Shown here piece by piece: positions 1 to 54,037 of a stretch of DNA of 54,037 nt. The stretch comes from a bacterium. GTDB taxonomy: Bacteria > Patescibacteriota > SICC01. Position 1 is the stretch's first letter. Every line of letters begins with the position of its first letter. Under the pieces are notes generated by a model. It was not told where the DNA came from, did not search any database, and saw nothing but the letters and a program-made list of their open reading frames with translations. The DNA is taken from assembly GCA_030699935.1 (NCBI GenBank), contig JAUYKS010000014.1:1-54037 (forward strand), given 5' to 3'. The position numbers and the translations under genes were made by a program.

Positions 1-205
1 AATAGGAGTTCGTAGGTTTTCATGCTTCTCGTGGACTGATGCCCCGTCCGGTCGCGAATCGATCGATTCGGGGGAAAAGCTCAGTACGACTCAGTGTATC
101 GTCGTGGAGTGCTAGAGACAAGCGTCGGACGAGCAATAAAGGAACGAGTAATCCAATGGTAGCTTGCTTCTATGAGGATGTCAAGCGGGAGTATCATCGA
201 ACCAC

Positions 206-1135
206 ATGGCGCGCACGCGGACACCGCAGGTTGAGGGGGAAGACCGGCAGGTCGAAGGCGTCGACTTTCCGGTCGAGTACGCGGAGTTGCCCAAGCCGGA
301 ACTGGCCGAGGCGCTTGAGAATCCGTTCGAGGGGTACCGCGTCTACTCGGACGTGACTGACCGCAAGGAACTCGAGGCGTTCGCCGAGAGCAAGGTCGCG
401 GAGAACGCGAGCATCATCGGCACGGAAATCTGGGTGCTTTGGAACGAGGAGACCGGTGCGACCTACATCGCCGACCGGCGTCCCGCGCCGTGGCAGGCGC
501 TGGTCCAACGGGAGGCGGGATTCACGCGGTACTACGGACACGCCCGGCAAGAGCGCGGCGGCTTCATCCCGCCGGGCGAGGTCACGTCTCCGTACTGCAC
601 GATAGCGTCCATCAGTATCGACCGAGACTTCGGTTGGGAGGCCGACTACCTCGCCGTCCGGGACCGGTTGTCGGAGCCGTTCACGGCGGAGTCGGCCGGC
701 GAGTCGGACGAGGAGTTCTGCGCCCTGGTGCTCGAGGCGGCGGACCGGAAGACCGTCAAAGCGAAAAGCTTCCAAGGGTACGTCCTCCGGAGACCGGGCA
801 GCGGGACGTTGGGTATGGGAGACGATCGGGTCTCCATAGAACCGCCGGTCGAACTAGACGTTCCCGAGATTCCCGGTCTGTCCGAAGGTTCCTTCGCGGA
901 TATGCTGGTGGGCGGGAACGGCCTCGGTCTCTGCAAATACCGCGGCGAACTGCCGTCGATCGACGGCTTGTCCGGCGAATGGGTCGCGCTGGAATTCGGT
1001 CCGCGGCAGCTGGACCAGCAGGCGTTCATGGAGATCGTCGCCGCGCGGATCGGCCACGGCGCCCGCGTCCACGTGGAAGGGGTCAGCGGCCAGGCGAGGG
1101 TGCTGATTCCGATCAAGTTCGGCTTCGCGGAGTAA
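206..1135 (+). CDS. hypothetical protein
   Basis: 309-aa ORF with coding-like composition; no recognised family. Confidence 0.6.
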   Translation: MARTRTPQVEGEDRQVEGVDFPVEYAELPKPELAEALENPFEGYRVYSDVTDRKELEAFAESKVAENASIIGTEIWVLWNEETGATYIADRRPAPWQALVQREAGFTRYYGHARQERGGFIPPGEVTSPYCTIASISIDRDFGWEADYLAVRDRLSEPFTAESAGESDEEFCALVLEAADRKTVKAKSFQGYVLRRPGSGTLGMGDDRVSIEPPVELDVPEIPGLSEGSFADMLVGGNGLGLCKYRGELPSIDGLSGEWVALEFGPRQLDQQAFMEIVAARIGHGARVHVEGVSGQARVLIPIKFGFAE

Positions 1136-1157
1136 GAATCGCGGAGTAACCGTTATC

Positions 1158-1802
1158 TCAATCGACGTGGATCGTCAGATCGGTGCGGGCGCGCACGTCG
1201 TACTTCTTAAGATATTTTTCGTACAAAATACGGAAATTCCGTTCAAATATCCTGGACCGTTCCCTGGTTTGGTAATTGTCACCACGAACTGCAATGTGCC
1301 GCTTGAGTCGCCGCCGATCAGCCTCATCCCAAGAGCCATCGAGGTAGATCAGCCGGTCGATCTCCGGACCGGCGGGTGACCTGAACAGCAGACTGCCTTC
1401 CAGCAGCATTGCCGGTTTCGACAGGTCGTATTCGACCGTCCGGTCGTAGTCGTCGGTATCCCGGTTATAAATCTGAGAAGTAAATTTGGCGTCGGACCGG
1501 CGGTATGCGTTGATAACCCGTTCGAATTCCTCGTACTGGTACCAACCCGATTTTTTCCAATCCAGTTGCCAGTTGGCTTCAGACCGGATCGCGTCTCGGA
1601 CAGCTCGCTTGGCCAGGTAATCGTCAAGACGGACTTGCAGCAAATCCGGTAACTGCTGACGAAGGTACTCGTGCAAAGTAGTTTTTCCGACCGCACTGTA
1701 GCCCTCGATACCGATAACCAGTTTGAGTTTGTGATCGGCGTCTTTGAGCCAGCGCTCCACCTGTTCAAGGATCGGCTCGGCGATCTTTTCGATCTTTTTC
1801 AT
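1158..1802 (-). CDS. P-loop kinase, uridine kinase-like
   Basis: Walker A VIGIEGYSAVGKTT near N-terminus; size and layout fit the nucleoside/uridine kinase family; overlaps ychF stop by 4 nt. Confidence 0.75.
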   Translation of the reverse strand: MKKIEKIAEPILEQVERWLKDADHKLKLVIGIEGYSAVGKTTLHEYLRQQLPDLLQVRLDDYLAKRAVRDAIRSEANWQLDWKKSGWYQYEEFERVINAYRRSDAKFTSQIYNRDTDDYDRTVEYDLSKPAMLLEGSLLFRSPAGPEIDRLIYLDGSWDEADRRRLKRHIAVRGDNYQTRERSRIFERNFRILYEKYLKKYDVRARTDLTIHVD

Positions 1803-2944
1803 GACCCGTGCCGGATGTGCATGACGTCGCCGTCCTGGACGACGTAGTCCTTGCCTTCCGTCCGCTGCTTGCCGGCGTCGCGCGCGGCTGATTCGGAGCC
1901 GGCGGCGACGTAGTCGTCGTACCCGATCACCTCGGCGCGGATGAACTTGTCCTCGAAGTCGCCGTGGATCGTGCCGGCGGCCTGCGGGGCGGACGAGCCG
2001 GCCTTGATCGGCCAGGCGCGCGCCTCCTTCGGTCCGGCGGTGTAGAAGGTGATCAGGTCGAGCAGCTCGTACCCGGCGCGAATGAACCGGTTGAGGTTCG
2101 GCTCCTCGAGCCCGACGTCCTTCAGGAAGTCCGTGCGCTCTTCGGGCGCCAGCGCGCCGATCTCGGCTTCGATCTTGGCGGAGACCGCGACGATTCCCAT
2201 GCCGCCGTCTTCGGGTCCGCCTTGTTCTTGGGCCCAGCGTTCCGCCTCCTGATAGAAACTGTTCGTGCCGGGCTTGGCGACGTCACCCTCGTCGACGTTC
2301 GCGACCACGATCATCGGCTTCAGCGTGATCAACGGGAGCGGCGGTCCGGCGGCGAGCTTCTTCCGTTCGTCGGCGTTGAATTCGGTGGCCGCCGCACTCG
2401 CCGGCTGCTCGCCGTCGAATGCCGCCGCGATCCGCTTCAGCAGTTCCAGACGTTCGGCAGCCTCCTTGCCGGCGGTGCCGGATCCTTTGGCTTCCTTCTC
2501 CAGCGGGCGCAGGAGTTTTTCCAAAGTCTGCTGATCGGCCAGGATCAGCTCCAGTAGCACCGTCCGGAGGTCGTCGACGGGGTTGAGCTTGCCGGCCACG
2601 TGGGTGACTTCGGAATCCTCGAAGCAGCGGACGACCAGCGCGACCGCGGTAGTCTCGCGGATGTGGCTGAGGAACTGGTTCCCGAGCCCCTCGCCCTTAT
2701 TCGCCCCGGCGACCAGCCCGGCGATGTCGACGAACTTCACGGTGGCGGGGACGACCTGCTCCGGCTTCACCAGTTCGGCGAGCTTCGCCAGCCGCGGATC
2801 GGGCACATCAACGATGCCCTCGTTCGGCTCGATCGTGGTGAACGGCCGGTTGGCGGCCTCGGCCTGCGCGCGTTCGAGCAGCGCGTTGAAGAGCGTGGAC
2901 TTGCCGACGTTCGGGAGGCCGACGATGCCGATGGAGAGGGACAT
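1799..2944 (-). CDS. ychF: redox-regulated ATPase/GTPase YchF
   Basis: MSLSIGIVGLPNVGKSTLFNALL..., PFTTIEPNEGIVDVPDPR, NVDE motif, C-terminal TGS-like domain; start placed at MSLSIG (2944) rather than the longer ORF start. Confidence 0.93.
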   Translation of the reverse strand: MSLSIGIVGLPNVGKSTLFNALLERAQAEAANRPFTTIEPNEGIVDVPDPRLAKLAELVKPEQVVPATVKFVDIAGLVAGANKGEGLGNQFLSHIRETTAVALVVRCFEDSEVTHVAGKLNPVDDLRTVLLELILADQQTLEKLLRPLEKEAKGSGTAGKEAAERLELLKRIAAAFDGEQPASAAATEFNADERKKLAAGPPLPLITLKPMIVVANVDEGDVAKPGTNSFYQEAERWAQEQGGPEDGGMGIVAVSAKIEAEIGALAPEERTDFLKDVGLEEPNLNRFIRAGYELLDLITFYTAGPKEARAWPIKAGSSAPQAAGTIHGDFEDKFIRAEVIGYDDYVAAGSESAARDAGKQRTEGKDYVVQDGDVMHIRHGS

Positions 2945-2948
2945 CGCG

Positions 2949-3215
2949 TTACTTCTTTTCCTCACGAAGGGTGTGCAGCGTGGCGACCACCGAGGGATTA
3001 TCGCTCGGAAGATACGTAACCCGGCTTCCGTATACTTCCTCGAGTGCGCCGAAGAACTCATCTGCCCACGAGGGCGAGAGCGAAAGCACGCCGGCAAAAT
3101 CGATTTCCACCTCGCCAGCGTCCACGTCCAGCGTGGGACGGATGGCGGCGAACGCCTCCTTGCCCGCGGGGCGGGAGGTCAGGACTTCTCCGAATTTTCT
3201 CAGTTCGATTCTCAT
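2949..3215 (-). CDS. STAS-like (DUF4325-type) protein
   Basis: EVEIDFAGVLSLSPSWADEFFGALEEVYG resembles the STAS-like DUF4325 core; 4-nt gap to ychF, 7-nt gap from upstream HATPase gene. Confidence 0.7.
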   Translation of the reverse strand: MRIELRKFGEVLTSRPAGKEAFAAIRPTLDVDAGEVEIDFAGVLSLSPSWADEFFGALEEVYGSRVTYLPSDNPSVVATLHTLREEKK

Positions 3216-3222
3216 TTACTTG

Positions 3223-3966
3223 TCAGTACTCGATCTTAGTTACTACACCACGAACGTTATTGCCCGCCAGACCTATCTTCAAGCGGCCGTCTTTTTTCCC
3301 GACGGTCGCGACGGCGGTTCCCGACTGCAGGCTGATGGCGATCGGGTTTCCCTCCGCCACGTCCCGCACGTACTTCAGGCCGTTTCCTCTTTGCTCGGGG
3401 GATCGCCCCGATACGTACTCGGTCATCGCGACCTCCAGGGCGGTGACGTCATCCTGCAAGTCGGCCCGGACCCTTGATAACGTCGCCCTGATTCCCACTC
3501 CTCGGTCGGCTAGCACGACGATACGCTTGTTATGGTCATACGAGAAAAATATGCCCGGCACGTCCGGCCAGCTCCCCAAGTTGTGGTCGAACGAATTGTT
3601 ACCGACTTCGCCGGCCACCGACGTCACCAGGGAAGCTGACGCGAGCCCGTCCGCACCTGCCTGGATGACTTTTGCCATGCGTTCCAGTCTCGCTCGGAAG
3701 CGGTCTTGCGTATCCGAATAGCAGCCCTGGGGAATTTCCGGTGCGACCTCGCTGGCGGCCCAGGCGTTCGCGAGGCCGAAGGAATCACCGCGGAACCGTT
3801 CGAGCGTTTCGCGCTGGTAGTACCGGTGCCCGCCGGGGCTTTTCAGGGCTCGTAACGTCCCGATGGCATCCCAGCGGCGCAGCGTCTGCATGGAAACCCC
3901 CAGGTAGGCGGCTGCTTCGCTGATCGGCATAGGACCGGACTCGCCAGATTTTGATCTGCTGTTCAT
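3223..3966 (-). CDS. MerR-type HTH fused to a GHKL/HATPase (anti-sigma-kinase-like) domain
   Basis: N-term ISEAAAYLGVSMQTLRRWDAIGTLRALKSPGGHRYYQRETLERF (MerR/BldC-like HTH); HATPase N box EVGNNSFDHN, G1 LADRGVGI, G2 RGNGLKYV. Confidence 0.85.
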   Translation of the reverse strand: MNSRSKSGESGPMPISEAAAYLGVSMQTLRRWDAIGTLRALKSPGGHRYYQRETLERFRGDSFGLANAWAASEVAPEIPQGCYSDTQDRFRARLERMAKVIQAGADGLASASLVTSVAGEVGNNSFDHNLGSWPDVPGIFFSYDHNKRIVVLADRGVGIRATLSRVRADLQDDVTALEVAMTEYVSGRSPEQRGNGLKYVRDVAEGNPIAISLQSGTAVATVGKKDGRLKIGLAGNNVRGVVTKIEY

Positions 3967-4034
3967 GTATAGATATGGTACTAAAAACTATACAAAAGTC
4001 AATATATCTATACAAAAAACCAAATATCTATACA
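3964..4034 (-). promoter_or_regulatory. promoter with four copies of a TGTATAGATAT-like box
   Basis: Boxes at 3966-3976 (inverted), 3984-3994, 4004-4014, 4024-4034 (last three 20 bp apart); TTGACT (4002-3997) -16- TACCAT (3980-3975) -8- ATG (3966) on minus strand. Confidence 0.7.
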
Positions 4035-4219
4035 TTTGTTAAACCCAACCAGGCCAGCGAGTTTGGCCAGCCTTGATGAAGTTGACTTTCGGCGTAACGA
4101 AGGTACTATTACCGGTTCGCACTTTACCATCGAGGTTCCCGGAGACGAGAAAAGACAAGGAGAAGAGGGCTCGTCCCCGGGAATCTCATAGGGAGATTTC
4201 CTTGTAAGGAAGGAATCAC

Positions 4220-5251
4220 ATGCCACGGTGGGATGATGAGGATGTTCACCTCGGTGGCCGAGGCGAAGGAGGGAGGAACGAACCGGAAAGTCCTCCGCCT
4301 GGAGCGATAATCGGATCGGTCGTCGGCGTCCTGTGTGTCATCGCCGTCCTGTTCCTGCTTATCGCCTGGCCGTTCAAGAAGCCGCCCGCCGACCAGTGGG
4401 CGGTCAGCTACGGAGGCGGGCCCTTCGAGAGCCAGCACTACCAGGGGACGTTCGAGCCCGGCTCGAGCTTCCGGTTCAACGGATGGTTCGACAAGTGGTT
4501 CGAGTACCCGGCGACGGTGCGCTCGTACATCGTCTCTAAGAAAGGTGACGAAGGTGACGTGGACAGCAAAGATGCGATCCTCGCCACGACCAGCGATCAG
4601 CAGTTGGTCCAGTACGAGATCGTCACCAACTTCAAGCTCAACACGAACCTGCTCCGGAAGTTCCACGAGCAGTTGGGATTGAAGTTCAAGGCCTGGGAGG
4701 AGAGCGGCTGGGACCGGATGCTTCGGGATTCGTTCCGACAGCAGCTCGAGAACAGCCTCCAGACCATTTCCCGGCGCTTCGACGTCGAGGAAGTCTGGTC
4801 GAGCAGTGCCGCCCTGGCAGAAATCGAGGATGAGCTCGGAATCGCGTTCAACCAGAAGGTCATTTCCCAGCTGGGGGATGAGTACTTCTGCGGCCCCTCG
4901 TTCATCCACGACGAACCGGTCGAGGTCGAAGTTCCTCGTCAGAAGAACGGCGAGATCGTGACCGAGATCGTGACCACGCAATGTCCTCCGCTCGAGGTGA
5001 AGGTCAAGCAGGTGACGATTCCCAAGGAAGTGCAGGACGCTTTCGAGGAAAACCGGACGTCGGAAATCAAGATCAAGACGAAGGAGAACGAAGTCCGGCA
5101 GCGGCGCGAAGAACGCCTGGCGATCCGCCAGCTTCAGAACGTCCTATCACCGAACTACGTCCTGCTCAAAGCGATCGAGGAAGGAAAGATCAAGTTCTGG
5201 GTCCTGCCCGGAAGTAGTGATTTGACCCTCCAGACTCCGAACGCTCCCTGA
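4220..5251 (+). CDS. SPFH/Band 7 (prohibitin-like) membrane protein
   Basis: N-terminal TM, then SPFH-like region (VQYEIVTNFKLNT...LRDSFRQQLENSLQTISRRFDVEEVW) and a charged coiled region. Confidence 0.7.
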   Translation: MPRWDDEDVHLGGRGEGGRNEPESPPPGAIIGSVVGVLCVIAVLFLLIAWPFKKPPADQWAVSYGGGPFESQHYQGTFEPGSSFRFNGWFDKWFEYPATVRSYIVSKKGDEGDVDSKDAILATTSDQQLVQYEIVTNFKLNTNLLRKFHEQLGLKFKAWEESGWDRMLRDSFRQQLENSLQTISRRFDVEEVWSSSAALAEIEDELGIAFNQKVISQLGDEYFCGPSFIHDEPVEVEVPRQKNGEIVTEIVTTQCPPLEVKVKQVTIPKEVQDAFEENRTSEIKIKTKENEVRQRREERLAIRQLQNVLSPNYVLLKAIEEGKIKFWVLPGSSDLTLQTPNAP

Positions 5252-5278
5252 CCATTACCAATCGCCCGCGGCGGGTTC

Positions 5279-5307
5279 GGACTGCTAGACAGTACTGTTA
5301 GCAGTCC
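5279..5307. repeat. near-perfect palindrome/hairpin
   Basis: GGACTGCTA-g-ACAGT|ACTGT-TAGCAGTCC: 14 paired bases with one bulged G. Confidence 0.6.
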
Positions 5308-5466
5308 CCCCGCCCGGGTGTCGTTACGCATAGCGTCTGACGAGACCTGGGAAGTTCAGGTCGAAACGGTAGGCCTCGATGGAGCGACATGGCCCATGGT
5401 ACAGTGCAGGGTCGTCGTACATTCGAATCCGCACATTCCAACCTACATCCGACAGAAAGGGACACC

Positions 5467-5661
5467 TTGGATCTCTTGTTTACGCTGGCGTTCATGGGCC
5501 CGCTGACCGTACTGATGTTCACTCCGGCCATCGTCACGATCCGCGAGCTCTTCCAGAAAGGATTCACGATCCTCCGACTTGCGTCCGCCCTTTGGTTCAC
5601 CGTTTCCATGGGCTGGATCATGCCGTACTTCTGGCTGACGTACTTCGGATACTTCGACTAA
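5467..5661 (+). CDS. small membrane protein (TTG start proposed; longer ORF from 5389)
   Basis: Hydrophobic MDLLFTLAFMGPLTVLMFTPAIVTIRELF...; SD-like GAAAGGG 6-8 nt before TTG. Confidence 0.5.
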   Translation: MDLLFTLAFMGPLTVLMFTPAIVTIRELFQKGFTILRLASALWFTVSMGWIMPYFWLTYFGYFD

Positions 5662-5754
5662 AAGGCTCTTCGGTGATGCGCCACATCAACCATCGGAGAG
5701 TCTTTTTACTTTAAGAAAAGTGTTATCAATCCAGTTCGGAAGTATATTGACCAA

Positions 5755-7323
5755 ATGAAGCCAGCCAAACGGCCTATTCCTTCAGATGTCCGCGAAAAGG
5801 TGCTCGGGCGTGACGGGTATCAGTGTAATGAATGTGGTGCCCGCAAAGATGACGGGGCCGTTCTTCATTTGCACCACGTCATCGAAGAGCAGTTTGGCGG
5901 TACTGAGGATCCGGACAATCTTATTACGCTTTGCGACATTCATCACAATACGGTCCATATCGGTTTCCAGGCGTACTATCCGGAAAGCAGGAAGACCATC
6001 GTCCGGATGGCCGCCATCACCCGGGCGTTGCTTGATTTTATTTGGAGCGCCCTGCCCGTGACCCCGGCATGGCGAGCCCGCCTAGTCCTTAAGTTTCTGA
6101 CCGGCAAGACTAAGTTTCGTCGAGGACAATGGCCGGTGATCAAGGCGTTGTCTAGGAACGAGAACGTCTTATTCGTAACACCGACGGGATCAGGTAAGTC
6201 CTTGTGCTATCAGCTGCCGGGCCTGCTTCGCAACGATCCCACGTTGGTAATCTCTCCGTTGAAGGTGCTTGTGAGGGAGCAAGCTGCTTTTCTTGCCAAG
6301 AAGAAGATTCCGGCGACGTTTATCAATAGCGACGTTGGCGCGCAGGATAAGCGGAACCGGATAGCGATGATCCGCGACAAGCTTTTCCGATTCGTGTTCG
6401 TCACTCCCGAACGATTCTATGGAAAGTCTTTTCATGCGGATAGTCCGCTGCTGATTCGTTATGGACTGCTCGCTGTCGACGAGGCGCATTGCATTGATAA
6501 ATGGGGTCGGCATTTTCGACCGGCCTACGCGCAATTAGGGACCTTGCGGAATCATCTCAACAAGCCACCGACGCTGGCGCTGACCGCATCGGCTTCGAAG
6601 GACGCGCAGGACCGGATACTGCGCTCCCTCAAGATGTCGCAAGCGAAACGGGTGGTGACGGGTTTCTATCGACCGGAAATCCGCTTGAAGACAAAGCTTA
6701 TCAAGTCCCATCGCACCACCGATGATCGAGAGCTCTTTGCTCGAAAACTGGAAGCACTCACGCGCTTTGTAGACAATAAGCCGCAAAAGACGATCATCTT
6801 CGTACCTACGATCGGAATCGGCGACCGCATCCTTCCGGCCCTCCATGATTCGGTTCAATTCTTTCATTCCAAGAAAGATGCGAAGGAGCGGGAAGCAACG
6901 TACCAACGCTTCCGGGAGGGGAAACGAAGCATCCTGATCGCCACTTCGGCGTTCGGCATGGGACTTAATATTCCGGATATCCGTCGGGTAGTGCACTGGA
7001 GCATCCCGGCGAATCTAGAAGAGTATTACCAGCAAGTAGGCCGGGCCGGTCGGGATGGCAAGGTCGCTCAAGCACTCCTGCTGTATGCTCCCGGGGACGA
7101 AGGACTGACCCGATGGATGAATAAGAAAGCCTTGGAATCGGCAACCCACTTAGGAACGAAGGATCGCGCTTCCGTCGGGTCTATCGAAGAGCGGGAGCTG
7201 CGGGAAATGCTCGACTATTTGCGTGCAAAAGATAAATGGCGTTACGTACTCGACTACTTCGGGGAACGGCAGACCTGGCTCAGCATGTTTGCCAAGAGTC
7301 TGTGGCGATCCGTACGGTACTAA
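5755..7323 (+). CDS. HNH endonuclease domain fused to RecQ-like DEAH helicase
   Basis: HNH: RDGYQCNECG...LHLHHVIEEQFGGTEDPDNLITLCDIHH; helicase: TPTGSGKSLCYQLP, AVDEAHCIDKWG, TALTASA, ATSAFGMGLNIPDIRRVVHWSIP, YYQQVGRAGRDG. Confidence 0.9.
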   Translation: MKPAKRPIPSDVREKVLGRDGYQCNECGARKDDGAVLHLHHVIEEQFGGTEDPDNLITLCDIHHNTVHIGFQAYYPESRKTIVRMAAITRALLDFIWSALPVTPAWRARLVLKFLTGKTKFRRGQWPVIKALSRNENVLFVTPTGSGKSLCYQLPGLLRNDPTLVISPLKVLVREQAAFLAKKKIPATFINSDVGAQDKRNRIAMIRDKLFRFVFVTPERFYGKSFHADSPLLIRYGLLAVDEAHCIDKWGRHFRPAYAQLGTLRNHLNKPPTLALTASASKDAQDRILRSLKMSQAKRVVTGFYRPEIRLKTKLIKSHRTTDDRELFARKLEALTRFVDNKPQKTIIFVPTIGIGDRILPALHDSVQFFHSKKDAKEREATYQRFREGKRSILIATSAFGMGLNIPDIRRVVHWSIPANLEEYYQQVGRAGRDGKVAQALLLYAPGDEGLTRWMNKKALESATHLGTKDRASVGSIEERELREMLDYLRAKDKWRYVLDYFGERQTWLSMFAKSLWRSVRY

Positions 7324-8324
7324 CCCTTCCCGTGAAACTTCTTATGCACCTCCCGCAGCTGGGGGTTGGTGACGTGGGTGTAGACCTGGGTCGTGGTGAT
7401 CGAGGCATGGCCGAGCATCTGCTGGACGGACCGGATGTCTGCACCGTTCCGGAGCAGCCCGGTCGCGAAGCTGTGGCGCAGCGTGTGCGGGGTCACGTCT
7501 TTCACCAGTCCGGCGGCTGCCGTGTACTTCTTGATGATCCGCTGGATCGACCGCGGCGTGAGCCGGAGGTCCGCGCCGTCCGCCTCCCCGTCCGCCTTGC
7601 CTGACTTTCCGCCACCAACCGAATCGCTCCGCGTGAGCAACGGCTTCATCGCGGACTTCCGCTTCAGCAGATAGGCGCGCAGGTGCTCGGCGGCGCGGTC
7701 GGAGAGGAAGACGAGCCGCGGCTTGTCGCCCTTGCCGCGCACCATGAACTCGCCGCGCTCGGCGTTCACCTGATCGGTATCCAGCGAGCAGAGTTCGGAG
7801 ACGCGGAGGCCGGTGGAGTAGAGTAGTTCGAGGATCGCGCGGTCGCGGAGGCTGGTGAACGTATCCTTGGTCCCGGCGGATTCGAGCAGGCGCTCGGTCT
7901 CCTCCGGCGTCAGGAACTCGACGCTGCGGCGCTCGGTCTTGCCGAGCTCGATCTTGTCGGCGGCCAGTGTCTTCACGTCCCGCTTGGCGAGGTACTTCAG
8001 CAACGCCCGGATCGCGATCACGTGGTAGTTCTGGGTGAGCCGGCCCAGCTCGCCGGTGGCGCCGTCTCCGGGCCGGTTCGGCTGGCGGTTCAGCCAAAGC
8101 CGGAAGGACCGGACCGCGTCGATCGAGATGTCCGACGGCTTGGTGACGCCATTCTTGGCGCCCCAGGCCGCGAACCGCCCGAGGTAGTGGTCGTAGTTCC
8201 GGAGGGTGAGCCGCGAGAGCTGCTTCTCCACCTCGCAGTACTCGAGGAACTGCGTGATCGCTTCCGCGAGTTCGGTCTTCACGCGCACAGGCTTCGCTTC
8301 TTTCGGTGTCGCTTTTTCCGGCAT
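7320..8324 (-). CDS. Xer-type tyrosine recombinase
   Basis: TGLRVSELCSL, HTLRHSFATGLLRNGADIRSVQQMLGHASITTTQVYTHV (R..HxxR..H/Y motifs); terminal codons overlap the helicase stop in CTAA. Confidence 0.92.
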   Translation of the reverse strand: MPEKATPKEAKPVRVKTELAEAITQFLEYCEVEKQLSRLTLRNYDHYLGRFAAWGAKNGVTKPSDISIDAVRSFRLWLNRQPNRPGDGATGELGRLTQNYHVIAIRALLKYLAKRDVKTLAADKIELGKTERRSVEFLTPEETERLLESAGTKDTFTSLRDRAILELLYSTGLRVSELCSLDTDQVNAERGEFMVRGKGDKPRLVFLSDRAAEHLRAYLLKRKSAMKPLLTRSDSVGGGKSGKADGEADGADLRLTPRSIQRIIKKYTAAAGLVKDVTPHTLRHSFATGLLRNGADIRSVQQMLGHASITTTQVYTHVTNPQLREVHKKFHGKG

Positions 8325-8407
8325 GCGCCTGCATTGTGCGACATCTGGCGTGGAAAGGACAGTCGGGGGATAGTGGTAAGTGAAGCCTTTTAGTACCCTG
8401 GAACGTC

Positions 8408-9103
8408 ATGGAAATACCAAACTTCTCATACCGTCCGGAAGGTGAGCCTGTCACCCGGGAGATAATGCTGAATCCCAAGGACTCGGCGCGGAACCGCCTG
8501 CTGATCGACAGGCTTAGGCCGGAGACCGATTGCGAGGTCTCGATCGGCGACTTCACGATCCGGATCGAACCCGCCGGATCCGCCTACCGCCTCAAAGGCA
8601 ACCGGCAGATGGGCGTCATCGGGCCCGGCCAAGCGTTCATGCTCACGCAAAGCGTGGATGGGCGATCGGAGGAGCGGTTGCTGTGCTCGATCGAGAACGC
8701 CGAGGGAGGGCTGCACATCGAGGACAGGGGGTCGGAAGTGGATACGCGGGTCAAGTTCCCGTACGACGTGGAATTCGCACTGGATCACGCCGGCGTGATC
8801 CGGAGCCCGGAGGATCCCGACGCGATGGACGAACTTCACTTCCAACTACGTGACCTCGCGGAACGGAACCTGGGCGGCTATTCCGACCACGCCTTCGCCC
8901 GCGAGACGTATAAGGAGCGCATCCTGGAAGCGCTGACCGAGCATCCGGTGGTCCTTTCCGCTTCGCTCTTCGAACGGTTGGAACGGGAGGAAGTCGAGCT
9001 GGAGGCATTGTCCCAGGACGAACGCCGGTACGCGTTCGGCGAGGCGTTCGAAGCCGTCAAGCAATACTGCGAACAGGACCTCGAAGAGGACTACGGCTGT
9101 TAG
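8408..9103 (+). CDS. hypothetical protein
   Basis: 231-aa ORF with coding-like composition. Confidence 0.65.
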   Translation: MEIPNFSYRPEGEPVTREIMLNPKDSARNRLLIDRLRPETDCEVSIGDFTIRIEPAGSAYRLKGNRQMGVIGPGQAFMLTQSVDGRSEERLLCSIENAEGGLHIEDRGSEVDTRVKFPYDVEFALDHAGVIRSPEDPDAMDELHFQLRDLAERNLGGYSDHAFARETYKERILEALTEHPVVLSASLFERLEREEVELEALSQDERRYAFGEAFEAVKQYCEQDLEEDYGC

Positions 9104-9104
9104 C

Positions 9105-9662
9105 ATGGACTTCCTCCGCCACCTCGACTACCTGATCGTGAAGGCCGCCTCGGAGGCGGGCCGGACCGAACCGTACCGCGACGCCGTCGTGTACTTCTTC
9201 GCGGAGCTGCTGCCGTACTTTTTCATCCTCGCCGCGATTGGGATTTACTTCAGCGGGCGCACGCCGCGCCAGAAGGAAAAAGCGCACGATACGGTTTTTG
9301 CGATGGTGGGTGCGTTCCTGCTGGCAATCGGTTTGGTCTGGCTGCTGCATGACGTATGGTTCCGCGAACGGCCGTTCGTGACGCATCAGCTGCACTACCT
9401 TAAACTGGTCGGCCCTCAGCTGAGTTCCTTTCCGAGCGGACACGCGATGATGTTGTTCGCCCCCGCCGGGACCGTGTATTTCATCGGGAACTTTCCGAAG
9501 TGGGGGAAGATCCTCCTCCTGCTAGCGACGTTGGTCGTCGTCGCCCGCGTCTTCGCCGGCGTGCACTACCTCAGCGACGTGACGATCGGGGCCGGGCTCG
9601 GGATCGGCATCGGCAAGCTGGTCAGCTGGCAGAGCAAGTCGCTCTCCCGCGACATGCGCTGA
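9105..9662 (+). CDS. PAP2-family (undecaprenyl-diphosphatase-like) phosphatase
   Basis: FRERPF, SSFPSGHAMMLF, RVFAGVHYLSDV phosphatase motifs with multiple TM segments. Confidence 0.87.
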   Translation: MDFLRHLDYLIVKAASEAGRTEPYRDAVVYFFAELLPYFFILAAIGIYFSGRTPRQKEKAHDTVFAMVGAFLLAIGLVWLLHDVWFRERPFVTHQLHYLKLVGPQLSSFPSGHAMMLFAPAGTVYFIGNFPKWGKILLLLATLVVVARVFAGVHYLSDVTIGAGLGIGIGKLVSWQSKSLSRDMR

Positions 9663-9755
9663 GCTGAGTGGATGTCGAGCCTGGATATCTGGAAAAAACG
9701 CTTGGTTACGCTTATACTGTAGGCATTCCCGGCTTACCTTCACAGGAGGTGGGAT

Positions 9756-9845
9756 ATGAAGACGGTCATCGTCGGGATAGTGCTCTTCATATCGCTGATT
9801 CTATTCGCTGGCATCAAGTTGGCCATCGAACTGAATGTGCTTTAG
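9756..9845 (+). CDS. 29-aa single-TM peptide
   Basis: MKTVIVGIVLFISLILFAGIKLAIELNVL* preceded by strong SD AGGAGGT (9744-9750); absent from supplied ORF track because of length. Confidence 0.5.
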   Translation: MKTVIVGIVLFISLILFAGIKLAIELNVL

Positions 9846-9922
9846 CGGGTCTTCCTGACGGCAGTATCCGTCGCGGTCGCGACGGCGGTTCTGGAAAATG
9901 GAGAAACGGAAAGGACGTTTAA

Positions 9923-10342
9923 ATGGAAAGCCACTTGCAAGCAATCGAAGGAGGAGGCGTACAGGAGCCCCATCTGGTCCGGTGGATCGGACGAGGACTC
10001 ATAATGGTCTGGGCGGCGTTGTTGGTACTCGCCACGTTCCAAAGCCAGATCGAATCATCCTCGGGCGTGGTTTTCATGGGTGCGGTGTCCTGGGTGTTTC
10101 TTCTCGCAGGCTGCGCCCTAACGGTCTGGGATCCGGTTTCCAAGCGGACGAACGACATCATGTTCAGGGTCGTACTTGCCGTGCCGGCGCCGATCTTGCT
10201 GGTCAGCGTCTACTGGTTGTGTACCGGCTTTCTGAGACTTCCGCTCCCGCTTTCGATCGCGTTGGCCGTGCTCACGGGCAGTACAACAGCGATCCTGGGC
10301 CTGATGGTCCGGAAGGTCACGGCCAAGTACACTCGCGGGTGA
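9923..10342 (+). CDS. integral membrane hypothetical protein
   Basis: Four hydrophobic segments (GLIMVWAALLVLATF, GVVFMGAVSWVFLLAGCALTV, VVLAVPAPILLVSVYW, LSIALAVLTGSTTAILGL). Confidence 0.6.
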   Translation: MESHLQAIEGGGVQEPHLVRWIGRGLIMVWAALLVLATFQSQIESSSGVVFMGAVSWVFLLAGCALTVWDPVSKRTNDIMFRVVLAVPAPILLVSVYWLCTGFLRLPLPLSIALAVLTGSTTAILGLMVRKVTAKYTRG

Positions 10343-10399
10343 TGCCCGTCACCGGATGCTCATACGCCACGCCCTGCGGCAACCCTTATGAGCTCCCTT

Positions 10400-10470
10400 G
10401 AGCGGCTATCTATCAATCCCACTTCGCTGACGCGAAGGACCGGATGATAGGTGGCCGCTCTTAAATTTCT
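10400..10470 (+). terminator. nested hairpin, possible terminator or structured RNA
   Basis: Outer arms gagcggc(10400-10406)/gccgctc(10454-10460) with extended tatca/tgata pairing; inner cttcgc(10422-10427)-tgac-gcgaag(10432-10437); followed by ttaaatttctt. Confidence 0.5.
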
Positions 10471-10523
10471 TCGTAATTTTGCGCGCAGGCACCTCGCCGC
10501 CGAGCAGGTACACTGGAGTCCGT

Positions 10524-11309
10524 ATGGACTATCTGTACGCTACGATCCTCGGCATCATCCAGGGACTGACCGAGTTCCTGCCGATTTCCTCGACCGGCCA
10601 CCTGGCGTTGACCCAGGAATACCTTCGGCTCGACCAGGCGGTGTTCGGGCTCCAGTTCGACGCGGCGATCCAGCTCGGCACCACCGTCGCCGTAATCTGG
10701 TTCTTCCGGAACGACTTTTGGAACCTGTTCCGGCATTGGCGGCGGCCGGCCGAAAAACGGTTGTTGCTTTCGCTGGGGGTCGCCACGCTGCCGGCGCTGG
10801 TAATCGGCGCGGGACTGGAGCGGCAGATCGAAGGGCCGTTCCGCGATCCGGCGGTGATCGCGACGGCGCTGGTAATCGGCGCGTTCGTATTCTTCGCGGT
10901 GGAGCGCGTCGCCAAACAGCGGCGCGGCGTGGAGAAGGCGACTTGGAAGGATGCCCTGGCGATCGGGTTCGCGCAGGCGCTGGCGCTGGTGCCGGGCGTC
11001 TCGCGTTCGGGCGCAACGATCTCGGCCGGCATGCTGCTCGGCCTCAAGCGCGAGGCCGCCGCCCGCTTCGCCTTCCTGCTTTCGGTCCCGATCATCGCGG
11101 CGGCCGGCGGCAAGAAGCTGGTCGAGATCGTCCGGGAGCCGGGCCAGGCCGACCGGCTCGACATCACGTTGGTCGGCCTGGTCGTCTCCGGGATCGTCGG
11201 TTACGCGACGATCAAGTACCTACTCAAGTTCCTGGCGCACCATCGGCTGGACGTCTTCGCGTGGTATCGGCTGGTCCTCGCCGGCGTGATCGTTCTGACC
11301 CTGTTGTAA
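10524..11309 (+). CDS. uppP: undecaprenyl-diphosphatase UppP/BacA
   Basis: MDYLYATILGIIQGLTEFLPISSTGHLAL and VPGVSRSGATISAGMLLGLKREAAARFAFLLSVP; start placed at 10524. Confidence 0.95.
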   Translation: MDYLYATILGIIQGLTEFLPISSTGHLALTQEYLRLDQAVFGLQFDAAIQLGTTVAVIWFFRNDFWNLFRHWRRPAEKRLLLSLGVATLPALVIGAGLERQIEGPFRDPAVIATALVIGAFVFFAVERVAKQRRGVEKATWKDALAIGFAQALALVPGVSRSGATISAGMLLGLKREAAARFAFLLSVPIIAAAGGKKLVEIVREPGQADRLDITLVGLVVSGIVGYATIKYLLKFLAHHRLDVFAWYRLVLAGVIVLTLL

Positions 11310-11332
11310 ATCGTTGAGGTAAACTGGGAGGC

Positions 11333-11953
11333 ATGGTGACTGAACTGATCGAATGGGTGTCGGGCCTGGCGACCGGTCTGATCGAAGCGTTCGGGTATCT
11401 CGGGATTTTCCTGGGGATGGCGATCGAGTCGATTAATATCCCGCTGCCGTCGGAAGTCCTGATGACGTTTTCCGGAGCGCTGGTTGCCAAGGGCGAGTTC
11501 AGCTTCTGGCCGGTCGTGCTGATCGGCGCACTCGGCAACGTAGTCGGATCCGTCGGGAACTACTACCTGGCGGCGTACGGCGGGCGGCCGCTGTTCGAGA
11601 AGTACGGAAAGTACGTCCTGGTGCACAAGCGCGACTTGGAAACCGCCGACCGCTGGTTCGCCAAGTACGGCCTGGCGACGGTGTTCTTCACCAGAATGCT
11701 GCCGGTGGTCAGGACGTTCATCTCGTTCCCGGCCGGTCTCTCGCGAGTGCGACTGGTGCCGTTCGTGCTGCTGACGTTCGCCGGCTCGTTCATCTGGTCG
11801 GCGCTGCTGACCTATCTCGGCTTCTACTTCGGCGAGAACTATGAAGCGCGGATCCGGCCGATCTTCAAGCAGTTCGACCTGGCGATCGGAGCGGCGCTGG
11901 TGCTGCTGGTCGTCTGGTATGTCGCACGGCACCTGCGATTACGCCGGCACTGA
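11333..11953 (+). CDS. DedA family membrane protein
   Basis: ESINIPLPSEVLMTFSGAL, GNVVGSVGNYYLAAYGGRP, FFTRMLPVVRTFISFPAGLSR. Confidence 0.92.
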   Translation: MVTELIEWVSGLATGLIEAFGYLGIFLGMAIESINIPLPSEVLMTFSGALVAKGEFSFWPVVLIGALGNVVGSVGNYYLAAYGGRPLFEKYGKYVLVHKRDLETADRWFAKYGLATVFFTRMLPVVRTFISFPAGLSRVRLVPFVLLTFAGSFIWSALLTYLGFYFGENYEARIRPIFKQFDLAIGAALVLLVVWYVARHLRLRRH

Positions 11954-11993
11954 TTCCGAGCCAGCACCGGTAGGTAGTGGATCGCCTATACAT

Positions 11994-12097
11994 CTTTTTC
12001 GTTACTTCCAAACATCTGCAATCTTTTGCAGATGTTTTACAGAAACATTGCAGATCTTTTGCAGATGTTTTGTAGATTCTCGGAAGTAACGAAAAAG
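11994..12097. repeat. 16-bp perfect inverted repeat enclosing five 11-bp tandem units
   Basis: Arms ctttttcgttacttcc (11994-12009)/ggaagtaacgaaaaag (12082-12097); units TTTTGCAGATG, TTTTACAGAAA, CATTGCAGATC, TTTTGCAGATG, TTTTGTAGATT at 12024-12078; inner palindrome aaacatctgcaa/ttgcagatgttt (12010-12037). Confidence 0.9.
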
Positions 12098-12171
12098 AAC
12101 TCCCTAGGTCCAACGGAACCGCACCGTATCGCGAGGCGTCCAACGGGAATCCGTCCAGTCAGTCGGGCGGA

Positions 12172-12205
12172 ACGGAGCGTGATCAAAAAAGATCGGACGC
12201 TCCGT
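12172..12205. repeat. hairpin with A6/T6 loop
   Basis: acggagcgt-gatc-aaaaaa-gatc-gg-acgctccgt, downstream of the minus-strand gene at 12233-12568. Confidence 0.55.
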
Positions 12206-12232
12206 CCCGGGTTCCCCACTGCACTGCTATCT

Positions 12233-12568
12233 CTAATTTCCTTGCCAATTTTGCCGGGGCTGATCTCTCGTGGCGTTCCGGCGCCGTCTGGTAAGTCGGC
12301 TGACGATCAGCAACAGTCCGGCAGCTGCCGCGCACAACGCCACGATCCGGATTTGCTGGTAGTAGCTCGATCCGAGTGTGGCGATTCCGAACATGATGAT
12401 GCCGATGGCAAAGACCGGTCCACCGGCGCTTTTGTGGATCCGGCCGATGAACAGGGCCGCGAAGCACAGGAACAGTCCGACGGTCCAGCCGAATTCGGCG
12501 TACGTCGCCGGATCGGCCGCGACCAGGAGCAGGTACAACACCGCGAGTCCTACGATGAAACGGGTCAT
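12233..12568 (-). CDS. small integral membrane protein
   Basis: Hydrophobic 111-aa ORF with SD-like AGAAAGGAAACC before ATG. Confidence 0.65.
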   Translation of the reverse strand: MTRFIVGLAVLYLLLVAADPATYAEFGWTVGLFLCFAALFIGRIHKSAGGPVFAIGIIMFGIATLGSSYYQQIRIVALCAAAAGLLLIVSRLTRRRRNATRDQPRQNWQGN

Positions 12569-12715
12569 CGGTTTCCTTTCTTAGACGCAGACACAGAAAA
12601 CTCAGATTGAAACAGTCGAAGCAATGGGGGAGTGACTGGGCGGATTTTCAAAGGGCGGGGAAATGCGGGGTGACCCAAAAAAGTACCATAACTAAGGCTA
12701 TTTCTCAAACCAGTC

Positions 12716-13114
12716 TCAAACCAGGTCGAGCGCGAAGATCGAAAACACGAAGGCCGCGGCCAAGGTCAGGAACAAGGCGAACAGCAAGGCGGACAGGCGC
12801 GGGTGCGTCTTCACGAACCGCACCACCGCTTTGCTGAACGAGCTGTCTTTGGCACGGTCGGCGTGTTCCAGCGCGACGCCGAGTAACCGCTCCGCCCAAT
12901 GGAACTCCAACGCGAGCAGGTACAGCCCGACCAGGATGACCGCGAGGCCCGGTCCCGGCAAGACGAGCATCAGCAGTCCCGCGACGACGACCACGACGCC
13001 GGCCGCGATCGTCAATCCGCGGATAGCCTTGTGGCGCTGCCGGTGGTTGTGCCGGTTGTCGCGCAACCGTTTTACCAGCGCGAACCGTGACCCTCGTTTC
13101 GGTGCATGTGCCAT
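12716..13114 (-). CDS. PGPGW-type transmembrane protein
   Basis: LVLPGPGLAVILVGLYLLALEFHWAERLL signature. Confidence 0.8.
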   Translation of the reverse strand: MAHAPKRGSRFALVKRLRDNRHNHRQRHKAIRGLTIAAGVVVVVAGLLMLVLPGPGLAVILVGLYLLALEFHWAERLLGVALEHADRAKDSSFSKAVVRFVKTHPRLSALLFALFLTLAAAFVFSIFALDLV

Positions 13115-13139
13115 GCGACCGGATGATACACTAAATCCC

Positions 13140-13505
13140 GTGGCTTCCCGTAATAAGCTGGCATTCTACTACTTCGCAGGCGCGGTGACCTTGTTCGCGT
13201 CCGGATACGGCCTGGCTTGGTTCTCCGAGCAACCGCTGTTCTCCAAGGAGGTCTTCCCACAGGGTGCCCGCCAGGAACCGAAGGCCGAACCGAGCCGGAC
13301 GCCGCTGCCCGACGAGGGCACCCAGGCCGAGGCCACGGCCTCGGTGAAGCCGGGCCGGCAATACGAGGTCCAGCCGGGCGACACGATCAGTTCGGTGGCG
13401 GAGGCGAACGACCTCGGCTTCGAAGAGCTGGCCAAGTACAACGGCATCCCGTATCCGTACAACCTGGCCGTCGGCCAGGTCATCGTGATTCCGGAAAGCA
13501 AATAA
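13140..13505 (+). CDS. LysM-domain membrane-anchored protein (GTG start)
   Basis: N-terminal TM then YEVQPGDTISSVAEANDLGFEELAKYNGIPYPYNLAVGQVIVIP. Confidence 0.82.
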   Translation: MASRNKLAFYYFAGAVTLFASGYGLAWFSEQPLFSKEVFPQGARQEPKAEPSRTPLPDEGTQAEATASVKPGRQYEVQPGDTISSVAEANDLGFEELAKYNGIPYPYNLAVGQVIVIPESK

Positions 13506-13517
13506 TTCAGGCCTCTC

Positions 13518-14789
13518 ATGAAACCCCCATACGAAGTCCGCACCCTGCCGAACGGCCTGACCGTCCTGACCGTGCCGCGCGAAGGCACAGAAGCCGCGAC
13601 GGTCAACTTCCTGTTCCGCGGCGGCAGCCGGTACGAATCGCCGGAGACCAACGGGCTGGCGCACTTCAACGAACACATGGTGTTCAAGGGTGGCCAGCGG
13701 TACCCGGACTACCGGGCGGTCCGGAAGGCGTTCGACCAGATTGGGGCCGTCAACAACGCCTACACCGGCGAGGAGATCACGGGTTTTTGGGCGAAGACGC
13801 CGGCGGCGCATATCCTCGACGTTGTCGACGTTTGGAGCGACGTACTGACCTCTGCGAAATACGACGCGGCGGAGCTCGACAAGGAGCGCGGCGTGATCAT
13901 CGAGGAGATCAACATGTACGAGGACGACCCGGCCTCGGACATTTCCCACGTGTTGGAAGCGGTCACTTTCCCCGGCCATCCGCTGGGCCGCCCGACGCTC
14001 GGCCCGAAGGAAAACATCCGGCGGTTCACCCCGGAGGATTTCCGGTCGTACAACCGGCGGCACCAGACGCCGGACCGCGGCGTGTTGGTGATCGCCGGCA
14101 ACTTGGATTTGCTTGATCACGCGGCGCTGGACGCGAAGGTCGCCGCGTTCGCCGGTTCGAGCGACGTCACGCCGGAGCCGGCCCGGTTCGGACCGGACGA
14201 GCCGCGACTCAAACTGAAGAAGAAAAAGACGGAGCAGTCGCATCTCGCCTTCGCGCTGCGGGGACCGTCTTTGCGCGATCAAGCGAAGCACGCGACTTTC
14301 TCCCTGTTGGCCCAGGTGCTGGGGAGCCCCAGCGGGCGGCTGTTCGACGAAGTCCGCGAAAAGCGCGGCCTGGCGTATTACGTATATGCCGTGCCGGATC
14401 AGCTCACGGACGCTGGCGTGCTTGTGATTTGCGCCGGAGTCCGGAACGACCAAGCCGTCGAGGCGACCAAGGCGATCATCGGCGAGCTGAAACGGCTCAG
14501 CGGCGGCGACCTTCCGGAATCGGAGTTCTCGGTGATCCGCGAATCGCTCCTGGGGAAGTTGGCGCTGCGCTGGGAAGACTCCCAGGCGCTGGCCGAACAC
14601 TACGGCCGGCAGCAGCTTTTGCTGGGCAAGGTCAAGTCGACCAAAGAGGTGCTGGCGGAGTTGAAGGCGGTGACGCCGGAGCAGGTCGTGGCGCTGGCCA
14701 AGGAGATCATCCGCGACGAGAACCTGACGATGGCCGCGATCGGCCCGCAGGACGAGGCGAAGCTGCACACGGAACTGACGTTCAAATAG
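13518..14789 (+). CDS. M16 family zinc peptidase
   Basis: Inverted zinc motif HFNEH, FRGGSRYE, EKRGLAYYVYA. Confidence 0.95.
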   Translation: MKPPYEVRTLPNGLTVLTVPREGTEAATVNFLFRGGSRYESPETNGLAHFNEHMVFKGGQRYPDYRAVRKAFDQIGAVNNAYTGEEITGFWAKTPAAHILDVVDVWSDVLTSAKYDAAELDKERGVIIEEINMYEDDPASDISHVLEAVTFPGHPLGRPTLGPKENIRRFTPEDFRSYNRRHQTPDRGVLVIAGNLDLLDHAALDAKVAAFAGSSDVTPEPARFGPDEPRLKLKKKKTEQSHLAFALRGPSLRDQAKHATFSLLAQVLGSPSGRLFDEVREKRGLAYYVYAVPDQLTDAGVLVICAGVRNDQAVEATKAIIGELKRLSGGDLPESEFSVIRESLLGKLALRWEDSQALAEHYGRQQLLLGKVKSTKEVLAELKAVTPEQVVALAKEIIRDENLTMAAIGPQDEAKLHTELTFK

Positions 14790-14829
14790 CCGACGTTCAA
14801 ATAGCCGAACTGCGGTAAGCTAATACGGT

Positions 14830-15426
14830 ATGAAAAAGATCAAACAGGAACGGACGCTCGTCTTGATGAAGCCGGACGGCGTGATGCGCGGGCTGACCGG
14901 CGAGGTGATCAAACGGATCGAGCGGCGCGGACTCAAGGTAGTCGCGCTGAAGATGGTGCAGGTCGACCGGAAGCATCTCGAGAATCATTTTCCGAAGGAA
15001 GACAGCTGGGTGGAGCGGCTCGGCGAGAAGGGCCTGAAGACGTTCGCCGAATACAAGCTCGATCCGAAGCAGCACATGGGTACCGACGACAAGAAGGAGA
15101 TCGGCAAAGTCGTCAAAGAGAGCCTGTTCGATTACATGACCAGCGGCCCGGTCGTGGCGATGGTGATTGAGGGCATCCACGCGATCGACATGGTCCGCAA
15201 GCTGGCCGGCCACACGCTGCCGGCGTTTGCGGAAATGGGCACGATCCGCGGTGACTTCTCGGTGGATTCGCCGGCGGTCGCCAACGTCGAGAAGCGCGCG
15301 GTCAAGAACATCATGCACGCATCGGAAACGCCGGAGGAGGCGAAGAACGAGATCGACCTCTGGTTCGAGAAGGACGAGATCCACGACTACCGGCGCGCCG
15401 AAGAATCCGTCGCGTTCGATGCCTGA
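14830..15426 (+). CDS. ndk: nucleoside diphosphate kinase (with insertion)
   Basis: ERTLVLMKPDGVMRG, SGPVVAMVIEG, GTIRGDFS, KNIMHASETPEEAKNEIDLWF; ~50-aa insert relative to canonical NDK. Confidence 0.93.
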   Translation: MKKIKQERTLVLMKPDGVMRGLTGEVIKRIERRGLKVVALKMVQVDRKHLENHFPKEDSWVERLGEKGLKTFAEYKLDPKQHMGTDDKKEIGKVVKESLFDYMTSGPVVAMVIEGIHAIDMVRKLAGHTLPAFAEMGTIRGDFSVDSPAVANVEKRAVKNIMHASETPEEAKNEIDLWFEKDEIHDYRRAEESVAFDA

Positions 15427-16042
15427 CGACTACAAGGAGGTCACCCGAGCGACGTACGACGTCGTTGCCGATAGCTATGCCAAGCGCGACAAAGGGTCGG
15501 TGGACGAGTCTGACGATGTCCACGCTGCTCTGAACGAGTTCGCATCGCTGCTCCAGCCGAATGCCAGAGTGCTCGACACCGGATGCGCCGCCGGTCGTGA
15601 CTCCTACTTCCTAGATCGGTTCGGTTTTCGGGTGACCGGCATCGATTTCTCGCCAGAGATGGTCGAACGCGCCAAGCGCACCGTTCCCGGGGCGACGTTC
15701 AAGGTCATGGACTTCGAGGAACTGCCGTTCACGAATGAGTTCGACGCCGTCTGGGCGAACGCCTCGCTGCACCATATTCCAAAGCGTAACCTTCCGGTGG
15801 TACTCGCGGCGATCAACCGTGCACTCAAACCGGGCGGCTATTTTTTCATCAAGGTCAAACACGGTGCGGCCGACAGCATCCGCGAGAACGAAAAGTTCGG
15901 CGGCAAAATCAAACGCTACTTCGCGTTCTACCAAAACGACGAATTGCATCGGCTACTGGAGGAGGCAGGATTCTCAATCCTCTCGATCAAGAACACCACT
16001 CAGGACGAGTGGGTGGAAGCCACGGCGGAAAAACCTGCTTAA
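15419..16042 (+). CDS. class I SAM-dependent methyltransferase
   Basis: VLDTGCAAGRDSYFLDRFGFRVTGIDFSPEMVERAK, LKPGGYFFIKVK; start overlaps ndk end. Confidence 0.87.
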   Translation: MPDDYKEVTRATYDVVADSYAKRDKGSVDESDDVHAALNEFASLLQPNARVLDTGCAAGRDSYFLDRFGFRVTGIDFSPEMVERAKRTVPGATFKVMDFEELPFTNEFDAVWANASLHHIPKRNLPVVLAAINRALKPGGYFFIKVKHGAADSIRENEKFGGKIKRYFAFYQNDELHRLLEEAGFSILSIKNTTQDEWVEATAEKPA

Positions 16043-16131
16043 TAAAGACGGGGTAGACGCGACGCTACTGCTCTGCAAGCAGCGTGACACAAAGGCCAAC
16101 GGCTGGATCAGGGACTACAATAAGTAAGTAG

Positions 16132-16203
16132 GCCCTCGTAGTTCAATGGATAGAACGCTGGCGTCCTAAGCCATGGATGGAGGTTCGAATCCTCCCGAGG
16201 GCT
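16132..16203 (+). tRNA. tRNA-Arg(CCT)
   Basis: GCCCTCG/CGAGGGC acceptor, GTTC/GAAC D-stem, loop GTCCTAA, GGAGG-TTCGAAT-CCTCC T-arm, no encoded CCA. Confidence 0.9.
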
Positions 16204-16243
16204 CAACGTAAACCGGTCGCAGGAAATCCGTTAGAATGACCGC

Positions 16244-16414
16244 GTGAAAGAAAAAACGCGAAAACGCATCCACTTGGCGGTGATTTGGATCCTGCTGTTG
16301 CTCTTCGCGGCCAGCGGCGTCCTGCTCTACCTGCCGACCACCCAAGATGCCGACCCGTCGGCGAGCCCGGCACCGGCACAGCAACAACAGCAGCAAGCCC
16401 CGTTCGGGTATTAA
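16244..16414 (+). CDS. small membrane protein with poly-Q tail (GTG start)
   Basis: VKEKTRKRIHLAVIWILLLLFAASGVLLYLPTTQDADPSASPAPAQQQQQQAPFGY*; TAGAAT 6 nt before start; absent from ORF track. Confidence 0.55.
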   Translation: MKEKTRKRIHLAVIWILLLLFAASGVLLYLPTTQDADPSASPAPAQQQQQQAPFGY

Positions 16415-16440
16415 TCCCGGGCTTTGAACCGGCCGCGACC

Positions 16441-17130
16441 ATGCTGAACCCGTTCGACATCACCATCCAGAACCAGGCCGAAGACGAGGAGATCGTCCGG
16501 GTCTGGCGCCATCATCCCGTCACGCTGGTCCCGCCGGCGTTCCGCGTGCTGGCGTTCGCCCTGATCCCGCTGGTCTTGCTGTTGATCACCGGATTCGCGA
16601 TTTTCGGGAGCCCTTGGCTGTTCGGACTGTTCGTCGTGATCGTGGCGTTGGTGGTGACCTACGCCGCGTATGAGTGGGTCAGCTGGTGGGGCGACGTCTA
16701 TATCCTCACCAACTACCGGATCATCGACGTGGAGCAGCGCGGGTTCTTCCACCGGAATTTCGCCGAGACGACCCTCGACAAGATCCAGGACATCTCCCAC
16801 GAGATATCCGGGTTCCTGCCGACGGTCTTCGACTTCGGTACCGTACTGGTGCAGACGGCGGGATCGCTGGCGAACATCGACATGAACGACGTCCGGAAGC
16901 CGCAGCAGCAGGCGGTGTACCTGCTGCGGGCGCAGCAGGCGTATCTCGAGAACGATAACAAGGACATCTCCGCCAAGGAGCTGATCGAGCTGCTGACCAA
17001 GCATCGCTCGCGGCTGGACGACCTGGCGGAGGAAGACCGCAAGCAACGCCAAGCGCACGCCGACAAGCAGGTCGACCGGAACCGGCGCGGCGGCGGGAAA
17101 AGCGGCGGCGGAAAACATAAGGAGCGATGA
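16441..17130 (+). CDS. bacterial PH-domain (YdbS-like) membrane protein
   Basis: Two TM segments then WWGDVYILTNYRIIDVEQRGFFHRNFAETTLDKIQDI. Confidence 0.8.
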   Translation: MLNPFDITIQNQAEDEEIVRVWRHHPVTLVPPAFRVLAFALIPLVLLLITGFAIFGSPWLFGLFVVIVALVVTYAAYEWVSWWGDVYILTNYRIIDVEQRGFFHRNFAETTLDKIQDISHEISGFLPTVFDFGTVLVQTAGSLANIDMNDVRKPQQQAVYLLRAQQAYLENDNKDISAKELIELLTKHRSRLDDLAEEDRKQRQAHADKQVDRNRRGGGKSGGGKHKER

Positions 17131-18311
17131 GCGTCCGGATCGCCGTCAACGGCCTGTTCCTGGCGCGGCCGCACACCGGCATGGGGCGCTACACCCTCGG
17201 ACTGCTCGGAGCGCTGCCGGCCGCGATGCGAGATGCCGAGTTCGTCGTCTTCGTACCGGATAAGCTGCCTCGCTCGCTGAAGCTGCCCAGCGCCGTCCGG
17301 ACCGTCGTGGTCCCGATCGGACGTTCGCTGCTCGGCCGCGGCAAGGCGATCGACGAGTGGGAGCGGAGCAAACTGGGACTGGCGGCCAGCCAACTCAAGG
17401 CGCATCTGATCTTCCAGCCGTATCCGACGCCGCCGATCCGGAATCCCTACAAGGTTCCCGTCGTGATGGCGGTGCACGACGTGATTCCCTGGCAGCTGCC
17501 ACGATACCGCCGCGCGCTCCGCAGCCGGCTGAAGCTCCGCGGCGTCCTCGACGGCATCCGCCGTGCCGATCGGATAGTCACGGTCAGCCGGACGTCCGCC
17601 AAGGCGATCACCTGGGCGAGCCAGGTCCCGGCCGAGCGGATCAGCGTTACATATGAGGGCTTGGAGCCGGCCTACTCCAAGCAGCCGGCTTCCGCCGCCA
17701 TGGCCGCGGTCCGCAAGCGGTTCGGCCTGCAGCGGCCGTTCGTCCTCTACGTCGGCGGCTATGACTACCGGAAGAACGTCCGCCGCCTGATCCAGGGATT
17801 CGCCGAGTCGGGCCTAGCGGGCGGTTCCGGCGGCTCCGGAAAGTCCGCCGGACACGACCTGGTCCTGGCCGGCGCCGTTACGGCGCCGGCCTCCGCGCTG
17901 TACGAGGACTTCCACAAATTGCCGCAGCTGATCGCCCAAGCCGGCATCGGGCGGCGGACCAAGGTACTCGGGTTCGTTTCCGAGGCGGACAAGCGGACGC
18001 TGCTGGCGGCGGCGGACGCGTTCGCGTTTCCGTCCCTGGCCGAAGGGTTCGGGCTGCCGATCCTCGAGGCGCTGGCGGCGGAGACTCCCGTCGCGGCCTC
18101 CGACATCCCGATCAACCAGGAACTGTTTCCCGGCGCCTATGAACCGTTCCGCCCGGACCGGACGGACGAATTGGCGAAGGCCCTCCGCGACGCGGCCCTC
18201 GAACCGGATTCCGCTAAGGTCGCCCGCGGGACCGAAGCCGTAGCCAGGTACACCTGGCCGGCCGCCGCCGAGCGCACCGCGGCGGCTTTCACTCAGCTAC
18301 TCGAAAAATGA
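17127..18311 (+). CDS. glycosyltransferase, GT4/GT1-fold
   Basis: FVLYVGGYDYRKNVRRLIQGF, FPSLAEGFGLPILEALAAETPVAASDIP. Confidence 0.92.
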   Translation: MSVRIAVNGLFLARPHTGMGRYTLGLLGALPAAMRDAEFVVFVPDKLPRSLKLPSAVRTVVVPIGRSLLGRGKAIDEWERSKLGLAASQLKAHLIFQPYPTPPIRNPYKVPVVMAVHDVIPWQLPRYRRALRSRLKLRGVLDGIRRADRIVTVSRTSAKAITWASQVPAERISVTYEGLEPAYSKQPASAAMAAVRKRFGLQRPFVLYVGGYDYRKNVRRLIQGFAESGLAGGSGGSGKSAGHDLVLAGAVTAPASALYEDFHKLPQLIAQAGIGRRTKVLGFVSEADKRTLLAAADAFAFPSLAEGFGLPILEALAAETPVAASDIPINQELFPGAYEPFRPDRTDELAKALRDAALEPDSAKVARGTEAVARYTWPAAAERTAAAFTQLLEK

Positions 18312-18367
18312 CGCTTGCGGTAGGTAACGATGCGACCGTATACTCTAAGCATTAAGGGGAATTACCC

Positions 18368-19609
18368 GTGGCGAATATACAAAAGACATTGAAGCGACTG
18401 AAGCCGAACGTCCGGAAGTGGTCGAAGCGTACCAAGGTATTCGCCGGCGTCGTGGCCGTATTGGTCCTGCTTTACCTGGTCTACGCCGTCATCCTCTACA
18501 CGACCGGCGGCAACGACTCGCTGACGCGGTTCGTCTCGAACTTCGCGTACTATCCGGCCGCCAAGGTGTTCGCGCCCGGGTTCTGGCCGTACTACCTGGG
18601 AGGCCTCGTCGCGACCGCCGTATTGCTCGGTGCGATCGGGCGCCTCTGCTACCTGTTCATCAAGGGACGCACGGCCAGCCGTCAGACCTTGCTGATCCTG
18701 GTCGGGCTGATCCTGGTCGGCGGGCTGAACCTGACCTGGCTGCCGTCGCCCTCATCGGCTGCGGTCGGTTACGGCACGTTCCTCGACCGCGTCGCCACCT
18801 TCAAGAAGATCCAATCTGCCCAGCAGCAAGCCCAAGGAGTCACCTCGCAGCAGGACGAGATGATCAAGCCGTTCTCGCTCCAGCAGCTGATCCAACAGCG
18901 GTTGGTCCAGCAGGCCGCCACCAAGCTCAACGTTTCCGTCAGCGACAAGAAGGTCGACGAAGCGTACAAGGAGCAAGCCCAGCGGGTGCAGGGCGAGAAA
19001 GAATTCAAGCGATTGCTCAAGGAGCGCCTCGGCTGGTCGCCGCGCGAATACAAGCAGGAACTGCGCACGAACGTCCTGCTGCAGGAAGCGCTGAACGAGA
19101 AGATCAGCAGCGACGAGAACCTCAACAAGGGAGCCAAGGATCGGGCCGACCAGGCGTTGAAGGCGCTAAAGGACGGCAAGAGCTTCGCCGCGGTCGCCAA
19201 GCAGTATTCCGAGGATCCGACCGCCACGAAGGGCGGAGACCAAGGCACGTTGAAGCGCGGCCAGCTGGATCCGGCCATCGAGAAGGAAGCCTTCTCGCTG
19301 AAGGTCGGCTCGGTCAGCGACGTGATCAAGGCGCGCCAAGGTTTCGTGATTATCAAGGTGGAATCGCGGAGCAAGAACTCCGTCCGCATCCGCCAGGTCC
19401 TGGTCCTCGGCAAGAGCATCTCGACCTACTTCCAAGAGATCCTGCCGAAGACCAAGGTGTGGGTATTGGTGGACGGCTTGAAGTGGGACAAGGCGCTGTT
19501 CACCGTCCAGTCGACCAATCCGCAGCCGCCGCAGGTGCAGCCGCAGCCGGGCGCGGGCGCTTCCGGCGCGCCGGCTCCAGCCAAGAAGCCTGCAAAGTCG
19601 GCCAAGTAG
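18368..19609 (+). CDS. membrane-anchored parvulin-type peptidyl-prolyl isomerase
   Basis: TM segments, SurA-N-like helices, parvulin core AKQYSEDPTATKGGDQGTLKRGQLDPAIEKEAFSLKVGSVSDVIKARQGFVIIKVE. Confidence 0.87.
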   Translation: MANIQKTLKRLKPNVRKWSKRTKVFAGVVAVLVLLYLVYAVILYTTGGNDSLTRFVSNFAYYPAAKVFAPGFWPYYLGGLVATAVLLGAIGRLCYLFIKGRTASRQTLLILVGLILVGGLNLTWLPSPSSAAVGYGTFLDRVATFKKIQSAQQQAQGVTSQQDEMIKPFSLQQLIQQRLVQQAATKLNVSVSDKKVDEAYKEQAQRVQGEKEFKRLLKERLGWSPREYKQELRTNVLLQEALNEKISSDENLNKGAKDRADQALKALKDGKSFAAVAKQYSEDPTATKGGDQGTLKRGQLDPAIEKEAFSLKVGSVSDVIKARQGFVIIKVESRSKNSVRIRQVLVLGKSISTYFQEILPKTKVWVLVDGLKWDKALFTVQSTNPQPPQVQPQPGAGASGAPAPAKKPAKSAK

Positions 19610-19710
19610 CGACAAAGCAGGGACGGTATCGCCAGGGCGGGAACAATCCCGATATACTTATGTGGTACGCGTTCCGCGTGTATGCGCCGTTTGCACGGCG
19701 CCTTGCCCTC

Positions 19711-19784
19711 GGGGGCGTAGCTCAGTTGGTTAGAGCGCCTGCCTGTCACGCAGGAGGTCGCCGGTTCGAGTCCGGTCGTCCCCG
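19711..19784 (+). tRNA. tRNA-Asp(GTC)
   Basis: GGGGGCGTAGCTCAGTTGGTTAGAGC...CCTGTCACGCAGG...GGTTCGAGTCCGGTCGTCCCCG; anticodon loop CTGTCAC. Confidence 0.95.
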
Positions 19785-19792
19785 CAGATGAA

Positions 19793-20515
19793 ATGAAGCC
19801 GATAACCCACAAGGTGACATGGCAGCCACAGGGGCCGACCGACTGCGTCCAGACCTCGCTGTCTGTTCTATTAGGCGCGTTAGGCAGGCCGACGCCGGTG
19901 TCGAAGGTAAAGAAAGACGTTCCACTACATACCAATACCCAGGGCGTTGTAATCGGAACGACCTTCGCGCACGCGGCCTTGCATCTTCGGCGGCTGGGAT
20001 TCAGGACGACGATTCACACCACCGACATCGATTTGCTCGACCGGACTTGGGAGGGTTTGGACGCCAAGGAATTGCGGAAGAAACTGACACAGCGAAAGAA
20101 GTTCATCCGGCATCCGTTCCTGGATGAGGAAGCCGTGGAAGCGTATGCCGAAGGATACGTTTCGTTCGTCAGAGCTGAAGGACGGATCAAACACCCTGTA
20201 CTGACGACCAAGTACCTGCATCGGTTACTTGAGAAGGCACCCTTCATCGCGGCCGTGAGCAAGCAATATCTCGTTTCGTGCTCGAAAAAGCGATTCGTCG
20301 GCAAAACGGGGAAAGCGGTTTTCGACGACGTCCGAGGTCAGACCAATACTCACGCGATCGTCGTGGCGGGATACCGGGACGGTCGTTTCCTGATAATCGA
20401 CTCCTCAGCTCCGAATGCCCGCGCCGGGCGCCGCTGGCTGAACGCGGAGCATCTGATCGGCGCGATCTGCTTGGCGGAGACCGAGTGGGACAATCTGGTG
20501 ATCACGGCAGTGTAG
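19793..20515 (+). CDS. papain-fold cysteine peptidase-like (C39-like) protein
   Basis: PTDCVQTSLSVLL (putative Cys), NTHAIVVAGYRDGRFLIIDSS (putative His/Asp). Confidence 0.6.
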   Translation: MKPITHKVTWQPQGPTDCVQTSLSVLLGALGRPTPVSKVKKDVPLHTNTQGVVIGTTFAHAALHLRRLGFRTTIHTTDIDLLDRTWEGLDAKELRKKLTQRKKFIRHPFLDEEAVEAYAEGYVSFVRAEGRIKHPVLTTKYLHRLLEKAPFIAAVSKQYLVSCSKKRFVGKTGKAVFDDVRGQTNTHAIVVAGYRDGRFLIIDSSAPNARAGRRWLNAEHLIGAICLAETEWDNLVITAV

Positions 20516-20568
20516 AATGAGGGCGTCTAGCGGATGCACATCAACAATCAGATTCGGAAAGGCTCCAC

Positions 20569-21114
20569 ATGGGATGGTTGCCATTCATACTGGCCTTGGC
20601 TCTCGGCCGAGAGCACGCGATCATCGTGGCCAGGGCAAGCGACCTTTCCTCCGTGGAAGCGCTGCTCCTGACCGCGGGTTGGTACTTGGCCCTGAGTTGC
20701 CTGACGATCTATTTTCTCGACCGTCCGGCAGTCGCCCGGAAGCTGGCGAAGCTCCAGGACACCAAGCTGTGCCGCCGTATCATCGGCGGGATTACCCCGC
20801 CGTGGCGCGGCCTGGCCGTCTTCGTCCTCTGCTTCGTACCGAACGGATTCTGGGTGGGCATCCTTCTGATGACCTTCTGGAAATACCGCTGGTATCAGCG
20901 AGTCCTGCTGGTAACGGCCGGCAACGTGGCTTCTTACTTCGCGTACGAAGCGGCGATGGCGCCGGTCCTGGGACTGTTCGGCTCGTACCTGCTGTTGGCG
21001 ATTCCCGCGCTGTTGCTTGTCGGATTGGTCGTCAAAGAGCGCAGCCGGTTCACAACGGTCCGGAATTGGTCGACGCGGCGCTACCGCCTGATCTTTTCCA
21101 AAGCCGTGTCCTGA
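20569..21114 (+). CDS. integral membrane hypothetical protein
   Basis: Multiple hydrophobic segments; SD-like GGAAAGG before ATG. Confidence 0.6.
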   Translation: MGWLPFILALALGREHAIIVARASDLSSVEALLLTAGWYLALSCLTIYFLDRPAVARKLAKLQDTKLCRRIIGGITPPWRGLAVFVLCFVPNGFWVGILLMTFWKYRWYQRVLLVTAGNVASYFAYEAAMAPVLGLFGSYLLLAIPALLLVGLVVKERSRFTTVRNWSTRRYRLIFSKAVS

Positions 21115-21139
21115 TGTCCTGATTCTGAAGTAATGATGT

Positions 21140-21186
21140 GCGAAAAACCCTTCGGGTCCACCTAACGATCCCCAGGGTTTTTTCGC
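21140..21186. terminator. bidirectional terminator-like hairpin
   Basis: gcgaaaaaccct ... agggttttttcgc between convergent genes. Confidence 0.7.
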
Positions 21187-21223
21187 TTGGGACGGTTAGA
21201 CGGGCCAGGCCGAGCGCGGCAGA

Positions 21224-21961
21224 TTAGGCCGAGCGCCGCCGCAGCGGCGCCGCGCCGAGCACCAGCGCGCCGACCCCGAACGCCAGCACGATCAGGAAGT
21301 CGCCGGTCAGCTCGGAGGTGATCGCGGTGTCGCGCGCCACCCGCTCGATCATGTCCACCGAATACGAGAGCGGCAGCCAGTCCGAGACGTCGCGGAGCAG
21401 GGGCGCCATCTGGTCGCGGTCGATGAACAGTCCGCAGAGCAGGTATTGCGGCAGCACCACGGCCGGCATGAACTGGACGGCTTGGAATTCGGTCCGCGCG
21501 AAGGCGCTAACGAACAGGCCGAGCGCCATGCCGAGCAGCCCGTCCAAGGTGGCCGCCGCGACCAGGCTCACCACGCTACCTTCGATGTTCAGGTCGAGCG
21601 GGCCGAGGGCGACCGCTGAGACGGCCAGCGCCTGGATCACGGCCATCACCCCGAAGGCGATCGCGTAGCCGAGCAGAAGGTCGAGCTTGCCGGCCGGCAT
21701 CGCCAACAGCCGCTCCAGCGTGCCGCTGGTGCGTTCGCGGAGCGTGGTGATCGAGGTCACGATGAACATCACCGTGAACGGGAACAGGCCGAGCACGATT
21801 GGACCGAACTGCTGGAAGATCGCCGGCGAGTCGTCGAAGACGTACCGGAGCAAAGTGACCAGCAGGATAGGCACGCCGACGATCAGCAGCAGGGTGCGGG
21901 GGTCGTGGCGGAGCTGGAGCAGTACCCGCTTGGCGGTGGCGAGGGTGCGGCGGGCGTTCAT
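21224..21961 (-). CDS. ABC-2 type transporter permease
   Basis: TM-rich, LRERTSGTLERLLAMPAGKLDLLLGYAIAFG motif typical of ABC-2 permeases. Confidence 0.9.
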   Translation of the reverse strand: MNARRTLATAKRVLLQLRHDPRTLLLIVGVPILLVTLLRYVFDDSPAIFQQFGPIVLGLFPFTVMFIVTSITTLRERTSGTLERLLAMPAGKLDLLLGYAIAFGVMAVIQALAVSAVALGPLDLNIEGSVVSLVAAATLDGLLGMALGLFVSAFARTEFQAVQFMPAVVLPQYLLCGLFIDRDQMAPLLRDVSDWLPLSYSVDMIERVARDTAITSELTGDFLIVLAFGVGALVLGAAPLRRRSA

Positions 21962-22683
21962 GAGTTCCCTCCAACCAGTTTGAGGAAGGCTTCGCCGATC
22001 GTTAGGCTGCCGGTCCTCCGGCGGAGCGCCGCCGGTCGGTCACTGGCCAGGAGTCGGCCGCCGCGCAACAGGAACAGGTGGTCGCAATGTTCGGCTTCTT
22101 CCATCGCGTGGCTCGAGACGAAGAGGGTGGTGCCCGCTCGGGCCAGGCGCCGGAACCGTTGCCAGAGCTTGCGGCGGAGTACCGGATCCAGCTCGACGGT
22201 CGGCTCGTCGAGGACCAGCAGCTTGGGAGCGCCGAGCAGCGCGACGCCAAGCGATACCCGCGCCTGCTGGCCGCCGGAAAGGTTCTGCACCAGCCGGTCG
22301 GCGCAGTCCTCGAGCTCGAGGTCCGCGATCAGCGCTTTGGTCTCCGAGGCCCGCGCCCCCATCATCGCCGAGAAGTAGTCAAGGTTCTCCCGCGCCGTCA
22401 GGTCGGCGTAGACCGATAGCGTCTGCGCCATGTAGCCGACCCGCCGTCGCAGCCAGGCGTTGCCGGCCGGACGGCCGTACACCGTCACCGTGCCGCGCTT
22501 GATCCGCTGCACGCCGACGATCGCCCGCATCAGGGTCGTCTTGCCGGAACCCGACGGACCGATCAACCCGACCACCTTGCCCTTCGGGATCTCGGCCGAG
22601 AAATCGCTCAGTACCGGCTTGCCGGACCGGACGATACCGAGGTCCTTGATCGAGACGGCAGGCGTGGTGCGCTTCGTTTTCAT
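21958..22683 (-). CDS. ABC transporter ATP-binding protein
   Basis: Walker A GPSGSGKTTL, LSGGQQARVSLGVALLGAPKLLVLDEPT, 4-nt overlap with permease. Confidence 0.93.
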   Translation of the reverse strand: MKTKRTTPAVSIKDLGIVRSGKPVLSDFSAEIPKGKVVGLIGPSGSGKTTLMRAIVGVQRIKRGTVTVYGRPAGNAWLRRRVGYMAQTLSVYADLTARENLDYFSAMMGARASETKALIADLELEDCADRLVQNLSGGQQARVSLGVALLGAPKLLVLDEPTVELDPVLRRKLWQRFRRLARAGTTLFVSSHAMEEAEHCDHLFLLRGGRLLASDRPAALRRRTGSLTIGEAFLKLVGGNS

Positions 22684-22741
22684 TCCCTGACCTTCATGCC
22701 TCAATCATACTGCGCGGGGAACACGCTATACTATTTCCACC

Positions 22742-23803
22742 ATGTCCCTCCAGCGCTTTCCAGGGTTCATCGACGTCCATGTCCACCTGCGGGATCCGGG
22801 CGCCACGCAGAAGGAGGACTTCGCGACGGGCACCCGTGCCGCCGCGGCCGGCGGCTTCACGTACGTGGTCGACATGCCGAACAACCCGACGCCGACGGTC
22901 TCGCTCGAGCGCCTCGCGGAAAAGGAAAAGCTGGCGGACGCTAAGGCCGTCTGCGGTCTCGGCTTCCACTACGGCGCCGACGGTTCGGAGGCGAACCTGG
23001 CGAGCTTCCCCGAGGCGGCCAAGCACCCGCGCGTGTTCGGGCTAAAGATCTACCTTAACCACACCACCGGCGAGATGCTGATCGAAGACATCTCGGTGCT
23101 GCGGACGATCTTCGAGACTTGGCCGGCCGAGAAGCCGGTGCTGGTCCACGCGGAGGGCGTCCAGCTGGCGGCGGCTCTGTCGCTGGCTCATTTCTATGAC
23201 AAGCGGCTGCACGTCTGCCACATCTCGCAGGCGGTCGAGGTGGAGCTGGTCAAGGCGGCCAAGCGGAAGAAGCAGGTCGTGACCGCGGGCGTCTGTCCCC
23301 ATCACTTGTTCCTGACCGGTGAGGCGCGGGAGACGCACGGCTCGCAGGCGATCATGAAGCCGCCGCTCGGCGAGGACGCGGACAAGAAGGCGCTCTGGAG
23401 CGGGCTGCAGGACGGCACGATCGACATTGTCGAGACGGACCACGCGCCCCACACGCTTGAGGAGAAGCAGGGCGACCCGCCGCCGTTCGGCGTGCCGGGG
23501 CTCGAGACCGCGGTCGGTTTGCTCTGGAAGGCGGTGCACGACGGGGACTTGAAGGCCGCGGACGTGCCGCGCCTTTTGCACGAGGCGCCGAAACGGATCT
23601 TCAACATTCCCGACCAGCCGGACACGTACGTGGAGCTGGACCCGGACGAACCGTACGAGATCAACCCGGCCGCGTTCCAGTCGAAAGCCAAGTGGTCGCC
23701 GTTCGCCGGTTGGACGGCGTACGGCAAGTCGCGAACGGTCGTGGTGCAGGGCAAGACGCTGGTCGAGGACGGGGCGTTCGTCGAAGGAACCTCAGCCAAA
23801 TGA
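22742..23803 (+). CDS. pyrC: dihydroorotase
   Basis: GFIDVHVHLRDPGATQKEDF, TAGVCPHHLFL, DIVETDHAPH. Confidence 0.94.
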   Translation: MSLQRFPGFIDVHVHLRDPGATQKEDFATGTRAAAAGGFTYVVDMPNNPTPTVSLERLAEKEKLADAKAVCGLGFHYGADGSEANLASFPEAAKHPRVFGLKIYLNHTTGEMLIEDISVLRTIFETWPAEKPVLVHAEGVQLAAALSLAHFYDKRLHVCHISQAVEVELVKAAKRKKQVVTAGVCPHHLFLTGEARETHGSQAIMKPPLGEDADKKALWSGLQDGTIDIVETDHAPHTLEEKQGDPPPFGVPGLETAVGLLWKAVHDGDLKAADVPRLLHEAPKRIFNIPDQPDTYVELDPDEPYEINPAAFQSKAKWSPFAGWTAYGKSRTVVVQGKTLVEDGAFVEGTSAK

Positions 23804-24714
23804 AGTCGCTGGCCGGCCAGGACGTGCTGACCGCCGGACAGTTCAAGCCGTCGGTCTGCGAGCAGTTGTTCAAGGAGGCTCGCGCGATGCGGACCTTGGT
23901 CGACGAGCACGGCTCTCTGGACCGGCTTGGATCGCGTGTCCTGATTAACCTCTTCTACGAACCGTCGACCCGAACCTCGGCGTCGTTCGCGGCGGCGATG
24001 CTGCGGCTTGGCGGCAAGGTCTTCCCGATCAACGAGATCAAGACCTCCTCGGTGGCCAAGGGCGAGACGCTCGAGGACACGATCAAGACGCTCGAGCAGT
24101 ACGCCGACGTGATCGTGCTCCGGCATCCCGAGGCGGGCTCCGCGCAACGGGCGGCCGCGGCCGCGGACATCCCGATCATCAACGCCGGCGACGGCGCCGG
24201 CGAGCATCCGACCCAGGCCTTGCTCGATCTTTTCACGATCATCGAGGAAAAGGGCGGCCCGGACGGACTGAGCATCACCCTGCTCGGAGACCTGAAGCAC
24301 GGCCGGACCGTGCATTCCCTGGCCCGGCTGCTTTCAAACTACGACGTGCGGCTCAACCTGGTCTCGCCGAAGACGCTCGGTCTCCCCAAGGCGGTTCGTG
24401 ACGACCTCTCCGTGTCGGTGACGGAGCACGATTCGCTCGAGTCGGCACTGCCGGACACCGACGTGCTCTACGTGACGCGGGTGCAGCGGGAACGGTTCGC
24501 CAAGAAAGCCGATTACGATAAGGTCAAGGGAAGCTACGTGGTCAGCCCGGAGTCGTTGGTTAAGGCTAAGGACGACCTGATCGTGCTGCATCCCCTGCCG
24601 CGGGTCGACGAGATCGACGCGCGGATGGACGCCGATCCCCGCGCCGCCTATTTCCGCGAGGTCCGGAACGGCCTGTACGTCCGGATGGCATTGTTGGCGC
24701 TGGTGCTTGGCTGA
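23800..24714 (+). CDS. pyrB: aspartate carbamoyltransferase catalytic subunit
   Basis: NLFYEPSTRTSASFAAAMLRLGG, ADVIVLRHPEAGSA, HPTQALLDLFTI, LHPLPRVDEI; ATGA overlap with pyrC. Confidence 0.95.
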   Translation: MKSLAGQDVLTAGQFKPSVCEQLFKEARAMRTLVDEHGSLDRLGSRVLINLFYEPSTRTSASFAAAMLRLGGKVFPINEIKTSSVAKGETLEDTIKTLEQYADVIVLRHPEAGSAQRAAAAADIPIINAGDGAGEHPTQALLDLFTIIEEKGGPDGLSITLLGDLKHGRTVHSLARLLSNYDVRLNLVSPKTLGLPKAVRDDLSVSVTEHDSLESALPDTDVLYVTRVQRERFAKKADYDKVKGSYVVSPESLVKAKDDLIVLHPLPRVDEIDARMDADPRAAYFREVRNGLYVRMALLALVLG

Positions 24715-25427
24715 TGACCCGGCTCGGAAAGCTGATTGCGATCGCCGGGATGGCCTCGCGCCGCCGGGCCGTGGAATTGGTGAAGGTCGGCAAGGTGCGG
24801 GTCGGCGGACGGGTCGAGAAGGATCCGGCCGTGGACGTGCCGCCGGACGCGTCAGTTACCGTGGACGGCCGGACATTGCGACGCGAACCGCTCCGGCACT
24901 ACCTGCTGCACAAGCCGGTCGGCACGGTCTCGACCGCGGCCGACACGCACGGTCGCCGGACGGTGACCGACTTGGTACCTAAGGGAGCGCGGGTCTATCC
25001 GGTCGGCCGGCTCGATGCCGATTCCAGCGGGCTGATCCTCCTGACGAACGACGGCGATTTGACGAACAAGCTGACCCATCCACGGCACGAGGTCCCGAAG
25101 ACCTACCGCGTCACGTTCGAGGGCGCGCTTTCCGAAAAGACGCTGGATCGGCTGCGTCGCGGCGTCCGGCTGCGCGAGACGAAGGGCCACGTCGTCACGA
25201 AGCCGGCGGATGTCCGGGTGGTCCGCTCCGGCCGGGGCAGCACCACGGCGGAACTCACCATCCGCGAAGGCCGGAACCGCCAGATCCGGCGGATGGGCGA
25301 AGCGGTCGGACACGCAGTGACGAACCTTGTCCGGATCAGGATGGGGCCGCTGTCGCTCGGACGGCTGCCAAAGGGCAAGTACCGGCCGCTCGAGCGGCGG
25401 GAACTGGACGCGCTCCGGAAGCTATGA
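24714..25427 (+). CDS. rRNA pseudouridine synthase (RsuA/RluB family)
   Basis: S4-like N-term, HKPVGTVSTAADTHGRRTVTDLV, PVGRLDADSSGLILLTNDGDL, EGRNRQIRRMGEAVGH; ATGA-type overlap with pyrB. Confidence 0.94.
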   Translation: MTRLGKLIAIAGMASRRRAVELVKVGKVRVGGRVEKDPAVDVPPDASVTVDGRTLRREPLRHYLLHKPVGTVSTAADTHGRRTVTDLVPKGARVYPVGRLDADSSGLILLTNDGDLTNKLTHPRHEVPKTYRVTFEGALSEKTLDRLRRGVRLRETKGHVVTKPADVRVVRSGRGSTTAELTIREGRNRQIRRMGEAVGHAVTNLVRIRMGPLSLGRLPKGKYRPLERRELDALRKL

Positions 25428-25868
25428 TCTTTGCGGCGAGCCGCCCAAAGCGTCCGGATTGACCTCCGGTACGACCAAGGGCACGCCGGGATCCATCCGG
25501 AACTCGCTGGACATGTCGATCACCTCGCAACCCGCTTCGGCTGCCAGAGGAGCCCACTCACGCGAGACGTCCGCATCCGTCGCGAAGAACGCGAGATCGA
25601 AATCCCGGAAGTCCACTTCTTCGAACGTCTTGACGACCAGGCCTTCACCCTTGAATCGGACGTTCGTTCCCGCCGAGTGTTCCGAAGCTACGACCGTCAA
25701 CTCGGACACCGGAAAAGACCGGACCTCGAGCTGATTCAATAATTCCCGCCCGGCCACGCCGGTGGCTCCGGCCACCAGGACCCGGTAGCCTTGAGGCTCC
25801 CGTTCAGCGTCCGGCCTGTTTTCCTGGTTTTCCTGACGTGTCATGGTTAACGAACGATTGTACTTCAT
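25422..25868 (-). pseudogene. aspartate-semialdehyde dehydrogenase N-terminal fragment
   Basis: YRVLVAGATGVAGRELLNQLEVRSFPVSELTVVAS...VIDMSSEFRMDPGVPLVVPEVNPDALGGSPQRS; ends before the active-site Cys region. Confidence 0.75.
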
Positions 25869-26424
25869 CGGTGATCACTCCGTCGACCGGTAAGCCGCTC
25901 CATCGTTTCGGCACGAAGACGGTTACGCGTTGCGGCGTCTTCCGGAGTGCACGGGCGGTCAGGCTCAGGTGCCAGGTGTGGAACTCCGAAACCCCGAGCG
26001 ACTTCGCGAACCGCCGGTCCCAGCCCAGCCACCGTGTTATGAATACCATGTGGAGTTGCGGATACTGACGCTTGGCATAGCGCAGCGTTCCCGGCCAGCA
26101 AGAGGAAACTACCAGACCCGGCCGGTGCGTTACGTCGCTGAGCAGCCGCAACACCTTCCGATCGTGACGTCGGCTGAGATGGCGGCGTTTGAGGTGCAGA
26201 AAAACCGGGCAGTCGAGTTCATCCAGCACTTCCTTGAGCGACTCTTTCGGCTGCCGCGGCGGATGGGCGAGCATCAGCTTCCCGCCGATCAGCTGCACGT
26301 CCAGCTCTACCGCGTCCGCGCCATTGCGAATCGCGTCCCGGCAACTCGCCAAGGTGTTCTCGTCCGGACCCGCGCCGTTCCCGCGGTGTCCGATGACCTC
26401 AAGCCGCCGCTTCCGCGCCTGCAT
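25804..26424 (-). CDS. glycerophosphodiester phosphodiesterase family protein
   Basis: VIGHRGNGAGPDENTLASCRDAIRNGADAVELDVQL; start placed at 26424. Confidence 0.88.
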   Translation of the reverse strand: MQARKRRLEVIGHRGNGAGPDENTLASCRDAIRNGADAVELDVQLIGGKLMLAHPPRQPKESLKEVLDELDCPVFLHLKRRHLSRRHDRKVLRLLSDVTHRPGLVVSSCWPGTLRYAKRQYPQLHMVFITRWLGWDRRFAKSLGVSEFHTWHLSLTARALRKTPQRVTVFVPKRWSGLPVDGVITDEVQSFVNHDTSGKPGKQAGR

Positions 26425-26888
26425 CACTCGGTGCGGTAGCGGAACGCGAAGGCCAGTCCGCCGAAGAGATATCCGAAGAGCAGGCCGGTCACGCCGAGCG
26501 CGCTCACCATCTCCGGATCGATCAGCCGGCCGATGATCTGCACGACGACGACGTACGCGGCCAGAGCGAACAGCAGGGAGGTGGAAAGTACTCCGTACTT
26601 CCGGAGCTTCGGCCAGAGCAATGCCCAGACGATGCCGATCAGCGCCCAGACGACGAAGTGGACGGCCGACCCGACCAGCCAATCCAGCCCGAATCCGGGC
26701 GAATCCAACGCGTCCGGCCCGAGCACCGACGCGGACACGAACGAGCCGTAATCGGCCGCCGCGCCGCTGCCGAGCGCGCCGATCAACAGCGCCCACGCCC
26801 AGACGACCGCGCCGGCGACCAGGCCGGCCAACAGGCCCCGGTCCAGCTTGGGCACGTGTTTCCGTTCGACGACGTTCACTTGCGGCAT
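26424..26888 (-). CDS. integral membrane hypothetical protein
   Basis: Multiple TM segments; TATGAT 6 nt before ATG. Confidence 0.65.
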   Translation of the reverse strand: MPQVNVVERKHVPKLDRGLLAGLVAGAVVWAWALLIGALGSGAAADYGSFVSASVLGPDALDSPGFGLDWLVGSAVHFVVWALIGIVWALLWPKLRKYGVLSTSLLFALAAYVVVVQIIGRLIDPEMVSALGVTGLLFGYLFGGLAFAFRYRTE

Positions 26889-26944
26889 GTGGTTATCATA
26901 CTCGATATACTTCTAGAGAGGCTGCCTTAGCCTTTCACAACCAA

Positions 26945-27018
26945 GCCGCCTTAGCTCAGTTGGCCAGAGCAGTCCCTTCGTAAGGGAAAGGTCCCCGGTT
27001 CGAATCCGGGAGGCGGCT
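26945..27018 (+). tRNA. tRNA-Thr(CGT)
   Basis: GCCGCCT/AGGCGGC acceptor, loop TTCGTAA, CCCCGG-TTCGAAT-CCGGG T-arm. Confidence 0.9.
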
Positions 27019-27029
27019 CAGAGGAACCC

Positions 27030-27707
27030 GTGTCGACCAAACTCAAGCACATCGAGAAGGCCCAGCGCATCACCGAGCGGGTGTTCGATGAGCTGCTGAA
27101 GGAAGTCCGGGCCGGGCGGACCGAGCGGGAGCTGGCGCGCCTGATCCGCACGTTGGCGAAGCGCCACGGTGCGGACGGACTCTCGTTCGACCCGATCGTC
27201 GCGGCCGGACGGAGCGCTGCCGACCCGCACGCCAAGCCGGGGAACCGAAAGCTCCGCCGCGGCCAACTCCTGATGATCGATCTCGGCGTACGCTCCGGAG
27301 GGTACTGCTCGGACATGACCCGCATGGTCGCGATCGGGCCGCCCACGGCGGAAGCGCGGAAGGCGTACGGAATCGTGCTCCGGGCCCAACGAGCCGCGAT
27401 CCGTGCCGCCCGGGCCGGCATGGTCGCCCGCGACTTGGACGCCGTCGCCCGAGGCATCATCGCCCGCGCCGGGTACGGCAAGTACTTCGTGCACGCGCTC
27501 GGCCACGGGGTCGGACGGAATATCCACCAGGACCCGCGACTTACCCCGAAGCGCCGCCACCGGCTCAAGGCCGGCGACGTGATCACGGTCGAGCCGGGCA
27601 TCTACCTGCCCGGCCGGCTCGGCGTCCGGATCGAGGACATGCTGGTGCTCACCGCCCGCGGCAACCGCAACCTCACCGGGACACCGAAGCGCCTGCGGGT
27701 GCTCTGA
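27030..27707 (+). CDS. M24 family (Xaa-Pro/methionine) aminopeptidase
   Basis: Metal ligands in MIDLGVRSGGYCSDMTR, HALGHGVG, VEPGIY, RIEDMLVL. Confidence 0.92.
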   Translation: MSTKLKHIEKAQRITERVFDELLKEVRAGRTERELARLIRTLAKRHGADGLSFDPIVAAGRSAADPHAKPGNRKLRRGQLLMIDLGVRSGGYCSDMTRMVAIGPPTAEARKAYGIVLRAQRAAIRAARAGMVARDLDAVARGIIARAGYGKYFVHALGHGVGRNIHQDPRLTPKRRHRLKAGDVITVEPGIYLPGRLGVRIEDMLVLTARGNRNLTGTPKRLRVL

Positions 27708-27738
27708 ACCGCGCGGGCCCGATATAATCAACGGGTAC

Positions 27739-27809
27739 GCGGGTATCGTATAGTGGCATTACGCGTGCTTCCCAAGCACGAAAGAGGAGTTCGATTCTCC
27801 TTACCCGCT
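27739..27809 (+). tRNA. tRNA-Gly(CCC)
   Basis: GCGGGTA/TACCCGC acceptor, CGTGC-TTCCCAA-GCACG anticodon arm, GAGGA-GTTCGATTC-TCCT T-arm; TATAAT at 27723. Confidence 0.93.
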
Positions 27810-27813
27810 CAAT

Positions 27814-28275
27814 ATGATGAAAGACCTGAAACAGTTGATCGTCGATTACCTGAATGAGCAGAAGCTCATGCAGTTGGCGACCGACACGGACGGGAAGCCG
27901 TGGGCTTGCAGCGTTTGGTTCGGATTCGACGAGGATCTCAATATCTACTTCTTCAGCTCGACCGCGCGGCGCCACTCAAAGGAGATCGAAAATAACGGCA
28001 ACGTGGCCGGTGCCGTCGTGTTGCCGCATGAGCCGAGCGATCCGCCGCGAGGCCTTCAGTTCGAAGGCGTCGCTGAGAAGTTGACGGATCCTGACGATCT
28101 CGCCAAGGCCCGTTCCGTCTACGAAGGCAGGATTTTCGACGCCGAGCAGGTCGACGAATTTATGGCGAACCAGGAAAATCCGCACATGTTCTACCGAATC
28201 AGGCCGTCCAAGTTCGTGCTGTTCGACGTGGTGAACTTCCCGGACGACCCGCGGCAGGAATTCGAAGTAACGTAG
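27814..28275 (+). CDS. pyridoxamine 5'-phosphate oxidase-fold (PPOX) protein
   Basis: LMQLATDTDGKPWACSVWFGFDEDLNIYFFSS...HSKEIENNGNVAGAV. Confidence 0.85.
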   Translation: MMKDLKQLIVDYLNEQKLMQLATDTDGKPWACSVWFGFDEDLNIYFFSSTARRHSKEIENNGNVAGAVVLPHEPSDPPRGLQFEGVAEKLTDPDDLAKARSVYEGRIFDAEQVDEFMANQENPHMFYRIRPSKFVLFDVVNFPDDPRQEFEVT

Positions 28276-28282
28276 ACGACCC

Positions 28283-28780
28283 ATGGCAAAAACTGCCCTC
28301 ATCGTCGTCGACGTTCAGAATTATTTCGTGAACGAGCACACCGCCGGGATTCCCGGCAAGGTCGTCGACTATATCCGTTCACGTAAACCGGAGACGGTTT
28401 TCTTCACGCGTTTTGTAAACAGGGAAGGTTCCAATTTCGTGAAGTCGCTTGGCTGGCGCGAGTGCATGAGCAGTCCCGACATCGATTTGCATTCGGAACT
28501 TGCCGACTTTGCCGACGAATCAAATACTTTCGACAAGACGAGCTTCTCGATCTTTCACTCGAAAGCTTTGGCGGACCGTCTGAAAGAAGCCAAAGTGACG
28601 AACATCCAACTTTGCGGTATCGACACCGATGCCTGCGTATTAGTCTCGGCGTTCGAAGCATTCGATCGAGGCTATGACGTAGAGGTTTTGGAAGAACTTA
28701 CGGGAAGCCATCATGGCAAAGGACTGTACGACTCGGCAATGGAAATCATTCGGAAAAACCTGAGGCGTAACCGTGTTTAA
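28283..28780 (+). CDS. isochorismatase-family cysteine hydrolase
   Basis: LIVVDVQNYF (Asp), FDKTSFSIF (Lys), LCGIDTDACVL (Cys). Confidence 0.9.
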   Translation: MAKTALIVVDVQNYFVNEHTAGIPGKVVDYIRSRKPETVFFTRFVNREGSNFVKSLGWRECMSSPDIDLHSELADFADESNTFDKTSFSIFHSKALADRLKEAKVTNIQLCGIDTDACVLVSAFEAFDRGYDVEVLEELTGSHHGKGLYDSAMEIIRKNLRRNRV

Positions 28781-29346
28781 TGGGTTCTCGAATGTCTTTT
28801 AATCCCGAGTCCACCGCTCAGGCCGAGTACGAATTCTGGCGGGCGCATAACGACAAGGACGTGCCTCGGCTACGGGCTGCGCTGGAGTCATGGACCGGCG
28901 AGCTGTATGACCTCGATCCGGATGCGTCCACGGAAGCGGTCGAGCACCTGCTCGAAGCGACCCAGCATCACGACGTCCGGGATTGGGATGCCGCGACCAA
29001 GTGCGCCGCGGGATACTACCAAGTCGTCGCGGAGCGTTCCGGCCTGCACTTCAGTCCGCGCCGCGCCGGGGCTCTCGAAGTAAGCTGGTGGCGCATCCAT
29101 GACGACCTCGAACACGAGACCGACAAGACGCCGCTGGTAGACGCCTTCTGCGGGCTCTACGCGGAAGTCCTCGGCGTACCCCAGGACGTGATCCGGGAAT
29201 CCTGCAAGCTGAAGGCGGAAGCGACGGTCGAGCACGACCGGGCCGAGGATTCGGACACCGCTCCCGAAAAGGTCGAGGAGCATTGGGGTGCGGCTGCTCA
29301 AGCACTTGAGCAAAGTTACCGCTTGATGAAGAACTCTATCAGTTAA
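28780..29346 (+). CDS. hypothetical protein
   Basis: 188-aa ORF following isochorismatase with 1-nt overlap. Confidence 0.6.
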   Translation: MGSRMSFNPESTAQAEYEFWRAHNDKDVPRLRAALESWTGELYDLDPDASTEAVEHLLEATQHHDVRDWDAATKCAAGYYQVVAERSGLHFSPRRAGALEVSWWRIHDDLEHETDKTPLVDAFCGLYAEVLGVPQDVIRESCKLKAEATVEHDRAEDSDTAPEKVEEHWGAAAQALEQSYRLMKNSIS

Positions 29347-29360
29347 TCGTCTTTTTCAAC

Positions 29361-29984
29361 ATGACAAAACTACCCCCGCCCATTTCTCTGCAAAACCGCT
29401 ACTACGGTTTCCGACACGGTCAGAGCGAGGCCAACGTCCTGAATAAGATCATCAGTGATCCGAAAGTCGGCACCAAGCGCTTCGGCCTTTCGGACGCCGG
29501 CCGCAAACAGGTGATCGAGTCGGTGCGCGCCAACCGTGCGGTACTGGAACGGGCCGTGCTCTACTCCTCGGACTTCCTGCGGGCGAAAGAAACCGCGGAG
29601 GTAATCGCGGAAACGATAAAATCCGGGCCGAGGTCTTCGGAATCCATCCATTTCGATCGCCGACTACGCGAGCGTTTCTTCGGTGATTTTGACGGCGGAG
29701 ACCACGAAGCCTACGTCCGGGTGTGGAGCGCGGACCGGCAGTCGGCCAAAGACAGCAAGAATGGCGTCGAGCCGGTGATCCACGTCGCGGAAAGGGTTTC
29801 CGCCCTGGTCCGAGAACTTGAAAAAGAAATGACAGGTCGGGATATCGTACTTGTCGCACATGGAGACCCGTTGCAGATCACGGAAACCTGGATGCAAGGG
29901 GACGAGCTGGAGAACCACCGGGCCCATCAGTTCGACACGGCCGAGGTCCGGCCGCTTAATCCGGCCGGCGGTAACGACGTATAG
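29361..29984 (+). CDS. histidine phosphatase (phosphoglycerate mutase-like)
   Basis: YGFRHGQSEAN, LSDAGRKQ, SDFLRAKETAEVIAE, VAHGDPLQI. Confidence 0.92.
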   Translation: MTKLPPPISLQNRYYGFRHGQSEANVLNKIISDPKVGTKRFGLSDAGRKQVIESVRANRAVLERAVLYSSDFLRAKETAEVIAETIKSGPRSSESIHFDRRLRERFFGDFDGGDHEAYVRVWSADRQSAKDSKNGVEPVIHVAERVSALVRELEKEMTGRDIVLVAHGDPLQITETWMQGDELENHRAHQFDTAEVRPLNPAGGNDV

Positions 29985-29991
29985 TGGATTC

Positions 29992-30486
29992 ATGCAAAAG
30001 CTTTCCGGCGCCGACTTCGAACCCGTCCGGCCGTTCTTCGAAGCGGCCGCTGAAGCCGCCCAACGCGCGACCTGCCGCAAGGCGCGCTGCGGTTCGGTAA
30101 TCGTCAAAGAAGGACGCGTGATCGGCACCGGCTACAACTCGCCGCTGCTCGACAAGGAAGAGAACCGGACGTGCGACAACGACTACGACGCATCGAAGAA
30201 GCGGGCGTACGGCCGGACCTGTTGCGTCCATGCCGAGTGGCGCGCGATTCTCGATGCCAGCAAGCGATATCCCGACAAGATCGACGGCTCGACCATCTAC
30301 TTCATGCGGATCGACGACGACGGAAACTTCACCCCGGCCGGCGATCCGTTCTGTACCGTCTGTAGCCGCCTAGCGGCAGAATCCGGAATCGCCTACTTTG
30401 CGTTATGGAACGAGGACGGTGCGTACATCTATGACGCCGAAGAATACAACCGGAAGTCGTACGAGTTTTTCAGTCAGACCGTCTAA
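29992..30486 (+). CDS. cytidine/deoxycytidylate deaminase-like protein
   Basis: Zn motif CCVHAEWRAI and PFCTVCSR; start at 29992. Confidence 0.87.
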   Translation: MQKLSGADFEPVRPFFEAAAEAAQRATCRKARCGSVIVKEGRVIGTGYNSPLLDKEENRTCDNDYDASKKRAYGRTCCVHAEWRAILDASKRYPDKIDGSTIYFMRIDDDGNFTPAGDPFCTVCSRLAAESGIAYFALWNEDGAYIYDAEEYNRKSYEFFSQTV

Positions 30487-30495
30487 TAGCCGGAC

Positions 30496-30888
30496 TTAAA
30501 TTCCGCTGCCGTTGTACGGGCTGACTTCGACGCCAAGCGCTTCAGATAGTGCGGCTAGGAACCGCTCATGGGTAACCAGGGCGTCGTTGTGCATCCGCTC
30601 GGGTGTTCCGTAGTTCGCTTTATTGCGCTTGATCGTAATATTGGTTCCACCCCGTGGGTGTTCTTCGCCGACCTCAACCTTTGCGCCGTCGTCACCATCC
30701 TTCATTAGCTCCCTAAGGAAGTTCAATCGTTCGCCGACCAGTACTCCGTTCGGAAACGTATACATCAAGGTGTGTCCCATCAGCTGAAAGCCGAGTTCTA
30801 CCGGAACCGGCGTTTCCGATCCTCCCTTACGTTCTGCGTGCCAATCGTAGTCACGAACAGTAGCTAGTTCCGAAGCTTGTTCTGCCAT
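30496..30888 (-). CDS. hypothetical protein
   Basis: 130-aa ORF; conserved family not recognised. Confidence 0.55.
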   Translation of the reverse strand: MAEQASELATVRDYDWHAERKGGSETPVPVELGFQLMGHTLMYTFPNGVLVGERLNFLRELMKDGDDGAKVEVGEEHPRGGTNITIKRNKANYGTPERMHNDALVTHERFLAALSEALGVEVSPYNGSGI

Positions 30889-30958
30889 GCGATACCTTTC
30901 GTTATTAACAGAGAATCGTACTGTAGTCCGCGTGGCATTTCAATTATTCAGCGGCACA

Positions 30959-30985
30959 ACAAAAGAACCCCGGCCGAAACCGGGG
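30959..30985 (-). terminator. rho-independent-like terminator of the RRM gene
   Basis: minus strand CCCCGG-tttcgg-CCGGGG then TTCTTTTGTT. Confidence 0.75.
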
Positions 30986-31011
30986 CTCTTCCTTAAATCG
31001 ACGTAACCGAG

Positions 31012-31260
31012 TTACTGCCGGGGCGTTGCTTCGCGAACGGTAAGCTCTCGTCCGTCGAGCTCCTTACCGTTGAGCTCGGCGACAGCCTTGTCGGCTTGCG
31101 CGTCGTCTTCGAACTTCACGAATCCGAATCCGCGACTGCGGCCCGAATCCCGATCGGCGACGACGTTAGCTTCGGTCGGGCTGTAGGCAGCAAAATGCTG
31201 CTTCAGTCCGTCGCTGTTGGCACTCCAAGGGAGGTTACCAACGAACAGTTCCTTAGCCAT
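31012..31260 (-). CDS. RRM-type RNA-binding protein
   Basis: KELFVGNLPW (RNP2) and SRGFGFVKF (RNP1). Confidence 0.95.
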   Translation of the reverse strand: MAKELFVGNLPWSANSDGLKQHFAAYSPTEANVVADRDSGRSRGFGFVKFEDDAQADKAVAELNGKELDGRELTVREATPRQ

Positions 31261-31289
31261 GAACGGCTCCTTTCTTTACCAGAGGAGCC
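31261..31289 (-). promoter_or_regulatory. 5'UTR hairpin sequestering the SD of the RRM gene
   Basis: minus strand GGCTCCT-11 nt-AGGAGCC-gttc-ATG; SD AGGAG lies in the 3' arm. Confidence 0.55.
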
Positions 31290-31422
31290 TCGGACTAACC
31301 TAACACTCAAACTCTGCATTGATACGACGCGCTAAGACTACATTAACCGCATGGTTTTGGCAAATTTATGGCAAGGCAGCGATAAATCCGGTACACTGCA
31401 AGGTCTTTGTCTTAGATTAACT

Positions 31423-32244
31423 ATGAGTAAGACGGAACAATACATCGATCGGCTTGAGGTGAGCGACGAGCAAGCCGAGCTAGGTCCGGAGCGCGCGCAC
31501 GCTCCGGATGAACTAATAAACGCCGCGTCACTTGCCAGCGAAGTTCCTCGTGAAGTCTTGCTCAGTGAAGACCAAACCAGGGAAGTGGTCCACGCGCGTT
31601 GGATCGCGATGATCTTAATGAGAAGGCAAGACTACTCTACGACCGAGATCGGCAGGTATTTAGGGGGAAAAGACCATACCACTGCTATGTACGGACTACG
31701 CAAAGGGATGGCCCTGCTGGAAACGGATGCGGATTTTCAGTCGATGGTACTCGATGCTGACGCGCGTCTACAAAGCGGCGAGGCCGCTACCTCATGGATA
31801 AAAGTTTCGGAACCGGATAGCGCCGAAGCGAGCCAGCCCGAACGGAAGCGGGCGCGACGACCCAAACGGAAACGTCGCAAGCGGACCGCAGAGGAAATAG
31901 AAGCGCAACGCGGCAAGGCGCTGGAAAAGGCGAATGAGACCTACAGTCGTCGCGCCGCTCTGAAGCTGTCTATCACCAGGGGCGAATCGAACGTCGGAGA
32001 TGTCTTAAGGGATTCAGCCGTGCATGGCATGAAGTTGGTGGATTTGGTCATGTGCATTCCTCGGAAGCGTCCCCATCCTCACGCGGAACGTCCGGCTAAC
32101 TCCAAGGAGCAAGCTCGTCTAGTCTTGCTACGGTCCGGAATCAGGGACGACCGGGTGATTGAGGATCTTTCGGTAGTGGAGCGTCGTTCGTTATCGGCGA
32201 CTCTCGAGCATATGAAAATCAACTGGGCTGTTCGGGGATCATAA
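31423..32244 (+). CDS. orphan DnaA domain IV (Bac_DnaA_C-like) DNA-binding protein
   Basis: ARWIAMILMRRQDYSTTEIGRYLGGKDHTTAMYGLRKG matches the DnaA domain IV signature; no AAA+ motifs; basic linker and unknown C-terminal domain. Confidence 0.82.
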   Translation: MSKTEQYIDRLEVSDEQAELGPERAHAPDELINAASLASEVPREVLLSEDQTREVVHARWIAMILMRRQDYSTTEIGRYLGGKDHTTAMYGLRKGMALLETDADFQSMVLDADARLQSGEAATSWIKVSEPDSAEASQPERKRARRPKRKRRKRTAEEIEAQRGKALEKANETYSRRAALKLSITRGESNVGDVLRDSAVHGMKLVDLVMCIPRKRPHPHAERPANSKEQARLVLLRSGIRDDRVIEDLSVVERRSLSATLEHMKINWAVRGS

Positions 32245-32262
32245 ACTAGATAAACTAAGCCC

Positions 32263-32772
32263 ATGCCTGCCTCCAAGATCAGCGTAGATTCTGCCAAGCC
32301 GGACAAGCTTTTCTACTTCGTCTGCACGGTGATCCCGTTCCGGAAGGATGACGGCCGCTGTCTGATCTTGAAACGCGACGAGCGCGAGAAGGTCCATCCC
32401 GGCAAATGGGGCGTGCCCGGCGGCAAACTCGAGCACGGCGACCTCGACCTGGCGAGCCCGACCCGGATGAACGGCGACGTCGCCGACTTCGAAGGCGCGG
32501 TCCGCGACTTGCTCCGGCGCGAGGCCAAAGAAGAAGCTAACATCGAACTCGGCGAGGAATTCCATTTGCTCGGTGACATCGTCTTCGTGCGACCGGACGG
32601 GATTCCCGTCGTGATGCTGCAGTTTGGCGGCGAGTACGCGGGCGGCGAGGTGAAGCCGGAAGCCGGCGCTTTTACCGATTCCGCCTGGGTGAACGCCGAC
32701 GAAGTGAAGGACTACGACTGCATCGACGGCATCCACGACGAGATCGCCCGGACGATCAAGGCGTTCTCGTAG
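32263..32772 (+). CDS. NUDIX hydrolase
   Basis: GKWGVPGGKLEHG...LLRREAKEEANIEL split Nudix box. Confidence 0.87.
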   Translation: MPASKISVDSAKPDKLFYFVCTVIPFRKDDGRCLILKRDEREKVHPGKWGVPGGKLEHGDLDLASPTRMNGDVADFEGAVRDLLRREAKEEANIELGEEFHLLGDIVFVRPDGIPVVMLQFGGEYAGGEVKPEAGAFTDSAWVNADEVKDYDCIDGIHDEIARTIKAFS

Positions 32773-32795
32773 TCAAGGGCGGTATACTGTAAGCC

Positions 32796-34589
32796 GTGCT
32801 CAACCAGAAGCAGATCCAGGCCTACCAGCAACACCCCGCGTTCACCGACCCGCGGGTTTCCGCGTCCGCCTTGCGCCGCACCGTGGCGCCGGACCTCTGG
32901 CGGCTCTTGGAGATGGTCCCGGGCTTGATCACCTGGGGAATCCTACTTGGCAGCCTGGTGCTCTCGATCTTCGTGCCGCGCTGGGTGGCCTACGGCATCC
33001 TTCTCTTCGACGTCTATTGGCTGGTGAAGTCGGTGACGCTCTCCGTCAACCTGCTCCGGGCCTACCATCATCTCCGCCGTGACACGCGGATCGATTGGAG
33101 CAACCGGCTGAAGGCGCTGGAACGCAGCATCGACTCGTACGCGGCGACGCTGAGCCGGGTGATCCGCCGGATCGACGAAGGCCACACGGGACTCCGTAAG
33201 TGGCTGTGGTTCCGATGGCTCGGACTGACCGACCGCCGATTGGCCCGCGACTACCGCGACCTTCAGGCCGAGCTTTCCCAGGTCCGGGCCGCGATCGAAT
33301 CCGACGTGCCGTTGCCGCGGGCCTCGCGGATCCACCATCTGGTCTTCGTCGCGACGTATACCGAGGATCTCGAGACGCTGCGGCCCACCTTCCAGGCGAT
33401 CGTCGAGTCGGCTTACGACCCGGAGCGCCTGATCATCGTGTTGGCCACCGAGGAGCGCGACAAGGCCCGCGCCCGCGCCAACGCCCGGACGCTGAAGCGC
33501 GAGTTCGGCCGGAAGTTCAAGAAGCTCATCGTCACCGAACATCCGTCGAACATCACCGGCGAAGTGAAAGGCAAGGGCAGTAACATCAACTGGGCCGGAC
33601 GGCAGGCTCTCAAGGAGATCGACCGGCTCGGCATCCCGCATGAGGAAGTGATCGTGACGACGCTGGACGCCGACCACCGGCCGCATCCGCAGTACTTCGC
33701 GGCGCTGACCTACCAATACCTGCTGGCGCCGGACCGCCGGTACCGCAGCTTCCAGCCGACGCCGCTCTTCCACAACAATCTCTGGTACACCACGGCGATC
33801 AATCGGATCCTCTCCACCGGTACTTCCTTCTGGCACATGATCGAATCGACCCGGCCCTGGCGGCTGCGGAACTTCGCGGCGCATTCACAAGGCTTACAGA
33901 CGGTGGTCGACACCGACTTCTGGTCGATCGACACGATCGTCGAGGACGGCCAGCAGTATTGGCGGACGTACTTCCGGTACGACGGCCGGCACTTCGTGCA
34001 GCCGGTGTACGTGCCGGTCTACCAGGACGCGGTGCTCGGCGACACGTATCCGGGGACGCTCAAGGAGCAGTATCTGCAGCTGCGGCGCTGGGCGTACGGC
34101 GCGTCCGATTTTCCGTACGCCGTGATCGGCGCGTGGCGGAATCCGCGGATCCCGCTCGGCAACAAGCTGCTCCAGATCGGACGGTTCCTCGAAGGACACG
34201 TGACTTGGGCGGTCGCCCCGATCCTGATCACTTTCGTCGGTTGGTTCCCGATCTTCCTCTCGTCGTCGTTCCGCGAGACCCTGTTCGGCCAGACGCTGGC
34301 GCCGACCGCCAGCTTCATCCTGACCCTGGCGCTGATCGGCATCATCGTGACGATCCTGGTCTCGTTGCTGCTGTTGCCGCCGAAGCCGCCAGGGTACAAG
34401 GAGCGCCACAAGCTGCTCCACGTCGCGCAGTGGGTGCTGATGCCGGTGACGACGATCGTCTTCTCGAGTTTGCCGGCGATCGAATCGCAGACGCGCCTGC
34501 TGTTCGGGCGGTACCTGGAGTTCCGGGTCACCCGCAAACGGACCAAGGCGCTGCGGACGTTGGAGCGCCGGGCGAAGGCCGGCTCGTAG
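32796..34589 (+). CDS. membrane glycosyltransferase family 2 (GTG start)
   Basis: VFVATYTEDLETLRPTFQAIVES, TTLDADHRPHPQYF, LQLRRWAYGASDFP (QxxRW), C-terminal TM segments. Confidence 0.88.
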   Translation: MLNQKQIQAYQQHPAFTDPRVSASALRRTVAPDLWRLLEMVPGLITWGILLGSLVLSIFVPRWVAYGILLFDVYWLVKSVTLSVNLLRAYHHLRRDTRIDWSNRLKALERSIDSYAATLSRVIRRIDEGHTGLRKWLWFRWLGLTDRRLARDYRDLQAELSQVRAAIESDVPLPRASRIHHLVFVATYTEDLETLRPTFQAIVESAYDPERLIIVLATEERDKARARANARTLKREFGRKFKKLIVTEHPSNITGEVKGKGSNINWAGRQALKEIDRLGIPHEEVIVTTLDADHRPHPQYFAALTYQYLLAPDRRYRSFQPTPLFHNNLWYTTAINRILSTGTSFWHMIESTRPWRLRNFAAHSQGLQTVVDTDFWSIDTIVEDGQQYWRTYFRYDGRHFVQPVYVPVYQDAVLGDTYPGTLKEQYLQLRRWAYGASDFPYAVIGAWRNPRIPLGNKLLQIGRFLEGHVTWAVAPILITFVGWFPIFLSSSFRETLFGQTLAPTASFILTLALIGIIVTILVSLLLLPPKPPGYKERHKLLHVAQWVLMPVTTIVFSSLPAIESQTRLLFGRYLEFRVTRKRTKALRTLERRAKAGS

Positions 34590-34601
34590 GCCCCTAGGGC
34601 A

Positions 34602-36950
34602 CTACCTTACCTTGAGCAGCATGTTGTAGCCGTCGTCGGGGAACCAGCCGCCGCCGTCCTGCACCAGCGAGAAGAACTCGCGGTAGTAGCCGGGCGCCGG
34701 CCGGGCCGTCAGGTACAGGTTGAACAGGGCGATCTCGCCCGGCGCGATCTCGGTCACCCCTTCGGTGACGTCCTCCGGGCCGAGGGAGCCGGACAAGTCA
34801 TCGACCCGCCCGTCGATGTTCGAGACGCGGTTCTTGCTCAGCCAAGGATCATCGACGCCGCTCAGCGTCCGGAAGGCGCTGGTCCGGTCGCGCGGATGCG
34901 TGGTGGCCAGACGGACCGGAGCGCCGGAGACCGGCCAGGTCAGCCGGCCCATGTTCTTGACCGCCACTTTGACGTTCATCACCGAGTTCCGAGCGAAGTT
35001 GGTCTGGCTGCCGCCGTAGACCGTCTTCATCACCTGGGAGTCGCGCTGCGGCAGCGCGGTGACCGGGAAGTTGATGCCGTAATCCTCGGGCAGCCAGGCG
35101 ACGCCGGGTACCACCGGGCGGACGTAGAGCTTGTACTTGCCGGCGGCCAGGTTGCTGGGGACCGTGATCGTGAAGTCGAACCGGCCGGTCTGCCCCGGCA
35201 ACACCGTGGTGGTATTGCCCGGATCGGTCACGTTCGAGTCGATCAACGACGGTCGGCTGCGCGACAACCAGGGATCCGGCCCGCTCAAAGTGGCGAAGGC
35301 GGACAGATGGTTCTTGGCCCGGTCGGTGCGGAGCTCCAGGGCGCCGCCGATCGGCCAGGACTCCCGGCCGGTGTTCTTCAGCCGCAGCGTGACGTCCTGG
35401 CTCGTCACTCCCGGGGACCAGCTGGACGGGGTCGCGGATTTGGAGACGAACGAGTAGTGGTAGCCGCGGTCGAGGATGTTGAAGAGCACCGAGCTGCCGG
35501 TATCGGCCATGTACTTCTTGCCTTCGACCACCGGCGTGAAGTACTCGCGGATGTTGCCGACCTTGTCCGGCGTCGTCGTCACGAACGAGAAGACCGCGAT
35601 CTCGCCGGTCGTGATCAGGCCGTCCTCGTCCGCGACCACGCTGTCGGTGCCCGGGTCGTAGCGCCCGTCGATTTCCGAGGGGCGGCTGCCGGCGATCCAA
35701 TTCTCGGAAGCGTCGATGTCTTCCGCGCCGATCGTCCGGAAGGCGCTGGTCCGCCCGTTAGTCCGGGCCGTCACCAGGCGGACGCGGTTCGTCCCGGCGA
35801 TCTTCCAGTCCAGCTCGCCGATGTTCTTGACCAGGATCTTCACGCTGCGGCGGTCGCCGGGCAAGAGGTCCGACGCGGAGGCCGTACTGTCGAGGTCGGT
35901 CGGTCCGGAGTCCGGATCGGTGACGTAGGTCGCGTAACGCTGGCCGCGCCAATCCGGCGGCCTGATCGTCATCGTGGCGCAAAGGCCGAGGTAGCGCATC
36001 CAGCCTACGGTCTCGACCAGAGGAGCGAAGCATTCGGAGCGGGTTCCGGTATTGCCGTTCGACTTGAACGTGGCACGGAACTGGCCCAGCCGGTTCGGCG
36101 CCGTGTCCGCCATCAGTTCGATCCGGCCCGGGGAACTCCAGCCAGCCGCCGCCCCGCCGTCGGAGAATATGCTGGTGCGGCCCGCCGGATTGGTAGCGCC
36201 GATCCGCACCGGCGTGTCGCCGCCGCGCAACCAACCTCGCCGCCCGGTGTTCCATAGCTTGAACGTCAGGACCGACTGGCCGTTGTTGTACATCCAGCGG
36301 CTGCCCGAAATCGCGGCACCGACGTAGTCGTAGTTGGAGCGCCGGTCGTTGACGTACTTGCCGGAAGGGAGCCAAGCGGCGCAACATCTCGGTTCGTAAC
36401 CATGGATGGTGGGGTCGTACGAACCGGTCGACGCCTTGTACGTCGTTTGCCGGATGCCGAAGTGCGTGTGCGGGGACCAATATCCGTTGGACGCACCCCG
36501 CGGCCCGACCGTCCCGATGCGCTGTCCCTTCTTGACCCTGGCTCCGGCCCCGACCCGTCGGTTGTTATTCAGGTGTCCGTACAAGCTGAGCACCGTCCGG
36601 CCGCTCCAGCTGTGCTGGATGACGATCAGGTTGCCCCAGCGATACGAGTTGGGAGTCCGCGCCGAATACCGCACGATGCCGTCGGCGGCGGCGTAGACCG
36701 GGATGCCGTCGTTGTGACAGACGTCCTCCGCGACGTGGTATCCCCACCCGCCGATGTATTGTCCGAACGCGTAGTTAGGAGTTCCGTACGGGAAGCAGGG
36801 GATCTGGAACGAGGAGGCGGCCTTGGCTTCAGAGGGCGCGACCGTCATCGCCAGCGCCACTACCGTAACCGCCGCCGCCGCGGTCACCGCTCCGATGATG
36901 CATGTCCGTATTCGTTTCAAGGTCAAGACCGGTCTTCCCAGTCCTATCAA
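34602..36950 (-). CDS. M23 peptidase with four NBR1/FW-like Ig domains
   Basis: M23: WGYHVAEDVCHNDGIPVYAAADGIVRYS...SPHTHFGIR; repeats around WNTGRRGW, KNIGELDW, KNTGRESW, KNMGRLTW. Confidence 0.85.
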   Translation of the reverse strand: MIGLGRPVLTLKRIRTCIIGAVTAAAAVTVVALAMTVAPSEAKAASSFQIPCFPYGTPNYAFGQYIGGWGYHVAEDVCHNDGIPVYAAADGIVRYSARTPNSYRWGNLIVIQHSWSGRTVLSLYGHLNNNRRVGAGARVKKGQRIGTVGPRGASNGYWSPHTHFGIRQTTYKASTGSYDPTIHGYEPRCCAAWLPSGKYVNDRRSNYDYVGAAISGSRWMYNNGQSVLTFKLWNTGRRGWLRGGDTPVRIGATNPAGRTSIFSDGGAAAGWSSPGRIELMADTAPNRLGQFRATFKSNGNTGTRSECFAPLVETVGWMRYLGLCATMTIRPPDWRGQRYATYVTDPDSGPTDLDSTASASDLLPGDRRSVKILVKNIGELDWKIAGTNRVRLVTARTNGRTSAFRTIGAEDIDASENWIAGSRPSEIDGRYDPGTDSVVADEDGLITTGEIAVFSFVTTTPDKVGNIREYFTPVVEGKKYMADTGSSVLFNILDRGYHYSFVSKSATPSSWSPGVTSQDVTLRLKNTGRESWPIGGALELRTDRAKNHLSAFATLSGPDPWLSRSRPSLIDSNVTDPGNTTTVLPGQTGRFDFTITVPSNLAAGKYKLYVRPVVPGVAWLPEDYGINFPVTALPQRDSQVMKTVYGGSQTNFARNSVMNVKVAVKNMGRLTWPVSGAPVRLATTHPRDRTSAFRTLSGVDDPWLSKNRVSNIDGRVDDLSGSLGPEDVTEGVTEIAPGEIALFNLYLTARPAPGYYREFFSLVQDGGGWFPDDGYNMLLKVR

Positions 36951-36988
36951 ATAAGGGGCGCCGGAACAATAGGCGAATCGTCCAACGG

Positions 36989-39733
36989 CTACTCCTGAGT
37001 GCCTGGCGTACCGGCGACACTACCCGAGACCGACAGGCCGTGGTCCGGGAACCAGGTACGGCCCTCTTGGACCACCCGGAAATGTTCGGTGAACTTCCCG
37101 ACGTCGGACGCCGTGATCGTAAAGCTGAACAGGGCGGTCTCGCCGGGCAGGATCTCGGTGGCGTCTACCGAACTGAACGTCACGCCATTGACGACCCGGC
37201 CGTCAATCCCGGAAGCCCGGCTGGAGGATATCCACGGGTCGGATCCCGCCAACGTCGCGAACGCGGACTGCCGGCCCGCCGGCCGGGCCGTCCCCAGGCG
37301 GACCAGGTTAGGACCGGACACCGGCCATACGTACCGCCCCGTGTTCTTCACGGCGATCTGTACCACGGCGGTATCCTCTTCGCGCAGCGTATTCAGGTTT
37401 CGGGAGTACGACTTGTTGACGACCTGGTAGTCATACGTTTGCGCGGTGATGTTGAGCGGGAACGCGATGCCCTGGTCCGGCAGCCACGCCGTGCCCTCGT
37501 GCACCAGGTTGAACCGTTCCACGTACCGGCCGCCGTCGATATCGGAATCGACGCGAAGCGGCACGTTGAACTGTGCCGTCTGGCCCTGTTCGATTTTCTT
37601 GACGTTCGCGGTGACCGAATTTCCGTCTACCCGGCCGTCGATCCCGGAAGCCCGGTTACGCGAAGACCACGGATCGGCCCCGGAGAGCGACGCGAAGAGG
37701 GAAGACCGGTTCTGCGGCCCGCTGGTCCCGAGCCGGACCGGATTCGGGCCGCCCACCGGCCACGACCCCCGGCCGTAGTTCTTGACCCGCACGTTCGCGA
37801 CCAGGGTGTCGCCATAGCCGAGGTCGGAGGGGTCGCGGGAATACTGCTGGCTCACGATCGCATAGTCGTACGCGTCGGACCGCACGGTCACCGGGATGAA
37901 GGCGCGGGTTTCCCGCAGCCAGCCGCCAGCGCCATCGCCGACCGGACGGAGGTATTCGCGGTAGGACCCGTCCGGCTTGGTCTTGGTCTGCACCTGGAAG
38001 TCGAACCGCGCGACCTGCCCCGGGTTAACGACGCGCTCGCCGGGAGCGTCCGCCACGGCATCGATGCTGCTGGCGCGGTTGGCGGACAGCCAATCGGGCC
38101 CGCGGAACGGGGAAGGATGGTCGCGGCCCTTGTCCGTACCGAGCCGCAACTTCCCGTTGACCGGCCAGGACACCTGGCCGCTGTTACGGATGTAGACGCG
38201 GGCGGTCTCGGCCTCGCGGCCGAAGACGATCGGATCGGGGTTCTCCTGCTTGACCCACTCGTAATGGTTGCCCTTCGGCAGTATCCGTAACTTGAAGTAC
38301 AGGCCGATATCGTTCAGCCAACGTTTGTTCTCGATCAGCGGGCGGAAGAATTCCTTGTAGGTCCCGGGCTTGCCGGGGGACTTGATCGTGAAGGAGAAGA
38401 CGCCGATCTCCCCCGGCTTCACGACGGATGACCGCACGATCCGGCTCTGCGCCGGGACGTACACGCCGTCGAGGCCCGAAGGCCGCCGCGAGTTGATCCA
38501 ACCCTCTCCCCGCGGAACCCCGCCGCGTCCCGACCGGCTGGCGAACGCGCTGTGCCGGTTCTGACGGCGTTCCGTGCCGAGCCGGACCGGATACTTGCCG
38601 CCCGCTTGCCAGGCGATGTCCCCTGTGTTCTTGATGTAGGCCTTCAGGTTTACCAGGCTGCCCGGTACCAGGTAGCGATGCATGTCGGTGCGGGTCAATG
38701 ATACGGAAGAAAGGCTGTCGTGGGCGGTGACGCGGTATCCCCGGGCGGCGTATCGCGGCGCTTGGACCCGGACCTTGGCGTGCATGCCGATGTCGTGCAT
38801 CCACCCGCGACCCTCGACGAGAGGCCGGAAGTACTTGTAGTACGTTCCCGGCTTTACGCCCTTGTTGTTGAACTTCGCCCGGAAGACGGCGACCTGCCCG
38901 GGCGCGGTATCCGATTGCATCCCGATCCGGTTCGCAGTGATCCATCCCTGGCCGCCCATGCCGGCGGAGAACATGGTCCGGTGGTTGAGCGGCCGGGCAG
39001 TCCCGATCCGCACTGCGCCCGCGCCGTCCTTCCGCCAAGTCGCCGTGCCGGTATTCTTCAGGCGGAACTGGATCCAGTACTCGGCGGTCTTGCCGGTGGC
39101 GATCGCGCCGGTCTGCGAGACATGGCGGTACTTGTACGTGGGGCGCGCCGGCGGCCGCGGCTTGCGGGCGTTGATGAATCGCGTCGGATGGACGTATCGG
39201 TTGATCTCCTTCTTGCCCTCGTACCCGTTGATCAACGGCCAGTACTTGCCGGTCGCGGCCCCGTACTTGCCGGGAGTAATCGAGAAGTGGAGGTGAGCCG
39301 CCCAGCGGCCGTTCTCGCGCGAGTGGCCGCGGCCGACGGTGCCGATGCGTTGGCCTTTGCTGACGCGCTGGCCGGCGCTGACCCGGCGGTCGTTGCCGAG
39401 GTGGGCATATAGTCCGACCACCTTCGCGCCGTCGTCGTGTTCGATCATGATCAGGTTGCCCCAGCGCCAGGAGTCCGGGGTCAGCGCGGAGTACCGCACT
39501 ACGCCGTCGGCGACGGCGTAGATCGGGGTGCCCGCTGAGCAGCCGATGTCTTGCCCGGAGTGGTACCCCCAGCCGGAAACGTACTGCCGGAAGTCGTATC
39601 CGGACAATCGCCACGGGGAACAGGCGTATCGGTATCCGGAAGCCGCTTGGCCGGTTTCGGTTGCCACAAACAGCGAGGCGGCGATACCGATGACCGCCGC
39701 GATGCCCAAGAGAACTGTTTTTGATCTGCGCAT
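36989..39733 (-). CDS. M23 peptidase with five NBR1/FW-like Ig domains (paralog)
   Basis: M23: WGYHSGQDIGCSAGTPIYAVADGVVRYS...AAHLHFSITP; repeats around KNTGTATW, KNTGDIAW, RNSGQVSW, KNYGRGSW, KNTGRYVW. Confidence 0.87.
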   Translation of the reverse strand: MRRSKTVLLGIAAVIGIAASLFVATETGQAASGYRYACSPWRLSGYDFRQYVSGWGYHSGQDIGCSAGTPIYAVADGVVRYSALTPDSWRWGNLIMIEHDDGAKVVGLYAHLGNDRRVSAGQRVSKGQRIGTVGRGHSRENGRWAAHLHFSITPGKYGAATGKYWPLINGYEGKKEINRYVHPTRFINARKPRPPARPTYKYRHVSQTGAIATGKTAEYWIQFRLKNTGTATWRKDGAGAVRIGTARPLNHRTMFSAGMGGQGWITANRIGMQSDTAPGQVAVFRAKFNNKGVKPGTYYKYFRPLVEGRGWMHDIGMHAKVRVQAPRYAARGYRVTAHDSLSSVSLTRTDMHRYLVPGSLVNLKAYIKNTGDIAWQAGGKYPVRLGTERRQNRHSAFASRSGRGGVPRGEGWINSRRPSGLDGVYVPAQSRIVRSSVVKPGEIGVFSFTIKSPGKPGTYKEFFRPLIENKRWLNDIGLYFKLRILPKGNHYEWVKQENPDPIVFGREAETARVYIRNSGQVSWPVNGKLRLGTDKGRDHPSPFRGPDWLSANRASSIDAVADAPGERVVNPGQVARFDFQVQTKTKPDGSYREYLRPVGDGAGGWLRETRAFIPVTVRSDAYDYAIVSQQYSRDPSDLGYGDTLVANVRVKNYGRGSWPVGGPNPVRLGTSGPQNRSSLFASLSGADPWSSRNRASGIDGRVDGNSVTANVKKIEQGQTAQFNVPLRVDSDIDGGRYVERFNLVHEGTAWLPDQGIAFPLNITAQTYDYQVVNKSYSRNLNTLREEDTAVVQIAVKNTGRYVWPVSGPNLVRLGTARPAGRQSAFATLAGSDPWISSSRASGIDGRVVNGVTFSSVDATEILPGETALFSFTITASDVGKFTEHFRVVQEGRTWFPDHGLSVSGSVAGTPGTQE

Positions 39734-39780
39734 GTGTCCGTTTGTATTTGCCCCCGGTTCCTCTTCCGAGAAATTGGCTT

Positions 39781-39809
39781 AGTGTAGCAAAAAAATGGCA
39801 CCTTGTCAA
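39781..39809 (-). promoter_or_regulatory. sigma70-type promoter
   Basis: minus strand TTGACA-17-TACACT upstream of the 36989-39733 gene. Confidence 0.75.
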
Positions 39810-39874
39810 GTGTTTATGCCTTTACCATGCGGCTTTTACGCATTATCTTGCCCGCATTTTTCCGGACCACATAA

Positions 39875-39927
39875 ACAGAGCCCCAGCGATTCGCTGGAGC
39901 CCTGTATCCCTCTCGGGGTTTTTTTGT
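39875..39927 (+). terminator. long hairpin followed by ccctctcggggttttttt
   Basis: acagagccccagcga/tcgctggagccctgt (15-bp stem incl. two G-U) then T7. Confidence 0.6.
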
Positions 39928-39930
39928 TGA

Positions 39931-39946
39931 CGGTACCCGGGTACCG
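39931..39946. repeat. 16-bp perfect palindrome cggtacccgggtaccg
   Basis: Self-complementary over 16 bp in a ~500-bp noncoding interval. Confidence 0.85.
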
Positions 39947-40230
39947 ATAATTTCTCGCCGACGGCTTTGTACCGCCTGCGGGTTTTTGTTTTCATACCCA
40001 GTGTACCTTGTGGGGTCCGGATCACGGCGATTCGAGGTAAATGCAACTTTGCCTCTGTTAAGGATAAAAGTGCCAGTCCGAACAAAGCTATTCCGTGGTT
40101 TATTGGGGAAAATTCCCTACGTTCCGAAATAAATAGTGATGTCAAGCGGCATCTGGACGGCGCCGCGAATATCTAGTGCATACTTGCTTACGTTTGCTTG
40201 CGTCCCGTCCCGGTCGCGTACACTGGAACG

Positions 40231-41316
40231 GTGACTACCCTGCTGTTCGCGTTCCTGCTGACGTTCGCCGCCGCCGCCGCCTTCACGCCGTGGGTCGGCC
40301 GTTTGGCGATCCGGCTCGGTATCGTGGACCGTCCGGGCGGCCGGCGCATCCACCGGAAGGTGACCCCGCGCCTCGGCGGCGCCGCGGTGCTGGCGGGATT
40401 CTTCGTCGGGTTCCTGGTCTTCCTGCCGCAGCTCGCGCCGAACTTCCGTCCGGGGCAGCTCCTGATCTTCTCGCTGACCGCCGTCTTCCTGCTGCTGGTC
40501 GGATTCTGGGACGACCGCCGCGGCCTGTCCCCGCCGGTCCAGCTCTTGAGTCACATCGTCGCCGGCATCTCGCTGGCTGCCGCCGGCATGGCGATCGAGG
40601 AGATCACGAACCCGTTCGGCGGGAAGATCCCGCTCGACCAGCTCCAGGTCGCCATGCCGTTCGATGCCGGCGGCCGGATGCTGAACCTGCCGGCGGACCT
40701 GCTTACCGTGATCTGGGTGGTCCTCGTCATCAACGCGGTCAATTGGCTGGACGGACTGGACGGTCTGGCGTCGGGGGTCGGCGGCATCGCCGCGGTCACC
40801 ATCGCGTTGCTTTCGTTGAGCGCCGTCGTCGACCAGCCGCACGTCGCGCTCCTGGCGCTGCTGTTAGCAGGGAGCATCGCCGGGTTCCTGATCTACAACT
40901 TCCATCCCGCCAAGATCTTTCTCGGGACGATCGGTTCGACGTTCATCGGCTACGTCCTGGCGACCTTGGCCGTGATCTCCGGCGGCAAGATCGCGACGGC
41001 GTTCCTGGTGCTCGGCTTCCCGATCCTCGACGCGACGACGATAATCCTGCGACGGGTCGCGACGGGCGCGCCGCCGTGGAAGCCCGACACGCGGCATCTC
41101 CACCACCTGTTGCTGCGGCGCGGGTTCACGGTCCGCAAGACCGTCTTGTTCCTGTACGGCGTCTCGGCCGTCTTCGGCCTGACCGCGCTGATCGCCGGTA
41201 CGACCGGCCGGAAAGTTTTAATGGCCGCCGTCCTTGCGGTGATGCTTGTCACGTTGCTGGTCTGGTTGGCGCGGCCGGTTTCGAAGACCAAACCGACCCG
41301 GAAGCTCGCGCGCTGA
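40231..41316 (+). CDS. WecA/TagO/MraY-family phospho-sugar undecaprenyl-phosphate transferase (GTG start)
   Basis: DRPGGRRIHRKVTPRLGG, VGFWDDR, NAVNWLDGLDGLASG, DRRGLSPPVQL, DTRHLHHLLLRRG. Confidence 0.9.
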   Translation: MTTLLFAFLLTFAAAAAFTPWVGRLAIRLGIVDRPGGRRIHRKVTPRLGGAAVLAGFFVGFLVFLPQLAPNFRPGQLLIFSLTAVFLLLVGFWDDRRGLSPPVQLLSHIVAGISLAAAGMAIEEITNPFGGKIPLDQLQVAMPFDAGGRMLNLPADLLTVIWVVLVINAVNWLDGLDGLASGVGGIAAVTIALLSLSAVVDQPHVALLALLLAGSIAGFLIYNFHPAKIFLGTIGSTFIGYVLATLAVISGGKIATAFLVLGFPILDATTIILRRVATGAPPWKPDTRHLHHLLLRRGFTVRKTVLFLYGVSAVFGLTALIAGTTGRKVLMAAVLAVMLVTLLVWLARPVSKTKPTRKLAR

Positions 41317-41351
41317 CTCCGCCGGCTGATATAGTAATCGGTTGAATCAAT

Positions 41352-42680
41352 ATGGAAGCAGCAATACATGAACGATTGTCCTTCGATGCGGATCCGGAGT
41401 ATTCCGGCCCGGAGCTAGACTTGAATCCGGACCTCCCCTCGCACGAATCGGCGAACGAGCGGCTCAGTCTCACCGAAGAAATCCAGCTGGCGCGGCGGAT
41501 CGAACAGTGCGATCCGGAAGCCTTGGATCGGATCGTCGAAGCGCACCTTGACCTGGTCTTCTACCATGCCTACGTGAATCGCAACAAAGGAATCGAATTC
41601 GAGGAATTGGTACAGGAGGGAAGCATCGGATTGGTCGATGCCGCCAAGCATTTCGATTATCGGCTCGGTAACCGCTTCAACACGTTCGCATACGAACGGG
41701 TCCGCGGTGCGGTAATCGACACTCTCCGCACTCAACAGAGAATCATCCGTATACCAGCCTCCGTCACGAGGAAGCTCGGCAAACGAACTCGTGCGGAGGG
41801 ATTATTACATGAGCTTCTGGATCGTCCGCCGACGGACGAAGAACTGGCTGAATATCTGGATTTGGAACTTAGGGATCTGGATCCGTCCTGGGCGCAATCG
41901 CCTCAGACCATCGACACCAGGCCCAACCAAGAGGGCGAGGATTTCACGCTTGAGGCGATGCTTCCGGACCACGGAGCTTCGGATCCCGAACGTTGCCTGA
42001 TCGCTTCCGAAGACGTCGAACGGATATCCGAAGCGGTCGAAAAGGTCATGTCGGACCTCGACGAGCGCACACGGTCGATCGTCGAATTGTATTACGGACT
42101 GAAGGATGAAGGTCCGATGAGTTTACGGGCAGTTGGGGAACGGTTCGGGGTTACCGAATCCCGGATCAGTCAGGTCGTGAAACCGGTTCGGGAAAAACTA
42201 CAAGCGGCACTGTTGGAAAGCGAATTCTATCATCCTGAGCGAAAGCGTAACGGACGCAACGGGGCCCGGAAATTCCGTCTCAAGCGTCTCGGTGATCGCG
42301 TTCAGGCTGAAATTGAGAAAGCGCAGCGGTTGTACCAGGATGAAGCGCATGACCAGGTTCTCCAAACGCTGGAAGGGCTGGATCAAAAGCCGCCGTATCC
42401 TGACAATGGGCCATTCAGTATATTGCTGGTTCAAGCCCGATCCGGGGACGAATCGGCGATCCGCACCCTGTCCGCCGAGTATCGCGGCGCGGCGTTGATC
42501 GCCGCCGCCCATTATGTATCGGAAAACGGATCCGGGTTTAATGCGGACGTTGCCCGTGCCGCCGAGGCGGACGCCGATGCGGCGTTTCGAGAGTCGCTGG
42601 CGGATGCACCGTTGAACGGACGGCGTTTTATGCATCATCTCTACCGGAAGACGCACGAAGTCCTCGAGTCTGCGGCGTAA
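41352..42680 (+). CDS. sigma-70 family RNA polymerase sigma factor with C-terminal extension
   Basis: FEELVQEGSIGLVDAAKHFDYRLGNRFNTFAYERVRGAVIDTLR (region 2), MSLRAVGERFGVTESRISQV (region 4). Confidence 0.92.
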   Translation: MEAAIHERLSFDADPEYSGPELDLNPDLPSHESANERLSLTEEIQLARRIEQCDPEALDRIVEAHLDLVFYHAYVNRNKGIEFEELVQEGSIGLVDAAKHFDYRLGNRFNTFAYERVRGAVIDTLRTQQRIIRIPASVTRKLGKRTRAEGLLHELLDRPPTDEELAEYLDLELRDLDPSWAQSPQTIDTRPNQEGEDFTLEAMLPDHGASDPERCLIASEDVERISEAVEKVMSDLDERTRSIVELYYGLKDEGPMSLRAVGERFGVTESRISQVVKPVREKLQAALLESEFYHPERKRNGRNGARKFRLKRLGDRVQAEIEKAQRLYQDEAHDQVLQTLEGLDQKPPYPDNGPFSILLVQARSGDESAIRTLSAEYRGAALIAAAHYVSENGSGFNADVARAAEADADAAFRESLADAPLNGRRFMHHLYRKTHEVLESAA

Positions 42681-42776
42681 ATTTTCGAAATCAAAAAATC
42701 GGGCCCGCCTTATGCACATGATAATTCGACAATCGCCTGGAGTCGCAGGGCCTTCCCACGGTAAGCTAAGGACCGT

Positions 42777-42985
42777 ATGGCTAAAGACATCAGCACCGGC
42801 AAAGGGCTCTGGATAGGCCTCCTGATCCTCGGGCAGGTCACCGCGATCCTGGTCCTGACGGCGATCGCCGGGTACGTACTCGACCTCGTATTCGACACGG
42901 CGCCGTTCGCTCTGGCCGGTAGCGTGATCATCGGCGGGATCGGCGCGACCCTGGTCGTGCTCAAGGAAGTCGTGGGACTGGCGAA

Positions 42986-42989
<4 letters not shown>
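42777..42989 (+). CDS. AtpZ/AtpI-like small membrane protein
   Basis: 70-aa two-TM protein immediately upstream of atpB. Confidence 0.75.
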
Positions 42990-44012
<1,023 letters not shown>

Positions 44013-44021
44013 CCGATTCCT

Positions 44022-44564
44022 ATGGAGATTCTCGAACGATTCGGCATCGAGGGTAAGCTGTTGCTTGTCCAGTTCATCAACTTCGCGATCCTGCTCGCGG
44101 TGATCTGGAAGTTCATCCTGCCGCGGCTGACGTCGTTGATGCGGGAGCGGGAGCGGAAGGTCGCCGATTCGCTGAAGGGAGCCGAGCAAGCGCGTCAGGA
44201 GATCGAGGAGCTCCAAGCCAAGCAGGCCAAGGAGCGCGAGGCCGCCCGGGCCGCGGCCGAGCGGATCGTCGCCGAGGCGAAGGAAGCGGCCCACGAGTCC
44301 AAGGAACAGATCATGGCAGAGGCACGGAAAGAGTCCGCGGCCCTGCGCGAGCGTACCGAACAGGCGCTGACGCAGGAACGCGAGTCGCTGCGCACGGAAC
44401 TCCGCGCCGAGCTGGCCGGCCTGACCGTCGAGACCACCCGGAAGATCCTGACCGATGTGGTGACGCCGGCGGACCGGAAGCGTTTGGTGCAGGCCGCGGA
44501 AAAGCATCTCGCGAAGCAGGCGAAAGTCGCGAAGCCGACGAAATCTGGAGGGAAGCGTGGCTGA
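44022..44564 (+). CDS. atpF: F0F1 ATP synthase subunit b
   Basis: N-terminal TM then long charged helix; position in operon. Confidence 0.93.
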   Translation: MEILERFGIEGKLLLVQFINFAILLAVIWKFILPRLTSLMRERERKVADSLKGAEQARQEIEELQAKQAKEREAARAAAERIVAEAKEAAHESKEQIMAEARKESAALRERTEQALTQERESLRTELRAELAGLTVETTRKILTDVVTPADRKRLVQAAEKHLAKQAKVAKPTKSGGKRG

Positions 44565-45078
44565 CCTCGGTCCTTACGCCGACGCGCTGAAAGTCGTCGC
44601 CAAGGACAAGGCGGCGTCCTGGCGGGAACTCGCTGCGCTTTCGGAAGCCGTCTCCCGAGAACCGGAACTGAAGCGCGGCTTGATCGACGCGGGCACCCGG
44701 CCGGAGCCGGCCCGCGGCAAGCGGCTCGCCGCGTTGCTGAAGCCGGTCAGTACTCCGGTCGCCAAGCTGGTCGGACTATTGCTGGCGGAAGGCGCGCTGG
44801 GCCAACTCTCCGAGCTCGTCGACGTCTACTCGCGGAGCCTGGCCAAGGAAGGCTTCGTCCGCGTCCACCTCGAATCGGCGGAGCGATTGACGGACGCGGA
44901 GGAAAAGAAGGTCCTCCGAGCGCTGAAGATCGCACCGGCCAAGGCCCTGATCACGTCCGAGACCGGCCCCTCGCTGATCGGCGGCATCCGCGCTACGGTA
45001 AACGGGCGTGTCCACGACGCGACGCTCGGCGGACGGCTCGACCGGGCCGCCGAGGCGCTGCAAGGAGCAGCCGCATAA
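44557..45078 (+). CDS. atpH: F0F1 ATP synthase subunit delta
   Basis: Position between b and alpha; AKALITSETGPSLIGGIRATVNGRVHDATLGGRLDRAAEAL. Confidence 0.88.
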   Translation: MADLGPYADALKVVAKDKAASWRELAALSEAVSREPELKRGLIDAGTRPEPARGKRLAALLKPVSTPVAKLVGLLLAEGALGQLSELVDVYSRSLAKEGFVRVHLESAERLTDAEEKKVLRALKIAPAKALITSETGPSLIGGIRATVNGRVHDATLGGRLDRAAEALQGAAA

Positions 45079-45087
45079 GGAAACATC

Positions 45088-46599
<1,512 letters not shown>

Positions 46600-46600
46600 C

Positions 46601-47485
46601 ATGGCCTCGACCCGCGACATCAAGCGGCGGCTGTCCTCGATCGACAACACCCGACAGATCACCCGGGCGATGGAGATGGTGGCCGCCACCAAGATGCGGA
46701 AGGCGCAGGAGGCCGTCCGGGCCGGACGGGCATACGGCGAGCGCGCCCAGGAATTGCTGGCCGAGGTGTCCGCGGAGTCCGACGGAAGGGATCAACCACT
46801 GCTGGCCCGGCGTCCGGTCAAGAAGACCGGTATCGTGCTGGTCACTTCCGACCGCGGCCTGGCCGGCGCGATGAACACCAACGTCCTCAAGGCCGGGCTG
46901 GAAGCGGCGAGCGTCGGGACCGCCCGTGCCGGCTCCGGACAAAGCACCTTCATCCCGGTCGGACGGAAGGCCGAGCAGGCGCTGACCGCGCGCAAGCTCC
47001 CGATGACCGCCGCCTTCAGCGGGCTGCTCGACACGCCGGAGTATCAGGAAGTCCTGCCGATCGCCGAGATCTTGATCAACGACTTCACCGACGGCAAGCT
47101 GGACGCGATCGACCTCGTCTACCCGAAGTTCGTCTCGACGCTCCGCAACGAGGCCGTCGTCGAACGGCTGCTCCCGGCGACGCTTCCGGACAAATCCGAT
47201 GGCGGGGCGGGGACCAAGCCCGGAGCCAAGGCGCTCCTCACTTTCGAGCCGAGCCCGGAAGAAGTTCTTACCGCGCTGCTCCCGCGCCTGATCGAGATCC
47301 GCCTCTTCACGGCGCTGCTCGAGACCAAGGCCTCCGAGCACTCCTCGCGGATGATCGCGATGCGCAACGCCACCGGCAACGCCGAGGACCTGCTCGACGC
47401 GCTGCGGCTCAGCTACAATCAGGCCCGCCAGCAGGCGATCACCACCGAGATCGCGGAAATCGCGGCTGCCAGCGCTACGAAGTAA
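46601..47485 (+). CDS. atpG: F0F1 ATP synthase subunit gamma
   Basis: MASTRDIKRRLSSIDNTRQITRAMEMVAATKMRKAQ...EHSSRMIAMRNATGNAEDLLDAL. Confidence 0.96.
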   Translation: MASTRDIKRRLSSIDNTRQITRAMEMVAATKMRKAQEAVRAGRAYGERAQELLAEVSAESDGRDQPLLARRPVKKTGIVLVTSDRGLAGAMNTNVLKAGLEAASVGTARAGSGQSTFIPVGRKAEQALTARKLPMTAAFSGLLDTPEYQEVLPIAEILINDFTDGKLDAIDLVYPKFVSTLRNEAVVERLLPATLPDKSDGGAGTKPGAKALLTFEPSPEEVLTALLPRLIEIRLFTALLETKASEHSSRMIAMRNATGNAEDLLDALRLSYNQARQQAITTEIAEIAAASATK

Positions 47486-47574
47486 CAAAAACTAGCCTTC
47501 TTGACGCCTCGCGGCTACCACGTACGATGAGCCTGTGAGGGAGCAAAAAGCTTGCTCATTCATACAAAAAAGCA

Positions 47575-47603
47575 TTGACGGAAAGGCCTTTCTACGCTAC
47601 AAT
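47575..47603 (+). promoter_or_regulatory. sigma70-type promoter TTGACG-17-TACAAT
   Basis: TTGACG 47575-47580, TACAAT 47598-47603; overlaps the supplied ORF start, so the CDS likely starts at 47623. Confidence 0.75.
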
Positions 47604-47622
47604 GCCTCAACCTGAAGAACCA

Positions 47623-47979
47623 ATGAACAGCTTCCAACTCCAGGAATTGATCAAAAACGTACAGACAATGATGCGCTGTCCGAGTTGCGGCGCCCACTAC
47701 ACCGAGAACCACATCCACTTCCTCGGCCAGCTCGACATGGCCGCGCTGATCCAGCTCGACTGCGAAAGCTGCGGGCTGCCGGTGATGGCGACGATCGTGG
47801 TCTCCGGCAAGGAACAGCAGACGCCGAAGCTGCTCTCCGACGTCAGCAAGGAAGACCTCAAGGGCAAGCACGTCAAAGACCCCGTCACCTCCGACCACGT
47901 GGTCGACACCCATCAGTTCCTCAAGGAATTCGACGGGAACTTCGAGAAAGCCTTCGCGGGCGGCGGCTCTGGCGGCTGA
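47623..47979 (+). CDS. zinc-ribbon hypothetical protein
   Basis: CPSCG...CESCG pair; start moved to MNSFQLQEL because upstream ATG lies in the -10 element. Confidence 0.65.
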   Translation: MNSFQLQELIKNVQTMMRCPSCGAHYTENHIHFLGQLDMAALIQLDCESCGLPVMATIVVSGKEQQTPKLLSDVSKEDLKGKHVKDPVTSDHVVDTHQFLKEFDGNFEKAFAGGGSGG

Positions 47980-48031
47980 CCCAGCCTGACCCAGCCTGAC
48001 CGCGTCAGCCGCTTTGCGGTACCGTTGAAGT

Positions 48032-49117
48032 ATGTCGACACTCGAACAATCGGCAGGCGAACAGCGCCGGGTCGCGATCCTCGGCAGTGGATACACCGCG
48101 GCCGTCGCGGCGGAGATCATCCATCATCATCCGGATTTCAAGCTGGCGGTGGTAGCGAGTCGCAGTAAAGCAGGCGGCCGCTTCGATTGGATATCTCAGG
48201 ACTGGGCGGTTCCGCTACATGGACTGCCGATCGTTATCGAACACCCCTCGAATATTTTCGAAGATCCGGAAAGCTGGGAATTGGACGCTGCGTTGGTCAC
48301 ATACGCCGATGCCGAAGGGGCCGAAGCGTCGGAGACTTTGCAGGCGAACGGCCTGCGGGTGGTCGACCTCGGCGGCGGCCTGCGACTGCGCGATCCGGAA
48401 ACGCGCGAACGTTGGTACGGCGAGGATACGGCCACCGACCTGCTCGCCAGCGAAGACGTCGTTTACGGATTGACCGAGCTCTACCGCGATGAAATCCGGG
48501 AAGCCGAAGTAGTCGCGAATCCCGGCTGCTACCCGACGGCCAGCGTGCTTGGCCTGGCGCCGTTGGCGCGGGAAGGATTGATCGAATCCGTGCAGATCGA
48601 AGCGTATTCCGGAATTTCCGGCGCCGGCTTGGGCGGCAGAGAAAAATTCAAGGATACCCGCGGAGATGTCGTCGAATACGGCCGGGACGGTCATCGGCAC
48701 CAGCCGGAAATCGAACAGGAACTGGCCGCACTCGGTTGTCACGGACCGGTTGAGTTCCGGCCCCACGTCATCACAGACGTTTTCCAGGGGATGAGCCTGA
48801 ACTGCAACGTGACGTTGAATCGCGAGGCGTATCGGGACGAAATCGAGACTCTATACCAGGACGCATATCGGGACGAGCCCTTCGTCGAGGTAGTAGTCAG
48901 GCCGCCTTCCATGGAAGCGGTTCGGGAGACTAACCTTTGCCGGATGTATGTGGCCTCGCTGGATATAGTGAAGGGAAACAAGTTTTCGGTGAGGGTAGTG
49001 ATCGACAATCTCTGGAAAGGCGCCTCCAGTCAGGCGGTCCAGAACCTCAACCTGATGCACGGCCTGCCGGAAGAGACCGGCCTACCCGCCTCGACACTGG
49101 AGCGAATCGCCGGATAA
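48032..49117 (+). CDS. argC: N-acetyl-gamma-glutamyl-phosphate reductase-like
   Basis: VAILGSGYTAAVAAEIIHHHPDFKL, VVANPGCYPTASVLGLAPL, HRHQPEIEQEL. Confidence 0.85.
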   Translation: MSTLEQSAGEQRRVAILGSGYTAAVAAEIIHHHPDFKLAVVASRSKAGGRFDWISQDWAVPLHGLPIVIEHPSNIFEDPESWELDAALVTYADAEGAEASETLQANGLRVVDLGGGLRLRDPETRERWYGEDTATDLLASEDVVYGLTELYRDEIREAEVVANPGCYPTASVLGLAPLAREGLIESVQIEAYSGISGAGLGGREKFKDTRGDVVEYGRDGHRHQPEIEQELAALGCHGPVEFRPHVITDVFQGMSLNCNVTLNREAYRDEIETLYQDAYRDEPFVEVVVRPPSMEAVRETNLCRMYVASLDIVKGNKFSVRVVIDNLWKGASSQAVQNLNLMHGLPEETGLPASTLERIAG

Positions 49118-49136
49118 CGCTATCATTGACTGACGT

Positions 49137-49919
49137 ATGGCTGATTACACGCTCAAAGCGGAACCGCGCGAGGAAACCGGCAAACAGGTCGGGCGCTTGC
49201 GCCGCGACGGCAAGGTGCCGGCGGTGCTTTACGGACACGGCGTGAAGCCGCGGAACCTGACGCTGAGGCGCGGCGAGCTCGAGCGCGTCTATCACAAGGC
49301 GGGCGGCTCGACCGTGGTCGGCATCAAGCTCGGCGGCGACAAACCGGCCGAGGAAAACGCGCTGATCCAGGAGGTCCAGCACGACCCGCGCACCGGCCGC
49401 TACCTGCACGCCGACCTCTACCGCGTCCGGATGGACGAGAAGATCAAGGCGACCGTCCCGCTGACGTTCGAGGGAACCGCTCCGGCCGTCCGCGAGCTCG
49501 ACGGTACGCTGTTGACCAACCTCAACGAAGTCGAGGTCGAATGTCTGCCGGGAGACCTCCCGTCGGAGATCATGGTGGACGTGGAGTCGCTGGCGACGTT
49601 CGAGGATTCGATCACCGTCGCGGACCTGAAGGTCGCCGCCGGCGTGGAGATCCTCGCCGAGGAAGACGCCAGCGTCGCGACCGTCACCCCGCCGCGCACC
49701 ACGGAAGAACTCGAGGCGCTTGAAGAGGAAGACACCGAAGGCAAGCCCGAGGACACTGAGGTCGAGGGCGGCGAAGGTGAAGAGGGTGCCGAGGGCGAGG
49801 GCGGCGAGGAAGCTGCCGAAGGAAAAGGTGTCGAAGGCGAAGGCGGATCCGAAAAATCCGACGAGAAGCCGGACGACAAGGGCGACAAGGGCGACAAGAG
49901 CGACAAGAAGAAGGACTGA
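49137..49919 (+). CDS. rplY: 50S ribosomal protein L25/CTC with long acidic tail
   Basis: LKAEPREETGKQVGRLRRDGKVPAVLYGHG and TL5-type C-terminal domain; E/G/D/K-rich low-complexity tail. Confidence 0.95.
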   Translation: MADYTLKAEPREETGKQVGRLRRDGKVPAVLYGHGVKPRNLTLRRGELERVYHKAGGSTVVGIKLGGDKPAEENALIQEVQHDPRTGRYLHADLYRVRMDEKIKATVPLTFEGTAPAVRELDGTLLTNLNEVEVECLPGDLPSEIMVDVESLATFEDSITVADLKVAAGVEILAEEDASVATVTPPRTTEELEALEEEDTEGKPEDTEVEGGEGEEGAEGEGGEEAAEGKGVEGEGGSEKSDEKPDDKGDKGDKSDKKKD

Positions 49920-50222
49920 TCAGCCGCCGATGCGGTAGGCGGGCTTCACGCCCAGCAAGTCGGCCAGCAGGTACGCGACGATCAGGTAGGCCAGGAAGAT
50001 CAGGATCAGGCCGAGGATCGCGTAGAGTACGGTATTCCGTGCTTTTTCGACGCCTTCGGGATTGCCCATCGAGATGATGAAGCGGAAGCCGCCGATGATG
50101 ATGAACAGCAGGGCGATCGCGCCGCCCCAGAGCAGCAGCGTGTTGATCACCTGCGCGAACACCGACGTCGGTTCGAACGCGATCAGCGGGTTGGGGATAT
50201 TAGGGGGAGTAAGCGGTTCCAT
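49920..50222 (-). CDS. VirB2/TrbC-like pilin-type membrane protein
   Basis: Two TM segments around GGFRFIISMGNPEGVEKARNTVLYAILGLILIFLAYLIV. Confidence 0.8.
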   Translation of the reverse strand: MEPLTPPNIPNPLIAFEPTSVFAQVINTLLLWGGAIALLFIIIGGFRFIISMGNPEGVEKARNTVLYAILGLILIFLAYLIVAYLLADLLGVKPAYRIGG

Positions 50223-50265
50223 AATGGCCTTTTACGGCTACTGAACATATCGCATCCGGCCCGCG

Positions 50266-50295
50266 TTGACAAGCTGACAAGCGGGCAACTATACT
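50266..50295 (+). promoter_or_regulatory. promoter TTGACA-18-TATACT
   Basis: TTGACA 50266-50271, TATACT 50290-50295; about 60-nt leader to ATG 50364. Confidence 0.75.
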
Positions 50296-50363
50296 ACTAG
50301 CGAGCTACAATAAAGTAGCCGGAGGGCGGAGGGCGACGGACACGGGTTCACTTCTAAATCATC

Positions 50364-51125
50364 ATGAAATACTGGCTGTACATTTTGGCGGGTCTGGCAC
50401 CCGCGCTCACCCTACCGCTTCCGGCGGTGGCGGCCGACCCTTCACCGGTGCCGGTCGCCTCGCCGGCGGCGAGTCCGACCCCGGCCATAATGCCCGTGCC
50501 GGCCCCGTCCGGCGGCGAGCTCCGGATCAATGAGTTCCTGCCGAATCCGGCCGGCGTCGATACCGGCAACGAATGGATCGAGCTAAAGAACGTCAGCCCG
50601 AAAGCGCTCGACATCGGCGGGGTCAAGCTGAAGCGGCAGAACGGCACCACGGTGGCCACGGTCCCGGCGAGCACGACTTTGAATGCCGGTCAGGTGTTCC
50701 TGATGACGGCCTCCGGCAGCATGGTTAACGACGGCGATACGCTCGAACTGTGGGCCGGCACCGTGAAGGTCGATCAGGTCACGTATGACACCGCAGAAGA
50801 CGGGCTGTCGTGGGTGCGGCTCAGCGCGGCCGAAGGCGCCTGGTCCGGCCAACCGACCCCGGGCCAAGAGAACCCCTCGGAGGTTTCTTCCGGACCCGGA
50901 GGAGAAGGCAGCTCCGGTGCCGGCTCCGGCGGCGGTGCCGTGACAGACCCGACCAGCGCGTCGACCCGAGGCGGCGCGGCCGGCAGCAGCACGGTGTCCC
51001 GCCGCACCGCCGCCGCGCTGGCCAAGCGCGGACCGTTGCCGCAAGCGGGCGTCGGCACGTGGCCGTACGTCCTGCCGATGCTCCTTGCTACACTCTATGC
51101 TTACAAGACAAGAGAAGATTTATGA
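50364..51125 (+). CDS. lamin-tail-domain (LTD) surface protein with LPxxG-like C-terminus
   Basis: Signal peptide; ELRINEFLPNPAGVDTGNEWIELKNVSPKALDIGGVKLK; tail LPQAGVGTWPYVLPMLLATLYAYKTRED. Confidence 0.85.
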   Translation: MKYWLYILAGLAPALTLPLPAVAADPSPVPVASPAASPTPAIMPVPAPSGGELRINEFLPNPAGVDTGNEWIELKNVSPKALDIGGVKLKRQNGTTVATVPASTTLNAGQVFLMTASGSMVNDGDTLELWAGTVKVDQVTYDTAEDGLSWVRLSAAEGAWSGQPTPGQENPSEVSSGPGGEGSSGAGSGGGAVTDPTSASTRGGAAGSSTVSRRTAAALAKRGPLPQAGVGTWPYVLPMLLATLYAYKTREDL

Positions 51126-51134
51126 GCCGTAACC

Positions 51135-51581
51135 ATGATTACTAATTCACCCGAAGAGACCAAGGAACTCGGCCGCCGGTTGGCGGAGATGCTGGACGGC
51201 GGCGAGAACCTGCTGCTGGTCGGCGACCTGGGAGCCGGCAAGACGCTGTTCGCGCAGGGATTGGCCGAAGGGCTCGGCGTCACCGAGCCGGTGAAGTCGC
51301 CGACTTACACCTACCTCCGCGAATACGACCTGCCGAACCGGTCGACGCGGTTGGCCCACTTCGACCTCTACCGCCTGCCCGACCGCCCGACCGAATCCGA
51401 GCTGCACTCCATCGAGCTGCCGGAGCGGCTGGCCGACCGGGACGTGATCACGGTGATCGAGTGGGCGGACAAACTGGCCGACCCCCAAAACGGGACCTGC
51501 TGGACGTTGGAATTCGCGGTTTCCGAAGACGGCAAACGGGAGATCAGCCTTCCAAAGGCGCTCCGCCGGGCGGCTTCATGA
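51135..51581 (+). CDS. tsaE: tRNA t6A biosynthesis ATPase TsaE
   Basis: GDLGAGKTLFAQGLAEGLGV, SPTYTYLREY, HFDLYRL, VIEWADKL. Confidence 0.93.
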   Translation: MITNSPEETKELGRRLAEMLDGGENLLLVGDLGAGKTLFAQGLAEGLGVTEPVKSPTYTYLREYDLPNRSTRLAHFDLYRLPDRPTESELHSIELPERLADRDVITVIEWADKLADPQNGTCWTLEFAVSEDGKREISLPKALRRAAS

Positions 51582-51591
51582 GGCGGTCGTC

Positions 51592-52020
51592 ATGAGGGTA
51601 TTCCTGCTGATCGATACCGCCGACGAGCCGGCGGTGATCGCGCTGGCCACCGCGAGAAAGGTGCTGGCCGAATCGACGTTGGCGGACCGGAAGCGCCTGT
51701 CGGAGGAACTGCTGTCGCGGATCGACTGGTTGTGCGCAGAGTCCGGCACGAAACTCGCCGGCCTGTCCGCGATCGGGATCGTCAACGGCCCGGGCCCGTT
51801 CACGGCGCTCCGGATTGGAACGGCCGTGGCCAACGCCCTCGGCTACGCGCACAAGCTGCCGCTGGTGCCGGTGGATCGCGAGACGGCCCCGTCGCTCCTG
51901 GCGTTCGCGAAGCTCGTCGCGGAACGGCTGCAGAAACGCGACGTCGTCAAGGCCGTGCTGCCCAACTACGGCCGCGAACCGACGATCACCCCGCCGAAGG
52001 ACCGACGCGGTACACGTTGA
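51592..52020 (+). CDS. tsaB: TsaB-like protein (short)
   Basis: LLIDTADEPAVIAL, GIVNGPGPFTALRIGTAVANAL; adjacent to tsaE. Confidence 0.82.
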   Translation: MRVFLLIDTADEPAVIALATARKVLAESTLADRKRLSEELLSRIDWLCAESGTKLAGLSAIGIVNGPGPFTALRIGTAVANALGYAHKLPLVPVDRETAPSLLAFAKLVAERLQKRDVVKAVLPNYGREPTITPPKDRRGTR

Positions 52021-53944
52021 TCGGGCCGGTCGGGGAATCGAACCGTTCCCAGAGCGGATACCGTTTGGCGAAGTACGCCTCGTCGACCTTGTATCCCTTG
52101 TCGCTGAGTTCGGACGGTCCGATCACCACGTAGTCGATGCCGTACTTCCGCAGGAGCGCGGGGGTCTCCGGGTCCGCTTCGTAGATGCGGGACACGTCCG
52201 CTTCCCGTCCCTTGAAGTCCAACCCGTAGCTCCAGAGCCAGCCGGAGTATCCGAGTGCCAGCCGCCGTCCGGCCAACGAGCCGATCGAGTTGTTGATCAT
52301 TTGCGAGGTCAGCCAGACGGAATCCGGCGCCGATCGCTCCCGCACGACCGCCGCGATGTCCTGTCCGACTTGGTCGAACATCACGGCGCGATAGTTGTTC
52401 GGCGGCAACGTCCGGCTGACGTCCGCCACGCCGGCCAGGATCAGGAACGGGAACAAAGCGACGACTCCGGTCCTCGCCCAGCCTCCTTTTTCAAACAGCC
52501 AGACCAGCAGCGCCGCCACGGCCGGGATGCTCATCACCAGCCAGTAGACGAGCAGCTTGGTATTGTCCCAGTCCCAGGGCTGGAAGATGTAGAGGTTCGC
52601 GATCAGCCAGACTATCGCGGCGGCTCCGGTGAACTGGAGCAGTAGCGGATTCCGTTTCCGGAGCCACCAGAACGTAACCAGCAGCAGCGGCAGGAACAAC
52701 CCGGCGTTCTTCAGCCAGAACCAGGGTAGGAATTCGCCGTGTGCCGTCCAGCCCAGTTGGTATCGGAAGAACATGTAAGACCGCACGCCGGAGGCGATCC
52801 ACAGCACTTGCGGCAGCGCCAGGATCAGGATTGGGACGACGAAATAGAGCCAGGGCGCGAGCTGACGCCACCGGCGTTTTCGGCGCCCAGCCAAGCGGCC
52901 CCAGGTCAGGAGGGCGAGGCCGGGAGTGAGCAGGCCGAGATAGACCAGCGAATGGGTGTGGACCAGCGGCAGCAGGACCGCGACCAGTCCGGCGGCCAGG
53001 AACGGCCCGCGTGGCCGGCCGGACTTGAGCCCCGCGAACAACAGGGACAGGATGGTCAGGGTCAGCGGCAACCCGAACAGAAAGGCCCGCTGCGGGATCA
53101 GGTAGGCGTAGATCGGATTGATGAAGTTGATGTTCGGGAGCGGCACGTCGCCCGACGTGATGGTGTACCCGTGCGGCAGGTCGCCCAGGAAGGTTCCCAG
53201 CGACTGGCCGGCGTTCGCGAAGTCGTCGACCAGGTTCACGAATCCCAGTCCGCCGAACAGGTAGAAGAGCACGGCGCCGGCGACCATCGCTTTGGGTCCG
53301 GCGGTCAGCCGCAGGAACGCGGTCAGCATGCCCAGCCCGGATACGATCAGGAGCACGCCGGGAATCTTCATCGCGGCCAGCAAGCCGATGCCGCCGACGG
53401 CCAGCATCGCCGAGACGAAGTTGGTAATCAGCGGGTAGGTGATCTTCTGGCCGGCCAAGGCCGTCTGTTCCGGCGGGAAGTTGTCCCCGTAGACGAAACT
53501 GGTCGTCTGGGCCAGATGTTGGTTCCAGTCGCCCCAGACGTTTCCGAACCCGGCGTAGAGCATCCCGCCGTCCTCGAACAGCGCGCGCCACATGATCGCT
53601 ATGAGCGCCGCGGCGATGCCGATGAACGCGGCCAGGCCGAGCTTGAACGACCGGCGGTGAAGCCGTTTCCGGAAGTCCCCGGCTTCGGCACCCACCTTTT
53701 CCGGGATTCCGGCGCGCCAACCGACGGCCGCGGCAGCGGCTGTCAGTACGATGCTTGCCGCGAACACGGCGCCGTCGGACAGGCCGAAGTACAGCGAATA
53801 CACGAACCCGAGCAGGCCGCCGACCGCGAGCCCGATCGGGATGCCGGCGAACATCCGTTCCTCGATGCGCAAGGCAATCGGCAGCAGGTACGCGATACTT
53901 ATGCCGAACGAGGCTGCACTGAGCAGAAAAAAGACGGAAAGCAT
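51986..53944 (-). CDS. large multi-TM membrane protein (GT-C/DUF2298-like)
   Basis: 652 aa, about a dozen hydrophobic segments; PWDWDNTKLLVYWLVMSIPAVAALLVWLF. Confidence 0.7.
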   Translation of the reverse strand: MLSVFFLLSAASFGISIAYLLPIALRIEERMFAGIPIGLAVGGLLGFVYSLYFGLSDGAVFAASIVLTAAAAAVGWRAGIPEKVGAEAGDFRKRLHRRSFKLGLAAFIGIAAALIAIMWRALFEDGGMLYAGFGNVWGDWNQHLAQTTSFVYGDNFPPEQTALAGQKITYPLITNFVSAMLAVGGIGLLAAMKIPGVLLIVSGLGMLTAFLRLTAGPKAMVAGAVLFYLFGGLGFVNLVDDFANAGQSLGTFLGDLPHGYTITSGDVPLPNINFINPIYAYLIPQRAFLFGLPLTLTILSLLFAGLKSGRPRGPFLAAGLVAVLLPLVHTHSLVYLGLLTPGLALLTWGRLAGRRKRRWRQLAPWLYFVVPILILALPQVLWIASGVRSYMFFRYQLGWTAHGEFLPWFWLKNAGLFLPLLLVTFWWLRKRNPLLLQFTGAAAIVWLIANLYIFQPWDWDNTKLLVYWLVMSIPAVAALLVWLFEKGGWARTGVVALFPFLILAGVADVSRTLPPNNYRAVMFDQVGQDIAAVVRERSAPDSVWLTSQMINNSIGSLAGRRLALGYSGWLWSYGLDFKGREADVSRIYEADPETPALLRKYGIDYVVIGPSELSDKGYKVDEAYFAKRYPLWERFDSPTGPINVYRVGPSAG

Positions 53945-54019
53945 ACTTGTTCAGGGTACCGTGCCGGAATTCCCCAAGCGAGCCCGGGCCGGGCCCGGAC
54001 GAAGAAGAAGCCGGGGTGG

Positions 54020-54037
54020 TATAGTGAAACGGAAATG
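54020..54037 (+). promoter_or_regulatory. TATAGT-9-ATG, predicted start of the next gene
   Basis: TATAGT 54020-54025 then ATG at the last 3 nt of the window. Confidence 0.45.

Follow-up and report, generated by a model that had tools for sequence, protein, structure and literature searches.

CapK/CapS is a pair consisting of a DNA-damage-activated GHKL kinase and a STAS-wHTH repressor (Chambers et al., EMBO J 2026, PMC13373217), in which the kinase phosphorylates the STAS repressor and repression is thereby relieved (PMC13373217); the system responds to ssDNA. For BldC, the structure of the protein-DNA complex assigns the base contacts to Arg30, located at a TpG step, and to Lys26, which makes neighbouring contacts (PMC5859096). 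In Patescibacteria, transcription control has been little studied because few of these organisms can be grown. Here, we analyze a window (the whole stretch of 54,037 nucleotides) from a patescibacterial genome, in which a BldC-like helix-turn-helix (HTH), a SpoIIAB-like GHKL domain and a STAS protein are encoded in two genes that lie behind a ladder of short repeated boxes. The parts as such are already known. The fusion, the ladder and the recognition code with its held-out test appear to be undescribed in the open-licence literature that we searched, and nothing on this module was found there under DUF4325, STAS-HTH-HATPase fusions or partner switching in the CPR. In our reading, the ladder is likely (probability about 0.78) the autoregulatory operator of a two-gene HTH-GHKL plus STAS module and is modulated by the STAS protein as in partner switching; binding or expression data are not available.

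An HTH-GHKL protein and its STAS partner

The first gene of the module (3223..3966, minus strand) encodes a putative autoregulator of 247 amino acids, for which AlphaFold2 predicts an HTH, helices and a GHKL domain in this order (mean pLDDT 89.7). The BldC-like MerR-type winged HTH comprises residues 13-60 (3787..3930, minus strand). It is matched by the Pfam MerR model at 9e-10 and its predicted structure superimposes on BldC 6amk with an rmsd of 1.3 over 52 residues (Z 8.1; Z 8.3 for 6ama). The cut-off of the NCBIfam model HTH_BldC, 77 bits for the whole protein, is not reached (28.5 bits), while the excisionase model TIGR01764 scores 29.5 bits on the HTH and thus barely exceeds its cut-off of 28.8. 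The C-terminal part does not match any Pfam ATPase model, and the assignment of residues 82-247 (3226..3723, minus strand) as a SpoIIAB-like GHKL ATPase/kinase domain rests on the predicted fold and on residues of the N-, G1- and G2-boxes. Hsp90/TRAP1 and topoisomerases top the raw Foldseek list at low TM-scores; upon realignment to PDB chains SpoIIAB comes first with Z 11.4-12.0, an rmsd of about 3 and some 129 aligned residues, and the next rows do not exceed 8.8. The ATP-site residues E120, N124, D154, G156, G158, N195, G196 and L197 are invariant in 39 orthologs. What had been termed a HATPase in an earlier sequence-only reading of the window can thus be specified, on the basis of a predicted model, as a GHKL domain of the SpoIIAB kind that has a STAS protein as its partner.

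This STAS protein (DUF4325, 88 amino acids) is encoded by the second gene of the module (2949..3215, minus strand). It is a bare single domain, and its predicted model (pLDDT 96.4) matches STAS antagonists as well as RsbS/stressosome proteins. The gene resides directly behind the HTH-GHKL gene in 85 loci, most of the others being cut short where the retrieved stretch ends. Ser49 of the STAS protein is invariant, while the phosphoserine position of SpoIIAA (Ser58) corresponds to Pro48 here, as judged from an ungapped alignment only. Phosphorylation of the STAS partner is inferred solely from homology and remains unproven.

In the window, the STAS gene is followed by ychF. Among 81 flanking proteins we found no conserved or recurrent neighbour of the module and no recurrent recombinase gene; as neighbouring genes are otherwise unconserved, the module is taken to consist of two genes. 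Some neighbours of module orthologs are restriction or Abi genes, and PADLOC mad1 of the MADS defence system matches all 39 orthologs collected first, at the HTH; in the window protein the match is limited to the HTH (3787-3930). An association with immune operons was rejected in the absence of any conserved neighbour. A virus or plasmid origin of the module was likewise rejected, as the search of viruses and plasmids yielded a single IMG/VR contig with an ortholog and phages and plasmids otherwise gave matches at the level of the HTH only.

Some neighbourhoods deserve mention in their own right. At one locus (L002), the module is immediately followed by a reverse transcriptase gene (3504-4535) on the opposite strand. 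A second, longer DUF4325 protein (356-aa frame) is encoded in genome G049 at contig 64, 34268-34429, some 4 kb away from the module, and similar long frames occur in G017, G059 and G073. In the window itself, an open reading frame for a RecQ-like helicase (5755-7323) carries an N-terminal HNH-like motif (CNECGARKDDGAVLHLHHV...), a fusion that looks unusual and was noticed by eye from the translation only.

The operator and core promoter of the HTH-GHKL gene

Four boxes are present upstream of the HTH-GHKL gene. Box 1 (4024..4034, minus strand) and box 2 (4004..4014, minus strand) are exact copies of TGTATAGATAT, read from the sequence, and are situated upstream and immediately upstream of the -35 element, respectively. 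Box 3 (TGTATAGTTTT; 3984..3994, minus strand) has two mismatches and resides within the spacer between the -35 and -10 elements. These three direct boxes are spaced by exactly 20 bp. Box 4 (3966..3976, plus strand) is an exact inverted copy that is off the 20-bp phase, covers the leader and ends on the first base (A) of the start codon; G072 and G161 likewise contain an inverted copy at an outer distance of 29 bp from box 3. The core promoter consists of TTGACT (3997..4002, minus strand) as the -35 element, with TTGACA/TTGACT also present in G049, G072 and G161, and of TACCAT (3975..3980, minus strand) as the -10 element, separated by 16 bp and with eight nucleotides between the latter and the ATG. 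Reading the sequence directly therefore confirms what had been claimed before: the four boxes, the 20-bp distance of the direct ones, the inverted fourth box over the start and the TTGACT-16-TACCAT-8-ATG promoter that they surround. A Shine-Dalgarno-like core occurs in merely 10 of 107 orthologs, and the mRNA of the HTH-GHKL gene is probably leaderless, an inference from sequence alone.

Taken by itself, the number of boxes is weak evidence over chance: the 11-mer with up to two mismatches occurs four times in 54 kb where 1.6 occurrences are expected, and 5 of 100 shuffles reach four. Still, all four copies lie within 71 bp. The GC content is 22% in the operator versus 62% in the window. Decisive support for the boxes stems from the comparative data across orthologs and not from the count of the 11-mer.

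An SPFH/band-7 gene (4220-5251) is divergent from the HTH-GHKL gene and starts about 186 bp from box 1. It is possible that both genes share a regulatory region.

Conservation and phase of the boxes across orthologs

HTH-bearing orthologs were collected from Patescibacteria (CPR) in two batches of 39 and later 68, giving a total of 107, and stem from metagenome-assembled genomes of Falkowbacteria, Peribacteria and Parcubacteria. For each offset d we counted the upstream regions containing a direct repeat that matches in 9/11 or more positions and compared the counts with shuffles. In the first batch, such repeats are present at d=10 in 14, at 20 in 24, at 21 in 16 and at 41 in 14 upstream regions (shuffle means about 1, maxima at most 7), and offsets other than the peaks are near background. 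The later batch yielded 25, 35, 28 and 19 at the same four offsets (shuffle means about 3, maxima at most 10). Repeats recur at 10, 20/21, 30 and 40/41 bp, and 9 bp is at background level. A weak box-like residual signal is present at the skipped middle turn and is confined to the 20-bp class. In G626, the 10-bp unit TGCATAGATT is repeated perfectly in tandem.

The consensus of the box is T-NNN-TAG-R-TT. A strong phased pair (T-NNN-TAG-N-TT) is found upstream of 80 of the 107 HTH orthologs and in 5% of dinucleotide shuffles, while it is present in only one of ten homologs that lack the HTH and keep the GHKL and STAS parts (Fisher p=9e-5). About one quarter of the orthologs stay below the threshold for a strong pair, some with a single box or a different motif. 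In the lineages inspected, the boxes overlie the core promoter: they form the -35 element itself (TTGCATAG), sit between -35 and -10 (TTGACA..TGTATAG) or follow the -10 element (TACATAG class).

Autoregulation by the encoded BldC-like HTH, as proposed in the sequence-only reading, would have been refuted by boxes that are not conserved upstream of orthologs. This is not the case: position, phase and architecture are conserved and the boxes are mostly absent without the HTH. Conservation, this dependence on the HTH and the covariation described below support the proposal, in the absence of binding data. The likeness to sites of the BldC type that was drawn there needs a correction: the repeats are arranged head-to-tail and do not abut at 9 bp, the unit being 10 bp with usually every second one good.

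Two further observations concern homologs without this HTH. At loci L053, L054, L055, L056, L057, L058, L059 and L060, a GHKL protein without HTH is encoded, the STAS gene is still located behind it and no box ladder is present. Two GHKL-STAS homologs, L051 (G288) and L175 (G817), contain other HTH types and their operators are palindromic instead of direct repeats, anecdotal cases of natural HTH swaps.

Covariation of box bases with HTH residues

The three variable bases of the box follow the protein, and two of them could be tied to two residues of the HTH. Base 2 follows residue 31, with G for R, T for N and A for K, L, E or Q, and base 3 follows residue 27, with C for D and T for Q or M. 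In an unbiased scan of all HTH columns, residue 31 ranked top for base 2 and residue 27 for base 3, and the same result was obtained when the scan was repeated with 80 orthologs. Residues 27 and 31 align with Lys26 and Arg30 of BldC, and TG at box bases 1-2 fits the TpG contact of BldC Arg30. In the window protein, the residues concerned are Gln27 (codon at 3886..3888, minus strand) and Arg31 (codon at 3874..3876, minus strand).

The rule (R31 to G, N31 to T, any other to A; D27 to C, Q/M27 to T) was read from the first 33 orthologs and written down before the second batch was scored, in which it correctly predicted base 2 in 43 of 46 and base 3 in 33 of 34 cases. For base 3, this differs from the majority class with p=4e-7 when phylogeny is ignored. 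For base 2 the score tells less, since most boxes have G there and a constant guess of G would already reach 40/46. The rule is broken by G626, which combines N31 with G. Shared ancestry was taken into account with a tree built on the GHKL part alone, leaving out the HTH. On this tree, D27 and base-3 C each change 13 times, and 11 of these changes share branch and direction; independent pairs for residue 27 and base 3 amount to about 6:0 (p=0.03). For residue 31 there are just two independent pairs and a tree-based sign test cannot reach significance. As the bases covary with residues 27 and 31, which align with the base contacts of BldC, we consider it very likely that the ladder is bound by the encoded HTH, a conclusion drawn from sequence evolution without binding data. 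Evolution here supplies the evidence for binding in the form of a two-residue code by which a reader of the MerR/BldC type would recognize its boxes, and this code was checked against orthologs gathered afterwards.

Restriction of the ladder to its own gene

In the whole 762-kb genome (26 contigs), TGTATA-N14/15-TGTATA occurs only at this operator, and the 11-mer with up to one mismatch has two other matches, both isolated. A search for 20-bp-phased boxes elsewhere, as suggested in the earlier reading in order to find a regulon, was performed by pattern for exact phased pairs in G000 and 14 relatives; looser or single sites in the relatives are not covered. The TGTATA pair was found only upstream of the HTH-GHKL gene in G000, G049, G161 and G072, and the same is true for GCATAG-N14/15-GCATAG in 11 further genomes, save two coding-looking matches in G137. 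Exact phased pairs being limited to the module's own gene in these 15 genomes apart from the two strays, a genome-wide regulon was rejected.

Proposed mechanism

We propose that each box is recognized by the encoded protein through its BldC-type winged HTH, with Arg31 reading the TG of bases 1 and 2, residue 27 reading base 3 as well as base 4, and the wing presumably placed in the AT-rich end of the box. Boxes aligned along one helix face would be occupied by several protomers, which would cover the core promoter and the start site and repress the operon that encodes them. The attached GHKL domain, anti-sigma-kinase-like and of the SpoIIAB type, would probably set the oligomeric or DNA-bound state depending on nucleotide and STAS partner; the STAS protein may then engage or become phosphorylated, upon which the ladder would be released and the operon expressed. 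The residue-base assignments, the phase, the conservation and the restriction to the own gene are backed by sequence evolution. Repression rather than activation is inferred from the architecture, i.e. the overlap with the core promoter, and homology is the sole basis for STAS switching, the role of ATP, any phosphorylation and the signal. The STAS protein is the likely release factor because SpoIIAB-type proteins and CapK are switched via STAS partners, with the roles rearranged here.

Given the spacing of 20/21 bp, two adjacent good boxes cannot be connected by direct HTH-HTH contact of the BldC type. Any cooperativity would have to come from the GHKL/STAS part or from protomers bound weakly at the middle positions. 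The natural series of spacings (10, 20, 21 and 41 bp) together with the HTH swaps makes this question of oligomerisation directly testable.

A bolder reading, which in our view is as likely to fail as to hold, would see a patescibacterial class of single-protein switches in which GHKL acts on DNA via a fused BldC-type HTH. The ladder would be used in a skipped (every second turn) or full register, specificity would have been rewritten many times by two residues, STAS would serve as release factor and the promoter would replace the sigma factor in partner switching.

Alternative explanations

It is possible that the HTH binds the ladder and autorepresses as a passive BldC-like or ATP-set oligomer, with the STAS protein being structural or unrelated and without any phosphorylation or partner switch. 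The proline at the canonical phosphoserine position in this DUF4325 STAS family and the failure to find a second target promoter in the exact phased-pair scan of 15 genomes speak for this explanation. It is disfavoured by the STAS gene directly behind in 85 loci, with most others cut by the end of the stretch, by the invariance of the GHKL N/G1/G2 residues and of STAS Ser49, and by the CapK/CapS precedent, which operates via phosphorylation (PMC13373217).

Less well supported, and unlikely, is a CapK-like controller that acts on an anti-phage or other operon in trans or on downstream genes, with the ladder as part of a regulon. The kinds of domains are those of CapK/CapS, restriction or Abi genes are among some neighbours and PADLOC mad1 matches the HTH in 39/39 orthologs. 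However, no neighbour is conserved among the 81 flanking proteins, phased boxes are essentially absent elsewhere in 15 genomes, the next gene in the window is ychF, and CapK's own STAS sensor domain is absent from the predicted model.

That the ladder is a MerR-type activator site, or an excisionase-type architectural site for recombination, appears very improbable. The HTH does score as MerR and also, slightly over the cut-off, as excisionase (TIGR01764). MerR-activated promoters have spacers of 19-20 bp, whereas those found here measure 16-17 bp; moreover, the boxes lie over the -35 element, the spacer, the -10 element or the start, varying by lineage, and no recombinase gene is a recurrent neighbour. 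A classical MerR dimer on a palindrome was rejected on account of the 16-17 bp spacer and the direct repeats. Finally, boxes that belong to another regulator or arose by accident from the base composition of an AT-rich promoter, a view for which the weakly elevated count of the 11-mer could be cited, appear extremely unlikely in view of the covariation with the protein's own recognition residues, the held-out prediction and the absence from most HTH-less homologs.

Comparison with described systems

The autoregulatory, STAS-modulated operator that we favor is best viewed against the systems from which its parts are known. The lone HATPase SspH (PMC9137472) was set aside as not relevant. CvkR, the MerR-type repressor of type V-K CAST (PMC9938897), shares with our protein the MerR type, sites that overlap target promoters and a leaderless mRNA (predicted here), but it is a symmetric dimer on a palindrome and its C-terminal domain is unrelated to that of the HTH-GHKL protein.

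The protein and its boxes resemble the BldC family (PMC5859096) in the wHTH fold, in both positions that read bases, in the TpG for the Arg contact, in an AT-rich wing side and in head-to-tail sites on one helix face. BldC, however, is a 68-residue HTH alone that occupies abutting 9-bp repeats, whereas here the units measure 10 bp, mostly every second one is used (20/21 bp) and a GHKL domain is attached. As the 9-bp repeat and the family cut-off are not met, we do not regard the protein as a member of the BldC family.

With SpoIIAB/SpoIIAA and RsbW/RsbV, the module has in common a GHKL fold nearest to SpoIIAB, an adjoining STAS antagonist-like gene and invariant ATP-site residues. In the SpoIIAB/RsbW pairs the output is a bound sigma factor, while here it would be the fused DNA-binding domain, and the canonical STAS phosphoserine position is a proline. 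It is likely, though unsupported by binding or expression data, that the module acts like BldC and like partner-switching pairs.

As in CapK/CapS, a STAS protein is encoded alongside a kinase-like GHKL protein that has its HTH at the N-terminus, and autoregulation of the operon and partner-switch logic would also be shared, both being inferred here. The CapKS repressor is a STAS-wHTH protein on palindromes, whereas in our module it is the GHKL protein that carries the DNA reader, and the operator is a ladder of direct repeats. The CapKS kinase has the order HTH-STAS-GHKL with an HTH of unknown role, while the predicted model of our protein shows no STAS domain between HTH and GHKL; the STAS partner carries a wHTH in CapKS and is a bare 88-aa domain here. 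CapK/CapS has a conserved phosphoserine on helix 2 of STAS; in our STAS protein Ser49 is invariant, with Pro48 beside it at the position of SpoIIAA Ser58 in an ungapped alignment. CapKS adjoins an immune operon and no downstream immune operon is conserved in our case. The module is therefore not a CapK/CapS, as domain order and operon association are not met. It rather suggests that GHKL-STAS pairs, as in the CapK/CapS repressor switch, also exist in a rearranged form in which DNA binding falls to the kinase-like protein itself.

Follow-up and report, generated by a model that had tools for sequence, protein, structure and literature searches.

What is the A+T-rich palindromic repeat that lies between two convergent genes of this bacterium, and how did it come to be there? 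The window, by which we mean the whole stretch of DNA analysed, is contig C9, 54,037 bp long, from a 26-contig assembly of 762,227 bp that is 93% complete. Positions 1–141 of the window match the end of contig C2 (24162–24302) without a single difference; this is an assembly overlap, which makes C2 the contig immediately upstream. The repeat sits between dedA (forward strand, ending at 11953) and a putative membrane ORF (reverse strand, 12233–12568), the convergent pair named in the initial annotation. Its core is 65% A+T in a contig of 62% G+C, in keeping with the description of an AT-rich repeat in a GC-rich setting. The location itself is nothing special. The same convergent spacer holds a second inverted repeat (12168–12209), about 70 bp from the first, which is G+C-rich, with 13-bp arms, a 16-bp spacer and no following T-run.

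The perfect 16-bp inverted repeat that had been claimed is right to the base. Positions 11994–12009 and 12082–12097 are exact reverse complements, and with 11993 and 12098 added the match becomes 17 of 17, giving a left terminal arm TCTTTTTCGTTACTTCC (11993–12009) and a right terminal arm GGAAGTAACGAAAAAGA (12082–12098). By chance 0.01 occurrences of the arm would be expected in the window, and there are two. The claimed 12/12 palindrome at 12010–12037 is also real: it reads AAACATCTGCAA-TCTT-TTGCAGATGTTT, with 12010–12021 pairing to 12026–12037 around a TCTT loop, and forms an apex that the window copy has in common with the 71-bp form described below. Five 11-bp units follow on the forward strand (12024–12078), with exactly the sequences quoted in the initial annotation, and T4 tracts recur every 11 bp in this interior. 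Three of the units are extra compared with the 71-bp form; the interior is 72 bp long, or 39 + 3x11, and the window copy is thus an expanded, n=3 form. It also contains a 33-bp imperfect tandem duplication on the forward strand (12010–12075; 12010–12042 against 12043–12075, 79%), a direct repeat absent from the initial annotation, and this is the likely expansion step. The CTC at 12079–12081 forms, with the preceding ATT, the GAGAAT-side joint, and marks the polarity of an interior that is asymmetric throughout the family.

The repeat is not confined to this site. A search of the genome for the arm, suggested in the initial annotation as a check, gave 24 matches at two mismatches or fewer, all within one family. 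Searches with the element and with the arm together define 14 copies in the 762-kb genome, on six contigs and all in non-coding DNA. Besides the window copy (C9, 11993–12098) these are C7 5939–6028; C19 12407–12524, 20606–20678, 26898–26970, 29312–29384 and 32713–32785; C21 12563–12635 and 18186–18302; C22 10534–10606, 41455–41527 and 127750–127822; and C24 8034–8106 and 12077–12160. Arms of 16–17 bp, some of them imperfect, are present in 13 of the 14, the exception being the copy at C19 32713–32785 (C19e), which has lost one. Genome-wide, only two 16-bp inverted repeats are exact and have a spacer of 150 bp or less; they both belong to the family. Comparing the whole genome with itself revealed, tRNAs aside, no further dispersed repeat family of note. 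None of the copies carries a conserved gene, the ORFs that overlap them being mechanical frames judged spurious. In this dense genome two copies lie between convergent genes, two between divergent genes and the rest between codirectional genes or nearly so, and no fixed orientation relative to the genes was found.

All the copies are built to one plan. The cores are non-coding and 71–115 bp long, and two inverted arms of about 16 bp (CTTTTTCGTTACTTCC) enclose an interior of 39 + 11n bp, with n = 0–4. Interiors are therefore 39, 50, 61, 72 or 83 bp long, and every one of the 13 copies with two ends obeys the rule. The 71-bp, n=0 form is represented by eight intact copies. In the common orientation it reads CTTTTTCGTTACTTCC-GAGAATCTGCA-AAACATCTGCAA-AAGA-TTGCAGATGTTT-GGAAGTAACGAAAAAG and amounts to a 28-bp stem with one strand interrupted by an 11-base bulge; the motif GAGAATC is invariant across these eight. 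Each arm has two almost invariant parts, CTTTTT and TTACTTCC, separated by a dinucleotide that varies (CG, GC, CC, TG), independently on each side. Among the arm pairs of the eight intact short copies, a small sample of similar sequences, none of 28 has a two-sided (compensated) change, and every shuffle gave at least the observed number of paired cells. Since a change in one arm is never balanced by one in the other, what is conserved is not RNA base pairing, and to judge from the sequences the arms resemble bipartite protein-binding DNA ends more than an RNA stem. Slippage or unequal crossing-over between units is the simplest explanation of the 11-bp expansions.

Conservation extends beyond the arms. 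At positions 3 and 4 outside them there is a TA, with T and A each present in 23 of the 26 ends compared (consensus TA-Y-N-Y-CTTTTT). The window copy has it on the left (11989–11990) and has lost it on the right, where TC stands at 12101–12102. The TA is repeated directly, and at symmetric offsets, in 10 of 13 copies. Target duplications longer than this dinucleotide did not rise above the cross-copy control (5.3 against 4.8 bp). Nor do the outer flanks of the same copy form palindromes in excess of cross-copy pairs (7.8 against 8.0). A first idea, that the TA is simply the target duplication, is weakened by conservation that runs past it, to a weaker A/T preference at positions 8–10 (A at +8) and a C at +13. 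This means that the TA may belong to the outer arm of the element instead of being a duplication, and the shoulders are compatible both with insertion at a TA in a favoured context and with an outer arm of which the TA is part.

The short-form copies have a core identity of 0.94, which falls to 0.44–0.46 in the flanks at 1–20 bp and to about 0.27, the background, farther out. A few pairs of copies (C19b/C24a, C21a/C22c, C21a/C22b, C22a/C22b and C19d/C21b) have in addition a common flank of 24–57 bp on one side only, which begins at the edge of the core or directly beside it. One possibility is that these are mosaic flanks from exchange between copies. The flanks of several copies, for example C19d and C24a (L036, L043), contain short local tandem repeats of about 9–18 bp, which differ from copy to copy (for example GAAACCCAAA and TCCGGAGTCAGGCA).

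On the basis of these observations, we think it likely that the family is a young, lineage-specific, non-autonomous terminal-inverted-repeat element of MITE-like type. The family has several of the features by which bacterial MITEs are recognised, being non-coding and under 200 bp, with terminal inverted repeats and dispersed copies whose flanks differ. It also matches the bacterial MITE-like repeats that have been described as shorter than 200 bp and A+T-rich, with terminal inverted repeats and TA at the termini (PMC2229807). We call it MITE-like rather than a proven MITE, because we found no transposase with matching ends and the only visible duplication is TA. We hypothesise that a transposase acting in trans, now lost or unrecognised, bound the bipartite ends (CTTTTT and TTACTTCC, with the variable dinucleotide between them). 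Copies would have inserted at TA-containing sites, in an A/T-rich context bracketed by G/C, and insertions into genes would have been purged. Slippage or unequal recombination would later have added or removed 11-bp units, whose T4 tracts lie one helical turn apart. On this view the window copy is an n=3 expansion, probably with no dedicated function there today. Against simple cut-and-paste are the one-sided common flanks, which that model does not predict. The initial annotation had offered four readings of the locus, and of these the MITE remnant is the best supported: for it speak the 14 copies, the terminal inverted repeats, the fixed TA, the intergenic positions and the absence from the nearest relative, and against it the lack of a longer target duplication and of a transposase with matching ends. 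Nothing was found in support of another of the four, a recombination or attachment site.

A partner transposase was sought in the genome. Y1_Tnp and rve are absent. The only DDE_3-type match is an ISAzo13 transposase on contig C14, which was rejected as partner, its inverted ends bearing no resemblance to the element. This contig (L083) is 3658 bp long, with the ISAzo13-family transposase adjoining a group II intron reverse transcriptase/maturase and a 258-bp inverted repeat (98%) near its ends. It has no match in G001, a relative described below, and may be foreign to the genome, either a contaminant or an assembly artefact. No better candidate was found among 30 species-specific frames scanned, namely the largest and those nearest to copies. 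No autonomous element with matching ends is present in the 93%-complete genome, where every arm is either one of a close pair or the single arm of a degraded family copy; the autonomous partner could be extinct or encoded in sequence that the assembly lacks. Elsewhere in the window, an ORF at 5755–7320 (forward strand) encodes a protein whose N-terminal HNH endonuclease domain is joined to a RecQ-type DEAD helicase, with no G001 homologue in the gene comparison. Contig C1 encodes a 447-aa reverse transcriptase (L070, 3726–5069, reverse strand) with weak similarity to AbiA and antiviral RTs and a third-position GC that is low (0.35) for this GC-rich genome.

The search of related genomes suggested in the initial annotation brought no further copy. 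G001 belongs to the same genus, is assembled in one contig, and is largely syntenic with the host genome at about 80% DNA identity. It contains no copy, either by nhmmer profile search (800 kb of 810 kb) or by whole-genome search. Its spacers differ at every site and two are nearly closed (C19b, 210 bp against about 0; C21a, 299 bp against 40), its intergenic DNA being too diverged to give a base-exact empty site. There is likewise no copy in G002, from the same family, in three class members, or in 382 genomes of the phylum, where one weak 27-bp match was judged chance. A scan of 85,462 species genomes with the pattern TTACTTCCRARMATCTGCAA gave 10 single matches in unrelated genomes, also judged chance, as was one 35-bp match (2e-3) to a Paenibacillus phage among phage records; a plasmid search with the element gave no match. 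Given the absence from G001, G002 and the class and phylum samples, the burst appears, as far as seen in these sequences, to be restricted to the host species or its unsampled kin.

The copies are not evenly spread. When placed on G001 they all map to 248–551 kb, a stretch in which the GC skew reaches its minimum (near 430 kb) and which also holds dnaA (444.6 kb). Ten of the 14 lie within 75 kb (P ~0.00015 against random intergenic placement), and this clustering counts against the MITE-like reading. The restriction to one arc has P 0.0002, which becomes a marginal 0.04 when the 75-kb cluster is counted once. A link to ori or ter was therefore rejected, the positions mainly reflecting one cluster, and the replication-associated site that had been proposed gains no support, with one of the 14 copies near dnaA.

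We regard it as unlikely, although less so than the other alternatives, that the repeat is a host protein-binding array, with a dimeric protein on the arms and helically phased 11-mers between them, serving nucleoid organisation, silencing or gene regulation. An interior that lengthens in one-turn steps only, T4 tracts at each 11 bp, isolated conserved positions (TA at +3/+4, A at +8, C at +13) in shoulders that vary elsewhere, the clustering of the copies and the failure to maintain arm pairing would all suit such an array. However, every copy is missing from the syntenic, same-genus G001, gene orientation is unrelated, and the ori-side restriction is mostly one cluster. The same absence from a relative of about 80% DNA identity speaks against the protein-loading array of the initial annotation. 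A combined version is improbable: a species-specific nucleoid or regulatory array would have been co-opted from a MITE-like element and concentrated in one 75-kb segment of this reduced genome, its paired arms would bind a dimeric protein, and occupancy or DNA bending would be tuned by how many 11-bp units a copy contains.

An RNA element acting as a long hairpin, as an mRNA 3'-end stabiliser, a processing site or a small RNA, is quite improbable. The transcript does fold well, at -51.4 kcal/mol against -21.1 for shuffles (z -8.4), but this is expected of any long inverted repeat. The missing two-sided changes and the arm-pairing shuffles noted above argue against conserved pairing, there is no orientation preference, and the window copy has no Rfam match, the window matching tRNAs only. 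An intrinsic terminator was rejected: as the initial annotation had pointed out, the polarity is the opposite of a rho-independent terminator, with the T-run on the 5' arm, before the hairpin, and the A-run on the 3' arm, after it, on both strands.

It is very improbable that these are REP/BIME-like palindromes spread by a REP-associated (Y1) transposase. The copies are short, palindromic and extragenic with mosaic flanks, but the genome has no Y1 transposase, and the cores are 71–115 bp with two long arms, whereas REP units measure 20–40 bp and carry a GTAG/CGTC tag at one of their ends (PMC3733652). A one-off local slippage product can practically be dismissed, since the look of the window copy's 11-mers and 33-bp duplication, and the absence from the relative, are set against thirteen further copies in the same genome with the same arms and interior, which refute slippage for the whole element and leave it standing for the extra 11-mers only.

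Comparison with known systems places the family among familiar types. Iterons and phased A-tract protein-binding arrays have units one helical turn apart and T/A tracts, as the family does; in contrast, most family copies have only 2–3 units, they are missing from the syntenic relative, and they are not tied to one locus. REP/BIME sequences are also dispersed extragenic palindromes with mosaic neighbouring modules, but the family is longer, two-armed and without the GTAG or CGTC tag and the Y1 transposase. No partner transposase is known for ERIC/IRU, and the same is true of the family. Like the family, ERIC/IRU is an imperfect palindrome of about 100 bp, intergenic and multi-copy, with TA at its ends (Table 1, PMC2229807). 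There is no sequence relation, the host lineage is another, and ERIC/IRU has 7-bp TIRs (PMC2229807) where the family has arms of about 17 bp and an interior expandable by 11 bp. RUP of pneumococcus and Correia/NEMIS of Neisseria are likewise short and non-coding, are bounded by TIRs and have TA at their termini, and the TIRs of RUP resemble those of IS630-Spn1 (PMC2229807), whereas no IS with matching ends was found for the family and its TA is at most a candidate duplication.

The family is new to the collections searched, but as a kind it is ordinary. Our literature search on Patescibacteria and MITEs found nothing relevant, and the significance of the finding is that a tiny non-coding element appears to have undergone a recent burst in a bacterial genome of about 0.8 Mb, where such families seem little described. 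The variable dinucleotide within otherwise fixed ends, together with the strict 11-bp series, provides a handle on what a trans-acting protein recognises.
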